NCBI GenBank assembly: GCA_946623875.1
Contig: CAMORO010000002.1
Span: 21,476-85,475, forward strand
From: an uncultured Lachnospiraceae bacterium
GTDB taxonomy: Bacteria > Bacillota > Clostridia > Lachnospirales > Lachnospiraceae
DNA length: 64,000 nt
Direction of reading: 5' to 3'
The translations under genes were made by a program, and so were the position numbers. Within the stretch, counting starts at the first letter, position 1, and the number at the start of each line of letters is the position of its first letter. The notes beneath the pieces are model-generated. The model saw only the letters and a list, made by a program, of their open reading frames with translations, was not told the DNA's origin and did no database searches. Below, piece by piece: positions 1-64,000 of this stretch.

Positions 1-1974
1 CTGGAACAGCGTGACTGTGCGCTGATAAGCTCCGGCGCGCTCCTTCAGTATCTTCATGAAACACAGAAGAATTCACTGGCGCAGATCCGTACCATAAAAA
101 CCTACGATGTTTCATGGTATATGGTGCTTGACTCTGCCACAAGGAGAAACCTTGAACTGACCGAAACTATAAGGGACAAGCAAAAAAGAGGTTCTCTGCT
201 GGGGATCCTGGACAGGACCAAAACGGCAATGGGCGGCAGGGCTTTAAGATCGATGATAGAGAGACCCCTCATTGACAAAAAGGCTATAAACGACCGTCTT
301 GATGCGGTAAGTGAGCTTCTTGGCAATGCCATAACAAGAGAAGAAATACGTGAGTATCTGAATCCGGTATATGATCTGGAACGTCTGATGAGCCGCGTGG
401 TATATAAGTCCGCAAATCCAAGAGATCTTATTGCACTTGGGTCTTCTCTTGAAATGCTGAAGCCGATAAAGCAGCAACTGGCTGATTTCAAGTCGGATGT
501 TCTCAGGAAGATGTATGAGGATCTTGATACTCTTGATGATCTGCATGAACTGATCCGTGCTTCAATATCCGATGAACCTCCGATCCAGATAAAAGAAGGC
601 GGGATCATACGGGAAGGATACAATGAGACCGTTGATTCATTAAGAAATGCGAAACGTGAAGGAAAGAGCTGGCTTGCGGATCTTGAGGCCAGGGACAGGG
701 AACGGACCGGGATCAAGAATCTCAAAATAAAATATAACCGGGTTTTCGGCTACTATTTTGAAGTGACCAACTCCTTTAAGGAGCTGGTTCCGGATGATTA
801 TATAAGAAAACAGACTCTGACCAATGCCGAGAGATATACAACGGATGAGTTAAAAGAACTGGAGGATACCATCCTTAATTCAGAGGAAAAGCTTTTTTCT
901 CTTGAGTATGATCTGTTCTGTGAGATCAGGGATACGCTGTCTGAGAATATTGAAAGGATACAACAGAGTGCCGGTGTGATAGCCGGCCTTGATGCACTTG
1001 CTTCCTTTGCATATGTTGCAGAGAAAAACCAGTACTGCAGGCCGACCATAAATGAAAAGGGTAACATTGATATAGAAAAGGGCCGTCATCCGGTTGTTGA
1101 GAAGATGTTGAGTTCGGATATGTTTATAACAAATGATACTCATCTTGACAATAAGGATAATCGTATCTCAATAATAACAGGTCCGAACATGGCGGGGAAA
1201 TCCACCTACATGAGACAGACAGCGCTGATAGTACTTATGGCGCAGATCGGTTCTTTTGTGCCAGCTTCCAAAGCGAATATCGGAATAGTGGACAGGATAT
1301 TCACGCGAGTCGGGGCTTCTGACGATCTTGCAAGCGGACAGAGTACATTTATGGTTGAAATGGCAGAGGTCGCAAATATTCTAAGAAATGCAACCCAGAA
1401 CAGTCTTCTTATACTTGATGAGATAGGACGCGGTACCTCAACCTTTGACGGACTGTCAATTGCATGGGCGGTTGTGGAATATATATCAAATCCCAAACTC
1501 CTCGGCTCCAAGACACTGTTTGCCACACACTATCATGAACTTACCGAGCTTGAAGGCAAGCTTAATTCCGTCAATAATTACTGTATCGCCGTAAAGGAGC
1601 AGGGTGACAATATAGTGTTCCTAAGAAAGATTGTCAAAGGCGGTGCGGATAAGAGTTACGGAATACAGGTTGCCAAGCTTGCCGGAGTGCCCGATGCCGT
1701 GATCGAGCGTGCCAAGGAAATAGTTGATGAGCTTTCAGACAATGATATTGCCATAAATGTACGCAGCATAGCGGATAAGAAGGACAGCAGAAAGAGAAAT
1801 GTAAAGAGGCTTGATGAGGTCGATCTTAATCAGATGTCGCTGTTTGATACGGTAAGCGATGATGATGTCATAAATGAGATCAAGGAACTTGATATTAATA
1901 ATCTGACTCCCATGGAAGCATTGAACACTCTTAGCAAGCTGCAAAACAAGCTTGTAAACCGGTGGACATATTAA
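1..1974 (+). CDS. mutS: DNA mismatch repair protein MutS (5' end outside window)
   Basis: Frame open from base 1 (LEQRDCALISSGALLQYLHETQ...); Walker A TGPNMAGKSTYMRQ, LILDEIGRGTSTFDG, FATHYHELTELE. Confidence 0.97.
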   Translation: MEQRDCALISSGALLQYLHETQKNSLAQIRTIKTYDVSWYMVLDSATRRNLELTETIRDKQKRGSLLGILDRTKTAMGGRALRSMIERPLIDKKAINDRLDAVSELLGNAITREEIREYLNPVYDLERLMSRVVYKSANPRDLIALGSSLEMLKPIKQQLADFKSDVLRKMYEDLDTLDDLHELIRASISDEPPIQIKEGGIIREGYNETVDSLRNAKREGKSWLADLEARDRERTGIKNLKIKYNRVFGYYFEVTNSFKELVPDDYIRKQTLTNAERYTTDELKELEDTILNSEEKLFSLEYDLFCEIRDTLSENIERIQQSAGVIAGLDALASFAYVAEKNQYCRPTINEKGNIDIEKGRHPVVEKMLSSDMFITNDTHLDNKDNRISIITGPNMAGKSTYMRQTALIVLMAQIGSFVPASKANIGIVDRIFTRVGASDDLASGQSTFMVEMAEVANILRNATQNSLLILDEIGRGTSTFDGLSIAWAVVEYISNPKLLGSKTLFATHYHELTELEGKLNSVNNYCIAVKEQGDNIVFLRKIVKGGADKSYGIQVAKLAGVPDAVIERAKEIVDELSDNDIAINVRSIADKKDSRKRNVKRLDEVDLNQMSLFDTVSDDDVINEIKELDINNLTPMEALNTLSKLQNKLVNRWTY

Positions 1975-2024
1975 GGGAGCGGCAGCAGTCTGATTAAAAC
2001 CCGAAGCATTTATAAGGATTGATC

Positions 2025-4079
2025 ATGGAAAGAAACATACTTGTTCTTGATAAAAATACTATAGACAAGATCGCTGCCGGTGAGGTTGTCGAACGTCCGG
2101 TGTCAGTCGTAAAGGAACTGGTCGAGAATTCGATAGATTCGAATGCCAAAGCGATCACCGTAGAGATAAAGGATGGCGGAACATCCTTTATACGTGTTAC
2201 GGACAACGGCTGCGGAATAAAAAAAAGCGAGGTTAAAACAGCTTTTCTAAGACACGCCACAAGCAAGATACGGACTGTTGAAGACCTTATAAATGTCGGA
2301 AGTCTCGGCTTCAGAGGTGAGGCTCTGTCAAGCATTGCGGCAGTATCGAAGGTTGAACTGCTTACAAAAACAGAGGACGAATTCACTGGGACCAGATACT
2401 GTATAGAAGGTTCGCGGGAAATGAGTTTTGATGATGTCGGCGTACCCGAGGGAACTACATTTATCGTAAGAGCCTTATTTTATAATACACCGGCCAGAAG
2501 GAAATTCCTAAAGACGCCTCAGACAGAGGGAAGTTACGTATCGGATTATATGGAAAAGGTTATGCTGTCCCATCCGGGAATAGCGTTTAAGCTCATAATC
2601 AACGGCAATACAAGGCTTCAGAGCTCCGGAAACGGTGAAATACCTGATATAATCTACGGGCTGTACGGCCGTGATATGGTAAACGGTCTGTTGCCGATCG
2701 ATATCACGGACGGAGATATCACGATAAGAGGATATGTATGTAAGCCGGAGTTATCAAGAGGTAACAGGAGCTTTGAGGTATACTACGTAAACAATCGTTA
2801 TATTCAGAGTACCGTGATAAGACGCGCATTGGATGAAGCATATAAGCCATATCTGATGCTTCATAAATATCCGGTTGTTTTTCTTTATATCGATATTTCA
2901 CCTGAACTTATTGATGTAAATGTTCATCCGGCCAAAAAAGAGATACGTTTTCTTGAAGGTGCTCAGCTATACGATCTTCTTGTTAACGGCATACAGGATG
3001 TGCTTTCACACAAAGAACTTATCCCCGATATGCATGAGGAGAAAGAAAGAAATAAGGAAAAGGATAACATAGCACCCGAAAGGACAAGACCGGAGCCTTT
3101 CGAGACACAGAGTATATTCGGTTTTGACGCACGCGGAAATGATACAGAAAGCAGCGGTCGCAGGGATGATGATACCGGGAACAGCGGAAATGTAAAGAGC
3201 GGTACTGCCGGTTATATTGATGCGGGAAGTACACCCGACTATGTAAAAGAAGAAGGCATCTACAGATCGAAACATACCGGGGAATACAGGACCGTGCCGG
3301 CATATATGGATATTACGGCTATCAATGTTTCGGATGATACAGATACAAATGTATCAGTTAATGCGAATACTTACGATGATGAAAAAGAAAACGGATCGAA
3401 TAACAGTGAAGAAGATGAGAAGGACAGACATATTCCCGGTGGAAATGAATATGAACAACTGTCAATGTTTGAGCATGGATTCCTGAGTGAAGAAGGAATA
3501 CGGAAACACAGGATCATAGGTCAACTGTTTGAAACCTACTGGCTTGTTGAAATGGACAATAAACTGTACATAATCGATCAGCATGCGGCACATGAAAAGA
3601 TTAAATACGAACGTCTTATCAGGCAGTTTGCAGAAGGTGAAGTGCACTCGCAAATGTTGAATCCTCCGATCATCGTCACATTGAGCATGCGCGAGGAGGC
3701 CGTACTGTGTAAGTACTCGGACAATTTCAGGAAGGTCGGTTTCGAGATAGAACAATTCGGCGGTAATGAATATTCCATCCGTGAGATACCAACCGAACTT
3801 TTCGGTCTGAGAGCAGATGAATACTTCCATGATCTTATGGATGAGCTTATGAATGACAAACAGTCCGTAAACATAGATGCTATCGATCACAGGATAGCAA
3901 CAATGGCATGTAAGAGCGCGGTCAAGGGCAACAACAGGATTTCATATGAGGAGGCTGCAGCTCTTATTGATGAATTACTGACTCTTGACAATCCGTTCAA
4001 CTGCCCTCACGGAAGACCCACCATAATATCTTTTACGAAGAATGAGGTGGAAAAGATGTTTAAACGTATCGTGACATAG
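2025..4079 (+). CDS. mutL: DNA mismatch repair protein MutL (with endonuclease motif)
   Basis: KIAAGEVVERPVSVVKELVENSIDS, GFRGEALSSI, C-terminal DQHAAHEKIKYE; ATG at 2025 with AAGGA upstream preferred over TTG 2019. Confidence 0.96.
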   Translation: MERNILVLDKNTIDKIAAGEVVERPVSVVKELVENSIDSNAKAITVEIKDGGTSFIRVTDNGCGIKKSEVKTAFLRHATSKIRTVEDLINVGSLGFRGEALSSIAAVSKVELLTKTEDEFTGTRYCIEGSREMSFDDVGVPEGTTFIVRALFYNTPARRKFLKTPQTEGSYVSDYMEKVMLSHPGIAFKLIINGNTRLQSSGNGEIPDIIYGLYGRDMVNGLLPIDITDGDITIRGYVCKPELSRGNRSFEVYYVNNRYIQSTVIRRALDEAYKPYLMLHKYPVVFLYIDISPELIDVNVHPAKKEIRFLEGAQLYDLLVNGIQDVLSHKELIPDMHEEKERNKEKDNIAPERTRPEPFETQSIFGFDARGNDTESSGRRDDDTGNSGNVKSGTAGYIDAGSTPDYVKEEGIYRSKHTGEYRTVPAYMDITAINVSDDTDTNVSVNANTYDDEKENGSNNSEEDEKDRHIPGGNEYEQLSMFEHGFLSEEGIRKHRIIGQLFETYWLVEMDNKLYIIDQHAAHEKIKYERLIRQFAEGEVHSQMLNPPIIVTLSMREEAVLCKYSDNFRKVGFEIEQFGGNEYSIREIPTELFGLRADEYFHDLMDELMNDKQSVNIDAIDHRIATMACKSAVKGNNRISYEEAAALIDELLTLDNPFNCPHGRPTIISFTKNEVEKMFKRIVT

Positions 4080-4087
4080 TAGCGTAA

Positions 4088-5041
4088 ATGGAGAGACTCT
4101 ACATGGATAAAAGTCCCCTGATTATATTAACGGGTCCGACCGGTGCCGGTAAAACCGAATTGTCCATTGATCTTGCCAAAAGGCTTGACGGTGAAATAAT
4201 ATCCGCTGACAGCATGCAGGTTTACAGGCATATGGATATCGGGACCGCCAAGATAACAAAAGAGATGATGCAGGGAGTTCCCCATCATCTGATAGATGTA
4301 CTTGAGCCTACGGAAGACTACAATGTTTCAAGGTTCAAGGATGAGGCCTCAAAGGTCATACAGGACATCCTGTCTCGTGGCAGGATACCCATAATAGTGG
4401 GCGGCACGGGCTTCTATATACAGGCACTTCTTTATGATATTGATTTTTCGGATAATGCTCAGACTCCGTACAGAGAAGAACTGTTCCGTCTGGCAAAAGA
4501 GAAAGGGAACGGATATCTGTATGATAAGTTGCAAAAGTGTGATCCCGGGGCGGCAGGATATATACATGCCAATGACATAAAAAGGGTTACAAGGGCTCTT
4601 GAATTCTTTCATGAAACAGGAAAGAGGATTTCCGAACATAACGAAACGGAAAGAAGACGGGAATCACCGTATGATTTCAGATATTTTGTTCTGAACCTGC
4701 CGCGTGAGCTTCTGTATGAGCGTATCAACAGACGTGTTGACGATATGATCAGGGCTGGCCTTGTAAATGAAGTAAAGCACCTTCTTGAACTCGGATGCAA
4801 CAATTCAATGGTATCAATGCAGGGACTCGGATATAAAGAGATAATAGATTATCTTGAAGGTAATATAACCCTTGAAACCGCGACAGATACAATAAAACGG
4901 GACACAAGGCATTTCGCCAAGAGACAGCTTACATGGTTCAGGCGTGAGCGTGATGTCATCATGATAAACAAGAACGAGTTTGATTATGATGATGAGAAGA
5001 TAATTGAGTTCATCATGGATCATTTGGAGAATTCATCATGA
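4088..5041 (+). CDS. miaA: tRNA dimethylallyltransferase MiaA
   Basis: GPTGAGKTELSIDLAKRL, ISADSMQVYRHMDIGTAK; stop overlaps next ATG (ATGA). Confidence 0.96.
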   Translation: MERLYMDKSPLIILTGPTGAGKTELSIDLAKRLDGEIISADSMQVYRHMDIGTAKITKEMMQGVPHHLIDVLEPTEDYNVSRFKDEASKVIQDILSRGRIPIIVGGTGFYIQALLYDIDFSDNAQTPYREELFRLAKEKGNGYLYDKLQKCDPGAAGYIHANDIKRVTRALEFFHETGKRISEHNETERRRESPYDFRYFVLNLPRELLYERINRRVDDMIRAGLVNEVKHLLELGCNNSMVSMQGLGYKEIIDYLEGNITLETATDTIKRDTRHFAKRQLTWFRRERDVIMINKNEFDYDDEKIIEFIMDHLENSS

Positions 5042-6351
5042 GAGGTAAGGATTTGGAGATAAAAGAATTATACAGACAGTTGGATATAGATGATGATGTA
5101 TATGAGTATTCATGTGCCAAACTGGCCGGTTTAAAGGATAGATTTGAAAGGATAGACGAAACTGCCGAATTCAATCAGCTCAAGGTACTTGACGCATTAA
5201 GAGAGTGCCGGGTTAGTGAGGCATGTTTCTCAATGTCCACGGGATACGGATACAATGATATCGGAAGAGATACTCTTGAAAGGGTATATGCACAAATATT
5301 TAAAACGGAGGATGCTCTGGTGCGTCCGCAGATCACCTGTGGGACACATGCCCTGAACGTGGCTCTGTCCTCCAACCTTCGTCCGGGAGATGAACTGCTT
5401 TCGCCGGTAGGAAAGCCCTATGATACACTCGAGGAGGTCATAGGTATAAGACCCTCCTGCGGCTCGCTTAAGGAATACGGAGTAAGCTACAGACAGGTGG
5501 ATCTTAAAGAGGACGGCAGCTTTGATTACGATGGAATAAGGAATGCGATAAATGAACGCACCAGAATGGTTACGATCCAGCGTTCCAAAGGATATCAGAC
5601 AAGACCTACGCTTTCAGTCGGGAACATAAGTGAACTCATATCCTTTATCAAAGGAATAAAGAAGGATGTCATATGCATGGTCGATAACTGCTACGGTGAA
5701 TTCGTGGAAAGGATCGAGCCCTCACAGGCAGGTGCCGATATGATAGTAGGCTCTCTTATAAAGAACCCGGGAGGCGGTCTTGCGCCGGTGGGCGGATATA
5801 TAGCCGGTACTAAGAAGTGCATTGAGAACGCCGCATACAGGCTGACATCTCCGGGTCTTGGCAAAGAGGTGGGAGCATCATTAAACGTTATCCAGAGCTT
5901 CTATCAGGGATTGTTTCTTGCCCCGACTGTGGTAAGCTCGGCGGTTAAGGGAGCCATCTTTGCAGCAAACATGCTCAAAGGGCTCGGATTTACTGTGTAT
6001 CCCGAACCGGAAACCGTAAGACATGATATAATCCAGGCGGTTACCCTTGGAAGCGCAGAGAGAGTCATTTCATTCTGCAAGGGCATCCAGGCAGCCGCAC
6101 CGGTTGACAGCTTTGTCACCCCGGAACCATGGGCGATGCCCGGATATGATTCGGATGTGATAATGGCTGCAGGAGCGTTTGTTTCGGGATCGTCTATCGA
6201 ACTGAGCGCTGACGGACCGATAAAAGAGCCGTATAATGTATATTTTCAGGGCGGACTGACTTTCCCTCATGTCAAATACGGTATAATGCGTGCCGTTCAG
6301 CAGCTTAAAAACGACGGACTTGTTAAGCCTTATGCATTCAATATATCTTGA
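5038..6351 (+). CDS. methionine gamma-lyase / aluminium resistance family PLP protein (YnbB-like)
   Basis: STGYGYNDIGRDTLERVYAQIFKTEDALVRPQITCGTHAL and SLIKNPGGGLAPVGGYIAG are typical of this family; position after miaA. Confidence 0.9.
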   Translation: MRGKDLEIKELYRQLDIDDDVYEYSCAKLAGLKDRFERIDETAEFNQLKVLDALRECRVSEACFSMSTGYGYNDIGRDTLERVYAQIFKTEDALVRPQITCGTHALNVALSSNLRPGDELLSPVGKPYDTLEEVIGIRPSCGSLKEYGVSYRQVDLKEDGSFDYDGIRNAINERTRMVTIQRSKGYQTRPTLSVGNISELISFIKGIKKDVICMVDNCYGEFVERIEPSQAGADMIVGSLIKNPGGGLAPVGGYIAGTKKCIENAAYRLTSPGLGKEVGASLNVIQSFYQGLFLAPTVVSSAVKGAIFAANMLKGLGFTVYPEPETVRHDIIQAVTLGSAERVISFCKGIQAAAPVDSFVTPEPWAMPGYDSDVIMAAGAFVSGSSIELSADGPIKEPYNVYFQGGLTFPHVKYGIMRAVQQLKNDGLVKPYAFNIS

Positions 6352-6433
6352 CATTTCAGTACATAAGTTTAAAATATAAATATTCGGTTGATCAGGACCC
6401 GGTCGGTCTTATATTCCCTGTAAAAGGGGACTG

Positions 6434-7132
6434 ATGGATACAAAACATTTAACACTTAAGGAAATGCCCGCGGATGACCGTCCGTATGAGCGTTTCATGA
6501 AATACGGAGCGGGAGCCCTGTCGGATTCCGAACTTCTTGCGATCATTGTAAAGACAGGATGCAAAGGCAGGACAGGTATTGATGTGGCAAGAGAACTTTT
6601 GACATGTGCTGACGGATCATCTTCTCTGTTGAATCTTTTCAGGCTGAGCATACAGGATATGAAGGTGATTGACGGCGTGGGTGAAGTGAAGGCGATAACA
6701 CTGAAATGTGTTGCGGAGATTGCCCGAAGGCTTTCCAAAGCACAATACAGTGAACGTGTTAAGCTTCATGATCCGGCAACGGTTGCGGCCATGTACATGG
6801 AAACGATGCGTCATCTTGAATATGAACAGGTAAGGATCGTTTATTCTGATGGGGCACTGCGTTTTATATGTGATGAGGTCATTTCAAGCGGAACGGTCAA
6901 TAAAGCCCTTTTTTCGGTAAGGGATATATTTATAAAGGCACTTGAACATAAGGCAGTCGGCCTTATCATGCTTCACAATCATCCGAGCGGTGATCCGACA
7001 CCGAGCGATGAGGATATCAGTATCACACGCAGGCTTTCAAGTGCAGGCAGTTTGATGGATATAGGATTAATCGATCATATTATTATCGGGGACGGACGTT
7101 TTATAAGCCTGTCGGAGCAGGGGATAATTTAG
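6434..7132 (+). CDS. radC: DNA repair protein RadC (JAB/MPN domain)
   Basis: LMLHNHPSGDPTPSDEDISITRRL motif. Confidence 0.94.
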   Translation: MDTKHLTLKEMPADDRPYERFMKYGAGALSDSELLAIIVKTGCKGRTGIDVARELLTCADGSSSLLNLFRLSIQDMKVIDGVGEVKAITLKCVAEIARRLSKAQYSERVKLHDPATVAAMYMETMRHLEYEQVRIVYSDGALRFICDEVISSGTVNKALFSVRDIFIKALEHKAVGLIMLHNHPSGDPTPSDEDISITRRLSSAGSLMDIGLIDHIIIGDGRFISLSEQGII

Positions 7133-7147
7133 TCCGCGATCAGGAGG

Positions 7148-8173
7148 TTGGATTTGTCGATAAGCGCATTTGGCATAGATCTTGGTACTTACAACATAAA
7201 GATTTACAACGGTTTCAATGAAACCATCACATCACAGAAGAATATCATTGCGATCCAGAAGATCATGAACAAGAAGAATCTGTTCGCATACGGAGACCAT
7301 GCATTTGAGATGTATGAGAAGGCTCCGCAGAATATAACTGTTTCTTTTCCGGTTATAAACGGTGTGATCGCAGACATTAACCATATGCAGATCCTTTTGC
7401 GCAATTTCATTAATGATGCGATGAACAACAATATCAGAAGCGCCGATTACTACATTTCCGTTCCGACGGACATAACCGGTGTGGAAAAAAGAGCCTTCTA
7501 TGACCTTGTAAAGGAATCAAACGTTAAGGCGCGGAATATTTACATTGTCGAGAAAGCTATAGCGGACGGTGTCGGACTGGATGTGGATGTTGTTAACTCA
7601 CAGGGAATACTTGTCGTTAATATAGGCTACGAAACCACTGAAATATCCATACTTTCGATGGGCGGAATAGTGCTTAGCAGGCTTATTAAAGTAGGCGGAA
7701 AAAAGTTTGATGAAAGCATAAGAAATATCATACGTAAGGAATACAATCTGCTTGTCGGGATCAAGACGGCGGAAAAGGTTAAGATCGCTCTCCCAAAGCT
7801 TGAGGAGAATAAGGAGGATGCCATTGTATATGGCAGGGATATCGTAACGGGACTGCCCGTTGAAAGAAGTATTCCGGTCAATCTGATAGAGAAGGCTATG
7901 AGTGAGAACTTTGAGACGATAATCGACAGTGTACGTGTTATTCTTGAACGTACGCCGCCCGAGCTCGGTGCCGATATTTACAGAAAGGGCATCTTTTTGA
8001 CAGGCGGCTCGGCCGGTATCGGGGATCTTCATGAGCTTATCGCAAAGAGTACGGGACTTAAGGTTAATTTTTCCGTAAACGGTGAGGAGAGCGTTGCATA
8101 CGGTCTGTCACAGATAATCAAGACAGAGAGCCTCCGTTCTGTCGTAAGTACGATGCAGGATGTTGAGTATTGA
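7148..8173 (+). CDS. MreB/Mbl-like rod shape-determining protein (divergent)
   Basis: ASKHA phosphate motif GIDLGTYNIKIY, LTGGSAGI, position before mreC; TTG start after AGGAGG. Confidence 0.85.
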   Translation: MDLSISAFGIDLGTYNIKIYNGFNETITSQKNIIAIQKIMNKKNLFAYGDHAFEMYEKAPQNITVSFPVINGVIADINHMQILLRNFINDAMNNNIRSADYYISVPTDITGVEKRAFYDLVKESNVKARNIYIVEKAIADGVGLDVDVVNSQGILVVNIGYETTEISILSMGGIVLSRLIKVGGKKFDESIRNIIRKEYNLLVGIKTAEKVKIALPKLEENKEDAIVYGRDIVTGLPVERSIPVNLIEKAMSENFETIIDSVRVILERTPPELGADIYRKGIFLTGGSAGIGDLHELIAKSTGLKVNFSVNGEESVAYGLSQIIKTESLRSVVSTMQDVEY

Positions 8174-8191
8174 ATTCGGTAAGAGGATATA

Positions 8192-9055
8192 ATGGCAAGA
8201 AAAGGATACGGAAGAAATAAGATTTCTATCCCTTCTAAATATATTTTTTTAATATTGTCAATTCTGTGTGTAAGCATGATGCTTATCTCCTTTACCACGG
8301 ATTTCGTAACCGGGCCCGTTGAAACGGTGGCCGGTTATATTATAGTACCTTTTCAAAAGGGGATTGCCACTGCAGGAGGATGGCTTACCGGCAGGTCAGA
8401 GAATATCCGAAAGATCAATGAACTAAATGAAGAAAACAGGAAATTAAAGGAAAAGGTCGATGAGCTCACCATACAGATAAACGACCTGACGAGGGATAAG
8501 TACGAGCTTGCCGAGCTTCGAAGTCTTTTTCTTCTTGATGAGCAGTATACCGATTATGATAAGATCGGAGCAAGGGTGATAGGGAAGGATACTGGTAACT
8601 GGTATTCCAATTTTGTTATTGACAAGGGCAGTAACGACGGCATTAAAACAGATATGAACGTAATGGCCGGTACCGGTCTTGTCGGGATAGTAACCAGGGT
8701 GGGACCCAACTGGGCTAATGTACGTTCCATTATAGACGATACGAGCAACCTGAGCGGGATGGTAATGTCTACATCCGATACACTGATCGTCAGCGGAGAT
8801 CTGGAACTGATGGATGAAGGTTATATACGTTTCTCACAGCTTATTGATGAAGAAGACAAGGTGATAAAGGGAGATCAGGTGGTCACCTCCTCGATCAGCA
8901 ACAAATATCTTCCGGGTATATCGGTCGGTTATATTTCCGAAATAGAGACAGATGCAAACAATCTGACCAAATCAGGGTATATAACGCCGGTTGTGGACTT
9001 CAAGAAGCTTGGAACGGTTCTTGTCGTAACCGAACTTAAGGAGACGATGGATTAA
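8192..9055 (+). CDS. mreC: rod shape-determining protein MreC
   Basis: N-terminal TM, coiled coil, VIDKGSNDGIKTDMNVMAGTGLVGIV. Confidence 0.93.
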   Translation: MARKGYGRNKISIPSKYIFLILSILCVSMMLISFTTDFVTGPVETVAGYIIVPFQKGIATAGGWLTGRSENIRKINELNEENRKLKEKVDELTIQINDLTRDKYELAELRSLFLLDEQYTDYDKIGARVIGKDTGNWYSNFVIDKGSNDGIKTDMNVMAGTGLVGIVTRVGPNWANVRSIIDDTSNLSGMVMSTSDTLIVSGDLELMDEGYIRFSQLIDEEDKVIKGDQVVTSSISNKYLPGISVGYISEIETDANNLTKSGYITPVVDFKKLGTVLVVTELKETMD

Positions 9056-9056
9056 T

Positions 9057-9563
9057 ATGTTAAGAAGAATAGTGGTCTTTCTTATGATAATTACCGGATA
9101 TCTTCTTCAATCCACTCTGTTCAGTGCATTTACGATAGCCGGTATAGTTCCCAATATACTTATGATAATAACTTCGGCCTTCGGACTAATGCGGGGAAAA
9201 AGAGAAGGGATGTTTGTCGGTTTTGTTGCCGGTCTGCTGGTAGATGTTTTTTTCATGAACATCCTTGGTTTTTTTGCTCTTGTTTATATGACAATAGGCT
9301 ATCTTAACGGATTTTTCAGAAGTATTTTTTATCCGGAGGACATTAAGCTGCCAATGATAATGATAGGAAGCAGCGAGCTTTTGTACTGTTTTATCTGCTA
9401 CATCTTTCTTTATCTGTTAAGAGGCAGGATGCATCTTGGGTATTATTTTATACATATTATGATACCGGATATAGTATATACCGTATTGATAACATTTATA
9501 CTTTATAAAGGTATACTGTTTATCAACGAACGTCTTGAGGAATATGAAATCAGGAGAAGCTAG
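9057..9563 (+). CDS. mreD: rod shape-determining protein MreD
   Basis: Small multi-TM protein directly after mreC. Confidence 0.88.
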   Translation: MLRRIVVFLMIITGYLLQSTLFSAFTIAGIVPNILMIITSAFGLMRGKREGMFVGFVAGLLVDVFFMNILGFFALVYMTIGYLNGFFRSIFYPEDIKLPMIMIGSSELLYCFICYIFLYLLRGRMHLGYYFIHIMIPDIVYTVLITFILYKGILFINERLEEYEIRRS

Positions 9564-9565
9564 GC

Positions 9566-12448
9566 TTGCTTGCGGATATTAAGGAATGGATAAAAAATGT
9601 TATATTTTCTCGGCTTTTTCTGCTCACTTTAATTATAGGAGCTTTGTTTTTTGTACTCGTACAGAAGCTCTTTGTTCTTCAGATCATAAACGGAGAAGAT
9701 TATCTTAACAATTTCACGCTGACGATCAAGAAGGAAATATCACTTCCGGGCGCACGCGGCAACATATACGACCGTAACGGGAATCTGCTCGCATACAATG
9801 AACTGGCCTATTCGGTTACCATAGAAGATAATTATGAGGCGACCTCGGATAAAAATCTTCTTCTTAACGATACAATAATAAGGACTGTTAATATAATCGA
9901 GAGCTGCGGTGACGAGGTAAACAACGATTTCAAGATAATAATTAACAGGTTCGGACATTATGAGTATGTCGTTTCCGATACCAGACTGCTTCGTTTCCTT
10001 GCGGATGTTTACGGTCATGCCAAGCTTGATGAACTGACTGAAGAGGAACGTAATTCCACTGCGATCGATGTCATAAGGTACCTCTGTTCCAAGGAAAGAT
10101 ATCAGATAGGCACAATGCAAAAAAACGAAGATGGGGAAGATGAATTCTTACCCATGCAGGGATACTCGGAAGAGGAGATCCTTAAGATCATCACTGTCCG
10201 CTTTGCGATGAGCACGAACAGCTATCAGAAATATCTGTCCACGGTTATTGCATCCCAGGTAAGCCGGGAAACTGTTGCGGCGATCATGGAGTGCTCAAAT
10301 GAACTGCAGGGTGTCAGCATTGCGGAGAATATGCTGAGACGATACAATGATACACAGTATTTTGCTCATATTATAGGATATGTCGGAAATGCATCCACCG
10401 AGGATCTTGAAGAGCTGTCTGCGTCGACAAGCCATGAATATGATATGACGGATATTGTAGGTAAAGCCGGCATTGAAAAGACAATGGAGGACTATCTTCA
10501 GGGGAAAAAAGGGCGTGACGTTGTATTTACAGATAACGTCGGAAAGATCCTTGAAACAGATTCCCATGAGGATCCGGTTGCCGGTCAGGATGTATATCTT
10601 TCAATCGACTCGGATCTTCAGAAGGCTGTCTACAATATGCTCGAGCAGAAGCTGGCCGGAATACTTGTGACCAAGATAATAAACATGAAGGAATACAATA
10701 ACAGTGAAGTCAAATCTTCCAAAATGATGATCCCCATAGATGATGTTTATTATGCACTGGTCAACAACAACGTGATCGATATAAATAAGTTTTCCGAACC
10801 GAATGCCCATACATACGAAAAACAGGTATATGCCTCATTCGTGAACAGGCAGGCGGAAGTGCTGGATACGCTTAGGGATGAGCTTCTGAACACAGGCACC
10901 CCATATGATCAGTTAAACAAAGAGAAGCAGGTATATGAGAGTTATATAGTTACCAGACTTATGTCATCATCCGTAGGTATCCTGAAGAGTGATCTGGTGG
11001 ACAGAGACGATAAAACATATATAAACTGGACGATAAAGGAAACAATCAGTCTGAAGGAGTATCTGAATTACTGCCTCGCCAGGAACTGGATAGATATTTC
11101 CAAATTTCACACAGACAGCACATATTCAGACACCTCCGAGATGTATGTACAGCTTGTGGATTATATACTGAATGACCTTAAGGAGGATATCGGATTCTCC
11201 AAAAGGATATACAGATATATGATCAAGGACAGCAGGGTGACAGGCAAGGAACTGTGTCTTATTATGTTTGAGCAGCGTGTTATTTACGGTACCTCGGCCG
11301 AAAAAGAAGCTCTTGAAACGGGAGTGAGAACACCTTATGATTTTATTATAAATAAAATATCAAACATTGAACTGACACCCGCACAGCTCGCGCTGGATCC
11401 ATGCTCGGGTTCCTGTGTTGTATTGAGTACCACGGGAGAAGTCCTTGCCTGTGTTTCATATCCGGGCTACAACAACAACCGTCTTACAAATACCATAGAT
11501 GCCGATTATTATGCCGAACTGATGAATGACCTTTCAAGTCCGATGTACAATCATGCCACACAGCAGATGACTGCTCCCGGTTCCACTTTTAAGATGGTAA
11601 CCGCAATAACGGGACTTGAAAGCGGTATGATAAACCTGGGAGAGTCATTAACATGCCACGGAACATATGAAATAGAGTCACTTAATCTTGAAAAAACCTG
11701 CTGGGTATATCCCGGAGCACACGGGAATCTGGATGTTACACATGCGATCGAGAATTCATGCAACAGCTTTTTCTATGAAGTCGGCTACAGGCTTGCAACA
11801 AACCTTTACCGTTCCACATATTCGGAAACCGCAGGTCTTGAAAAGCTGCGCATATATGCGGATCAATTCGGTCTGACTGAGAAAACGGGCATTGAAATGG
11901 AAGAGAATGAACCTCAATTCTCGGATACTCTGCCTATCGACTCGGCCATCGGACAGGGTAGTCACAACTATACCACAATAGGTCTTGCCCGATATGTTGA
12001 CGCGATCGCAAACAGGGGAACATGCTACGAGCTTACACTTATTGATGCCATAAAGGACAGTGAAGGTAATACGGTCAGGGATTATACTCCTGCCGTAAGA
12101 AATACAGTTGAAGTGCCGGGTGAATACTGGGATGCGGTACAGTACGGCATGCGACTTGTTGTTAATAAAACAGAAGCCTTCAAGCATTTTCCCATTAACG
12201 TTGCCGGCAAGACAGGAACAGCGCAGACTTCCACTTCACGTACAAACCATGCCCTGTTTGTGGGCTTTGCACCGTATGAGAAACCGGAGATAGCCGTATC
12301 CGTCCGTATTGCCTACGGATACACTTCGGCAAATGCGGCATCTCTTGCAAGTGATGTCATGAAATACTATTTCGAACTTGAAGATAAGAGTGAGCTGATA
12401 AACGGTATAGCAAATGTTGATGAGAGTCAGGAAGTCATCGAAGACTGA
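9566..12448 (+). CDS. mrdA: penicillin-binding protein 2 (class B transpeptidase) with large internal insertion
   Basis: LPGARGNIYDRNGNLLAYN, GSTFKM, SCN (ENSCNSFF), GKTGTAQ; TTG start. Confidence 0.92.
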   Translation: MLADIKEWIKNVIFSRLFLLTLIIGALFFVLVQKLFVLQIINGEDYLNNFTLTIKKEISLPGARGNIYDRNGNLLAYNELAYSVTIEDNYEATSDKNLLLNDTIIRTVNIIESCGDEVNNDFKIIINRFGHYEYVVSDTRLLRFLADVYGHAKLDELTEEERNSTAIDVIRYLCSKERYQIGTMQKNEDGEDEFLPMQGYSEEEILKIITVRFAMSTNSYQKYLSTVIASQVSRETVAAIMECSNELQGVSIAENMLRRYNDTQYFAHIIGYVGNASTEDLEELSASTSHEYDMTDIVGKAGIEKTMEDYLQGKKGRDVVFTDNVGKILETDSHEDPVAGQDVYLSIDSDLQKAVYNMLEQKLAGILVTKIINMKEYNNSEVKSSKMMIPIDDVYYALVNNNVIDINKFSEPNAHTYEKQVYASFVNRQAEVLDTLRDELLNTGTPYDQLNKEKQVYESYIVTRLMSSSVGILKSDLVDRDDKTYINWTIKETISLKEYLNYCLARNWIDISKFHTDSTYSDTSEMYVQLVDYILNDLKEDIGFSKRIYRYMIKDSRVTGKELCLIMFEQRVIYGTSAEKEALETGVRTPYDFIINKISNIELTPAQLALDPCSGSCVVLSTTGEVLACVSYPGYNNNRLTNTIDADYYAELMNDLSSPMYNHATQQMTAPGSTFKMVTAITGLESGMINLGESLTCHGTYEIESLNLEKTCWVYPGAHGNLDVTHAIENSCNSFFYEVGYRLATNLYRSTYSETAGLEKLRIYADQFGLTEKTGIEMEENEPQFSDTLPIDSAIGQGSHNYTTIGLARYVDAIANRGTCYELTLIDAIKDSEGNTVRDYTPAVRNTVEVPGEYWDAVQYGMRLVVNKTEAFKHFPINVAGKTGTAQTSTSRTNHALFVGFAPYEKPEIAVSVRIAYGYTSANAASLASDVMKYYFELEDKSELINGIANVDESQEVIED

Positions 12449-12510
12449 TTTAGTATTATGATAACGTATATATCAAAACAGTGAACTGCAGATCGGGAGA
12501 GTGAATCAAT

Positions 12511-13182
12511 ATGAAAAACACGGTAATGATAAAGAGTTTTCAGCACGGAATACGGGTACAGCTTGATCCGGATGCGGATTTTAAGTCTATTTACAGTGAA
12601 CTTATAGAGAAATTCAATGCTTCGGCCAAATTCTTCGGCAAAGCCAAGCTCGTCATCTCCTTTGAGGGGAGAGATCTTAATGATGAAGAAGAGGAATTTC
12701 TTGTAAACTGCATTACTGAAAACACGGACATAACTGTATCCTGTATAATCGGCAGGGATGAAATGAGCGACATGCTGTATGTAAAGGCTGCCAACAGCTT
12801 TTCACAGAACAGTAATTCACATCCCGGACAGTTCTATAAGGGAAGTATAAAGGCCGGCGAAAGTCTTGAAACCGATTCAAGTCTGATCATACTCGGGGAT
12901 GTGAACAACGGAGCTCACGTCAGTGCTTCCGGTAACATAGTAATACTCGGAACACTGTACGGAAATGTACATGCAGGGTGTTTTGGGGATGAAAAGAGCT
13001 TTGTGGCTGCGCTTGACATCAAACCGACAGAGGTTAAGATAGCCGACTGTTCCGAGATGATGACGGAAAAGAGCGGTCTGTTCCTTAAAAACAAGGCGGT
13101 TCCAAAGATACTGTATATAGACAACGGGAAGATAATGGCTAAGGTTATTAAAACCGATACACTGAACAATCTTCCTTTTTAA
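12511..13182 (+). CDS. minC: septum site-determining protein MinC
   Basis: N-terminal MinC-like domain and C-terminal beta-helix SLIILGDVNNGAHVSASGNIVILGTLYGNVHAG. Confidence 0.88.
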   Translation: MKNTVMIKSFQHGIRVQLDPDADFKSIYSELIEKFNASAKFFGKAKLVISFEGRDLNDEEEEFLVNCITENTDITVSCIIGRDEMSDMLYVKAANSFSQNSNSHPGQFYKGSIKAGESLETDSSLIILGDVNNGAHVSASGNIVILGTLYGNVHAGCFGDEKSFVAALDIKPTEVKIADCSEMMTEKSGLFLKNKAVPKILYIDNGKIMAKVIKTDTLNNLPF

Positions 13183-13192
13183 GAGGTTTTAT

Positions 13193-14326
13193 ATGGATCT
13201 GATAAGAGCATTTTCAAATTACAGTATAAAGAAATACAATTTTTTCCTGGTATTGCTGTCAATTGCCATATCCATAGTCGGTATACTTCTTATCGGAAGT
13301 GCGAAGGCTGACCTTGTAAGCCATCAGCTTCAGGGACTTATAATCGGTTTCGTTTTAATGCTGGTCGTTTCATTGATCGATTACCACTTCATACTTAAGT
13401 TTTACTGGCTGGAATATGTTCTTGCAATAGCGCTTCTTATGGCCGTTTATTTCTTCGGTGACAAGGGTGGAGGAGCTGCAAGATGGTTTATTTTGTTCGG
13501 AATCAGGTTTCAGCCCTCCGAGCTTGTAAAAATATTATTGATTTTATTCTATGCACAGTTTATTATGAAACATAAGAATACTCTGAATACTTTCAGGATT
13601 CTTTCACTTTGTGTGATACTTATTATTCCTCCGTTCGTACTTATCTTTAAACAGCCGGATCTCTCTACGAGTATAATGATACTGGTAATATTCGGTGTGG
13701 TAATGTTTCTCGGCGGTCTGAGCTACAAAGTAATAGCCGTGGCCGCAGCTCTTGCGGTGCCGGCGGTCATTGTACTGTTAAACATGATCCTTACGCCTGG
13801 ACAGACCATTGTAAATGATTATCAGCAGAAGCGTATACTTGCCTGGATCCAGCCCGAGAAATACGCTTCCACCGAGGCATATCAGCAGCTTAATTCAATA
13901 ACCGCGATAGGTTCGGGTCAGTTGCATGGTAAGGGACTTAACAACAACGTTATAGGATCTGTTAAGAACGGTAATTTTATTTCGGAAGCACAGACAGACT
14001 TTATATTTGCCATAGCAGGGGAGGAGCTTGGCTTTGTAGGCTGTTGTGCCATTATAATCCTGTTGTTTCTCATCGTGATACAGTGTATCTGGATAGCAGT
14101 AAAGGCTCATGATCTTGCAGGCAGGCTGATAGCAGGCGGAATGGCGGGATTTATCGGGTTTCAGACATTTATAAATATTGGCGTAACCACGATGATACTT
14201 CCCAATACCGGGTTGACACTCCCGTTTGTGAGTTATGGCCAGACTTCTCTGATAACAATGTTTATAGGGATAGGTTTGGTACTGAATGTCCGTATGCAGG
14301 CCAACAATTCCATACTGTACAATTGA
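13193..14326 (+). CDS. rodA: RodA/FtsW-type SEDS glycosyltransferase
   Basis: Multi-TM, QPSELVKILLI, KQPDLSTSI, FVSYGQTSLI. Confidence 0.94.
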   Translation: MDLIRAFSNYSIKKYNFFLVLLSIAISIVGILLIGSAKADLVSHQLQGLIIGFVLMLVVSLIDYHFILKFYWLEYVLAIALLMAVYFFGDKGGGAARWFILFGIRFQPSELVKILLILFYAQFIMKHKNTLNTFRILSLCVILIIPPFVLIFKQPDLSTSIMILVIFGVVMFLGGLSYKVIAVAAALAVPAVIVLLNMILTPGQTIVNDYQQKRILAWIQPEKYASTEAYQQLNSITAIGSGQLHGKGLNNNVIGSVKNGNFISEAQTDFIFAIAGEELGFVGCCAIIILLFLIVIQCIWIAVKAHDLAGRLIAGGMAGFIGFQTFINIGVTTMILPNTGLTLPFVSYGQTSLITMFIGIGLVLNVRMQANNSILYN

Positions 14327-14360
14327 TGTACAAAGCACATAATTAAAATGGAGGTAAAGC

Positions 14361-14756
14361 ATGAATATCGGTTTGATCGCTCATGACTCTAAGAAGAAGC
14401 TTATGCAGAATTTCTGCATTGCATACAGAGGTATACTCAGCAAGAATGTTTTATATGCAACAGGTACAACCGGACGCCTTATAGAAGAAGTGACCAATCT
14501 TTCAATTCATAAATATCTGGCGGGACATCTTGGAGGAGAACAGCAGATAGGCGCACAGATCGAACACAATGAGATCGATCTTATGATATTCCTGCGTGAT
14601 CCGTTATCGCCCAAGTCACATGAGCCTGATGTCGGATACATCATAAGATTGTGTGATATTCATAATATTCCTCTTGCAACCAATCTTGCAACCGCGGAGT
14701 TACTTATCAAATCCTTAGACAGAGGGGATATGGAATGGCGTGAAATGTACAAATAG
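14361..14756 (+). CDS. mgsA: methylglyoxal synthase
   Basis: IGLIAHDSKKKLM, ATGTTGRLI, LSPKSHEPDVGYIIRLCD. Confidence 0.95.
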   Translation: MNIGLIAHDSKKKLMQNFCIAYRGILSKNVLYATGTTGRLIEEVTNLSIHKYLAGHLGGEQQIGAQIEHNEIDLMIFLRDPLSPKSHEPDVGYIIRLCDIHNIPLATNLATAELLIKSLDRGDMEWREMYK

Positions 14757-15711
14757 TCTTATCCTTACATTATGCATACTGACCTTATTCGCGCTTACGG
14801 GATGCTCTGAAACATATTTTGCGCAACCGTATGATTACAGAACACGGCAATCTGCTTTTTCCTTTGACAATGCCAGTGGTTCCGATACGGCCCCTCCTTT
14901 TGCCGCCGGTCTGTGTGTGGCTTCAGATGAGAACTCAGCAGACGGTCCTGCTTTAAACGGTGCCGTTGCGGCAGGTCTTTTTGATGTGAACGCATGCGGA
15001 ACACTTTATTCAAAAGAAGTACATGAAAGGCTTGCACCGGCTTCGCTCACCAAGGTAATGACTGCACTTGTCGCCCTTAAATACGGGCATCCGGATGATA
15101 TGATCACGGCTTCATCGGCTGTCAATATCACTGAATCGGGTGCACAGCTTGTCGGTATAAAGGAAGGCGACCGCATGAGCCTTGAGCAGGCACTTCACGG
15201 TCTTCTTATGTATTCGGGAAATGACGCAGCCGTAGTGATCGCCGAATACATTTCGGGTAATGTTGACGAGTTTTGTCTTCTTATGAATGAGGAAGCGAAC
15301 AAGCTCGGAGCTACCAACACCCATTTTGTCAATCCGCACGGCCTCTCGGCCGACGATCATTACACAACGGCATATGACCTTTACCTTATCTTTAATGAGG
15401 CAATGAAGTACGATAAGTTCAGGGAGATCATCGGCAAGAGTGAATATCAGACAACCTACAGTGACCGCGACGGGAATTCAAAGGAAATGGATATAACGAA
15501 TTCCAATCTGTATCTTACCGGAGATAAAAACATGCCTTCGGGAGTGACCGTTCTCGGTGGTAAAACAGGTACGACCAATAAGGCCGGATCATGTCTTATA
15601 CTTTTGTCGAATGATGATAAAGGAAATCCGTATATTTCGGTGATCTTAAAGGCTGCAGACAAGGATATACTGTATACTGAAATGACAACTCTGCTTGAAC
15701 AGATTCCATAG
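14740..15711 (+). CDS. D-alanyl-D-alanine carboxypeptidase (DacF-like), predicted lipoprotein
   Basis: SLTK (ASLTKVMTAL), SGN (YSGNDAA), KTGTTNKAG; lipobox LFALTGC. Confidence 0.9.
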   Translation: MKCTNSLILTLCILTLFALTGCSETYFAQPYDYRTRQSAFSFDNASGSDTAPPFAAGLCVASDENSADGPALNGAVAAGLFDVNACGTLYSKEVHERLAPASLTKVMTALVALKYGHPDDMITASSAVNITESGAQLVGIKEGDRMSLEQALHGLLMYSGNDAAVVIAEYISGNVDEFCLLMNEEANKLGATNTHFVNPHGLSADDHYTTAYDLYLIFNEAMKYDKFREIIGKSEYQTTYSDRDGNSKEMDITNSNLYLTGDKNMPSGVTVLGGKTGTTNKAGSCLILLSNDDKGNPYISVILKAADKDILYTEMTTLLEQIP

Positions 15712-15720
15712 ATATTACTG

Positions 15721-15749
15721 TTGTTTTTTGGCATGAAATAATCTATAAT
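15721..15749 (+). promoter_or_regulatory. sigma-A-like promoter TTGTTT-17-TATAAT
   Basis: ttgttt (15721-15726), 17-nt spacer, tataat (15744-15749), upstream of 15789 ORF. Confidence 0.6.
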
Positions 15750-15788
15750 TACTGTATGTAGTTATTAAATACAAAGGAGGAGATAACA

Positions 15789-16211
15789 ATGATACAATTG
15801 ATCGTTGGCGAAAAGGGTAAGGGAAAGACCAAGCATCTGCTTGAGAAGGTTAATGCATCAGCCAAGACCAGTAACGGTAATATTGTTTATCTTGACAAGA
15901 ATTCCAAACATATGTATGAACTCAACAATAAGATTCGCCTGATTAATGCATCTGAGTATCCGATTTCTTCCGAAGATGAATTCGTTGGGTTCGTTTGCGG
16001 AATTGTATCCCAGGATCACGACCTGGAACAGGTATATTTTGACAGTTTTATGGATGTGGCTTACATCAAGGATCGCACAAAGGTTGAGGATATCGTAAAG
16101 AAGCTTGATAAGATCAGTGAGCAGTTCAAGGTTGATTTTATTATTAGTGTCAGTCTTGATGCTTCCGAGCTGTCGGAATACATGCAGTCAAAGGTTATTG
16201 TATCTCTCTGA
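15789..16211 (+). CDS. small P-loop protein of unknown function
   Basis: Walker A GEKGKGKT at N-terminus; AAGGAGG RBS. Confidence 0.85.
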   Translation: MIQLIVGEKGKGKTKHLLEKVNASAKTSNGNIVYLDKNSKHMYELNNKIRLINASEYPISSEDEFVGFVCGIVSQDHDLEQVYFDSFMDVAYIKDRTKVEDIVKKLDKISEQFKVDFIISVSLDASELSEYMQSKVIVSL

Positions 16212-16313
16212 TTTGATTTAACTTTATATTCAATGTTCAAGAGCAGATTATCCTGCAATAAGGAGGGGGAATGTCCGATTCTCCCTCCTATATGCTTGTA
16301 AGGGGCAGTATAA

Positions 16314-17717
16314 GTGGCACACAAAAGAAGGACTGATAATAATAAGGTAAGAAAATACAGACCTCCTATAAATATTAATCCCGGGTTGATAATATTCGGG
16401 TTTCTTTTTGTGTATATTGTTGTTGTTATCGTATCTTATTTCAGAAGCGAGCACATAGCACCATATGAGGTTACCATGGGTTCGCTCGCCGTAAACAATA
16501 CATATCGCGGGGTGGCTCTTCGGGATGAAACGGTTGTCAGCTCCAATTTTGCGGGATATATCAATTACTATGCAAGAGAAGGTGAAAAGGTTGCAAACAA
16601 CTCGATGGTTTATACCGTTGATGCAACCGGTAAGATAAATGACCTTATCAATAATGATACAAGCGGAACGACACTGCTGAGTAAAGAGGATATGTCCGAG
16701 CTTAAGACATCGATCACGGATTTTGCGTCGGGATTTGATCCTGTCAATTACGAGGAAACCTATCACTTCAAGTTCGATATTCAGGGTACAGTACTTAAGA
16801 TAGCCAATTACAAGGTTCTTTCCGGTATCGATGCTTATAAATCCGGTGATTATTCCGATAATGTCAATTTCGGATATTCGCCGGCTTCAGGCATACTTGT
16901 TTATTCGGTTGACGGCTATGAAACACTTACCGCCGAGGATATTACAAAGGCGCTGCTTTACAACGAGGAATACGAAAAGAAACAGTTCGTAAGTAATGAC
17001 CTGATAGCTGACGGAGATCCGGCCTTTAAGATCATAACGTCGGAGGAATGGTCAATACTTATTGAGATAGATGAAGAAAAATGTCGTGAGATCGAGGATG
17101 AAAGCTATGTAAATGTAAGGTTCCTTAAGAACAATTATACTGCGTGGGCTGCTCTTTCAATACTGAGACAGGATGGTACCATATTTGCCAAGCTTGATTT
17201 CAACAATTCCATGGTGACCTTTGCAACGGACAGATTTATAGAGCTTGAGCTTATTTCGGATGCCGACGAGGGACTTAAGATACCCAATTCCGCAATTGTT
17301 GAGAAAGCATTTTATTTAATTCCCGAGGAATATCTGGCCTATGATGAGTCGGGAAATGACGAAGGATTCTACAGAGAAGCTTATCTTGAAGACGGAACAG
17401 TAACCAAGGAGTTCGTCAAGGCCACCATATATGCTTCGTATGACGGTCAGCTTTACGTGGATGATAAGGCATTTATGATCGGTGATTATATAATAAAGCC
17501 CGGTAATGATGAAAAATATCCGATAAGCAAGCAGGGTATGCTGACCGGCGTGTATAACATCAACAAGGGGTATGCCGATTTTAAACAGATCACAGTACTT
17601 TATCATAATGAGGAATATTCGATAGTCAAGTCCAATACTCAGTACGGACTTAATGTTTATGACCATATTGTTCTTAAGGGTGACACGGTTGACGCCGATG
17701 ATTTTATTTATGAATAA
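16314..17717 (+). CDS. HlyD-like membrane-anchored periplasmic adaptor family protein
   Basis: Single N-terminal TM, FAGYINYYAREGEKVANNSMVYTVD (HlyD/lipoyl-like); GTG start; upstream of yggS-sepF. Confidence 0.75.
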   Translation: MAHKRRTDNNKVRKYRPPININPGLIIFGFLFVYIVVVIVSYFRSEHIAPYEVTMGSLAVNNTYRGVALRDETVVSSNFAGYINYYAREGEKVANNSMVYTVDATGKINDLINNDTSGTTLLSKEDMSELKTSITDFASGFDPVNYEETYHFKFDIQGTVLKIANYKVLSGIDAYKSGDYSDNVNFGYSPASGILVYSVDGYETLTAEDITKALLYNEEYEKKQFVSNDLIADGDPAFKIITSEEWSILIEIDEEKCREIEDESYVNVRFLKNNYTAWAALSILRQDGTIFAKLDFNNSMVTFATDRFIELELISDADEGLKIPNSAIVEKAFYLIPEEYLAYDESGNDEGFYREAYLEDGTVTKEFVKATIYASYDGQLYVDDKAFMIGDYIIKPGNDEKYPISKQGMLTGVYNINKGYADFKQITVLYHNEEYSIVKSNTQYGLNVYDHIVLKGDTVDADDFIYE

Positions 17718-17722
17718 GAGGT

Positions 17723-18424
17723 ATGTATATGTTAAAGGATAATCTTGAAGAAGTACGCAGGAACATGGAAGCGGCAGCCCTAAGGTGCGGTCGGAGCATC
17801 GATGAAGTCACCTTGATCGCCGTCAGCAAGACAAAGCCTGCAGAGATGATAAAAGAGGTATACGATCTTGGAGTCAGGGATTTTGGTGAGAACAAGGTAC
17901 AGGAACTTGTTGATAAATATGACAGACTGCCGGATGATATCAGATGGCACCTTATAGGACACCTCCAGACAAACAAGGTTAAATATGTTATTGATAAGGC
18001 TTATCTGATACACAGTGTTGATTCCATTAAGCTTGCAAGGGAAATAAGCAAGGAAGCAGGGAAGCGTGGCATATGTGCCAATATCCTTATTGAAGTGAAC
18101 GCAGCGGGAGAGGAAAGCAAATTCGGTTTTAGTCCGGATGAGGTTATTGATGCCGTACAGGAAATAGCCAAATTGCCTTCGATTTACATAAAAGGTCTTA
18201 TGACTGTGGCACCATATGTTGCGGTCAGCGAGGAAAACAGGCAATTTTTTGTCAAAATAAAGCAATTAACTGTTGACATAATGCAAAAAAACATAGATAA
18301 TGTATCTATGGATTTTATTTCCATGGGTATGTCAGGCGATTATGAGGTCGCCATTGAAGAAGGGGCAACGTACATACGGGTGGGAACGTCCATATTTGGT
18401 GAGAGGAATTATAATATTAAATAA
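17723..18424 (+). CDS. YggS/YlmE family PLP-binding protein
   Basis: LIAVSKTKPAEMIKEVYDLGVRDFGENKVQEL, WHLIGHLQTNKVK, SMGMSGDYEVAIEEGATYIRVG. Confidence 0.95.
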   Translation: MYMLKDNLEEVRRNMEAAALRCGRSIDEVTLIAVSKTKPAEMIKEVYDLGVRDFGENKVQELVDKYDRLPDDIRWHLIGHLQTNKVKYVIDKAYLIHSVDSIKLAREISKEAGKRGICANILIEVNAAGEESKFGFSPDEVIDAVQEIAKLPSIYIKGLMTVAPYVAVSEENRQFFVKIKQLTVDIMQKNIDNVSMDFISMGMSGDYEVAIEEGATYIRVGTSIFGERNYNIK

Positions 18425-18437
18425 GGAGAGTGGGAAA

Positions 18438-18956
18438 ATGGCTTTTTTTGACAACTTACTTAAGTCGATGAAGTACAACGACGAGGATTTTGATGACGAG
18501 TACTTCGACGAAGAGGATGAGATCGAGGACACTGCGGCGCAGCGAAGATCCATCAAATCAACGACTCTTGAGGATGATTATGACAAGTCATATGGAAGGG
18601 CATCCAATAAGGTAACCTCAATAGGAGGAAGGTCGTCAGCTAAGAGCATCAGGCCAAGCGGAAATGTTAATGAGGTTTGTGTTATCAAGCCTACCAATGT
18701 AAACGATTCAAGAGAGATCACAGACACATTGCTTTCAAACAGGACAGTAGTTCTTAATGTGGAAGGGCTTGATATGGATGTTGCCCAGAGGATCATTGAT
18801 TTTACTTCCGGTTCGACCTATGCAGTCGGAGGTAATCTTCAGAAGATTTCACATTATATTTTTATAATAACCCCGAGAAATGTCGATATTTCCGGTGATT
18901 TCCAGGAGATACTTTCAGGTGCGTTTGATGTACCTGCATTAAATACCAAATATTAA
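18438..18956 (+). CDS. sepF: cell division protein SepF
   Basis: MAFFDNLLKSMKYND..., DSREITDTLLSNRTVVLNVEGLDMDVAQRIIDFTSG; RBS AAGGAG. Confidence 0.93.
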   Translation: MAFFDNLLKSMKYNDEDFDDEYFDEEDEIEDTAAQRRSIKSTTLEDDYDKSYGRASNKVTSIGGRSSAKSIRPSGNVNEVCVIKPTNVNDSREITDTLLSNRTVVLNVEGLDMDVAQRIIDFTSGSTYAVGGNLQKISHYIFIITPRNVDISGDFQEILSGAFDVPALNTKY

Positions 18957-18965
18957 TTGACTGAT

Positions 18966-19005
18966 GAAGCAACCTTTCTGCTTTTGCGGAAAGGTTGTTT
19001 TTTTT
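18966..19005 (+). terminator. Rho-independent terminator after sepF
   Basis: AACCTTTCTGC-TTTT-GCGGAAAGGTT stem followed by T8 tract. Confidence 0.85.
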
Positions 19006-19019
19006 ATGAGAGGTTTAAG

Positions 19020-20120
19020 ATGGAGAATGTTATTACTGTAAGTGTACGAAATGTTGCACCTTATGATGTTGTTATAAGAGATGATTTTAAGGAGCTTGGG
19101 CCAAGGCTTGAAACGTTGTATGATCATGAACGTAAGTTATGCATAATCGCAGACGCAAATGTATCGAAGTTATACGGGGACGTTCTGAAAGAAGAACTTA
19201 ATAAAACGTATGTAAGTGTTGATATCCTATCTCTGGAGCTTGGAGAAGAAAACAAATCACTTGACACTGTTTCTAAGTGCTACACCTTCCTTACAGAACA
19301 CAGATACAGCAGAAAGGATGCCGTTATCGCGCTTGGCGGAGGCATATGCGGTGATGTGGCCGGTTATGTGGCAGCCACCTATATGCGGGGCATAGGCTTT
19401 ATACAGGTGCCCACAACACTTCTGTCCATGGTGGATTCAAGCAGCGGCGGTAAGACCGGAGTGAATTTTAAATCCTATAAGAATATGGTCGGCGCTTTTA
19501 AGATGCCCGAACTTGTTTATATCAATACATCTACATTAAAAACCCTGAATGACAGAGAGTATTCAACCGGAATGGCCGAGATCTTAAAGGCCGGGCTTAT
19601 AAGGGACGGTATCTTTTACGAATGGCTCATAAATAACTTTTCGGAGATAAACGACCGTGAAACAGAGTATGTCAATGAAATGATACTTAAGAGTGTCAAT
19701 ATTAAGAGACTATATGTTGAAAAGGATCCGTATGAGAAAAATGAACGTGCTATACTTAATTTCGGACATACTGTAGGCCATGCACTTGAGAAATATACAG
19801 GGTTTAAATACAGCCACGGCGAATGTGTAGCACTTGGTTCCGTGGCAGCAGCGTACATTTCATGGAAAAAGGACTTTCTTAGTATGGAAGAGTATTATGA
19901 AATACGTGATATGTTTGTTCCCTTTGGACTCCCGATATCCATACAGGATATAGATATTGAAAAGATAATTGAATATTTAAGATCGGATAAGAAGAACAGC
20001 GAAGGACATATACGTTTTATCCTCCTTAAAAAGATCGGTAAGGGCATAATATCCGATGAGGTAACTGAGGACGAGATAAGAGAGGCTGTCAGACAGATTG
20101 TGTACGATCCAAATGAATAA
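19020..20120 (+). CDS. aroB: 3-dehydroquinate synthase
   Basis: ALGGGICGDVAGYVAATYMRGIGFIQVPTTLLSMVDSSSGGKTGVN; start at 19020 preferred, since ORF start 18957 reads through the terminator. Confidence 0.96.
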   Translation: MENVITVSVRNVAPYDVVIRDDFKELGPRLETLYDHERKLCIIADANVSKLYGDVLKEELNKTYVSVDILSLELGEENKSLDTVSKCYTFLTEHRYSRKDAVIALGGGICGDVAGYVAATYMRGIGFIQVPTTLLSMVDSSSGGKTGVNFKSYKNMVGAFKMPELVYINTSTLKTLNDREYSTGMAEILKAGLIRDGIFYEWLINNFSEINDRETEYVNEMILKSVNIKRLYVEKDPYEKNERAILNFGHTVGHALEKYTGFKYSHGECVALGSVAAAYISWKKDFLSMEEYYEIRDMFVPFGLPISIQDIDIEKIIEYLRSDKKNSEGHIRFILLKKIGKGIISDEVTEDEIREAVRQIVYDPNE

Positions 20121-20126
20121 ATAAAT

Positions 20127-20269
20127 GTAACTATTCAGAACAGGCTCAAAATACTTCGTATTTTTCGCTGCTTTGGATTCATCCAATACATAAATTTATA
20201 AAATATGCCCCTTACAAGCAAGCTTGACGGTTCATATTTTAAAATTTATGTGCTGTTCTGAATAGTTAC
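20127..20269. repeat. MITE-like / nested inverted-repeat element
   Basis: Perfect 17-bp termini GTAACTATTCAGAACAG (20127-20143) / CTGTTCTGAATAGTTAC (20253-20269); inner near-palindrome ACATAAATTTATAAAATATG ... CATATTTTAAAATTTATGT. Confidence 0.8.
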
Positions 20270-20296
20270 AAATAAACTATGATTAAAGAGGTTGAT

Positions 20297-20836
20297 ATGA
20301 ATAAGAAACTACGTTTATTAGCAGACTTGATCGCTGTGATGATCCTGGTGGCCATCGACCAGCTCACGAAGTCATATGCCGTTAATTCCCTCAAAGACAA
20401 AACGCCGGTTATTTTAATCAGGGGCGTACTGCAGTTGTACTATCTGCCAAACGGAAATACAGGTGCGGCTTTTGGAATTCTTTCCGGTCACAGGGTGTTA
20501 TTTTTATTGATAGCCACTCTTGTCGTTGGTGTTATTGTATACGCTCTTATCAGTATCCCGGATCAGAAAAGATTTGTTATTTTACGCGTATTGCTTGTGT
20601 TTATCGCGGCCGGAGGGATAGGCAACATGATAGACCGCTTTATGCTCGGGTATGTTATTGATTTTATTTATTTCTACCTGATTAACTTTCCGATATTCAA
20701 TGTTGCGGACTGTTATGTAACAGTCGCTACCATATCGGTTGCCCTGCTGATACTGTTTAGATATAAGGATGAGGATTTTAAGCTCCTGGAGAAAGAATTA
20801 AAGTTTAAAAAGAAACGGGAGCAGGATAATGAATGA
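20297..20836 (+). CDS. lspA: lipoprotein signal peptidase
   Basis: DQLTKSYAV, NTGAAFGIL, AGGIGNMIDR, FNVADC. Confidence 0.95.
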   Translation: MNKKLRLLADLIAVMILVAIDQLTKSYAVNSLKDKTPVILIRGVLQLYYLPNGNTGAAFGILSGHRVLFLLIATLVVGVIVYALISIPDQKRFVILRVLLVFIAAGGIGNMIDRFMLGYVIDFIYFYLINFPIFNVADCYVTVATISVALLILFRYKDEDFKLLEKELKFKKKREQDNE

Positions 20837-21737
20837 TTACGGCTTCATATGTCAGGATGAACAGAAAGATCTCAGGATAGACAGATGCATAGCGGACATG
20901 TATGAGGACATTTCACGATCATACATTCAGAAGCTTATAAAGGACGGAGCTGTTTTTGTAAATGATAAGGCTGTCAAGGCAAGCTACAGAGTATCGCTCG
21001 GGGACCGTATAAGCTTCAGTGCGCCCGAAGCCTGCATTCCGGATATTGTTCCCGAAGATATTCCTCTTGACATACTGTATGAAGATGATGATGTACTGGT
21101 TGTGAACAAGCCCAAGGGAATGGTAGTACACCCGGCTTTTGGACATTACAGCGGCACACTTGTAAATGCTCTTATGTATCATTGCCGTGACAGTCTGTCG
21201 GGAATAAACGGGGTTATGCGTCCCGGGATAGTTCACCGCATCGATATGGATACAACAGGTGCCTTACTTGTATGTAAAAATGATAAGGCACATCTTGCAA
21301 TAGCCGGGCAGCTTAGAGAGCACACGGTAAACAGAGTGTATACGACTCTTGTTCACGGTGTTATAAAGGATGAAGAGGGAAGGATAGAAGCACCTATAGG
21401 CAGAAGTGAAAAAGACCGTAAGAAAATGGCTGTGAATTACCGCACAGGTAAAGAGGCCGTAACCAATTATAAGGTAATTAAGCGTTTCGACAAATATACA
21501 CTTCTTGAATGCAGGCTTGAAACAGGAAGGACCCATCAGATACGTGTGCATCTTAGCAGTATCGGATATCCTGTGGTCGGAGATGAGCTGTACTGTTCTT
21601 TGAAACCGCCCTGTAAGCTAAAAGGTCAGACACTTCATGCGGGTATTATCGGCTTTATTCATCCGACATCAAATGAATATATGGAATTTTGTGCACCATT
21701 ACCCGAATATTTTAAAGAATTGCTCAATAAACTGTAA
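20829..21737 (+). CDS. RluD-like 23S rRNA pseudouridine synthase
   Basis: S4-like N-terminus; GIVHRIDMDTTGALLVCKND, LETGRTHQIRVH. Confidence 0.94.
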   Translation: MNDYGFICQDEQKDLRIDRCIADMYEDISRSYIQKLIKDGAVFVNDKAVKASYRVSLGDRISFSAPEACIPDIVPEDIPLDILYEDDDVLVVNKPKGMVVHPAFGHYSGTLVNALMYHCRDSLSGINGVMRPGIVHRIDMDTTGALLVCKNDKAHLAIAGQLREHTVNRVYTTLVHGVIKDEEGRIEAPIGRSEKDRKKMAVNYRTGKEAVTNYKVIKRFDKYTLLECRLETGRTHQIRVHLSSIGYPVVGDELYCSLKPPCKLKGQTLHAGIIGFIHPTSNEYMEFCAPLPEYFKELLNKL

Positions 21738-21839
21738 CAATTTATCTCAAATTGGTGTATACTATAAATGTTAAATATTCAGGATTTGTTTTAGCCTGTT
21801 CTGAATATTAATAATGTAGTCAAATCCACGGGAGGCTGT

Positions 21840-22463
21840 ATGAATACAATAATCACAGTAGGACGTCAGTTTGGCAGCGGTGGACGTGAAATAGGTGAAA
21901 AGCTTGCATCCAGATACGATATAAAGTTCTATGACAAGGATCTGCTTAAACGTGCAGCAAAAGAGAGCGGAATATGTACCGAGCTTTTTGAGAATAATGA
22001 TGAGAAACCTACCGGAAGCTTTCTGTACAATCTGGTTACCGATACCTATTCATACGGTTATTCTTCTCCGTATGTTGAAATGCCGTTAAGCCACAAGGTT
22101 TTTCTTGCTCAATTCGATGCCATAAAGAAGATAGCGCAGGAAGGTCCGTGTGTCATAGTCGGAAGGTGTGCCGATTATGCTCTTGCAGAACTGAAAAACT
22201 GTCTTCATGTCTTTATTAATGCTCCTATAGAGGATCGTATTGAAAGAATTTCTGCCAAATATCCCGATATAAACGATCCCTCCAAAGTCAGGGATATGAT
22301 CAACAAGACTGATAAGGCACGCTCCAATTATTATAATTATTATTCATCAAAGAAATGGGGCAGAGCTGCTTCCTATGATCTGTGTATTAACAGCAGTATA
22401 CTCGGGATTGACGGGACTGTGGATCTTATTTCCGGATTTGTTGACAGGTTTGAAAACAAGTAA
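21840..22463 (+). CDS. cytidylate kinase-like family protein
   Basis: ITVGRQFGSGGREIGEKLA, FYDKDLL, VIVGRCADYAL. Confidence 0.9.
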   Translation: MNTIITVGRQFGSGGREIGEKLASRYDIKFYDKDLLKRAAKESGICTELFENNDEKPTGSFLYNLVTDTYSYGYSSPYVEMPLSHKVFLAQFDAIKKIAQEGPCVIVGRCADYALAELKNCLHVFINAPIEDRIERISAKYPDINDPSKVRDMINKTDKARSNYYNYYSSKKWGRAASYDLCINSSILGIDGTVDLISGFVDRFENK

Positions 22464-22469
22464 AGATTT

Positions 22470-23870
22470 ATGAAGAAGATTAATAAAAAATACATTCAAA
22501 TAGCTGTTCTGGCATTACTTGTGGTATGCATAAGTCTTGCGTTTAATCATTTATTGACCAATCTGTCACTGCCGGATAATGCGAGAGTGGATATGTCAAA
22601 GGTTATGCTCCCGATCATAGACGGATGCGCACTTGCATATTTCTTGAATCCGCTGCTAATTAAGATAGAAACACGTCTTATGATTCCTTTAACGAAAAAA
22701 ATAAAGATGAAGGATACTCCTGCCAATAAAAACAGGATCAGAGGCTTCAGTATAGCAATAACACTGATAGTATTTCTTTGGATAGTGGCTGGTCTTATAC
22801 TTCTCATAGTTCCCCAGCTTCTTGACAGTGTTCAGAGTATCGTTACCAGATTTCCGTTTTATGTATCATCTTTTAATCGCTGGAGTGATCAGTTTCTTGT
22901 CCGTTATCCCCAGCTTCGTGAGGTTATTGACAATTATTGGGAAAACATCACGGATTATTCGATAAAAGAAATACTTCCAAAGGTACAGGGGCTTATTTCT
23001 TCACTTTCTTCAACGGTCGTGGGAAGTATGTGGGGGCTTGTGGTCTTCATCTTTAAGCTCATTATAGGGATCATTCTGTCTGTGTATCTGCTCTTCAATA
23101 AGGAGACGCACGGAGCCCAGGCCAAAAAGGTAGCATATTCCCTGTTCAGTGAGGAGAGGGCAAACAATCTTATAAACAATACAAGATTTGCGCATCGTAC
23201 CTTCGGTGGTTTTATTTCGGGAAAGATTGTTGATTCGCTGATAATCGGTATTCTTTGCTTTATAGGTACGACAGTTATGCAGACACCTTACGCGCTGCTG
23301 ATCAGTGTGATCGTTGGTGTTACCAATATCATTCCGTTCTTCGGACCTTATCTTGGTGCAATACCCAGTGGTTTTATCATTCTTATGATCAATCCGGTGA
23401 AGTGTCTGTGGTTCCTTATATTTATTCTTATTCTTCAACAGATTGACGGAAATATCATAGGTCCTAAGATCCTTGGGGATTCAACCGGATTATCCAGCTT
23501 CTGGGTAATATTTGCGATCACCTTATTCGGCGGCATTTTCGGAGTAGTGGGGTGGTTTCTTGGTGTTCCTATTTTCGCCATCATTTATGCGGCGGTCAAA
23601 ACCTTTATCGATACCCGTCTCGAACGAAAGAAGCTACCGAGCGATACATTATACTATATCGGTTCTGATTATCATTCCGATCCTGACAACGCACAGGCCA
23701 ATTCCGGCGATCAGATCCGTTTCGTAAGTAAAACCTTTGCGGATGTATCCAGCTACGGAAACAATCTTACAGACGCTACGATGGATCTTGGATTCGATGA
23801 ATTTGATGAAGAATATGAAACGGAAAATGATCAAAAATCAGAAGTTTCGGACGCAGGAACGAATGAATGA
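22470..23870 (+). CDS. AI-2E family transporter
   Basis: Multi-TM; GVTNIIPFFGPYLGAIPSGFI, QQIDGNIIGPKILGDSTGLSSFWVIFAI. Confidence 0.93.
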   Translation: MKKINKKYIQIAVLALLVVCISLAFNHLLTNLSLPDNARVDMSKVMLPIIDGCALAYFLNPLLIKIETRLMIPLTKKIKMKDTPANKNRIRGFSIAITLIVFLWIVAGLILLIVPQLLDSVQSIVTRFPFYVSSFNRWSDQFLVRYPQLREVIDNYWENITDYSIKEILPKVQGLISSLSSTVVGSMWGLVVFIFKLIIGIILSVYLLFNKETHGAQAKKVAYSLFSEERANNLINNTRFAHRTFGGFISGKIVDSLIIGILCFIGTTVMQTPYALLISVIVGVTNIIPFFGPYLGAIPSGFIILMINPVKCLWFLIFILILQQIDGNIIGPKILGDSTGLSSFWVIFAITLFGGIFGVVGWFLGVPIFAIIYAAVKTFIDTRLERKKLPSDTLYYIGSDYHSDPDNAQANSGDQIRFVSKTFADVSSYGNNLTDATMDLGFDEFDEEYETENDQKSEVSDAGTNE

Positions 23871-23940
23871 GCGGTCGGTCGGATGATTTTGGTGTTTTGA
23901 GAAGAGTGTATGAATGGATATGTAACTATTCGCGAAAGAC

Positions 23941-24150
23941 AACTTTAACGAATAAATAAGAACGAAATATGATTATTTCGTTCTTATTTACTCGTTAAAG
24001 TTGGTGATTTATAAATATATAACGCAATATGTTAATGTTATACTGATTTACTCATTAAAGTTGGTGTTATATAAATATATATCGCAATATGTAATATCGT
24101 ACTGATTTACCCGTTAAAGTTTATGTTTTTATAAATATACAACACGCATT
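23941..24150. repeat. 28-bp inverted repeat followed by about 60-bp tandem repeats
   Basis: Arms 23941-23968 and 23975-24002 (1 mismatch); tandem units 23987-24046, 24047-24105 and partial 24106-~24150, each beginning TTTACYCRTTAAAGTT. Confidence 0.85.
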
Positions 24151-24169
24151 TATATTTTATGAGGGGAAA

Positions 24170-24892
24170 ATGGATTTAAAACGTTTGTTAAGCTATGTTC
24201 GTAAGGCTGTCGATGATTATTCTCTGATCGATGAAGGCGACTGTATTGCTGTCGGAATTTCAGGTGGCAAGGATTCGCTTTCTCTTTTATATGCTCTTAA
24301 TTCGCTAAAGAGATTCTATCCAAGTCATTTTGATATAAAGGCTGTAACGGTTGATCTGGGTTTCGGTAATCTTAACCTTGAACCGATTCGCTCTCTATGC
24401 GATTTTTTGAACGTTGAATATACAATTATCCATACTGAGATCGCTAAAATCGTTTTTGACGAAAGAAAAGAGACAAATCCCTGTTCACTGTGTGCAAAAA
24501 TGCGAAAGGGAGCTCTTAATGAAGCAGTTAAGAAAATGGGCTGCAATAAAGTTGCGTATGCACATCATAAGGATGATGTTATTGAAACAATGCTTTTGTC
24601 CTTGATTTATGAAGGACGTTTTCATACATTTGCGCCCAAAACATATCTGGATCGTACTGATCTGACCGTTATAAGGCCTTTGCTTTATGTTAAGGAGGCC
24701 GACGTCATAGGCTTTGTAAACAAAATGAACCTGCCTGTATGCAAGAGTCCATGTCCGGCAGATGGATTTACACGCCGTGAATATGTAAAAAACATATTAC
24801 GGGATCTTGAAAGGGATAATCACGGTACATCCGAAAGAATGTTTACGGCTATCATAAACTCAGAAATAAAGGGTTGGAATAAGGATAAATAA
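24170..24892 (+). CDS. TtcA-family PP-loop ATPase (tRNA 2-thiocytidine biosynthesis-like)
   Basis: GISGGKDSLSLLYAL, CSLCAKMRKGAL, AYAHHKDDVIETMLL. Confidence 0.9.
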   Translation: MDLKRLLSYVRKAVDDYSLIDEGDCIAVGISGGKDSLSLLYALNSLKRFYPSHFDIKAVTVDLGFGNLNLEPIRSLCDFLNVEYTIIHTEIAKIVFDERKETNPCSLCAKMRKGALNEAVKKMGCNKVAYAHHKDDVIETMLLSLIYEGRFHTFAPKTYLDRTDLTVIRPLLYVKEADVIGFVNKMNLPVCKSPCPADGFTRREYVKNILRDLERDNHGTSERMFTAIINSEIKGWNKDK

Positions 24893-24896
24893 ATCG

Positions 24897-26438
24897 TTAA
24901 TTTATCTTAATCACTTTTCTGTCTTCAAGATTTTTTATTACAAATATAGTACAGATAGTCAGTGCGATTCCTATAGGAAGGCTTATATACCAGTGTTTTA
25001 TAAAACCGGATATTATATATGTAACAAGGGAAAGTCCTGCTGCTGTCATTGCATAAGGAAGCTGGGTTGATACATGCTGTATATGATTGCACTGTGCACC
25101 GGCACTTGCCATGATGGTTGTATCAGAGATCGGGGAACAGTGATCACCGCATACGGCTCCGGCCATGCATGCTGATATGGCAATTATCATAAGCTCATTG
25201 GACATATCCCCTCCGAAAACATTAACCACTATAGGAATAAGTATACCGAATGTTCCCCAGGATGTTCCGGTTGCGAACGCAAGAAAGGTTCCCACAATAA
25301 ATACGATCGCAGGAAGAAGCCCCATAAGAGCCCTGTTGTCTGCAATATTCTCAACAAGACCTGCCACATAATCGGCGGCACCCAGAGAATCCGTCATTGC
25401 CTTAAGTGTCCATGCGAAGGTCAATATCAGTATTGCCGGTACCATACTGTTAAAACCCTTGGGTAAAGCATCCATGCATTGTCTGAAGCTTAGTACCTTT
25501 GTCGCGATCATAAATATCACCGTAATGATAAGAGCCGAAACCGAGCCGTATACAAGACCTACCGATGCATCCGAATTTGAAAATGCATCAACAAAACTCT
25601 CTCCCTCAAAGAAGCCGCCTGTATAGATCATTCCGATAATACAGCTAATGAGAAGTACGAGAATAGGTACAATAAGATGAATGATCCTGCCTTCGGATTT
25701 ACTTATGGTAGAGGCTTTCATATCCACACCTGTGACGTCCTGTTTCGAACCATCTTCATCTTCTTTCCTGATATTTGTATCCATGTTTGAAGCCCTTTTC
25801 ATGGGACCGAAATCCACATCCTTAAGAGACAGTGTAAACATCATTACAATCGTCAGAAGCGCATAGAAATTATACGGTATGGCACGCACAAACAGAGTCA
25901 GTCCGTTGGCTCCGTCAACAAAACCGGTAACAGCGGCTGCCCATGATGAAATGGGAGCGATTATACATACCGGCGCTGCCGTTGCATCAATGAGATATGC
26001 CAGCTTGGCACGTGAAATATTGTGCTTATCGGCAACAGGCCTCATTACAGAGCCAACTGTAAGACAGTTGAAATAATCATCAATAAATATCAGCATTCCC
26101 AGTATTATCGTTGCGATCTGCGCGCCTGTTCTGGTCTTCACATGCTCGCCGGACCATTTGCCGAAGGCGGCTGATCCTCCCGCGTTGTTCATAAGCATTA
26201 CCATGGTTCCGAGAACAACAAGGAAAATCAGGATCCCGACATTCCATGGATCGGAAAGCTGGGTTATCATACCGTCTACAAAAACATGCTCCATGGTGGC
26301 AGAGAAATTAAAACCCGAATACAGCACGCCTCCTGCCAGAATACCCACAAAAAGGGAAGCATAGACTTCCTTGGTTATAAGGGCCAGTGCTATGGCTATA
26401 ATAGCCGGCATTAATGACCAAAAAGTGTTTGCAAACAT
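24897..26438 (-). CDS. NhaC-type Na+/H+ antiporter family protein
   Basis: Multi-TM; CGDHCSPISDTTIMASAGAQCNHIQHVSTQLPYA motif. Confidence 0.93.
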   Translation of the reverse strand: MFANTFWSLMPAIIAIALALITKEVYASLFVGILAGGVLYSGFNFSATMEHVFVDGMITQLSDPWNVGILIFLVVLGTMVMLMNNAGGSAAFGKWSGEHVKTRTGAQIATIILGMLIFIDDYFNCLTVGSVMRPVADKHNISRAKLAYLIDATAAPVCIIAPISSWAAAVTGFVDGANGLTLFVRAIPYNFYALLTIVMMFTLSLKDVDFGPMKRASNMDTNIRKEDEDGSKQDVTGVDMKASTISKSEGRIIHLIVPILVLLISCIIGMIYTGGFFEGESFVDAFSNSDASVGLVYGSVSALIITVIFMIATKVLSFRQCMDALPKGFNSMVPAILILTFAWTLKAMTDSLGAADYVAGLVENIADNRALMGLLPAIVFIVGTFLAFATGTSWGTFGILIPIVVNVFGGDMSNELMIIAISACMAGAVCGDHCSPISDTTIMASAGAQCNHIQHVSTQLPYAMTAAGLSLVTYIISGFIKHWYISLPIGIALTICTIFVIKNLEDRKVIKIN

Positions 26439-26452
26439 GAATTAACCCTCCT

Positions 26453-27520
26453 TTACAGTTCCATGGCAATGTTGTATACTTCGGGATTTAGCTCCTTAAT
26501 ATAATCCATATGCTCATTTAAAAGCTCTATATTATTGTCATACTCGGTGTGATAATACTTTATAAGATTGTAGAAGGCCCATGCCGAGTCCGGTGTTAGA
26601 TAAACGGTTGCCTTGCCGAAATATTCACGTGCAGCAGCTCTGTCCGTAAACTCCTTTAATACTGTCCTGCCATTCCTGCCGATCACTTCTCCGGTCATAT
26701 AAAAAAGCCCCAGTCTGTTGGCAGCGTATGGCTCAAATCTGTCAGCCGAGAGCTTAAGATATCTGACATAGCTGTCTACGGCCTCTTTAAGAGTATCCTT
26801 CTCCCCTGTTTCGTACAGTGCGATTATCCTGTCTGCTTCTTTAAGAGCAAGATTGTTGGAGGCATACACATATCCTTCTTTGGCCGCTTCCTTATAAAAC
26901 AGCTCCGACGCATCACAGCATGCATTCATGCTGTCAAGTGCTCCCTCCTTAACATATATACCGGCATAATCCTTACCCTCGATACATTCGGAAAATGTAT
27001 GCTTAAGAAGGTCAAACATTTCCTTATCATTACCTGCTTCGTAAAGGATCCGTCCAATAAGATTAAGTGCTCCCGGGATCATAACATATTCAAGAGCACA
27101 GCAGAGCAGTTCAACAGACAAAGACATCCTCTCTCCTGTCTTCATTACTTCTATAACGGGTATTTCCTCACAATCCTTTATAAATGAGCTGCGTCTGTAA
27201 TTTACAAGACAGAAAGCGATCATCCAGTAGGACAAAGGATAGGCGCTTGATCCAAAAGACCATTTACCGTCTGTATTCACTCTGACATCTGCTGCTTCCA
27301 AATACAGTCCGAAAGCTTCCCTGTAAGCATTCCTGCGTAAAATCCTCTTATAAAAAAGCATGTCGGCGTACATTTTCATAGCAACTCTGTTACCGTTTTG
27401 CGCCATGATCATTATCTCTCTTTCGGCAGTATGTGAAGCTGTCCCGTATTTTTTGTATACTTTCTCGGTATACTCATCCATATCCCTAAGATACTGATCA
27501 TCATATCTGAAGTTCACCAT
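26453..27520 (-). CDS. Sel1/TPR-like repeat protein
   Basis: Helical repeats (RLGLFYMTGEVIG..., EYFGKATVYLTPDSAWAFYNLIKYYH). Confidence 0.6.
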   Translation of the reverse strand: MVNFRYDDQYLRDMDEYTEKVYKKYGTASHTAEREIMIMAQNGNRVAMKMYADMLFYKRILRRNAYREAFGLYLEAADVRVNTDGKWSFGSSAYPLSYWMIAFCLVNYRRSSFIKDCEEIPVIEVMKTGERMSLSVELLCCALEYVMIPGALNLIGRILYEAGNDKEMFDLLKHTFSECIEGKDYAGIYVKEGALDSMNACCDASELFYKEAAKEGYVYASNNLALKEADRIIALYETGEKDTLKEAVDSYVRYLKLSADRFEPYAANRLGLFYMTGEVIGRNGRTVLKEFTDRAAAREYFGKATVYLTPDSAWAFYNLIKYYHTEYDNNIELLNEHMDYIKELNPEVYNIAMEL

Positions 27521-28457
27521 CGGGTTGCTCCTCCTTTTTTACTTTATGAAGCGATTTATCCGGAAGCGGTATCTGAACCAGTATTATGGCAACAAACATG
27601 ACAACGCATCCGATACTTTCCCTGAAGCTCATTTTTTCATGAAGCATAAGAGCACCGCCGAGTACTGCAAATACTGCTTCAAAGCTCATTATCAGTGAAG
27701 CGGGAGTCGGATCTGTAAATCTCTGCCCCACCATCTGAAGCGTATATCCCATTCCACCTGATACAAGACCGCAATACAATATAGGTATTATTGCTGTCTT
27801 AATGCTGATAAGTGAAGGTGTTTCAAGGACAAACGCAAGTATTCCCGTAATGACCGAAGCAACCGCAAACTGTATTGCCGATATGGTGACAGGATTGCCT
27901 CTTGACGCAAAATGATCACAACACAGAATATGCCCGCTGTACAAAAGCGCGCAGATACACATAAGTGCATCGCCCTTTGTCAGTATAAGCTTCTGCGTAA
28001 CACATAAAAGATACATACCGCCGACTCCGAGGATAACTGCTTTCCATACCAGCCAGGTATTTCTCTTTTTGAACAGAATATAATTGATGATCGGTACAAA
28101 CAGCATATACATAGCTGTTATGAAGCCTGCTTTGCCTGCAGTTGTATACACTATTCCCGTCTGTTGGAAAAGCGTGGCAAAAGAAAGGAAAACACCACAG
28201 TAAATACCTCCAAGTAAAGTATATTTCCTGTGTGCGGCTCTTACTTCGTCGGTCATTCCCGAAATATTTCGTTCAACCTTTTTACTGAGTATCCATGCAA
28301 CCACACCGACTGCTATTGCGGATATGATCATTCTTGAAACCGTAAACGTGACGGGACCGATACTCTCCATACCGACACGCTGCCAGGAAAATCCCAATCC
28401 CCAGATCACTGAAGTAAATATCAGGATTGTATTTCCGAGCAATTTTGTTTTGTTCAT
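27501..28457 (-). CDS. DMT/EamA family transporter
   Basis: Ten-TM EamA pattern; SLIMSFEAVFAVLGGALMLHEKMS. Confidence 0.92.
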   Translation of the reverse strand: MNKTKLLGNTILIFTSVIWGLGFSWQRVGMESIGPVTFTVSRMIISAIAVGVVAWILSKKVERNISGMTDEVRAAHRKYTLLGGIYCGVFLSFATLFQQTGIVYTTAGKAGFITAMYMLFVPIINYILFKKRNTWLVWKAVILGVGGMYLLCVTQKLILTKGDALMCICALLYSGHILCCDHFASRGNPVTISAIQFAVASVITGILAFVLETPSLISIKTAIIPILYCGLVSGGMGYTLQMVGQRFTDPTPASLIMSFEAVFAVLGGALMLHEKMSFRESIGCVVMFVAIILVQIPLPDKSLHKVKKEEQPDGELQI

Positions 28458-28472
28458 TGAATCCTTACTACC

Positions 28473-29384
28473 TTACGGGTTAAAACTAACCCTTCCTTTT
28501 CCTGTCCTCTTTGAAGAATAAAGCGCTTCATCAGCCTTCTTTAATATTCCGTCTATATCATAGACATTGCCGGTACAATAAACATCGACACTTCCCATGC
28601 TGACGGATAACGGAACTCCTGCTTCCTGCGATACTTTGCTTATTCTTTCTTTAAGATCATTAAGCCGTTCTTTTGCCTGTTCCCTGTTTCCGGGTATGAT
28701 CCCGACAAATTCATCTCCACCCCATCGGCAGACCTGATACTCATATCTTACAGTAAGCCTGAGCTCATTCGCCACTATACGGAGTGCAGCATCACCGGTA
28801 TTATGTCCGTAGCTGTCATTTATTTTCTTGAAATCATCAATGTCGAGAATGAAAAGATATGCATGCGCATAGTCGTTCTTTCTGCAGTTCTGACACCACC
28901 ATATTTCAAAGCTGTCTCTTCCGTACAGTGCGGTAAGCTTATCCCTTGATGCTTTCTGCAGTGTACGCCACAGATTGATACGTGCTTCCTTTGAGGCAAA
29001 TACGATAATGATGGAATCCACTTCTTTGTCCTGTCTGCACGGAATGACAAATTCATCACCGTCACTAAGTTCCATCCTTGAACCGGGCTCAAGCAGCTTC
29101 CCCTTATACATTATTCCGTTCGTGGTTTTCTCAACATTGTAAAACGCCCTGCCGTTCCCGGTATCAAAGCTCCCGTGCTTCCTTGATACAAAACGATAGT
29201 CTACAGAAATGTCCGGCGTTTCCGTCTCGGTCGGGCGCCCCATTGTCTGATGCCCCATAAGAGAATATTCCGTTATCAATCTGCCCTGACAGATGAACAG
29301 ACAGGGACTGAATTCATGTAAATCTTCACTATTTCCCTTATTGTCGCCTGATGCATCCAAAATCATATCGGTATTGTCTTCCAT
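28473..29384 (-). CDS. FHA domain - GGDEF diguanylate cyclase
   Basis: FHA-like MGRPTETETPDISVDYRFVSRKHGSF; RWGGDEFVGIIPG. Confidence 0.92.
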   Translation of the reverse strand: MEDNTDMILDASGDNKGNSEDLHEFSPCLFICQGRLITEYSLMGHQTMGRPTETETPDISVDYRFVSRKHGSFDTGNGRAFYNVEKTTNGIMYKGKLLEPGSRMELSDGDEFVIPCRQDKEVDSIIIVFASKEARINLWRTLQKASRDKLTALYGRDSFEIWWCQNCRKNDYAHAYLFILDIDDFKKINDSYGHNTGDAALRIVANELRLTVRYEYQVCRWGGDEFVGIIPGNREQAKERLNDLKERISKVSQEAGVPLSVSMGSVDVYCTGNVYDIDGILKKADEALYSSKRTGKGRVSFNP

Positions 29385-29478
29385 ATGATCAACCTTTCAA
29401 AAATGGTTAACTGTTATTTTCTTATCAAACTACCTGCTTCGCTTATGCTTTATAAGCCGCATTCCCGGCGTGCACTTC

Positions 29479-29506
29479 TTGACCTTTGAACAAATTTTGG
29501 TATATT
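29479..29506 (+). promoter_or_regulatory. sigma-A-like promoter TTGACC-16-TATATT
   Basis: Upstream of xer-like gene with about 75-nt leader. Confidence 0.5.
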
Positions 29507-29580
29507 ATAAATATCTGAAAAAGCATATAACATTTATTTATACATCAACTATTTTATATCATAAAGGAATTATATTATAT

Positions 29581-30651
29581 ATGTCATCACAGGTCAAACA
29601 AAACAAATACCGTGATTATCACGAACAGAACGATATAAACAACACCCTGAAGCTAAGGGAGATCATCACTACCCTCCCCGGATTTTGCCGTGATTTTTTC
29701 CTCGGGATAAAAGATACCACGTCTACAAGGACAAGACTTGCATATGCGTATGATCTGCGGATTTTCTTTGAGTTCCTTCACGAAACCAATCCGGCATGTC
29801 AAAAGACGGAAATAGAGGAATTCGATATACGCATACTGGATATGCTTAAGCCTATGGATATAACCGAGTATCTTGATTATCTTACCTATTATGTTAAGGA
29901 TGGTGAGACTATCACCAATGATGAGAGGGGAAAACAGCGTAAGCTTTCATCATTGCGAAGCATGTACAACTACTTTTACCGAACGGAAATGATAGAAAAG
30001 AACCCGGCGGCTTTGGTTGAAATGCCCAAGCTTCACAGTAAGGAAATAATACGTCTGGATATAGATGAGGTGGCAAAGCTGCTTGACAATGTGGAGAGCG
30101 GCGAGAACCTTACCAAAAAGCAGATGGAATTCCATGAAAAAACCAAGACAAGAGATCTTGCCCTTATGACACTTCTTCTCGGCACCGGGATCCGTGTTTC
30201 CGAGTGCGTGGGCCTTGATATAAATGATGTTGATTTCAACAACAACGGGATCCTCATCAAACGTAAGGGAGGCTACGAACAGATAGTATATTTCGGTGAT
30301 GAAGTTGAAGCTGTTTTAAGGGAATATATGGAAGAACGCTCTCATGTAATAGCACAGTCCGGTCATGAACAGGCTTTATTCCTGTCATTGCAGAACAAGA
30401 GGATCTCAGTGCGGTCCGTAGAGAAGCTTGTGAAGAAATATGCCATGACCGTTACAACACTGAAAAAAATAACACCTCATAAACTGAGGAGTACATACGG
30501 TACCAATCTTTATAATGAGACAGGAGACATATATCTTGTTGCCGACGTGCTTGGGCATAAGGATGTCAATACGACCAAGAAACACTACGCAGCACAGGAC
30601 AGGAACAGACTGCGGATGGCGGCCAATGCCGTAAAGCTTCGTGAATCCTGA
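29581..30651 (+). CDS. tyrosine recombinase (XerC/XerD family)
   Basis: GTGIRVSECVGLD, HKLRSTYGTNLY, LGHKDVNTTKKHYA catalytic residues. Confidence 0.94.
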   Translation: MSSQVKQNKYRDYHEQNDINNTLKLREIITTLPGFCRDFFLGIKDTTSTRTRLAYAYDLRIFFEFLHETNPACQKTEIEEFDIRILDMLKPMDITEYLDYLTYYVKDGETITNDERGKQRKLSSLRSMYNYFYRTEMIEKNPAALVEMPKLHSKEIIRLDIDEVAKLLDNVESGENLTKKQMEFHEKTKTRDLALMTLLLGTGIRVSECVGLDINDVDFNNNGILIKRKGGYEQIVYFGDEVEAVLREYMEERSHVIAQSGHEQALFLSLQNKRISVRSVEKLVKKYAMTVTTLKKITPHKLRSTYGTNLYNETGDIYLVADVLGHKDVNTTKKHYAAQDRNRLRMAANAVKLRES

Positions 30652-30786
30652 AATAAAATGTGCTGCCCGGTTATTATTCTATTGCTAACAACAATGTTAA
30701 ACGGTTATAATAATGGTTGGATTCAATAAGCGAAAACATCTGAATACTTACTTGAATTCCAAAAAGAATTAAAGGAAGGCCTGTAT

Positions 30787-32226
30787 ATGGATAATTTGAC
30801 TAATGCTAAAATCTGGGATGCCAAATTCCTGAGAATACTTATACCTGTTATTATCGGTTTTCTCATAATAAATGCGATCAAAAGAATATTCAGAAAGCGT
30901 GCGCAGATCCAGAAAAACCTGCACGAAAGATATCTGGCCCAACTTATGGAACTCGTGGTAATAATAGTGTGCCTTATAGATATCGTCGGTGTCATTGATG
31001 AAACAGATGATCTGGCTTCGCTCCTGATAAAAGGATCCGCTCTTATCGTTGCAATACTCGGTTTTGCCGCACAGACCGCAATTTCCGATATTATATGCGG
31101 CTTCCTTATAAGTATTTTCAAGCCGTTTGAAATAGGTGACAGGATCATCGTCGAAGGACAGGATCCCGGAATTGTTGAAGACATCACTCTTCGCCATACC
31201 GTATTAAAGATTTACGATGATCTGCGAATTGTTCTTCCGAACAGCCAGCTTAACACGAAGACACTTATAAATACAAGCTACAAGAATAAGGAACGGCGCG
31301 GTGTCCATCTGCAATTCTCGGTGAGCTATGAAACGGATGTCCAGAAGGCAATAGATGTCATACGTGACTGTGTGGCAGAGAGTCCGTATACACTTATGGT
31401 AGAAAACAACGGTATCATCGAAGACTCCGGTCCGGTATACTTCCTAAAATTTGCGGACAGTGCCCTTATACTGGAAACTACTATCTTTATAAACAGGAAT
31501 ACAAGCAGTTACATAGCTACTACCGATATAAATCTCCGTGTTAACAATGCATTTAAGGAGAACGGTATCGAAATTCCTTATAACTACCTTAACATTATTC
31601 AGTTTGAAGGTGAAAAGGCTGTTGTCGAAGTTGACGACAATCCGGATAAAGCCAAAAAGAAAAAGTCTTCTCCGTCCAAGCGTCATTACAGAACAAACAC
31701 TGTAAGGCTTCTGGATAATTGCAGCAATATTAAAGATGCTGTGGATCTGGCGGATGTCTTTGCCAAAAAACAACGGCTTGAACCGGCTGCAAAGATGCAG
31801 CTTGAGCTGCTGACCGAGGAAACCATCGGAGTTATCAGCAGTATAGTTGAAGGTGCCAATACAAGCTTCTGGATAGAGGGAAGCGGTCTTAAATACAGGA
31901 TCCATGTAAGCTTCTCAGCCAAACTGGACAGTGCCGAATACAAGAAGCTCATTAATCTCTCATCTTCCGGTAAAAATGAAGCTGCCAAAGGTTTCACGGC
32001 CAGAATATGGGATATCATGATCAGAGGTCTGAATGATACGCAGAATTCGGACAATGATAAGAATAATAACGGTACAGGTGCAGGATACAACTGGTCCTTA
32101 AGCGAAACAGATGAAGTAAATGAAGAAGAGATTTCCGAATCGATACTTGCCGCGATCGCTGATGATATCAAGGTAAGCGTGACCAAGGATCGTGTTAATT
32201 TCATGGTTATAAAATCATTACAATAA
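30787..32226 (+). CDS. MscS-family mechanosensitive channel with about 200-aa C-terminal extension
   Basis: ILGFAAQTAISDIICGFLISIFKPFEIGDRIIVEGQDPGIVEDITLRHTVLK. Confidence 0.92.
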   Translation: MDNLTNAKIWDAKFLRILIPVIIGFLIINAIKRIFRKRAQIQKNLHERYLAQLMELVVIIVCLIDIVGVIDETDDLASLLIKGSALIVAILGFAAQTAISDIICGFLISIFKPFEIGDRIIVEGQDPGIVEDITLRHTVLKIYDDLRIVLPNSQLNTKTLINTSYKNKERRGVHLQFSVSYETDVQKAIDVIRDCVAESPYTLMVENNGIIEDSGPVYFLKFADSALILETTIFINRNTSSYIATTDINLRVNNAFKENGIEIPYNYLNIIQFEGEKAVVEVDDNPDKAKKKKSSPSKRHYRTNTVRLLDNCSNIKDAVDLADVFAKKQRLEPAAKMQLELLTEETIGVISSIVEGANTSFWIEGSGLKYRIHVSFSAKLDSAEYKKLINLSSSGKNEAAKGFTARIWDIMIRGLNDTQNSDNDKNNNGTGAGYNWSLSETDEVNEEEISESILAAIADDIKVSVTKDRVNFMVIKSLQ

Positions 32227-32255
32227 GCTCAAAGGATCAGGGCGAACAGTTTTTC

Positions 32256-32318
32256 GGAATATATGTTTGCATTTGAAAAAATTATATGTTATACTCTTCC
32301 TATCAGAACGGATGTTTG
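32256..32318 (+). promoter_or_regulatory. two candidate LexA (SOS) boxes upstream of lexA
   Basis: AGAACGGATGTTTG (32305-32318) and weaker GGAATATATGTTTG (32256-32269), compared with CGAAC-N4-GTTCG. Confidence 0.6.
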
Positions 32319-32345
32319 AACATTCGTCATTTAAGGAGGTTATAT

Positions 32346-32960
32346 ATGGCTTACGGTAAGATAACTGCAAAACAGCAGGAAATCCTTGATTATATTAAGA
32401 AAGTGACGCTGCAGCGCGGATATCCTCCGGCTGTGAGGGAAATATGTGAGGCTGTTAAGCTTCGTTCGACATCCTCGGTGCATGCACATCTTGAAACCCT
32501 GGAGAAAAACGGATATATCCGACGTGATCCTTCCAAGCCGCGTGCCATTGAAATAATCGATGACAGCTTCCAGATGGTAAGACAGGAAATGACCTCTGTT
32601 CCGATAGTCGGACAGGTCGCTGCGGGATTACCGATACTTGCCGAGCAGAATATTAACGGCTACTTCCCCCTTCCCATGGATGTTGTTCCCAACAATGAAG
32701 TTTTTGTTCTTAAGGTCAAGGGCGAGAGCATGATCAACATCGGTATCATGGATGGTGATCAGATATTTGTGGAATGCTGCAATTCCGCGAATAACGGAGA
32801 TGTGGTGGTTGCCATGATCGATGACTCCGCCACTGTGAAGACCTTCTACAGGGAGGACGGTCATATCAGGCTGCAGCCCGAGAATGATACAATGGAACCT
32901 ATCATCGTAGATAGCTGTCTGATAATAGGCAAGGTATTCGGAGTGTTCAGAAGGATGTGA
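32346..32960 (+). CDS. lexA: LexA repressor
   Basis: ITAKQQEILDYIKKVTLQRGYPPAVREICEAV, VGQVAAGLPILAEQNI, KGESMINIGI. Confidence 0.97.
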   Translation: MAYGKITAKQQEILDYIKKVTLQRGYPPAVREICEAVKLRSTSSVHAHLETLEKNGYIRRDPSKPRAIEIIDDSFQMVRQEMTSVPIVGQVAAGLPILAEQNINGYFPLPMDVVPNNEVFVLKVKGESMINIGIMDGDQIFVECCNSANNGDVVVAMIDDSATVKTFYREDGHIRLQPENDTMEPIIVDSCLIIGKVFGVFRRM

Positions 32961-33336
32961 TCACCTTACCGTCACTCCAGATGCGTTCAAGGTTATAAAA
33001 GCTTCGATTTTCTTCATCAAACAGATGAATTACGAAATCAACATAATCCATAAGTATCCAATTCGCCGAATCATATCCTTCGATCTGTTTCGGCGAAATG
33101 TGTTTATGGGCAAGCTTTTCCTCAACATTATCACACATTGCCTGGATCTGGTTTGAATTTGATCCGGACGCGATTATGAAGTAATCCGCCATAACACTTA
33201 TCCTGCTGATATCTATAACACGGATATCCATTGCCTTCTTATCAAGCAATGCATCGGTTGCTGTCCTGATAATATCTTTTAATTCATTGGAAATGCCTGT
33301 ATCTGTTCCTTCAATCATTTTATTAGTGTCACCCAT
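32947..33336 (-). CDS. rsfS: ribosome silencing factor RsfS
   Basis: DIRVIDISRISVMADYFIIASGSNSNQIQAMCDNVEEKL, WILMDYVDFVIHLFDEENRSFYNLERIW; ATGGGTGA overlap with yqeK stop. Confidence 0.95.
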   Translation of the reverse strand: MGDTNKMIEGTDTGISNELKDIIRTATDALLDKKAMDIRVIDISRISVMADYFIIASGSNSNQIQAMCDNVEEKLAHKHISPKQIEGYDSANWILMDYVDFVIHLFDEENRSFYNLERIWSDGKVITSF

Positions 33337-33934
33337 TGATCTGTTTCCTCTTATAGTATTCATATGCGTTCATGGTAGTAATATCAATACTGTTTTCACT
33401 GCTTGAAAGATAACGTATCGTATCACCCATTATCATCACCAGAGCTTCATCGATATTATCCGAATTAAATGCCCTGCTCCGTATCCTGTCAAGATCTGAG
33501 GCTTTACTTCTTGTCGGCTCAATATAATCCGATATAAACACTATCTTTTCAAGAAGAGACATATTCTGTCGTCCTGTTGTATGCCATCTGATCGCATTAA
33601 GAATATCCTTATCCTGAATACCGTATTTTTTCCCGGCAAGATATGCTCCATATTTAGCATGAAGAAGAAAACCGTTTGCCTTCTCGAAGCCTGTGATCTC
33701 TATATTATTTTTCATACACTGCTCTATCAGTTCATCATCCTTGTAACTCTTCGCGCAGTCATGCAGAATGCCCGCGATCTGGGCCTTGTAAACATCTTCA
33801 TCATATTTCATGGCAAGTGCAGAAGCAATTCCGGCGACTCCGACAGAGTGTATATATCTGTGATGTTTAAGCTGTTTCTCCATCTTGTCATACAATGAAT
33901 ATATGAATTTATCATCGTAATTATATGAGCTCAT
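33329..33934 (-). CDS. yqeK: YqeK HD-superfamily hydrolase
   Basis: RYIHSVGVAGIASALA, AGILHDCAKSY, IRWHTTGRQNMS. Confidence 0.94.
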   Translation of the reverse strand: MSSYNYDDKFIYSLYDKMEKQLKHHRYIHSVGVAGIASALAMKYDEDVYKAQIAGILHDCAKSYKDDELIEQCMKNNIEITGFEKANGFLLHAKYGAYLAGKKYGIQDKDILNAIRWHTTGRQNMSLLEKIVFISDYIEPTRSKASDLDRIRSRAFNSDNIDEALVMIMGDTIRYLSSSENSIDITTMNAYEYYKRKQING

Positions 33935-34563
33935 TATCTGTATAATCCTTTTGACTGAATAATGTTTAATACAGCTTCGGGAACATAGTAACGTATTCCA
34001 CGTCCCTCTCTTAAGTTATTGCGTATCATGCTTGAAGAAATATCTATATCGGGTGTATCAAGAAGCCTTATGGATGAATTGTATTCAGACTCAAGATGCT
34101 TAACAATAGACAGAAGCCGTTCATCGGGTTCATGACCCCTGGGTGCTACCACCAGAATACATTTATCAAAAATGGTCTGTGAGTCATGCCATGTTTCGAT
34201 ATTATATATCGAATCCTCACCTATTATAAAATACCATTCATTGTCGGGATATATCTCACTTAGCTCAGTTAATGTCTCACTGGTATAAGTATTGCCTCTC
34301 TTACGTATTTCATGATCCGAGACGGCAAAATGATCGTTACCTTCAACAGCGGCGCAGACAAGTTCCATGCGTATCGATGCATCAAGTATCTTTGAAGGAT
34401 CCTTTAAATACGAACATCCTGTAGGCATAAATATTATACTGTCAAGCTCAAGGAGCTGAAACGCATTCTCTGCAAGGATCAGATGTCCGATATGAATGGG
34501 ATTAAAGGTTCCACCCATTATACCTATCTTTTTGTTTGATGGATTTAAGTCTGACAAAGTCAT
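33934..34563 (-). CDS. nadD: nicotinate-nucleotide adenylyltransferase
   Basis: IGIMGGTFNPIHIGHLILAENA, ISSSMIRNNLREGRGIRYYVPEAV. Confidence 0.96.
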   Translation of the reverse strand: MTLSDLNPSNKKIGIMGGTFNPIHIGHLILAENAFQLLELDSIIFMPTGCSYLKDPSKILDASIRMELVCAAVEGNDHFAVSDHEIRKRGNTYTSETLTELSEIYPDNEWYFIIGEDSIYNIETWHDSQTIFDKCILVVAPRGHEPDERLLSIVKHLESEYNSSIRLLDTPDIDISSSMIRNNLREGRGIRYYVPEAVLNIIQSKGLYR

Positions 34564-34594
34564 TTCTCTCCACCTGCCTTTTCCTTCACTGTAT

Positions 34595-34612
34595 GCAACT
34601 ATTCAGAACAGC
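34595..34612. repeat. dispersed repeat copy GCAACTATTCAGAACAGC
   Basis: 17/18 identity to the 20127 element terminus, between nadD and yhbY. Confidence 0.7.
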
Positions 34613-34632
34613 ACGGATATTTACATGATCCG

Positions 34633-34926
34633 TTACGCTAAGGGAAGCTTGATCGTTGGTTTGTCCCTGTTCGGTTTATAAAGAATTATCTTTTTCCCGA
34701 TGACCTGAACTATCCGGGAATGAGTTCTTTCAGCTATGATCTCAGCTATTGCATGCGGATCGTCTGCACAGTTCTTAAGTACTCCTATCTTTATAAGCTC
34801 ACGTGCATTAACGGCTTCCTCCACCGAAGCGATAACCTCAGGAGATACACTCGCTTTACCTATATGTACCACAGGCTCCATGGTAGATGCAAGACTTTTT
34901 AAATATGCTCTCTGTTTGCTTGTCAT
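34633..34926 (-). CDS. yhbY: YhbY-family CRM RNA-binding protein
   Basis: LTSKQRAYLKSLA..., PVVHIGKASVSPEVIASVEEAVNARELIKI. Confidence 0.95.
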   Translation of the reverse strand: MTSKQRAYLKSLASTMEPVVHIGKASVSPEVIASVEEAVNARELIKIGVLKNCADDPHAIAEIIAERTHSRIVQVIGKKIILYKPNRDKPTIKLPLA

Positions 34927-34946
34927 TGTTTTCCTCTTTCAACTGA

Positions 34947-36294
<1,348 letters not shown>

Positions 36295-36303
36295 AAATAC
36301 TAC

Positions 36304-36588
36304 TTACTGTTCCACAGGATATACAGAAGCCTGTTTCTTATCTCTTCCTCTTCTTTCGAACCTCAGAACACCGTCAACTAATGCAAACAATGTATCATCA
36401 CCGCCGCGTCCGACATTAATGCCGGGATGTATCTTGGTTCCGCGCTGTCTGTATAATATATTACCCGCCTTAACGAACTGTCCGTCAGCTCTCTTCGCAC
36501 CAAGTCTCTTGGATTCGGAATCTCTGCCGTTCTTGGTGGAACCGACTCCCTTCTTATGAGCGAAATATTGAAGGTTCAATTCAAACAT
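36304..36588 (-). CDS. rpmA: 50S ribosomal protein L27 with Prp-cleaved N-terminal extension
   Basis: [30 protein letters not shown]. Confidence 0.97.
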
Positions 36589-36593
36589 GACCG

Positions 36594-36908
36594 TTACACC
36601 TCCTCAATTATCAATTTCAAATTATCTCCGTATTTTTTCTCGATGGATTCCAATCCGAGAACCAGAGAGTCCATAAGCAATTGCCCTTTTTCATCCGGTT
36701 CTTCGATAAAATCCCATCGAAGAGAACCGTTATCAACCCCTCTCACTTTACTTCCTGTAAGCTTTTCCAGTGAATTGGCAGTGTTGATAACAAGTATGGA
36801 TACCGCAGAACAAATGATATCCTTTCCGGCATCTTCGAAACCGGAATGTCCTTTGCACATAAAAGTCTGATATCTGTTATTGTGCTTCAAAACCATTGCC
36901 GTGATCAT
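36594..36908 (-). CDS. prp: ribosomal-processing cysteine protease Prp
   Basis: [21 protein letters not shown] (His/Cys catalytic motif); between rplU and rpmA. Confidence 0.95.
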
Positions 36909-36929
36909 TTAACATACCTACCAAGCTGA

Positions 36930-37235
36930 TTACGCATTGATCTTATCAATCTTAACCTGTGTGTATGCTTGTCTGTGACCATTCTTCTTATGATATCCGC
37001 TCTTTCTCTTGTAACGATAAACAATGACCTTTTTACCGCGTCCGTTAGATACTACGGTGGCTTCAACAGTGGCATTGGCTACATCGGAACCAACCTTAAG
37101 CTTATCGTCGCTTACAGCAATAACATTGTCAAAGGTTACGTTAGCGCCTTCCTCGACACCGAGCTTCTCAACCTTGATCACATCACCTTCGGAAACCTTA
37201 TACTGCTTTCCTCCTGTTGCTATAATAGCGTACAT
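36930..37235 (-). CDS. rplU: 50S ribosomal protein L21
   Basis: MYAIIATGGKQYKVSEGDVIKVEKL; start at 37235 with AGGAGG. Confidence 0.97.
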   Translation of the reverse strand: MYAIIATGGKQYKVSEGDVIKVEKLGVEEGANVTFDNVIAVSDDKLKVGSDVANATVEATVVSNGRGKKVIVYRYKRKSGYHKKNGHRQAYTQVKIDKINA

Positions 37236-37239
37236 AGGG

Positions 37240-37320
37240 CACCTCCTATTCTGATTACTCGCTGGCTTCGGTAGTGCGCGGCACATTTATAACCCCACCA
37301 AGCGGCATACTCCAGTAGTT
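37240..37320 (-). ncRNA. probable L21 ribosomal leader
   Basis: Minus strand ...GCCGCGCACTACCGAAGCCAGCGAGTAATC... directly upstream of rplU; not computed. Confidence 0.5.
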
Positions 37321-37387
37321 TAACATGTCTTATAAACGTTGTCAAACCATTTTTATCATATTCTCATCAGAACAGAAAATTCCCTGC

Positions 37388-37600
37388 CTATTTATTTATC
37401 CTATTTGGGGGATTTACGCCATCTGCAACATTTTCCCGCCTGATTACATCTTTGCTACCGGCTGCAGCAACCAATTCCATTTCATCATCTGACAGGATGG
37501 TTTTTTCAATCCGGCTGTATGTCTCATCTATTACATTCTGCAGCATGGGATTCATGGCAAATCGTTGAAAATCAAATAATTTTCTCAATTTCTCTTCCAT
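37388..37600 (-). CDS. small peptide with bacteriocin/RiPP leader-like motif
   Basis: MEEKLRKLFDFQRFA...LSDDEMELVAAAGS...; AAGGAG RBS; directly downstream of ECF sigma gene. Confidence 0.65.
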   Translation of the reverse strand: MEEKLRKLFDFQRFAMNPMLQNVIDETYSRIEKTILSDDEMELVAAAGSKDVIRRENVADGVNPPNRINK

Positions 37601-37662
37601 ACAACACGCTCCTTCTTAGACATATACTTAACCTGCTGTATATTTATACGAATCATATCCGT

Positions 37663-38157
37663 TTATGGCAATGATGAAATCCTCAGCAGATCTTTAAGCT
37701 TTCCCAATGCTGCCTTGTGCTTAACCTTAGTCATACCGTAGCTTATATTAAGCTTTTCGGATACCTCTGTGAGGGAGTAATCCTCATAGTACCGCATGAT
37801 TATGATATCACGTTCATCCCGTGAAAGCTTCTTAAGAGCCAAAGCAAGCTCACCAAGTGCCTCCTCACGCAGATAGCTTTCCTCCACATTATCATTTGAC
37901 ACCATATCTTCCGAAAGCTCATCCGAAACCTTTGCAGACCTGAAATGATCCGTAAGGGTATTCCGCATGATAGTATATATCCATGTTGAAACAGCGGCCT
38001 TACCGGGATCATACTTCTCTGAATATTTAAGAGCCTTTATGAACACTTCACTGGTTATATCCTCCGCTTCTTCCCTGTTACCGATACGGTTTAACAGATA
38101 GCCGAATATTTTGTCATGATATTCCCTGTACAACTGTTCCTCGTTTATGCCATTCAT
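37663..38157 (-). CDS. ECF-type RNA polymerase sigma factor
   Basis: YHDKIFGYLLNRIGNREEAEDITSEVFIKAL (region 2); LSRDERDIIIMRYYEDYSLTEVSEKLNISYGMTKVKHKAALGKLK (region 4). Confidence 0.93.
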   Translation of the reverse strand: MNGINEEQLYREYHDKIFGYLLNRIGNREEAEDITSEVFIKALKYSEKYDPGKAAVSTWIYTIMRNTLTDHFRSAKVSDELSEDMVSNDNVEESYLREEALGELALALKKLSRDERDIIIMRYYEDYSLTEVSEKLNISYGMTKVKHKAALGKLKDLLRISSLP

Positions 38158-38185
38158 TTATGTATATCTCCTTGTACGGATATCA

Positions 38186-38581
38186 TCACTTCTTCTTTTC
38201 GCCATCATCAATTCCGCCGGCATCACAGTTTGATTCATGAAAACGTTTGATAAATTCAGCTTCGCATTTGTTTGTGTGACTCTGCTTGAGCTGAAACATA
38301 TCACTAACCTTTGCCAGTGCACGGTTCTCTTCCATCAACTGCCTTGCCAGCCAGTCATCATATTTATTGTCCTTGAGTGTAGTTGCACTCTTTCGTGCGG
38401 TTTGCTTAACGGCATATGTCAATTCGGCAGAGGGCTTTACTGCCTGTGGCTGTTTCGTGTACCCGGCAGGGTTAAGTGTCCTGCCGGGATTCGCGTTTCC
38501 CACACGGGATTTATACCTTCTGACAGTAAAAACAATAAACAGTATGAATATTATTTCAAAAATATAAAAAAACTCCGTCAT
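38186..38581 (-). CDS. membrane-anchored hypothetical protein
   Basis: MTEFFYIFEIIFILFIVFTVRRY single TM; immediately downstream of SPFH gene. Confidence 0.65.
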   Translation of the reverse strand: MTEFFYIFEIIFILFIVFTVRRYKSRVGNANPGRTLNPAGYTKQPQAVKPSAELTYAVKQTARKSATTLKDNKYDDWLARQLMEENRALAKVSDMFQLKQSHTNKCEAEFIKRFHESNCDAGGIDDGEKKK

Positions 38582-38630
38582 TTCATCTCCCGAATGATTA
38601 AAGTAACTATCATAAACAGTTACCACTGCA

Positions 38631-39638
38631 TTAATCGTCGCTCATAAGCCTGTCGATTATACCACCCTTTGGCTGGGCATTTTTAACAACCTCACGTCTG
38701 GCTCCCGCAGGTGCGCCGGGTTGTCTTACCGCCCCGTGAGCCGGACCGTCAGGCCTGACTGTCTCGGCGATTGCCGTTAACGATCCCGCAAGATTGGCTA
38801 TATCGGTAGGTACCACTATCTTGGTTGCCTGACCGTCAGCCATCTTTTCGGCTGTTTCATATGATTTGAGCTGAAGATACTGCAACGAAGGGCGTGCCTC
38901 GTTGATAAGCTTGATACCCTCGGCTCTTGCACGCTGAACAGCCAGCAATGCCTCTGCTTCACCTTCCGCCTCTCTGATACGCTGTTCCTTAACTGCCTCG
39001 GCACGGAGTATGGCGGCCTGTTTCTCACCTTCTGCAAGTGTTATGGCTGACTGCTTTTTACCTTCTGCGGTAAGTATTGCTTCACGTTTCTCACGTTCCG
39101 CCCTCATCTGCTTTTCCATGGCATCCTGAATTGAACGGGGCGGCTGAATGTTCTTAACCTCTACACGGCTGACCTTTATACCCCATTTATCGGTTGCATC
39201 ATCAAGAATGGTGGTTATCTGGGCATTGATATTATCACGGGATGTAAGCGTCTCATCCAACGTCATGCTTCCTATGATATTTCTCAGAGTAGTTGCCGAA
39301 AGATTCTCTATGGCTGCAATAGGACGTTCAACACCGTAAGTGAACAGTTCGGCATTAAACACCTGGAAGAAAACAACCGAATCAACCATCATGGTAACAT
39401 TATCTTTTGTTATAACCGGCTGCGGCTCAAAATCGGCAACCTGTTCCTTAAGAGACACCTTCTTAACAACCCTGTCTATGAAGGGCCACATAAAATTAAG
39501 TCCGGCACTCAGAGTTGTCTTATACTTGCCGAGTTCCTCAACTATATATGCACTGGCCTGAGGAACAATACACAGACTTTTAAATAGAATGATGATAAGT
39601 AAAACGATGATAACGAAAAAAGCTGTTAATCCCTGCAT
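38631..39638 (-). CDS. SPFH/band 7 (stomatin-like) protein
   Basis: N-terminal TM; VPQASAYIVEELGKYKTTLSAGLNFMWPFIDRV; Ala/Glu coiled coil. Confidence 0.93.
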   Translation of the reverse strand: MQGLTAFFVIIVLLIIILFKSLCIVPQASAYIVEELGKYKTTLSAGLNFMWPFIDRVVKKVSLKEQVADFEPQPVITKDNVTMMVDSVVFFQVFNAELFTYGVERPIAAIENLSATTLRNIIGSMTLDETLTSRDNINAQITTILDDATDKWGIKVSRVEVKNIQPPRSIQDAMEKQMRAEREKREAILTAEGKKQSAITLAEGEKQAAILRAEAVKEQRIREAEGEAEALLAVQRARAEGIKLINEARPSLQYLQLKSYETAEKMADGQATKIVVPTDIANLAGSLTAIAETVRPDGPAHGAVRQPGAPAGARREVVKNAQPKGGIIDRLMSDD

Positions 39639-39753
39639 GACAAAACCCTCCTTTTTCTCTAATGCCTATAACATCCTCATATTTTTACAGTTATCAAATA
39701 ATCACTCATATTATACATCAAAAATAAATATAATCATATCTTTTATTGTGTTT

Positions 39754-39960
39754 TTACGGTGCTTCTATGAATTTTTCATTATGTTCGCCGAGCAAAACAT
39801 TTTCAATGGAGTTATATGCGGTTTCATCAATGGCATCATCAAGTCCGGTCAACGCCTTGAAAGGTGAGAACTGCGCCGCACGGTTCTCCATTGGCATCCG
39901 CGGATGCTTCAGGGACGTATGATGTTCCATATCTATTATCTTAAGGTACTTATCATTCAT
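39754..39960 (-). CDS. YolD-like small protein
   Basis: HPRMPMENRAAQFSPFKALTGLDDAIDET; directly downstream of Y-family polymerase gene. Confidence 0.75.
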   Translation of the reverse strand: MNDKYLKIIDMEHHTSLKHPRMPMENRAAQFSPFKALTGLDDAIDETAYNSIENVLLGEHNEKFIEAP

Positions 39961-39962
39961 AA

Positions 39963-41489
39963 CTATGCCTTATGTCCTCCGATCTGACTGTTTCGTTCAC
40001 GTGTCATTGCTCCTTCAATGAAATTGCTGCCTTTAAGTACGGCATTTTTACCAAATTTGTTTTTGATATCAATAAGTGCGTGCTGCATGTTCTTTTCTTT
40101 TTTCAGCCTTTGGGCTTCAATTCTGTCCTTTTCCTTTAGCATTTCATAATCGGTAAAAAGATCCATCTGTTCATAAGCTGTGTTATCCTCCACATCCTTT
40201 TCGTTTATAACGTGATTTGCGGTTACATATATACGCCTTACCAGCAGTAAGGGATCGATTATGCTGTCATATAAGGACATTACAGCCTTAAGTATATCTT
40301 CCGTTGATGAAGAATATGACTTGAGGTTCACACTTCCGTGTGCATGCTTTGGAACCTGTCTGCCATAATGATCGGAAGTGATCTCACCCTTATAAGCCGA
40401 AGCTCTTTCCGGGTCTTTCAGGTTTTCTATATCATAACCTACAGTAAGTACTATCTGGTCGGTCATCAGGCTGTTTTCAACAAGGTCAAGAACAAGAAGA
40501 TCCGTCATTTCCCATACAATAAGGCGGGCTTTTTCAGCAGTATAAGGTTCCTTTAATACCTGGCCGTTTCCTACAGAGGACGATTCCGGTTTGTATGCTT
40601 TAATGTCCGATATCCGACACGGTTCGTAACCCCATGCATGATCTATCAGAAGCTCGGCATTCACACCGAACAGCCTGTAAAGGAGATCCTCGTTAAGATA
40701 ATCGTTAGCGCTTCCCACCGAGCACAGCGCCACATCACCCATGGTATACATCCCATGCTGTTCAAGCTTCCTTGCGATACCTCTGCCTACCCTCCAGAAA
40801 TCGGTAAGCGGTCTGTGTGACCACAACTGCCTTCGATAGCTCATTTCATCCAGTTGTGCTACCCTTACCCCGTCTTCATCCGGTGCAACATGCTTGGCAA
40901 CTATATCCATAGCAACCTTACAAAGAAACATATTGGTTCCGATGCCTGCGGTTGCGGTTATTCCCGTCTCCCTTAACACATGCCTGATAATGATAACAGC
41001 AAGTTCATGGGGTGTGCGTCCGTATGTTTTAAGATAATCAGTAACATCCATGAATACTTCATCTACTGAGTAAACATGGATGTCTTCGGGGGCAATATAC
41101 TTAAGGTATATATTATATATTCTTGTACTGATCTCCATATAGCGTGCCATATGAGGCACAGCGGTAATATATGACAGTTTCAGGTCAGGCCTTTTGTTGA
41201 TTTCGGTTGCGTTATCGGAGCTGCCTGTAAAATCACTTCCGTTAAGCTTCCTCAACCGTTCTTCGTTTACTTTTTTTACGGCGCTTACAACTTCAAAAAG
41301 CCTTGCCCTTCCCGGAATACCGTAAGCCTTTAGTGAAGGAGATACGGCAAGACAGATCGTCTTCTCTGTCCTTGAAGCATCCGCGACCACCAGATTGGTG
41401 GTAAGCGGATCAAGCCCCATATCAACACATTCAACGGATGCATAGAAGGATTTAAGATCTATTGCTATGTAATATCTTTCATCATTCAT
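39963..41489 (-). CDS. Y-family DNA polymerase (UmuC/DinB-like)
   Basis: AIDLKSFYASVECVDMGLDP, VYSVDEVFMDVT. Confidence 0.93.
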   Translation of the reverse strand: MNDERYYIAIDLKSFYASVECVDMGLDPLTTNLVVADASRTEKTICLAVSPSLKAYGIPGRARLFEVVSAVKKVNEERLRKLNGSDFTGSSDNATEINKRPDLKLSYITAVPHMARYMEISTRIYNIYLKYIAPEDIHVYSVDEVFMDVTDYLKTYGRTPHELAVIIIRHVLRETGITATAGIGTNMFLCKVAMDIVAKHVAPDEDGVRVAQLDEMSYRRQLWSHRPLTDFWRVGRGIARKLEQHGMYTMGDVALCSVGSANDYLNEDLLYRLFGVNAELLIDHAWGYEPCRISDIKAYKPESSSVGNGQVLKEPYTAEKARLIVWEMTDLLVLDLVENSLMTDQIVLTVGYDIENLKDPERASAYKGEITSDHYGRQVPKHAHGSVNLKSYSSSTEDILKAVMSLYDSIIDPLLLVRRIYVTANHVINEKDVEDNTAYEQMDLFTDYEMLKEKDRIEAQRLKKEKNMQHALIDIKNKFGKNAVLKGSNFIEGAMTRERNSQIGGHKA

Positions 41490-41544
41490 TTCGGTTACTC
41501 TTATTTTCACTGTTTGAGTTCACTTATGACGTGCCGCATTCGGG

Positions 41545-44500
41545 TCATACCGGATTGCTCTTGTCAACAAGCTTTTCAAATTCCTTTCTGCAGTGTGAAA
41601 AGCTCTTCATAACCCTGGGCGAGAAAGCACCGCATTCGCCGTTCTGTATCATATTGTAAGCTTCATCACAGGAAAATGCATCCTTGTATACACGTTTGCT
41701 GACCAAAGCATCATAACAGTCGGCGACGGAAACTATCTGCGCGGATATCGGTATCGAATCACCCTTGAGTTCATCCGGATAACCACGTCCGTCATACTTC
41801 TCATGATGATGCCTGCATATTTCCATGCTTATCTGCATATAAGTCTTATCCCAGTCAGCAGGCATTTTCTTAAGTATTTCGGTTCCGCTTATTGTATGAG
41901 TCTTCATTATCTCATATTCTTCGTTTGTAAGCCTGCCGGGCTTTAACAGAATACTGTCGGGGATCATTATCTTACCGACATCATGCAGCGCGCTTGCTGA
42001 TGTTATTACGGCAACAAGCTCTGGCGTAAGCCCGAATTCCGGATAATCCTCCATTACCTGGTTGGCAAGTACATTGGTAAAATCCTGTACTCTTCGTACA
42101 TGCTGTCCGCTCTCTTCATCCCTTCCTTCAACGACATTACCCATTAGCTCAATGATGTCATTGTTCATACGGTTAAGGGATTCGTTCTTCTCCTTGAGCT
42201 CTGCCGTACGGTCGGCAACCATCTGCTCAAGCTTCTCCTGTTCTTCTTTCTCTTTTCTTAATTCCTCGTCAACATTGTGGAAGCCGAGAATGAAACCGAA
42301 CAGCCTTCCGTCCGCGTAATCGGCAACACATTTGATCTGGTAATATTCAAGAGTTCCTCCGTTGTCAACGCGGAAGTTAATGAAATACGCCACATCCTTC
42401 ATAAGATGTTTACGAATGTGGTTCTTAGTCATAAGATGCAGGAATTCCTTACGGTCTTCGGGTACTACGATATTTTCCGCCATAAGCTGCATCATACGTG
42501 TGAAGTTATGTTCGTTCTCCCAGTCGTTAAACCTCTGCCTGAAGATATCCCCAACTCTGTAATGAGTAACTCCCGTTTCATTGGGATCCTTACTCTCGGT
42601 GTTAGTAACATATGCCACCCAGTCGAAATCGCCTGTAAGTCCCGTAATGACCGCATCACTCTTGAGTGTTTTTTCAAGGCCCTTCATATACTCCAGTTCA
42701 TGAAGTATCTCATCATTACAGTCGACAAATGCAATTATGACCGACATTATCTTACCGGTGATATCGACATCAACGGTGGATACCCTGTATTCGTAATATC
42801 TCGGAGCAGAGCCGGACATAAGCTTACGGAAACGGATCGCATAGGAGGTTCTCTGCTTAAGCTTTTTGCGTATGATGTTTATAAGTATCTCATCATACAT
42901 CTTGGGCTTGTCATCTTCAAATACATAATCACGTACATACTGATTGAAGAATTCGGAGAACCTGGCACCGTTACTGAGCATTGCCGTATATTTGGTATCG
43001 ATGTCACTGGCCATCCTGAATATCTGTATATCCTCAGTGTCAAGGTTGATCTTGAACACAGATGAGTAATCCCTTGTAAGTATGCCTATAATGTCGAAGT
43101 TCTGCTGCTGCAGTTCCGCAACACCTTTTATCTCATTGTTTGCCTTCTTAAGCTCGCGGTTCGCATTTAGTATCCTTCCTGAAGTGGCAGCAAGAAAGGC
43201 AACGATGATCCCGAGAATAACAGAAACTATCAGCAGAATGATCACTTCCGGTCTGAAAAAGCCTCTGTAGTCTGACTTCGTCCGTTCCTCAATATGTGAA
43301 GCATGGTCAAGAGAAATGTCAGTAAGATCATGCCCTTCGAGAGTATGATTAACCGCTCTTGTCATAAGAGTGTACAATACAATATTTCCTCTTTTTACAC
43401 CAATTCCCATCTTGAGCTTTTCAGGCGCAGGTATTACATGTACTTTTCTGTTGAGGCCTGTGTTCCTTATGTAGCTTTCCGTTGTATTATCCCTTACTAT
43501 CGCACAGGTCACCTCATCATTGATCACCGCATCTATACAGTCCTTATCACTTGCATACTCATACAATGAACTGGTACCGTAATTAATGTCATCATAAAAC
43601 TTCACAATACCGTTTTCGGTATAGGCTATTGAGGCAAATGTCCCTTCGGAAAACTCACCTTTATATACAACCATGAGATTATTATCCACTATGCTTTCGG
43701 TAGGTATATAATTGTACATTTCGGACTGATAAAGATATGTCGTCACCGGAAAGGCAATATCTATCTCTTCATTATCAAGAGCTTCCAGCAGTCGGATATA
43801 ATTGTCATAATGAACATATTCAACTTCCGGAAAGGATTCAATATTTGAAAATATACTCGGAGCCGCATCATAAATAAAGCCGTCGGTTTCGCCGGTTTCA
43901 GAGTTGATCGAGCAAAATGGCTTGAAATCCGAAAGTGTTCCGAGCCTTATCTTTTTGTGATCCCTTATCCACTCCTTCTCCGGTGCGCTCAATATTGTTT
44001 CCAGATTACCGTTTGAAGCATAGGTACTCTGAAGAGACGAAAGATACCCGCCTGTTGTGGAATTAATATTGTCCAAGGCATTATTTATATCTCTCAAAAG
44101 ACCTCTGCTGTTACTGCTCACACAGAGGTAATAATCTATACTTCCCACCTTGCGGCTTACTAAAAGTCCGGACTCGGCAACGGAATTCCGGGCGATCACA
44201 GCGGCAACCTCTCCCTTGTTCAATGCATTGATACATGCAGCCTCATTTTCATACTCCATCAGATCAGTTCCAAGTCCCAGCTTATTCATCCATTCATCGG
44301 CATATTCCCAGATCGCTGACGGAACTCCGATCTTTTTTCTTACATAATTCGAAATGGATATTGAATCGGAATCGGTATCACCGGGCACACAGAAATAGTA
44401 TTCAACCGAATTCATCGGCTGATTGGGGTAAAGGACTTCTATCTTGTTTTTCTCTATACTTCTTTTGGCCTCATCATTCTTGGCATTCTCTATAAGATCA

Positions 44501-44844
44501 TCATAAAAGTTCTTCTGATCGAAATCACGGGGAAGAGCAGGCATTATATCTATCTTGCCCAGCATAAACTGCTCAAGCAGAGTACTGTAATCACCGTATA
44601 CATACTTGTACTCCCATCCGGAGTAATTCCCGATCGCCTGAAGATAATTATAGCCAAAGCCCTCCTTCTGCGGTGAATCATACACTCCTCCGAAATAATT
44701 CCGGTCATAAAAATAGGCAACCGAAACAGTCTTGAGCTTACTGCCGGCCGCCGCATCGACGGGATAAACGCAAATAAGAATGCTCATAAGGAGCATCCAT
44801 ACTGAGGTCAGTATATATATTGCACGTCTTATATTCTCCCGCAC
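41545..44844 (-). CDS. membrane sensor: two periplasmic SBP_bac_3-like domains + TM + C-terminal HD-GYP domain
   Basis: KTVSVAYFYDRNYFGG... and IRLGTLSDFKPFCS...; SALHDVGKIMIPDSILLKPGRL, HHHEKYDGRGYPDELKGDSIP. Confidence 0.92.
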   Translation of the reverse strand: MRENIRRAIYILTSVWMLLMSILICVYPVDAAAGSKLKTVSVAYFYDRNYFGGVYDSPQKEGFGYNYLQAIGNYSGWEYKYVYGDYSTLLEQFMLGKIDIMPALPRDFDQKNFYDDLIENAKNDEAKRSIEKNKIEVLYPNQPMNSVEYYFCVPGDTDSDSISISNYVRKKIGVPSAIWEYADEWMNKLGLGTDLMEYENEAACINALNKGEVAAVIARNSVAESGLLVSRKVGSIDYYLCVSSNSRGLLRDINNALDNINSTTGGYLSSLQSTYASNGNLETILSAPEKEWIRDHKKIRLGTLSDFKPFCSINSETGETDGFIYDAAPSIFSNIESFPEVEYVHYDNYIRLLEALDNEEIDIAFPVTTYLYQSEMYNYIPTESIVDNNLMVVYKGEFSEGTFASIAYTENGIVKFYDDINYGTSSLYEYASDKDCIDAVINDEVTCAIVRDNTTESYIRNTGLNRKVHVIPAPEKLKMGIGVKRGNIVLYTLMTRAVNHTLEGHDLTDISLDHASHIEERTKSDYRGFFRPEVIILLIVSVILGIIVAFLAATSGRILNANRELKKANNEIKGVAELQQQNFDIIGILTRDYSSVFKINLDTEDIQIFRMASDIDTKYTAMLSNGARFSEFFNQYVRDYVFEDDKPKMYDEILINIIRKKLKQRTSYAIRFRKLMSGSAPRYYEYRVSTVDVDITGKIMSVIIAFVDCNDEILHELEYMKGLEKTLKSDAVITGLTGDFDWVAYVTNTESKDPNETGVTHYRVGDIFRQRFNDWENEHNFTRMMQLMAENIVVPEDRKEFLHLMTKNHIRKHLMKDVAYFINFRVDNGGTLEYYQIKCVADYADGRLFGFILGFHNVDEELRKEKEEQEKLEQMVADRTAELKEKNESLNRMNNDIIELMGNVVEGRDEESGQHVRRVQDFTNVLANQVMEDYPEFGLTPELVAVITSASALHDVGKIMIPDSILLKPGRLTNEEYEIMKTHTISGTEILKKMPADWDKTYMQISMEICRHHHEKYDGRGYPDELKGDSIPISAQIVSVADCYDALVSKRVYKDAFSCDEAYNMIQNGECGAFSPRVMKSFSHCRKEFEKLVDKSNPV

Positions 44845-44961
44845 CTGTCACACCATCATCCTATAATCGCGAATATATGTTCATAACATTTATCCGCTTA
44901 TGTAACTATTATAACAAACATTCCCTGAAAAACATAGTATATTTTACACATTTTGAACAAA

Positions 44962-44997
44962 ACAAGAACTTCACACAAATATGTGTGAAGTTCTTGT
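44962..44997 (-). terminator. Rho-independent terminator after glyS
   Basis: 16-bp perfect stem ACAAGAACTTCACACA/TGTGTGAAGTTCTTGT, followed on - strand by TTTGTTC. Confidence 0.8.
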
Positions 44998-45006
44998 GAT
45001 CCGGCC

Positions 45007-45030
45007 GTAACTATTCAAAACAGGCTCAAA
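45007..45030. repeat. dispersed repeat copy GTAACTATTCAAAACAGGCTCAAA
   Basis: Matches the 20127-20150 sequence with one mismatch; runs into the glyS stop codon. Confidence 0.75.
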
Positions 45031-46426
45031 ATGTAAATTTATCCTCGAAATAAGCAGTAAGTTCATCTATCTTAATGCGTTCCTGCTCCATTGTATCACG
45101 GTCCCTTACAGTAACCGCTCCGTCGTTTTCGGAATCAAAATCATATGTAATGCAGAACGGTGTTCCTATCTCATCCTGTCTTCTGTATCTCTTTCCGATA
45201 TTTCCCCTGTCATCAAACTCACAGTTATACTTCTTGGAAAGCATAGCATAAATCTTCTCGGCTCCCTCATTAAGCTTCTTTGAAAGAGGCATGATCCCTA
45301 TCTTAACGGGAGCTATCGCGGGATGAAAATGGAGTACGGTACGCATATCGGGTTTATCCTCGGTTCCGATATTCTCCTCATCATATGCTTCGCAAAGGAA
45401 TGCAAGAGTAACCCTGTCTGCACCAAGAGAAGGCTCAACAACATACGGTATGTATTTCTCATTGATCTCATCATCAAAGTAATCCATCGGCTCCTTCGAT
45501 GTGTTCTGATGCTGTGTGAGGTCATAGTCGGTCCTTGATGCTATACCCCACAGCTCACCCCAGTCCGTAAACGGAAATGCATATTCGATATCCGTTGTAT
45601 GATCGCTGTAGAATGAAAGCTCCTCGGGATCATGATCGCGTAATCTTAAGTTCTCCTCTTTGATACCCAGCTTAAGAAGCCATTCATAACAGAATTTCCT
45701 CCAGTATTCAAACCATTCTGTCTGTGTGCCGGGCTTGCAGAAGAACTCAAGCTCCATCTGCTCGAATTCCCTTGTCCTGAATGTGAAATTACCGGGGGTT
45801 ATCTCATTTCTGAAGCTCTTGCCGATCTGTCCTATTCCAAACGGTACCTTTTTACGGGATGTCCTTTGGACATTCTTGAAATTAACAAAGATACCCTGTG
45901 CCGTTTCGGGTCTTAAATACACAACATCCTTGGCGTTCTCCGTAACACCCTGAAATGTCTTGAACATTAGATTAAACTGTCTTATATCCGTAAAATTGTG
46001 CTTGCCGCATGAAGGACAGGGAACATTGTTGTCCTTTATGAACTTTTCCATTTCGGAATTGGACCATCCGTCTACGGAAGTTTCAAGCTTTATATTGTTT
46101 TCCGATGCGAATGCCTCGATAACCTGATCCGCTCTGAAACGTTCATGACACTCCTTGCAATCCATAAGCGGATCGGAAAAGCTTCCAAGATGCCCCGATG
46201 CCACCCATGTCTGGGGATTCATAAGGATCGCACAGTCCACTCCGACATTATACGGATTTTCCTGAATGAACTTCTGCCACCATGCTTTCTTGACATTATT
46301 CTTAAGCTCAACACCGAGATTTCCGTAATCCCAGGTATTTGCAAGGCCTCCGTATATTTCGGAACCGGGATAAACAAAGCCTCTTCCCTTGGCAAGCGCC
46401 ACTATTTTTTCCATTGTCTTTTCCAT
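45026..46426 (-). CDS. glyS: glycyl-tRNA synthetase (class II, dimeric type)
   Basis: [60 protein letters not shown]. Confidence 0.97.
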
Positions 46427-46468
46427 GATATGCTCCTCACTTTATTAGATAATAAAAATATACAATAT

Positions 46469-47089
46469 CTATTTTAAAAGTATATATCCCACGCCTACAG
46501 TATCGGAGGCCATACGTGCCCGATCCCTGTCCAATACTTCGATATTGGCAGTGGTGTAGGCGATCTTTCCGGGAAGGATGACCTCGACAGGCTCACTCAC
46601 AACAACCATCTTGCTGTCTGAGAGCGATTCGAATTCATACCCGTTTATGGTCGTGTCATCCTCAGCACTTTTCAGTGTTACATCTGTAGTATACTCATGC
46701 TCCATCGCCTCTTCAACAGTACCGTAAAAGAAATCAACCTCATTGAAAGCGGCATAATCTTCATAGCTTTTGAACTCGATCAGTGCGGTAGCGACCTCTT
46801 CCCTTATGGTCAGAGATTTAAGAACTGCCGCATCCTCTTCGTCTTTGTTCTGACAATAAAGCTTAAGCTCTTTGTCGATAAGGTCGCGAAGCTCATTCTC
46901 ATCATAGTATGTCTTGTCAAAAGACTCCACTATCGTATGTTTGATCCTGCCCTTGTTGTCTATTGTTACGGTAGTTTCGTTAAAAACCTCTTCATCAGAT
47001 GCACATCCGGCTATAAATGCAGTGACGATAAGCAGTACAGCGATCAGTAATGATTTTGTTTTTTTGATTTCGGATCCGATAATTGTCAA
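46469..47089 (-). CDS. lipoprotein of unknown function
   Basis: Signal peptide with lipobox TAFIAGC; TTG start at 47089 proposed because the promoter at 47128-47156 would make start 47119 leaderless. Confidence 0.7.
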   Translation of the reverse strand: MTIIGSEIKKTKSLLIAVLLIVTAFIAGCASDEEVFNETTVTIDNKGRIKHTIVESFDKTYYDENELRDLIDKELKLYCQNKDEEDAAVLKSLTIREEVATALIEFKSYEDYAAFNEVDFFYGTVEEAMEHEYTTDVTLKSAEDDTTINGYEFESLSDSKMVVVSEPVEVILPGKIAYTTANIEVLDRDRARMASDTVGVGYILLK

Positions 47090-47127
47090 TTTACTCACTT
47101 CCGTCTTTAGAATATACAACTTATGTA

Positions 47128-47156
47128 ACTATACCAAACCATTCATGGAATTTCAA
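47128..47156 (-). promoter_or_regulatory. sigma-A-like promoter TTGAAA-17-TATAGT
   Basis: Minus strand TTGAAATTCCATGAATGGTTTGGTATAGT. Confidence 0.6.
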
Positions 47157-47223
47157 CCATGGTAAACGAAATAAATCTATCGTTCACCATAATAAAACAC
47201 GATCATTCAATATGGCATGACAG

Positions 47224-47871
47224 TCACACCATATCAATGATCTCAAGTGTTCTGAACTGTCTGTCGGCAAAACGCCTCCTATACAGTTCCCCAAGGAAAA
47301 GAAGCTCTGTAAGAACTTCTTCATTTACAGCAAATGTATATAAATGCTCTATGTCAGATCTTACAATATGGTTAAGTGCCGCAACTGTTGCGGGCAGAAA
47401 GCTTCTGTTATCGGGAACTCCCGGATACTCTCCGTTCACCACGATGGTTTTGATCTCGAACACGGCTCTGACAAGCCGGTTGTCAATATTAGGCTTGATT
47501 ATGGCACGTATTGACTGAAACAGAAGCTTTAACATCATTACTTCGTCATTGTTTTCACGAGTGTAATAAGATGCGTATTCAAGAAAATACATTCCAAGGT
47601 AAGCACCCTCATAATCTGTTCTGAGCTCTTCAAAATAATAAGAGATATCAGCATCGATAAGATTGTAGGCGCTCTTTCCTTCATACAGTTTAAAACTTCC
47701 GAAAGCAAAAGGATTCGTAACGGCAAGCATCTTACTGTTCGTCCTTCTGGCTCCTTTGCAGAATGCGGTTATCTTGCCGAATTCCTTTGTGAGGATCACT
47801 ATTCTTCTGTCATAATCATTGACGGGAGTGGCCGATAAGACCATTCCCGTCGCAATCACCTGCTCACGCAT
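47224..47871 (-). CDS. recO: DNA repair protein RecO (start uncertain; could be 47925)
   Basis: MREQVIATGMVLSATPVNDYDRRIVILTKEFGKITAFCKGAR. Confidence 0.92.
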   Translation of the reverse strand: MREQVIATGMVLSATPVNDYDRRIVILTKEFGKITAFCKGARRTNSKMLAVTNPFAFGSFKLYEGKSAYNLIDADISYYFEELRTDYEGAYLGMYFLEYASYYTRENNDEVMMLKLLFQSIRAIIKPNIDNRLVRAVFEIKTIVVNGEYPGVPDNRSFLPATVAALNHIVRSDIEHLYTFAVNEEVLTELLFLGELYRRRFADRQFRTLEIIDMV

Positions 47872-47899
47872 CCGATATCCTGTAAATAATCCTTTCCTT

Positions 47900-48802
47900 T
47901 CAGTTTTCAAGTGCCCCGGCATCATATCCGTAGTTCTTGAGCAGTACGTCCGAATCCCGCCAATCCTTCCTGACTCTTACCCAAAGCTTAAGATTAACCT
48001 GCATCTCCAACAATCTCTCTATCTCATATCTTGCCGCAGATCCTATCTTCTTAAGCATTTTACCCTGCTTGCCTATGATTATGCCCTTGTGGGATTCCTT
48101 TTCACATATTATTGTTGCATCGATATGAACTATATCCTTTTGGAACTTCATCTGTTCTATGGTTACGGCAATACCGTGAGGTATCTCCTCATCAAGACAT
48201 TTCAGGGCTTTTTCACGTATCAGTTCGGATGCTATCTGACGCTGCGGCTGGTCTGTAACCGTATCCTCGTCATAGAACGGCATCCCGTAGGGAAGGTATT
48301 TAAATATCTGCTCTATAAGAGTATCGGTGTTTTTTCCCTTAAGAGCGCTCACGGGAACAACTTCCGAAAAATCACACAGCGTTCTGTATACATCGATTAT
48401 CTTTAGCAGTTCGTCCCTTTTAACGGTATCGATCTTATTGATGACGAGTATCAGGGGAACTCCCACTTTGCCAAGCTTTTCCGCTATCTGTCTGTCGGTT
48501 GATCCTATATGCTCATCGGCTTCAACGAGCCACAGAACAACATCCACATCCCTTATGGCCATATTTACCGACTTAACCATATATTCACCAAGGCGGTTCT
48601 TCGCCTTGTGAATGCCCGGCGTATCAAGGAATACTATCTGACCTTCATCACAGGTATATACGGTCTGTATCCGGTTCCTTGTAGTCTGGGGTTTATTGCT
48701 TGTTATTGCTATCTTCTGTCCGATAAGACAGTTCATCAGTGTTGACTTCCCGACATTTGGCCGTCCTACTATTGCAGCAAACCCCGATTTTAAATCATTC
48801 AT
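47900..48802 (-). CDS. era: GTPase Era
   Basis: GRPNVGKSTLMNCLIGQKIAITSNKPQTTRNRIQ, C-terminal KH domain KGIIIGKQGKMLKKIG. Confidence 0.97.
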   Translation of the reverse strand: MNDLKSGFAAIVGRPNVGKSTLMNCLIGQKIAITSNKPQTTRNRIQTVYTCDEGQIVFLDTPGIHKAKNRLGEYMVKSVNMAIRDVDVVLWLVEADEHIGSTDRQIAEKLGKVGVPLILVINKIDTVKRDELLKIIDVYRTLCDFSEVVPVSALKGKNTDTLIEQIFKYLPYGMPFYDEDTVTDQPQRQIASELIREKALKCLDEEIPHGIAVTIEQMKFQKDIVHIDATIICEKESHKGIIIGKQGKMLKKIGSAARYEIERLLEMQVNLKLWVRVRKDWRDSDVLLKNYGYDAGALEN

Positions 48803-49934
48803 TTGACTTATTACCTTCTTCGTCTTTCGATGCCGTTCCCTGCCCTCCTACAGGCTGTCCATAACCTTTTTTTCTCATTTTTGCGTTTCTTTTGGCAGCT
48901 TTCTTTTCAGCTTTCATTTTTGCCCGTTCTTCCTTTGTATACCTGCTGTTTTTGTTGATAATAAACTTTATTATCAGTACAATCACAATTATTATAACTG
49001 CCCAGATAAGAAGTACCGGAAGGGCTATTACAAGTCCGACAAGGAAATCGAGTAAGCCGTTCCATACCCGCTTGCAGTTTTTGATGAAGCCTTCACTCAT
49101 ACGTTCAAGCCTTGTCTTTTCAGCAACAACAACAGGTGTATATTCAATAACCTGCTCGATATTAAGGGTCACCGTACTGTAGGTAGCCTGGTTCTTCATC
49201 TGCTTAAGCTGTGCCCCGTATGATTCTATCTGATAGCGCACCTCTGTAAGTCTTGATTCAAGAGCTATTATCGTATCAAGGTCATCAGCCTGTTTGAGAA
49301 GTTCATTTATCCTGTCGTACTCTATCTCGTAGCTTTCAAGCTTGCTCTGCATATCAACATAGCGGAGAGTCACATCCTCTGCATTGCTGTTCTTTGAAAG
49401 AACGTTGGACTGTCCTTCGACCTCGTCCACGAAACCGTCAAGCTTTTCAACCGGAACCCTTGCTATTATTGTGGCTGTTTTCCTTTCCGAGCTTGAGTAC
49501 TTGGTGTTCTCTATATTTGTGCTTTCAATGTATCCGCCGAGGCTGTCGACACGTCTTTCCACGTTCTTTACCATAACCTCAACGTCTTCGGATTCAACAC
49601 GGAGATATACATTCTTGATAAGCATACGGCCTAAGCCTTTGGAATTGACACTCTCCGCATCAGCTTCGTTAACAGTTGCGTCATCCATTGAAGCGTCGGC
49701 CCCGCTTGCTGTCATCTTGGCCGATTCTTCAACCGGGTATTCGTCGTAATCGTATTCTTCGTATCCATCGTAATATTCTTCCGCTGCTGCCACCTGATCA
49801 TCGGCCTCATAGGCGGATTTGTACTCCGCAGGAGCTTCCGGAGCGTAGGCTCCCGAACTGTCCGATGAACCGCATCCTGTAAGCGCTGCCGCAAGAACAG
49901 CCAAAGCCACTGTCATAATTCTTCTCTTCATCAT
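48795..49934 (-). CDS. DUF4349-type lipoprotein
   Basis: Lipobox AALTGC; GGYIESTNIENTKYSSSERKTATIIARVPVEKLDGFVDEVE; C-terminal TM. Confidence 0.87.
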   Translation of the reverse strand: MMKRRIMTVALAVLAAALTGCGSSDSSGAYAPEAPAEYKSAYEADDQVAAAEEYYDGYEEYDYDEYPVEESAKMTASGADASMDDATVNEADAESVNSKGLGRMLIKNVYLRVESEDVEVMVKNVERRVDSLGGYIESTNIENTKYSSSERKTATIIARVPVEKLDGFVDEVEGQSNVLSKNSNAEDVTLRYVDMQSKLESYEIEYDRINELLKQADDLDTIIALESRLTEVRYQIESYGAQLKQMKNQATYSTVTLNIEQVIEYTPVVVAEKTRLERMSEGFIKNCKRVWNGLLDFLVGLVIALPVLLIWAVIIIVIVLIIKFIINKNSRYTKEERAKMKAEKKAAKRNAKMRKKGYGQPVGGQGTASKDEEGNKSNE

Positions 49935-50043
49935 ATTCTTCCTCCCTCTTTATAATAACCTGATAATTAAGAACCCGTTTGTTCTCTGTTTAAGATACGT
50001 ATATAACCTCCGGCTTTTATGGGAAAAATCAAAATTTATTATC

Positions 50044-52971
50044 CTAAAACAGCGACTCAACCTTATCAAACAGCTCCGCTTCCTTTTCAACCATCTCTTC
50101 GCTTCCGAGCACACACAGATATTCGTCTTTTACAACCGCTTCAATATAATCCGCAAGTCTTCTGATATCATCACTTTTGGCGTTCAGGACTTCATCTCTC
50201 TCCCTCTGTATTTTTTCAAGAGAATCACCCGTGAAATACGCTATCATCGATCGTACACCCTTTGCCCTTGGTGTGAGCGGAATATCCATATCCGATATTG
50301 TGCCTATTATATATTTGGTCATATCCCTTTCATCGGGATCGAAATTCCTTACGTAATCGGCCGCTCCCTTATATATTTCAAGCGTATTCCTAAGATTGGG
50401 ATCCCTGTAGGAAGTAAGATACATCGCTCCGGATCTTGAGTAGGAATTCATACATCCGTAAGCACCGCCCTTAACCCTTACATTTATCCAAAGATAATCA
50501 TAACCCATTATAACCTTAAGTACCTTAAGAGCTCCGGTATAATCATAACCATGCCTGATAAAGTTACCGCACAGAGCTACATACTGCACCTTTCCTGGGG
50601 TCTTGTAGCCTTCCTTTGCATGCTTAAGAGTTATGGAATACTCCTTTGTTTTTATCGGAACGGTAATAAGCTTTTTCTTGAAGCCATCGATTAGCTGCTT
50701 TAACCTTTCGTATTCGCTCTTTTCCGCGATATAGTCCACAAACAGATTCTCGGGTCTGAATACAATGTTGACAAACTCCTTAAGGTTTCTTTTGAATTCT
50801 TCCTTCCTGCTCTCATAATCCGAGATAAGAGCATCAATGAACCTGTAGAAATCTATCCCCGATGTCTTTTCGCTTATCGCTGCCGTATCCGAACAGCCTG
50901 ACATTGCCCTTACAACGGCTACGGAATGACCACCCTGTGTCATTGATGTCTGCATGCGCGAACGGATCATATTAAGAATCTCAAGCAGCCTCTTATCATC
51001 CGTAAGATCAGATGTACCTATGATCTCACTAATGATATCAAAGGCGAAGGGCAGCTTGTCATACAGTACCTTCGTCCTGACTTCATAAAAGATCTTATAT
51101 CTGTCCACATCATTTACATCCGTATAACAGCTAAATGTTGATGTGAGACCGCCGGTGTTAAGATTTATCTCACTGGCAAGATCGGCATATGTATGCTCTT
51201 CTGTACTGACAAATGAAAATATACTGCTGAACAGTCCGATATACGGTATCAATTCGTCCGGAAGCTTCCTTATATCAAATCCAAGGGTAAGATACCCTAT
51301 ACCATTTGTATATATATCATGTGTGAGAACCGTTGTTCCGCCTACATGATCAACCTCGTACTCAAAAGGAAGAGCTTCCTTTCTAATGTCGGATATCTCA
51401 AGAAGAGGGATCTTCTCAAGTTCTTCCTTCGTACTCGGTTCCTCCTGATATTTAATGAGTGCCTGTGTTTCTTTTACAAGCTCATCTATCCTGTCTTCAC
51501 TTAATGACTTCTTGTATTCCGCCAGTCTGTCGGAAAGCTCTCTGTCCATCTTCGCGGTAAGCGAACGTTCGGGTTCAAGGATAACGATCGAGCTGTGCCT
51601 GTTATCAAGGAGGTATGTTTTGATAAGTTCTTCAAAATAACCCGTATCCACCTTTTCACGCAAAAAGGCAAAGGTATCGTTTGCCTCAAGATGCATGAAC
51701 GGTTCAGTCTCGTCATAGAGCCAGCTGTCAAGTGCCTGTAAGCCGTACATCAGTCCCTTGGGATATGAGCCGAAATCCGCTTCGCGGTATCTGAATTCAA
51801 ATACATTTATCCCCGCAAGAAGAGATTTCCTGTCAAGCCCGTTTACGGTAACATCCGTAAGCACTTCCCTGATCGTATCAAGGAAATCATCAAGCCTGTC
51901 CCTGTCCGTATTCTTCGCGATCACGGAAAAATAGGGCTGATATATTCCGTTCTCGTAAACACTCTGAATATCCTTTCCTATGTTACGGTCGATAAGAGCC
52001 TGCTTGAGTACGGCTCCCGGAGCCAGCAAAAGCGTATATTCAAGTATCTGGAACGCAATGTACAGTTCCCTGTTAAGGCTTGTATCGACTACGGTATTGT
52101 ATGAAAGGAAGGTGTTCTCCTCAAGCGGTTCATCATTTGTTATCGAGTAATTCCTGGTAACGGTAACAGGCTCCTCAAACGGCTGTTGAGGCTTTATATC
52201 GGTGTCGATCTCTATGCTCTCATACAGCGACAGATATTCCCTGTCAAGATATTCAAGGCGTTCGGCCATATCCATATCACCGTAGAGATAGATATAGCTG
52301 TTTGAAGGGTGATAGAATTCCTTATGAAACCTGATAAATGCATCATAGGTAAGTGTCGGGATAAATTCCGGATCACCACCCGATTCGTTTGAATAATCAT
52401 TATCCGGGAAAAGAGAAGCAAATATCTCACGGTCAAGCATATCATCGGGCGATGAGAATACACCCTTCATTTCATTATATACAACACCGTTAATACTTAT
52501 GGGGTCATCCTTATCCTTAAGTTCGTAATGCCATCCCTCCTGTTTGAATATCTGAGGTCTGTCATATACATTGGGGTTAAAGACCGCATCAAGATAAACA
52601 TCCATAAGATTCCTGAAATCCTTGTCATTGCAGCTTGCAACAGGATAAACCGTCTTATCGGGATAAGTCATCGCATTAAGGAATGTATTGAGCGATCCCT
52701 TGACGAGCTCCACAAAAGGATCCTTGGCCGGATATTTCCCGGATCCGCACAGGACTGAATGCTCCATTATATGCTGAACGCCCGTGCTGTCCTTGGCCGG
52801 TGTTTTAAATCCTATATAGAAAACCTTATTGTCATCATCATTGGAAACAAGACATACTTTCGCTCCTGATTTCTTATGCCTTAATATAAGTCCGTCCGAC
52901 TTAAGATCCTTAAGGCGCTCTTCCTTAAGGACTTCATATGTATTAAGATCCTTTACCTTTTCAAATGCCAT
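50044..52971 (-). CDS. M16C-family (presequence protease-like) metallopeptidase
   Basis: DSTGVQHIMEHSVLCGSGKYPAKDPFVEL (HxxEH). Confidence 0.94.
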   Translation of the reverse strand: MAFEKVKDLNTYEVLKEERLKDLKSDGLILRHKKSGAKVCLVSNDDDNKVFYIGFKTPAKDSTGVQHIMEHSVLCGSGKYPAKDPFVELVKGSLNTFLNAMTYPDKTVYPVASCNDKDFRNLMDVYLDAVFNPNVYDRPQIFKQEGWHYELKDKDDPISINGVVYNEMKGVFSSPDDMLDREIFASLFPDNDYSNESGGDPEFIPTLTYDAFIRFHKEFYHPSNSYIYLYGDMDMAERLEYLDREYLSLYESIEIDTDIKPQQPFEEPVTVTRNYSITNDEPLEENTFLSYNTVVDTSLNRELYIAFQILEYTLLLAPGAVLKQALIDRNIGKDIQSVYENGIYQPYFSVIAKNTDRDRLDDFLDTIREVLTDVTVNGLDRKSLLAGINVFEFRYREADFGSYPKGLMYGLQALDSWLYDETEPFMHLEANDTFAFLREKVDTGYFEELIKTYLLDNRHSSIVILEPERSLTAKMDRELSDRLAEYKKSLSEDRIDELVKETQALIKYQEEPSTKEELEKIPLLEISDIRKEALPFEYEVDHVGGTTVLTHDIYTNGIGYLTLGFDIRKLPDELIPYIGLFSSIFSFVSTEEHTYADLASEINLNTGGLTSTFSCYTDVNDVDRYKIFYEVRTKVLYDKLPFAFDIISEIIGTSDLTDDKRLLEILNMIRSRMQTSMTQGGHSVAVVRAMSGCSDTAAISEKTSGIDFYRFIDALISDYESRKEEFKRNLKEFVNIVFRPENLFVDYIAEKSEYERLKQLIDGFKKKLITVPIKTKEYSITLKHAKEGYKTPGKVQYVALCGNFIRHGYDYTGALKVLKVIMGYDYLWINVRVKGGAYGCMNSYSRSGAMYLTSYRDPNLRNTLEIYKGAADYVRNFDPDERDMTKYIIGTISDMDIPLTPRAKGVRSMIAYFTGDSLEKIQRERDEVLNAKSDDIRRLADYIEAVVKDEYLCVLGSEEMVEKEAELFDKVESLF

Positions 52972-53044
52972 ACTATATACCTCATGTCTTTCATTTATGA
53001 TAACTGTCCGGGGCAGGCCCTGAACACTTATGAACCATACTCAT

Positions 53045-53812
53045 TTACTGCTTTATATACTCTATGGAATTGCCTGACAGACGTATGGTCTCCCTTATGT
53101 ATTCTTCATCTGTCTCAAGTTCATTAACAAGCTCCTCCACAGTGACGAGTCTTTCAAGATCCTCGGCCATCTCTTTTGCCTTATCATTAAGATCGTTAAC
53201 TCTCTTCGCCACTTTACTATCGAAATCACTGTCGTTAAATCTCTCCATTATGAGAGATTCCATTGAGTCCATGATAGTCTTTATGATGAACTCATCAACT
53301 TCATTTACCGTTTCACACAGATCGAGCATCCCTGCAGCAGTCAGAACACCTACATTGCCTTCACCTATAAGATCCTCAACCGCAACTCCCTGTCCCGTGT
53401 AGAGCCTCGCTATATCAACTACATTTCTAAGATACAGTACGGGAAGGACTTCCAATGCCCTCTCCTTACTGTCAAGTACTTCCCCTATCAGGGAATTCCT
53501 TTCATCTTCCGGGGGCATATCCATATTGTTAAGCTCTTCTATATACATCTTAAGGTATTCACTGTCCTGTGCATCCGTCCTGATGCCTTTACTTCGTTTT
53601 TCAAAAGATTCAGCCTCAAGTCTTTCGGCTTCCGTCTCAAACAGCTTAATCTTTTCATCGGTAAGATATTTATAAATAAGGACAAACTGATCCCCGCTCA
53701 CATTCAGAGGAAGAAATCGTGAATGAACCTGCTCCTTGGAAACAGACTCATGCTGGCTTTTGGCAAGCGCCCGTATCTGTATTATTGTTTTCCTGAACTG
53801 TTGCTCGTCCAT
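53045..53812 (-). CDS. sigma-70-like protein lacking -10 recognition residues and region 4
   Basis: ALEVLPVLYLRNVVDIARLYTGQGVAVEDLIGEGNVGVLTAAGMLD aligns by eye with sigma-A region 2; VTVEELVNELETDEEYIRETIRLSG with region 3. Confidence 0.75.
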   Translation of the reverse strand: MDEQQFRKTIIQIRALAKSQHESVSKEQVHSRFLPLNVSGDQFVLIYKYLTDEKIKLFETEAERLEAESFEKRSKGIRTDAQDSEYLKMYIEELNNMDMPPEDERNSLIGEVLDSKERALEVLPVLYLRNVVDIARLYTGQGVAVEDLIGEGNVGVLTAAGMLDLCETVNEVDEFIIKTIMDSMESLIMERFNDSDFDSKVAKRVNDLNDKAKEMAEDLERLVTVEELVNELETDEEYIRETIRLSGNSIEYIKQ

Positions 53813-53901
53813 TTGGGATGATCCTCCCTGTTAATAAGTCATTACCGTTATAAAACAGCCCAAAATACAAAGTATTATAAACCTGTTCCGAAAGGCTGCG
53901 G

Positions 53902-54768
53902 TCATTTCACGTGCGGATGTGTAAAAAGATGATCCTGACAGTATTCATAATTGCCGTTGCACTTGGAGCAGAAACGGAATTCGAGATTATCACCGTCCTT
54001 CTCGGTACGTCCGCATATGGCACATTTGTGTTTGGTCACATTGCTAACCTGCCTGGTCTGACGTTTAAAGGTCTGCCGTCTGTGTATTTCGGAAGGTGAT
54101 ACATACTTGTAATTTCTTGTTCCGAAAAAGAAAATAATAAAATTGAGCAGCGAAGCTATTATCGCTATCGCCACGGAGAAACCGTTGGTTATTATCTGAT
54201 AAACAAGCAGTATGACATCAGCTATGGCAAGCCATTTTATCTTGATCGGTATCAGAAACATAAAAAGAAGCTGCATATCGGGATATTCGGCGGCAAATGC
54301 CAGAAATATCGACATATTAACGTAATATGTACTAAATGCATGCGATATGGTGTTTCCGATGCTCTCCATCGGTGCCCCGGAAACATAACAGATGCCATAA
54401 AGGATAAAAGCACCTATTATCGTAAAGAGCATTCCGGAAAAAATATAGAGATTGAACCTGAAAGCGCCCCAAGTACGCTCCAGCGATGAACTTAACGAAT
54501 AATACAGCATGAGCATTATGATCGTAAACAGATCAAGCGACTGCGGCGGTACGACTATCCATGTAACCAGCCGCCATATCTGTCCATGCAGTATCTTGTA
54601 TGGATCAAGAGACACAAAACCAAGCAGATAATTTCTTGACAGCATGCCCATTATCATCATTGCATAACCGAGAATATATCCGCCTATAATGTATTTCGCA
54701 AGATTATTTATTGCGTACTTCCCAAATCGTCTTTCCAACCTGTTAATAAAACTGTTCATGATCATCAC
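53902..54768 (-). CDS. rhomboid-like (apparent pseudoprotease) membrane protein with C-terminal zinc-ribbon
   Basis: [24 protein letters not shown]; no GxSG; C-terminal [30 protein letters not shown]. Confidence 0.75.
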
Positions 54769-54835
54769 CTTTTCATTCGTTTATCCTAATAGTTTAGCAT
54801 CAACAGCCAAAAATGTAAACTTAGAACAAGACCCA

Positions 54836-54864
54836 TTGAAGTTTTATATTTTTTGTAGTAGACT
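54836..54864 (+). promoter_or_regulatory. sigma-A-like promoter TTGAAG-17-TAGACT
   Basis: Upstream of the 54914 gene. Confidence 0.5.
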
Positions 54865-54913
54865 TTACAAAGTATGCATGGAAAAAGGCATTTGGTTCCT
54901 GAAAGGAGCTTTT

Positions 54914-57900
54914 ATGAACATCGAAAATAATAATGATAAAAACAGTACAGCCGTAAATAACAACGGCTCCATATACACTCTCGGAATAGACATCGGTTCT
55001 ACGACTGTTAAGATCGCAGTCCTTGACAGCGAACACAATATATTATTCTCGGACTACAGACGTCATTTCGCCAATATACGCGAAACACTTAAGGATCTTA
55101 TAAATGATGCTTACAACAGTCTCGGCGACCTTAATGTGCACCCCATGATCACAGGTTCCGGAGGACTTACTCTGGCCAATCACCTTGAGATTCCGTTTGT
55201 ACAGGAGGTCATTGCCGTATCGACTGCGCTTAAGGATTACAGCGAAAAGGTTGATGTGGCGATCGAGCTTGGCGGCGAGGACGCCAAGATAATATATTTT
55301 GAAGGCGGTAACGTTGAACAGCGTATGAACGGTATCTGCGCGGGCGGAACAGGCTCCTTCATAGACCAGATGGCATCTCTTCTTCAGACTGATGCTGCCG
55401 GTCTTAATGAATATGCAAAGAATTACAGATCGTTATATACCATAGCAGCACGCTGCGGTGTTTTTGCCAAATCCGATATACAGCCGCTTATAAATGAAGG
55501 TGCGACGCGGGAAGATCTGTCAGCCTCAATATTCCAGGCCGTTGTTAACCAGACCATATCCGGTCTCGCCTGCGGAAAACCCATTCGCGGACATGTTGCC
55601 TTTCTCGGAGGACCTCTGCACTTCCTCTCCGAATTGAAGGCGGCTTTTGTCCGTACACTCAAGCTTGATGACGAACATACTATAGCTCCCGATAACTCCC
55701 ATCTGTTTGCAGCTATCGGATCAGCCCTTAATTATAAGGAAGATAACTTTATAAACCTGAACGGGCTTGACGAAAAATTAAACTCTGATATCCATATGGA
55801 ATTTGAAGTTGCCAGAATGGAGCCGCTGTTTGCATCAAAACAGGAGTATGAAGAGTTCGAAAAAAGACACAATGCACACTGTGTCGGAACCGCAGAGCTT
55901 GAGGACTACAGCGGAAACTGTTTTCTCGGTATTGATGCAGGGTCAACAACAACCAAGGCTGCGCTTGTATCCGAGGACGGTTCCCTGCTTTATTCATTTT
56001 ACAGTAATAACAACGGGAATCCTCTCGCGACCACAATCCGTGCGATCAAGGAAATATATTCACTTCTTCCGCCGGGTGCAAGGATAGTCCATTCCTGCTC
56101 AACCGGATACGGAGAAGCTCTGATCAAGGCTGCCCTCCTTCTTGACGACGGTGAGGTCGAGACTGTAGCACATTATTATGCGGCTGCCTTCTTTGAACCC
56201 GATGTCGACTGTATACTTGATATCGGCGGTCAGGACATGAAATGTATAAAGATAAAGAACAGAAACGTTGATTCGGTTCAGCTTAATGAGGCCTGCAGTT
56301 CCGGCTGCGGCTCATTTATAGAAACCTTTGCCAAATCACTGAACTATTCAGTTACGGATTTCGCGAAGGCAGCTCTGTTTGCGGAACATCCCATTGATCT
56401 TGGGACCAGATGCACCGTATTTATGAATTCCAAGGTTAAGCAGGCCCAGAAAGAGGGAGCCGGTGTGGATGATATTTCAGCCGGTCTTGCTTATTCTGTC
56501 ATCAAAAATGCTCTTTTCAAGGTGATCAAGGTATCGGATGCCGCTTCCCTTGGCAAAAAGATCGTTGTCCAGGGCGGAACCTTTTACAATGATGCGGTCC
56601 TTCGAAGCTTTGAAAAGATATCCGGCGGCGAAGCGATCAGACCGGATATAGCGGGGATCATGGGAGCCTTCGGTGCTGCCCTTATAGCAAGGGAACGCTA
56701 TGAGGATGTTAAGAGCACCACCATGCTGTCAATCGAAAAGATCAATTCCCTGCAGTTTTCCACTTCCATGGCCAAATGCAAGGGATGTACAAACAATTGT
56801 CGCCTTACGATAAATAAGTTCAGCGGCGGACGGCAGTATATATCGGGAAACAGATGCGAACGCGGTCTGGGCAGACAGAAAAACGAGAACAACCTGCCCA
56901 ATCTGTTTGATTATAAAGAAAAAAAGATATTCGGTTATGAACCGCTTGAAATAACGGAAGCCACCCGTGGTACCGTAGGTATTCCGCGTGTTCTTAATAT
57001 GTATGAGAACTATCCGTTCTGGTTTACTTTCTTTACAAAGCTCAGATACCGTGTAGTGTTATCTCCGAGATCTTCACATAAGATTTATGAACTTGGTATT
57101 GAATCAATTCCAAGTGAATCGGAATGCTATCCTGCCAAGCTTGCACACGGGCATGTTGAATGGCTTATAAAGCAGGGAATTAAATACATATTCTATCCGG
57201 CTCTGTTTTATGAACGCAAGGAACAGGAAGGTGCGACCAATCACTACAACTGTCCCATTGTTACTTCATACAGCGAGAATATAAGAAACAATATGGATGA
57301 GATCATTAACGGCGATGTAATTCTGCACAATCCTTTTTTAAGCTTCGAAAGCCTTAAGATCGTCACCAATGAACTTATCAAGGCATTCCCGGATATTGAC
57401 AGCGACGATATTATCGAGGCTGCAGGAGCAGGCTGGGAGGAAATGGAAAGAGTCAGGCTTGACATACAAAGAAAGGGCGAAGAAACACTTAAGTATCTTG
57501 AGGAAAGCGGAAAACACGGAATTGTACTTGCCGGACGCCCCTATCATCTCGATCCGGAGATCAATCATGGGATTCCCGAAATGATCAATTCCTATGATAT
57601 GGCTGTACTGACAGAGGATTCGATCTCGCATCTTAATCCCTGTGAACGTCCCCTGCTTGTGTCGGATCAGTGGACATATCATTCAAGACTGTATGCGGCA
57701 GCCAATTATGTCAAGACAAGAGATGATATAGATCTTGTCCAGCTTAATTCTTTCGGTTGTGGACTTGATGCCGTTACAACCGATCAGGTAAATGATATAC
57801 TTACCTCTTCCGGCAAGATATATACCTGTCTGAAGATAGACGAAGTCAACAATCTTGGGGCTGCCAGGATAAGGATACGTTCTCTGATAAGTGCGATCAA

Positions 57901-59188
57901 GCTGAAGAAAAAGCACAGGGAAACAAGAAGCATTGTTTCTTCGGCGTACAACAGGGTTCTGTTCACCGAAGAAATGGCCGGCAACTACACAATACTCTGT
58001 CCAAATATGTCTCCGATACATTTTGATATCATGGAGAAGGCCTTCAATTCATGCGGTTACAATCTTGTGGTGCCGGACAACTCCAATAAGGAGGCGGTTG
58101 ATACCGGTCTTAAGTATGTGAACAATGATGCCTGCTATCCGTCACTTATTGTTGTCGGACAGCTAATGGACGCCATTCTTTCCGGTAAGTATGATACCGA
58201 CAGACTGGCAGTTATAATGAGTCAGACAGGTGGCGGATGCCGTGCCACCAACTATATTGCTTTTATACGTCGTGCTCTGAAGAAAGCCGGATATGAGCAT
58301 ATTCCCGTCATATCCCTAAACCTTGGGAAGATCGAAGTAAATCCGGGCTTTAAGATAAACCTCAAGCTTGTACGAAGGCTTGCCTATGCTGCAATTTTCG
58401 GTGATCTGTTTATGCGATGCCTGTACAGGATGCGGCCTTATGAGATCACTCCCGGTTCTGCCGACGCAGTACATAAAGTATGGGTTAACAGATGCCGGGA
58501 ATTCGTCGGGAAAAAGTATCAGAGCTATAATGTGTTCAAACGTATGTGCAGAGAAATTGTGGCAGATTTCGATTCCATTCCTATAGACGAAGAATTGAAG
58601 AAACCGCGAGTGGGTATAGTAGGCGAGATCCTTGTGAAATACTCACCGACCGCAAACAACAATCTCGTAGGTCTTATCGAAAGTGAAGGAGCCGAGGCGG
58701 TTGTGCCGGACCTTCTTGATTTCATGCAGTACTGCTTCTACAACCAGATTTACAAAGCGGAACATCTTGGGAAATCAAGAAATACATCCAATATATCTGC
58801 AATTGCCATACGCTTTGTGGATCTTTTGAGAAATTCCGCAATAAAAGCTCTCAGTGAAAGCAGACATTTTGAGCCTCCGGTCAATATAAGAACAATAGCG
58901 AAATACGCAAGTGATATAGTATCGATTGGAAACCAGACAGGTGAAGGATGGTTCCTTACCGGAGAAATGGTTGAACTGATCCATTCGGGAGTGACGAACA
59001 TTGTATGTACACAGCCTTTCGGCTGTCTTCCAAATCATGTGGTTGGTAAGGGTGTAATAAAGGAATTGCGAAGGAATTACCCGGATTCAAATATCGTTGC
59101 GATAGACTACGATCCGGGAGCCAGCGAAGTAAACCAGCTCAACAGGATAAAGCTTATGCTGTCAACCGCATTCAAAAAGCTGGCATAG
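54914..59188 (+). CDS. fused acyl-CoA dehydratase activase / 2-hydroxyacyl-CoA dehydratase-related ATPase
   Basis: Two ASKHA modules ([28 protein letters not shown]), [11 protein letters not shown], later Cys-containing dehydratase-like half; start at 54914 with GAAAGGAG. Confidence 0.92.
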
Positions 59189-59191
59189 GGA

Positions 59192-61042
59192 TCAAGACTT
59201 GATGCTGAGATCTTCACTGTCACGAAGCCGGTTGATCTTATCTTTCAACCCGGTAAGACTGTTTATCAGAGTGTCGTATTCACCCCTGCTGTCATATTCG
59301 ATAAGTACATCACAGGCGCCTGTCAGCGACTTGTCTTCAAGCTTGCTGCACAGGCGTTTCATTCCCTTAAGCATGAACGGAACAAGTACCGTCTGTCCGC
59401 TTCTGCAGGCATTGATACAGTCATTACACAGCTTTTCAATATTATCAAGATATCTCTCTATACGCAGAACAACCGGATCGTAATCCGCTCTTTCAGTGAT
59501 CGCATATCTTCTCCATAACCATCTGGTCATTATGGTATTAAGCTTCCTTGAAGATATCGGCATCTCGATAAAATCATTAAAGCTTACATCCAGAAGATCC
59601 TTGTATATACTTCCGACAGGACAATTCAGGATAAAGATGATCGGTACATCCGAATAATAGTCGCTTCCGATCCCTCTGATCCTCTTGGCTGTTTCAATTC
59701 CGTTAAGCTTATCCATATCATAAAAGATAAATACAGCATCATAACAGGGTTCCAGCATCTTGTTTATTGCAGTTCTTCCGCCGATCGCCCTGTCAATGGT
59801 GATCTCGTAGGGTTTAAAGAAGCTTTCGTACATTCCCAGTCTGTTTATATCATCATCAACAAGCAGAATATTACAGTTATCGGCAATTGAAAGATTTTCT
59901 GTTATGCTGACACTGCTGTCCTCATTAACAGCAGGTATCATGTTATCTTCTTTGTTATCTTTATCCCGGCTTCCCGAATTTGTGTCTTTATTCAAAAAGA
60001 TGGCGGCATCATTGGTAACATCATAGTTGGGTATGGTGATGATGCTGCACAGTATTTCATCAACACAGTCATAGATATATTCCACGCTCATTACAAGCCT
60101 GTTCTCCGTAATTGGATACAAAGCCGGAACCATAAGACCGTTCCTGGCTTCCTTGCTTCTCATTGCACGCTCCACATCCCTGTCTATCGTAAATACATCC
60201 GTAAGCTTGCGTCCGATATATTCATCCTTAAATCTCTGGGTATTTATCCTGGCTGCATTATTCTGATACAGGATAGTCTGTTCATCATCACAGATAAATA
60301 CAACATCGGTCTTATCTGCGGAAAGTATACCCTCAAAATCCTCCTCAAGAAGCTGAAAGCTCCGGCTCTTTTTATGAATGTCGTTCATCAGCTTATACGG
60401 AATGATCATCAGGATAAAGAAAACAGGATAACTGACCTGAAAAACCGTATGACATACCGCCTCGGCCAAAAGACCGATCAGTGAGGGCATTATCGCGATC
60501 GCCGCAAGCTTAAAAAGATATTTCTCTCTCGGTTTGTTGTGTGTTTTGCGATATTCCCACAGCATATAGCAGACACAAATATAGTACACACAGATAGGTA
60601 TAAAAAAGAAGATCGGAAGCGGAATCACTCCCGGAATGAAATCTATTCCGGTTTCATTTGAGATAAAGGTAAACCTGTTAAAGAAAAGTTCGATAAGAAC
60701 TGCTCCCAGAGCATAGTAACACATTGCTGACGTACATGATCTTATCCATCTTTTATCACTGCGAAAAACGATGTAAAACTGTATTATCGTTGCGGCAAGG
60801 ACCGAACAGTAGGCATACCATATAACGATCTGAAGGATGTATCTCAGTATGCTGGTATCCTTTATAAGGTATATGACTATATAACTGCCGATGCCTGTAA
60901 TATAGGCACGCGAAAAGATGAGGAACTTCCTTGCGCCCTCATCTCTAACGCTTTTTCTGTCTTCTGATATCACTTCCGAAAGCGCATACAGCAAAACAGC
61001 AAACAGTATTAAAACAACAATGATCCTACCTGAAATCGCCAT
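59192..61042 (-). CDS. multi-TM protein with PAS-like, pseudo-receiver and HPt-like C-terminal region
   Basis: Seven or so TM N-terminus; NILLVDDDINRLGMYESFF...DAVFIFYDMDKLNGIETAK; no HisKA/HATPase motifs seen. Confidence 0.75.
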   Translation of the reverse strand: MAISGRIIVVLILFAVLLYALSEVISEDRKSVRDEGARKFLIFSRAYITGIGSYIVIYLIKDTSILRYILQIVIWYAYCSVLAATIIQFYIVFRSDKRWIRSCTSAMCYYALGAVLIELFFNRFTFISNETGIDFIPGVIPLPIFFFIPICVYYICVCYMLWEYRKTHNKPREKYLFKLAAIAIMPSLIGLLAEAVCHTVFQVSYPVFFILMIIPYKLMNDIHKKSRSFQLLEEDFEGILSADKTDVVFICDDEQTILYQNNAARINTQRFKDEYIGRKLTDVFTIDRDVERAMRSKEARNGLMVPALYPITENRLVMSVEYIYDCVDEILCSIITIPNYDVTNDAAIFLNKDTNSGSRDKDNKEDNMIPAVNEDSSVSITENLSIADNCNILLVDDDINRLGMYESFFKPYEITIDRAIGGRTAINKMLEPCYDAVFIFYDMDKLNGIETAKRIRGIGSDYYSDVPIIFILNCPVGSIYKDLLDVSFNDFIEMPISSRKLNTIMTRWLWRRYAITERADYDPVVLRIERYLDNIEKLCNDCINACRSGQTVLVPFMLKGMKRLCSKLEDKSLTGACDVLIEYDSRGEYDTLINSLTGLKDKINRLRDSEDLSIKS

Positions 61043-61062
61043 GTACGTGCTCCGTTGAATAA

Positions 61063-62241
61063 TTAATGATGGAACAGCCTTACTCCGTTGCAGACCATAG
61101 CAATACCGTATTCATCACAGCAGTCTATCACATCCTGATCCCTTATCGAACCTCCGGGCTGTACAACATACCTGACACCGCTCTTATAGCCCCGCTCGAT
61201 ACTGTCCGAAAACGGGAAGAATGCATCCGACCCAAGAACCACATCATCCATCCTGTCAAGCCACTCACGTTTTTCTTCATCCGTCAGTCTTGCGGGCTTA
61301 ACCTTGAATATCTTCTGCCATGCTCCTTCTTTAAGAACATCCATATATGCTTCACCGATATAATTATCGATCGCATTGTCCCTGTCAGCACGTTTGATCC
61401 CATCTACGAACTGAAGATCCATAACCTTTGGACACTGCCTCAGCAGCCAGTTGTCTGCCTTCTGTCCCGCAAGCCTTACACAGTGAACTCTTGACTGCTG
61501 TCCCGCACCTATTCCGATAGCCTGTCCGTCCTTGACAAAGCATACGGAATTGGACTGTGTATATTTAAGTGTTATCAGTGATATGATCATATCATGCTTT
61601 GCGGATTCGGGAATATCTTTATTCTTTGTAACCACATTTTCAAGTAAGGAAGCATCGATCTTAACCTCATTTCTTCCCTGCTCAAAGGTGATTCCGAAGA
61701 CATCCTTATGCTCAACACTCAGAGGCCTGTATTCGGGATCGATCCTGATTATCGTATATGCGCCCTTCTTCTTTCCTTTAAGGATTTCAAGTGCTTCGGG
61801 CTCATATCCGGGAGCTATTATTCCATCCGAAAACTCCTTTGCGATTATACGGGCACATGAAACATCACAGACTTCGGATAATGAAATGAAATCTCCAAAG
61901 GATGACATCCTGTCGGCTCCTCTTGCTCTTGCATAGGCACAGGCAATGGGTGAGAGCTCTTCAATATCATCAATGAAATATATCTTCTTCAGTGTATCGT
62001 CAAGCGGCTTGCCTATAGCCGCTCCTGCCGGAGATACATGCTTAAATGATGCAGCCGAAGCGTATCCGGTTGCTTCCTTTAATTCCTTCACCAGTTGCCA
62101 TCCGTTAAAGGCATCCATGAAATTGATATAACCCGGTTTTCCGTTCAGTATCTCTATCGGCAGATCCCTACCGTCGTTTACAAATATTCTGGCAGGCTTC
62201 TGATTGGGGTTGCATCCGTATTTAAGTTCAAGTTCCTTCAT
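61063..62241 (-). CDS. stand-alone phosphoribosylaminoimidazolecarboxamide formyltransferase
   Basis: ELKYGCNPNQKPARIF, ASFKHVSPAGAAIG, GAGQQSRVHCVRLAGQKADNW. Confidence 0.93.
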   Translation of the reverse strand: MKELELKYGCNPNQKPARIFVNDGRDLPIEILNGKPGYINFMDAFNGWQLVKELKEATGYASAASFKHVSPAGAAIGKPLDDTLKKIYFIDDIEELSPIACAYARARGADRMSSFGDFISLSEVCDVSCARIIAKEFSDGIIAPGYEPEALEILKGKKKGAYTIIRIDPEYRPLSVEHKDVFGITFEQGRNEVKIDASLLENVVTKNKDIPESAKHDMIISLITLKYTQSNSVCFVKDGQAIGIGAGQQSRVHCVRLAGQKADNWLLRQCPKVMDLQFVDGIKRADRDNAIDNYIGEAYMDVLKEGAWQKIFKVKPARLTDEEKREWLDRMDDVVLGSDAFFPFSDSIERGYKSGVRYVVQPGGSIRDQDVIDCCDEYGIAMVCNGVRLFHH

Positions 62242-62258
62242 TTCATTTCCTCTTTCAT

Positions 62259-62972
62259 TTATTTATTTTTATTGACAATACGTGTTTCATATTCACCAGA
62301 CGCGATATCAATGAACCTTACAAACAGAGAAACCTTATTATCCTCATTAAGGCTGTTCCAGATCATATCGGTGAATTCGTCGATGTTTCCGTCTGTTTCA
62401 ACAAGCTTCGGTTCGCCTTCAAAACTCGGAAGAGGATTTCCGTCATTTTTGTAAGTGTGAATGAAGTGTCCTTCTCCTGCGGCCGGATTCTCATACGCAA
62501 ATGTGAAGCGATGAGTTGAAGCAGGATTACCGTCATTACTTTTAAGTATTGACATGGCGTAATTGTAGCTGCCGTTCTCTATATGCATTATTCCCGAGAT
62601 CCTTGGTGTGTAGTTGGGATCGTCAGGTTCAAAGGTACGGCTTCTGAGTGACTGCTCAAAAGTAAGTTGTTTATCCATCCCCTCATATATGGTATCTGTC
62701 TGATCTCCGTTGGTAACAATGGTCTTGTTCCCGAGCACCTTGACGGGGGCATATATGATAAGCGAAGGATCTTCAAGCTTGTCGGGATCGTAAGCCTGCG
62801 TCCTTATGCCTTCGCCATCCTCTACGAAAACCCTGTTTCTTGAATTGACACTTCTGCCCATGATAAAATAGGCACTGACAGCCTTCTTTCCATCGGATGT
62901 GAGTCCGATGATTATTCCCCTGCCGGGGTAGGGATTGTTTGATAATTCTTTTGCAATATTAAGCTTTTCCAT
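62259..62972 (-). CDS. IMP cyclohydrolase (PurO-like)
   Basis: NPYPGRGIIIGLTSDGKKAVSAYFIMGRSVNSRNR; adjacent to AICAR formyltransferase. Confidence 0.87.
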   Translation of the reverse strand: MEKLNIAKELSNNPYPGRGIIIGLTSDGKKAVSAYFIMGRSVNSRNRVFVEDGEGIRTQAYDPDKLEDPSLIIYAPVKVLGNKTIVTNGDQTDTIYEGMDKQLTFEQSLRSRTFEPDDPNYTPRISGIMHIENGSYNYAMSILKSNDGNPASTHRFTFAYENPAAGEGHFIHTYKNDGNPLPSFEGEPKLVETDGNIDEFTDMIWNSLNEDNKVSLFVRFIDIASGEYETRIVNKNK

Positions 62973-63027
62973 AGTATCTCCTGCTTTCATATAATAATTA
63001 AAGGGTCAAAACTATACTTTTACATGA

Positions 63028-64000
63028 TCAATCCAAAAGGATGACTTCATTGTACAGTTCACTCAGATCCGAACGTCCTGCCTTCGTGTAATCGATCGCA
63101 GCCTTGGGATGTCTGTTCAGAAGCCCCGTGAACAGATACTGCATGTCATATCCCCAGGTTACACCCTCTGCCCTCATGGGATTGATATAATTTTCAACGA
63201 ACTTAATGACCGGATAAAGATTGTATTTGGGATTATGAAGAAATCCTATAAGCGATTCCAGATAGCAGTTACCTGCGCCTCTTCCCATCCCCGAATACGT
63301 AGCATCAAGATAATCGACACCGCAGCCTACAGCTTCGATCGTATTTGCAAACGCAAGCTGTTGATTGTTGTGTGCATGTATCCCGACCTTCTTGCCGTAT
63401 TTGGCTGCCATGTTAAGATACAGGTCGGCTATCCTTGTCATCTGTTCGGGATATATTGAGCCGTAACTGTCCACTATATAGAAACACTGTACGGGTGACT
63501 GTCCGAACATTTCAAGAGCGATCTTAACATCCGATTCCTGCGCCTGGGATATAGCCATTATATTAACAGTGGTCTCATACCCCTTTTTATGCGCATCCTC
63601 TATCATGTCTACAGCCTGCGGTATCGTATTGATATAAGTGGCAATTCTTATAAGGTCAACCGGACTCTCTTCCTTTTTGCGGATGTCATTCTTATAATCA
63701 CAGCGTCCCACATCGGCCATTACGGATATCTTGAGATCCGTTTCATTGTCTCCTACGACCGCCCTTATATCCTCATCTTCGCTGAACTTCCATTTGCCGA
63801 ACTTCGACGGATCGAAAAGCTCCTTGTTAGCCTTGTAACCCATCTCCATATAATCAACACCCGCCTTCAGATTGGCGATATACAACTGCTTCACGAATTC
63901 ATCCGTAAAGAAAAAATCATTTACCAATCCACCGTCTCTCAACGTACAGTCGACAACCTTGATATCTTCACGCCACCCCATCAGGTTCTTAAGTTCTTTC
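63028..64000 (-). CDS. aldolase catalytic domain (HMGL-like) protein; 5' end possibly outside window
   Basis: IKVVDCTLRDGGLVNDFFF, KVGIHAHNNQQLAFANTIEAVGCGVDYLDATYSGMGRGAGN; frame remains open past Met at 63981. Confidence 0.88.
   Translation of the reverse strand, partial: KELKNLMGWREDIKVVDCTLRDGGLVNDFFFTDEFVKQLYIANLKAGVDYMEMGYKANKELFDPSKFGKWKFSEDEDIRAVVGDNETDLKISVMADVGRCDYKNDIRKKEESPVDLIRIATYINTIPQAVDMIEDAHKKGYETTVNIMAISQAQESDVKIALEMFGQSPVQCFYIVDSYGSIYPEQMTRIADLYLNMAAKYGKKVGIHAHNNQQLAFANTIEAVGCGVDYLDATYSGMGRGAGNCYLESLIGFLHNPKYNLYPVIKFVENYINPMRAEGVTWGYDMQYLFTGLLNRHPKAAIDYTKAGRSDLSELYNEVILLD

Follow-up and report, generated by a model that had tools for sequence, protein, structure and literature searches.

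What can a protein still do when it follows the housekeeping sigma factor from its first region onward but has lost the parts that read promoters? The question is raised by a gene on the minus strand of the window (the whole 64,000-nucleotide stretch analysed, from an uncultured Lachnospiraceae bacterium). Its 255-aa product, P0001, matches SigA regions 1.1, 1.2, 2.1–2.2 and 3 and stops ahead of the sigma finger and region 4. The gene, the segments of its product and its neighbours are as follows.

53045..53812, minus strand: sigma-A-like protein without region 4 (P0001), 255 aa; start codon ATG at 53812, last base of the stop codon at 53045
53823..53829, minus strand: ribosome-binding site AGGGAGG, ten bases ahead of the ATG at 53812
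53639..53812, minus strand: region 1.1-like domain, residues 1–58; RpoD-model alignment from profile position 15, AF2 pLDDT >90
53468..53560, minus strand: region 1.2-like segment, residues 85–115, from the SigA alignment
53318..53467, minus strand: region 2.1–2.2, residues 116–165, the part with which sigma binds the beta-prime clamp helices; from the SigA alignment and the domain model
53354..53374, minus strand: DLIGEGN motif, residues 147–153 (sigma70 403–409), from homologue conservation
53234..53317, minus strand: degenerate region 2.3–2.4, residues 166–193, acidic, –10 reading residues absent
53072..53215, minus strand: region 3-like helices, residues 200–247; Pfam Sigma70_r3 at 205–248
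53045..53071, minus strand: C-terminal tail NSIEYIKQ and stop, ending where the sigma finger (3.2) and region 4 would be expected to start
53902..54768, minus strand: polytopic membrane protein with a Cys-rich C-terminal tail, encoded directly upstream of the sigma-like gene in the window's clade
50044..52971, minus strand: M16C (PreP-type) peptidase, downstream neighbour, synteny conserved
48795..49934, minus strand: DUF4349 protein, conserved downstream neighbour
47900..48802, minus strand: presumably the Era GTPase (a name taken from family knowledge, on the basis of similarity to the Era cluster), conserved downstream neighbour

Sigma ancestry and fold

The similarity of P0001 to the housekeeping sigma factor is far above chance. 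The NCBIfam RpoD model aligned with residues 9–247 (E = 1.2e-13) and B. subtilis SigA from the PDB (7ckq_F) with residues 24–247 (E = 1.4e-9), bearing out the original prediction that the reading frame follows housekeeping sigma throughout. For this single protein the Pfam matches to Sigma70_r2 (E = 2.7e-4) and to r3 (E = 7e-3) did not reach the curated cut-offs; among relatives, r3, r2 and r1.1 were matched by 62/64, 45/64 and 28/64 proteins of clade 1, to which the window belongs, and by 21/23, 19/23 and 17/23 of clade 2. On sequence evidence the protein is a descendant of group 1 sigma (SigA/RpoD) across regions 1.1–3. Region 4 had been noted as absent from this protein, and everything past region 3.1 is in fact missing family-wide, homologues ending a median of 14 residues past sigma position 500 in both clades.

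A full-length AF2 model (pLDDT 89.9, pTM 0.54) was best matched in the PDB by sigma factors from RNAP structures or by models containing sigma. Whole-chain Foldseek TM-scores were low (0.35), because a long helix leaves the domain orientation unsure, as the pTM indicates, and a single-domain model was therefore used. Residues 84–200 modelled alone (pLDDT 92.6, pTM 0.85) superposed on C. difficile SigA (7l7b_F) with a TM-score of 0.74 and 2.4 Å rmsd over 102 columns at 26% identity. Comparison with SigA had been proposed as a check, and in this model the sigma domain-2 fold is retained.

Scanning the locus for promoters and terminators gave counts near the shuffled expectation and was uninformative. 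The genome's own SigA was not found in its assembly (83% complete). A separate gene at 37663–38157 (minus strand) encodes a 164-aa ECF-type sigma factor with regions 2 and 4 both present. Divergent from the sigma-like locus, 54689–59188 (plus strand) encodes a long protein of BcrA/BadF type (2-hydroxyacyl-CoA dehydratase activator type); its frame opens within the gene on the other strand, so the true start probably lies downstream of the first one listed.

Residues kept and lost

Residues are numbered as in E. coli sigma70, anchored on D403; for this numbering and for the contact assignments we take established sigma70 structures to apply. The homologue set comprised 151 proteins, 128 from clade 1 and 23 from clade 2. 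Across 75 SigA-invariant positions the mean fraction kept was 0.32 in clade 1 and 0.35 in clade 2; since the average such position survives in only about one third of homologues, the clamp motif stands far above this background and the DNA-reading set far below it. D403, E407, G408 and N409 were kept in 98–100% and L404 and I405 in 83–100% of proteins in both clades, with all six at 95–100% in clade 1 (N = 128). In clade 2, where mean column identity is 31%, the D, E, G and N of the motif make up four of only eight invariant columns. It is chiefly through the region 2.2 helix, which carries the motif, that sigma contacts the beta-prime coiled coil (PMC4598750).

The claim that the core-binding face is kept held only in part. 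The six motif residues D403, L404, I405, E407, G408 and N409 are retained, but in the window's clade Q406 has become G (128/128), L402 has become E (122/128), and position 413, M or I in SigA, is mostly a small residue; these three changes argue against core binding in that clade. Q406 itself was kept in 22/23 clade-2 proteins (96%) and in none of clade 1. Substitutions of Q406 weaken core binding in E. coli. The glycine is nevertheless compatible with an otherwise normal sigma, because two phage sigmas (L166, L168), full-length and apparently functional, carry DLIGEGN and retain WWIRQ.

The promoter-reading residues, by contrast with the clamp motif, are lost family-wide. The –10 reading set (N383, R385, L386, K423, 425–430, T432, W433, W434, R436, Q437, T440, R441) was kept on average at 9% in clade 2 and 1% in clade 1. 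The residue-level observation that the two tryptophans and the Q/T contacts of the –10 helix are gone was correct, and the loss is a property of the whole family. Residues that meet DNA in sigma have turned acidic (K423E, K426E, T440E), the last of these in 127/128 clade-1 and 13/23 clade-2 proteins. The net charge of region 2.3–2.4 is –5 here versus +4 in SigA, and the family as a whole is acidic (median pI 4.4; charge –26 versus –15). Homologues with region 2.4 or region 4 had been named in advance as the outcome that would speak against the prediction; none of the 151 keeps either the –10 reading set or region 4.

Distribution, loss and gene neighbours

About half of 36 sampled congeners carry an orthologue (43–92% identity). 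In some of these the protein is a short form of 173–185 aa from which region 1.1 is absent (L014–L017), so region 1.1 seems dispensable for the protein's role. The gene is under purifying selection (dN/dS 0.05–0.07 in pairs with measurable dS; one near-identical pair was uninformative). In four 99%-complete congeners the M16C gene directly follows the membrane-protein gene across a clean gap with no sigma-like gene, and a search of these four with P0001 returned SigA-type matches only. The gene is thus dispensable in some lineages, and any role in the economy of polymerase must be dispensable there as well.

Among 298 Lachnospiraceae genomes, essentially one per genus, about 100 had a match above the best SigA score, a lower bound obtained with the clade-1 profile, the clade-2 census being blurred by SigA itself; nearly all of these matches lie in ORFs too short for SigA. 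Outside the family, across 288 genomes from the class and 146 from the order, the matches listed were SigA-sized, save a few truncated at contig ends, and no region-4-less relative was seen among the matches listed for sister families. When 85,462 species were scanned, each represented by a single genome, at least 575 relative-encoding stretches with a match to [ED]DL[IV]GEGNx[AG] were recovered. The 80 named loci belong to Lachnospiraceae or to loosely named clostridial MAGs (Eisenbergiella, Acetatifactor, Parablautia, Kineothrix and many others).

Clade 1 is marked by DLIGEGN and by the gene order membrane protein, sigma-like protein, M16C peptidase, DUF4349, Era, RecO; clade 2 is marked by DLIQEGN and has scattered neighbours, named by eye (S41 protease, RseP-like protease, alcohol dehydrogenase with mutY, carB). 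In a maximum-likelihood tree of SigA and the region-4-less proteins, SigA formed one group (100/100) and clade 1 another (100/99), and two very long clade-2 rows adjoined the SigA branch. The tree is compatible with a single origin of the region-4-less proteins.

The membrane-protein gene was found in 28/29 family genomes searched. In the window its product (53902–54768) ends in a CAICG...CSKC tail and looks rhomboid-like, by eye only, with no evident GxSG and no Pfam rhomboid match.

Several other settings for the gene were considered and rejected. A phage origin is contradicted by the viral-contig matches, those translated all being full-length sigmas that mostly have WWIRQ or a comparable –10 helix; the two records with homologues that are filed as bacteriophage from human faeces (L176, MT837372.1; L177, MT835772.1), each with a clade-2 homologue, resemble bacterial chromosome contigs. 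A plasmid-borne gene was represented by one short match only. A sporulation-specific regulator is equally discounted, none of 37 congeners, carriers included, having a Spo0A match over the curated cut-off.

Candidate roles

The best explanation, to which we give about an even chance, is that the protein is a promoter-blind SigA paralogue that binds core RNAP and competes with true sigmas or parks polymerase away from them. It is preferred because the clamp motif and the fold are kept while the DNA-facing basic and aromatic residues are now acidic or unrelated. The attachment to core, the competition or parking, and whatever conditions might set these off are inferred. The protein would adopt the folds of sigma's region 1.1, its domain 2 and the beginning of its domain 3, and would dock on the beta-prime clamp helices of core RNAP through region 2.2. 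It would neither melt nor read the –10 element; lacking the finger it would not enter the active site, and lacking region 4 it would not reach the –35 element or the flap. Such a core-bound 'null sigma' would occupy sigma's main site and place an acidic domain 2/3 where promoter DNA belongs, and the outcome would be competition with SigA and alternative sigmas, or a part of the polymerase pool held inactive.

The main rival is a decoy for anti-sigma factors in the manner of PhyR. Here the protein would not be RNAP-bound; its sigma-like surface would sequester an anti-sigma or other regulator that acts on SigA or an alternative sigma through region 2.2, and that sigma would thereby be freed. 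Mimicry by a degenerate sigma domain has a precedent in PhyR, which titrates NepR (PMC8103513). Anti-sigmas such as RseA also cover region 2.2 (PMC4598750), so the same conservation is expected and does not single out RNAP as the partner, and the Q406G and L402E changes of clade 1 could mark a lost grip on RNAP. However, PhyR, an alphaproteobacterial anti-anti-sigma that shares with the present family a sigma fold without promoter recognition, is of the ECF-like type, has a receiver domain fused to it and is reported to be degenerate for core-RNAP contacts as well as for the promoter (PMC8103513), whereas here the RNAP motif is what is best kept, including Q406 in clade 2. No receiver domain was found with Pfam, and no anti-sigma-like neighbour is conserved across both clades. 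We regard the decoy as rather unlikely.

Less probable again is a modulator outside sigma competition altogether, in which the sigma fold would serve as a protein-binding module, for instance at the membrane with the product of the adjacent gene. In the window's clade the membrane-protein gene almost always lies next to the sigma-like gene and points the same way, even where other neighbours differ. Yet functional pairing is weakened by the retention of that gene in congeners and clade-2 genomes that have no sigma-like gene at the locus, and clade 2 sits elsewhere; the strong retention of D, E, G and N at the clamp site also favours an RNAP-type partner.

It is very unlikely that the protein is one half of a split sigma, binding core while recognition of the –10 and –35 elements comes from a second protein. 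In the Bacillus SigO–RsoA system domains 4 and 2 do sit on different proteins (PMC8103513), and RsoA, like the present family, is a stand-alone sigma-domain-2-like protein without region 4. A candidate partner might be seen in the extra gene of about 140 aa that lies between the sigma-like and M16C genes in 63/80 related loci (for example L107:7759–8181), but its product has no Pfam or NCBIfam match and it is missing from the loci of the window and its congeners. Region-4 scans of five carrier and four non-carrier genomes gave strong matches essentially in ORFs that also have region 2, and other short matches that were weak and not specific to carriers. Thus no region-4-only partner was found adjacent to the sigma-like gene, and no clear carrier-specific orphan in these nine genomes. 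Moreover, domain 2 itself is without DNA contacts, the acidic T440E included, and RsoA is a protein of about 9 kDa that works with SigO, whereas the family here has regions 1.1 and 3.

A degraded, non-functional SigA duplicate or sequencing artefact, which the missing regions 4 and 2.4 superficially resemble, has next to no chance given an intact gene in about 100 or more genomes, a low dN/dS, an invariant motif, a confident fold and its own ribosome-binding site; a frameshifted or decayed SigA is ruled out by the conserved reading frame together with purifying selection.

Returning to the proposed promoter-blind occupant of core RNAP, its likeness to SigA/RpoD lies in regions 1.1, 1.2, 2.1–2.2 and 3 in order, the domain-2 fold and the DLI-EGN clamp motif, and the differences in the loss of the –10 reading residues, finger and region 4, the greater acidity and, in the window's clade, Q406G. 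MzaA, the sigma-70-like protein of the MZA anti-phage system, gave only a weak 52-residue match over generic region 2 (profile positions 424–475 of 683); models of MzaA run to about 700 aa, the genes next to the sigma-like gene (M16C, DUF4349, Era) form no defence locus, and a defence role was rejected. We rate the family as a further case of sigma mimicry, already known from PhyR, and this variant of it as new. No description of a region-4-less SigA-like family was found in the literature available, which covered few subscription journals and makes this weak evidence of novelty.

That sigmas compete for a limited amount of core polymerase is central to how bacterial regulation is understood; of the familiar brakes, anti-sigmas act on sigma and 6S RNA acts on holoenzyme. 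The wide retention of a promoter-blind SigA copy in Lachnospiraceae suggests a built-in decoy or transcription brake. More specifically, and tentatively, Lachnospiraceae may possess a dedicated chromosomal 'null sigma' that takes the sigma site on core without recognising promoters and sets the polymerase available to real sigmas, a protein counterpart of 6S RNA or Rsd. If so, it would be a direct core-side brake, chromosomally encoded in a major human gut family, and the family would offer a natural sequence set that separates sigma's core-binding residues from its DNA residues, with gene-free congeners for comparison. In L088, L090, L099 and other related loci, antisense open frames of up to about 490 aa outscore the sigma-like gene in naive ORF calling, and these long frames are a likely source of its mis-annotation.
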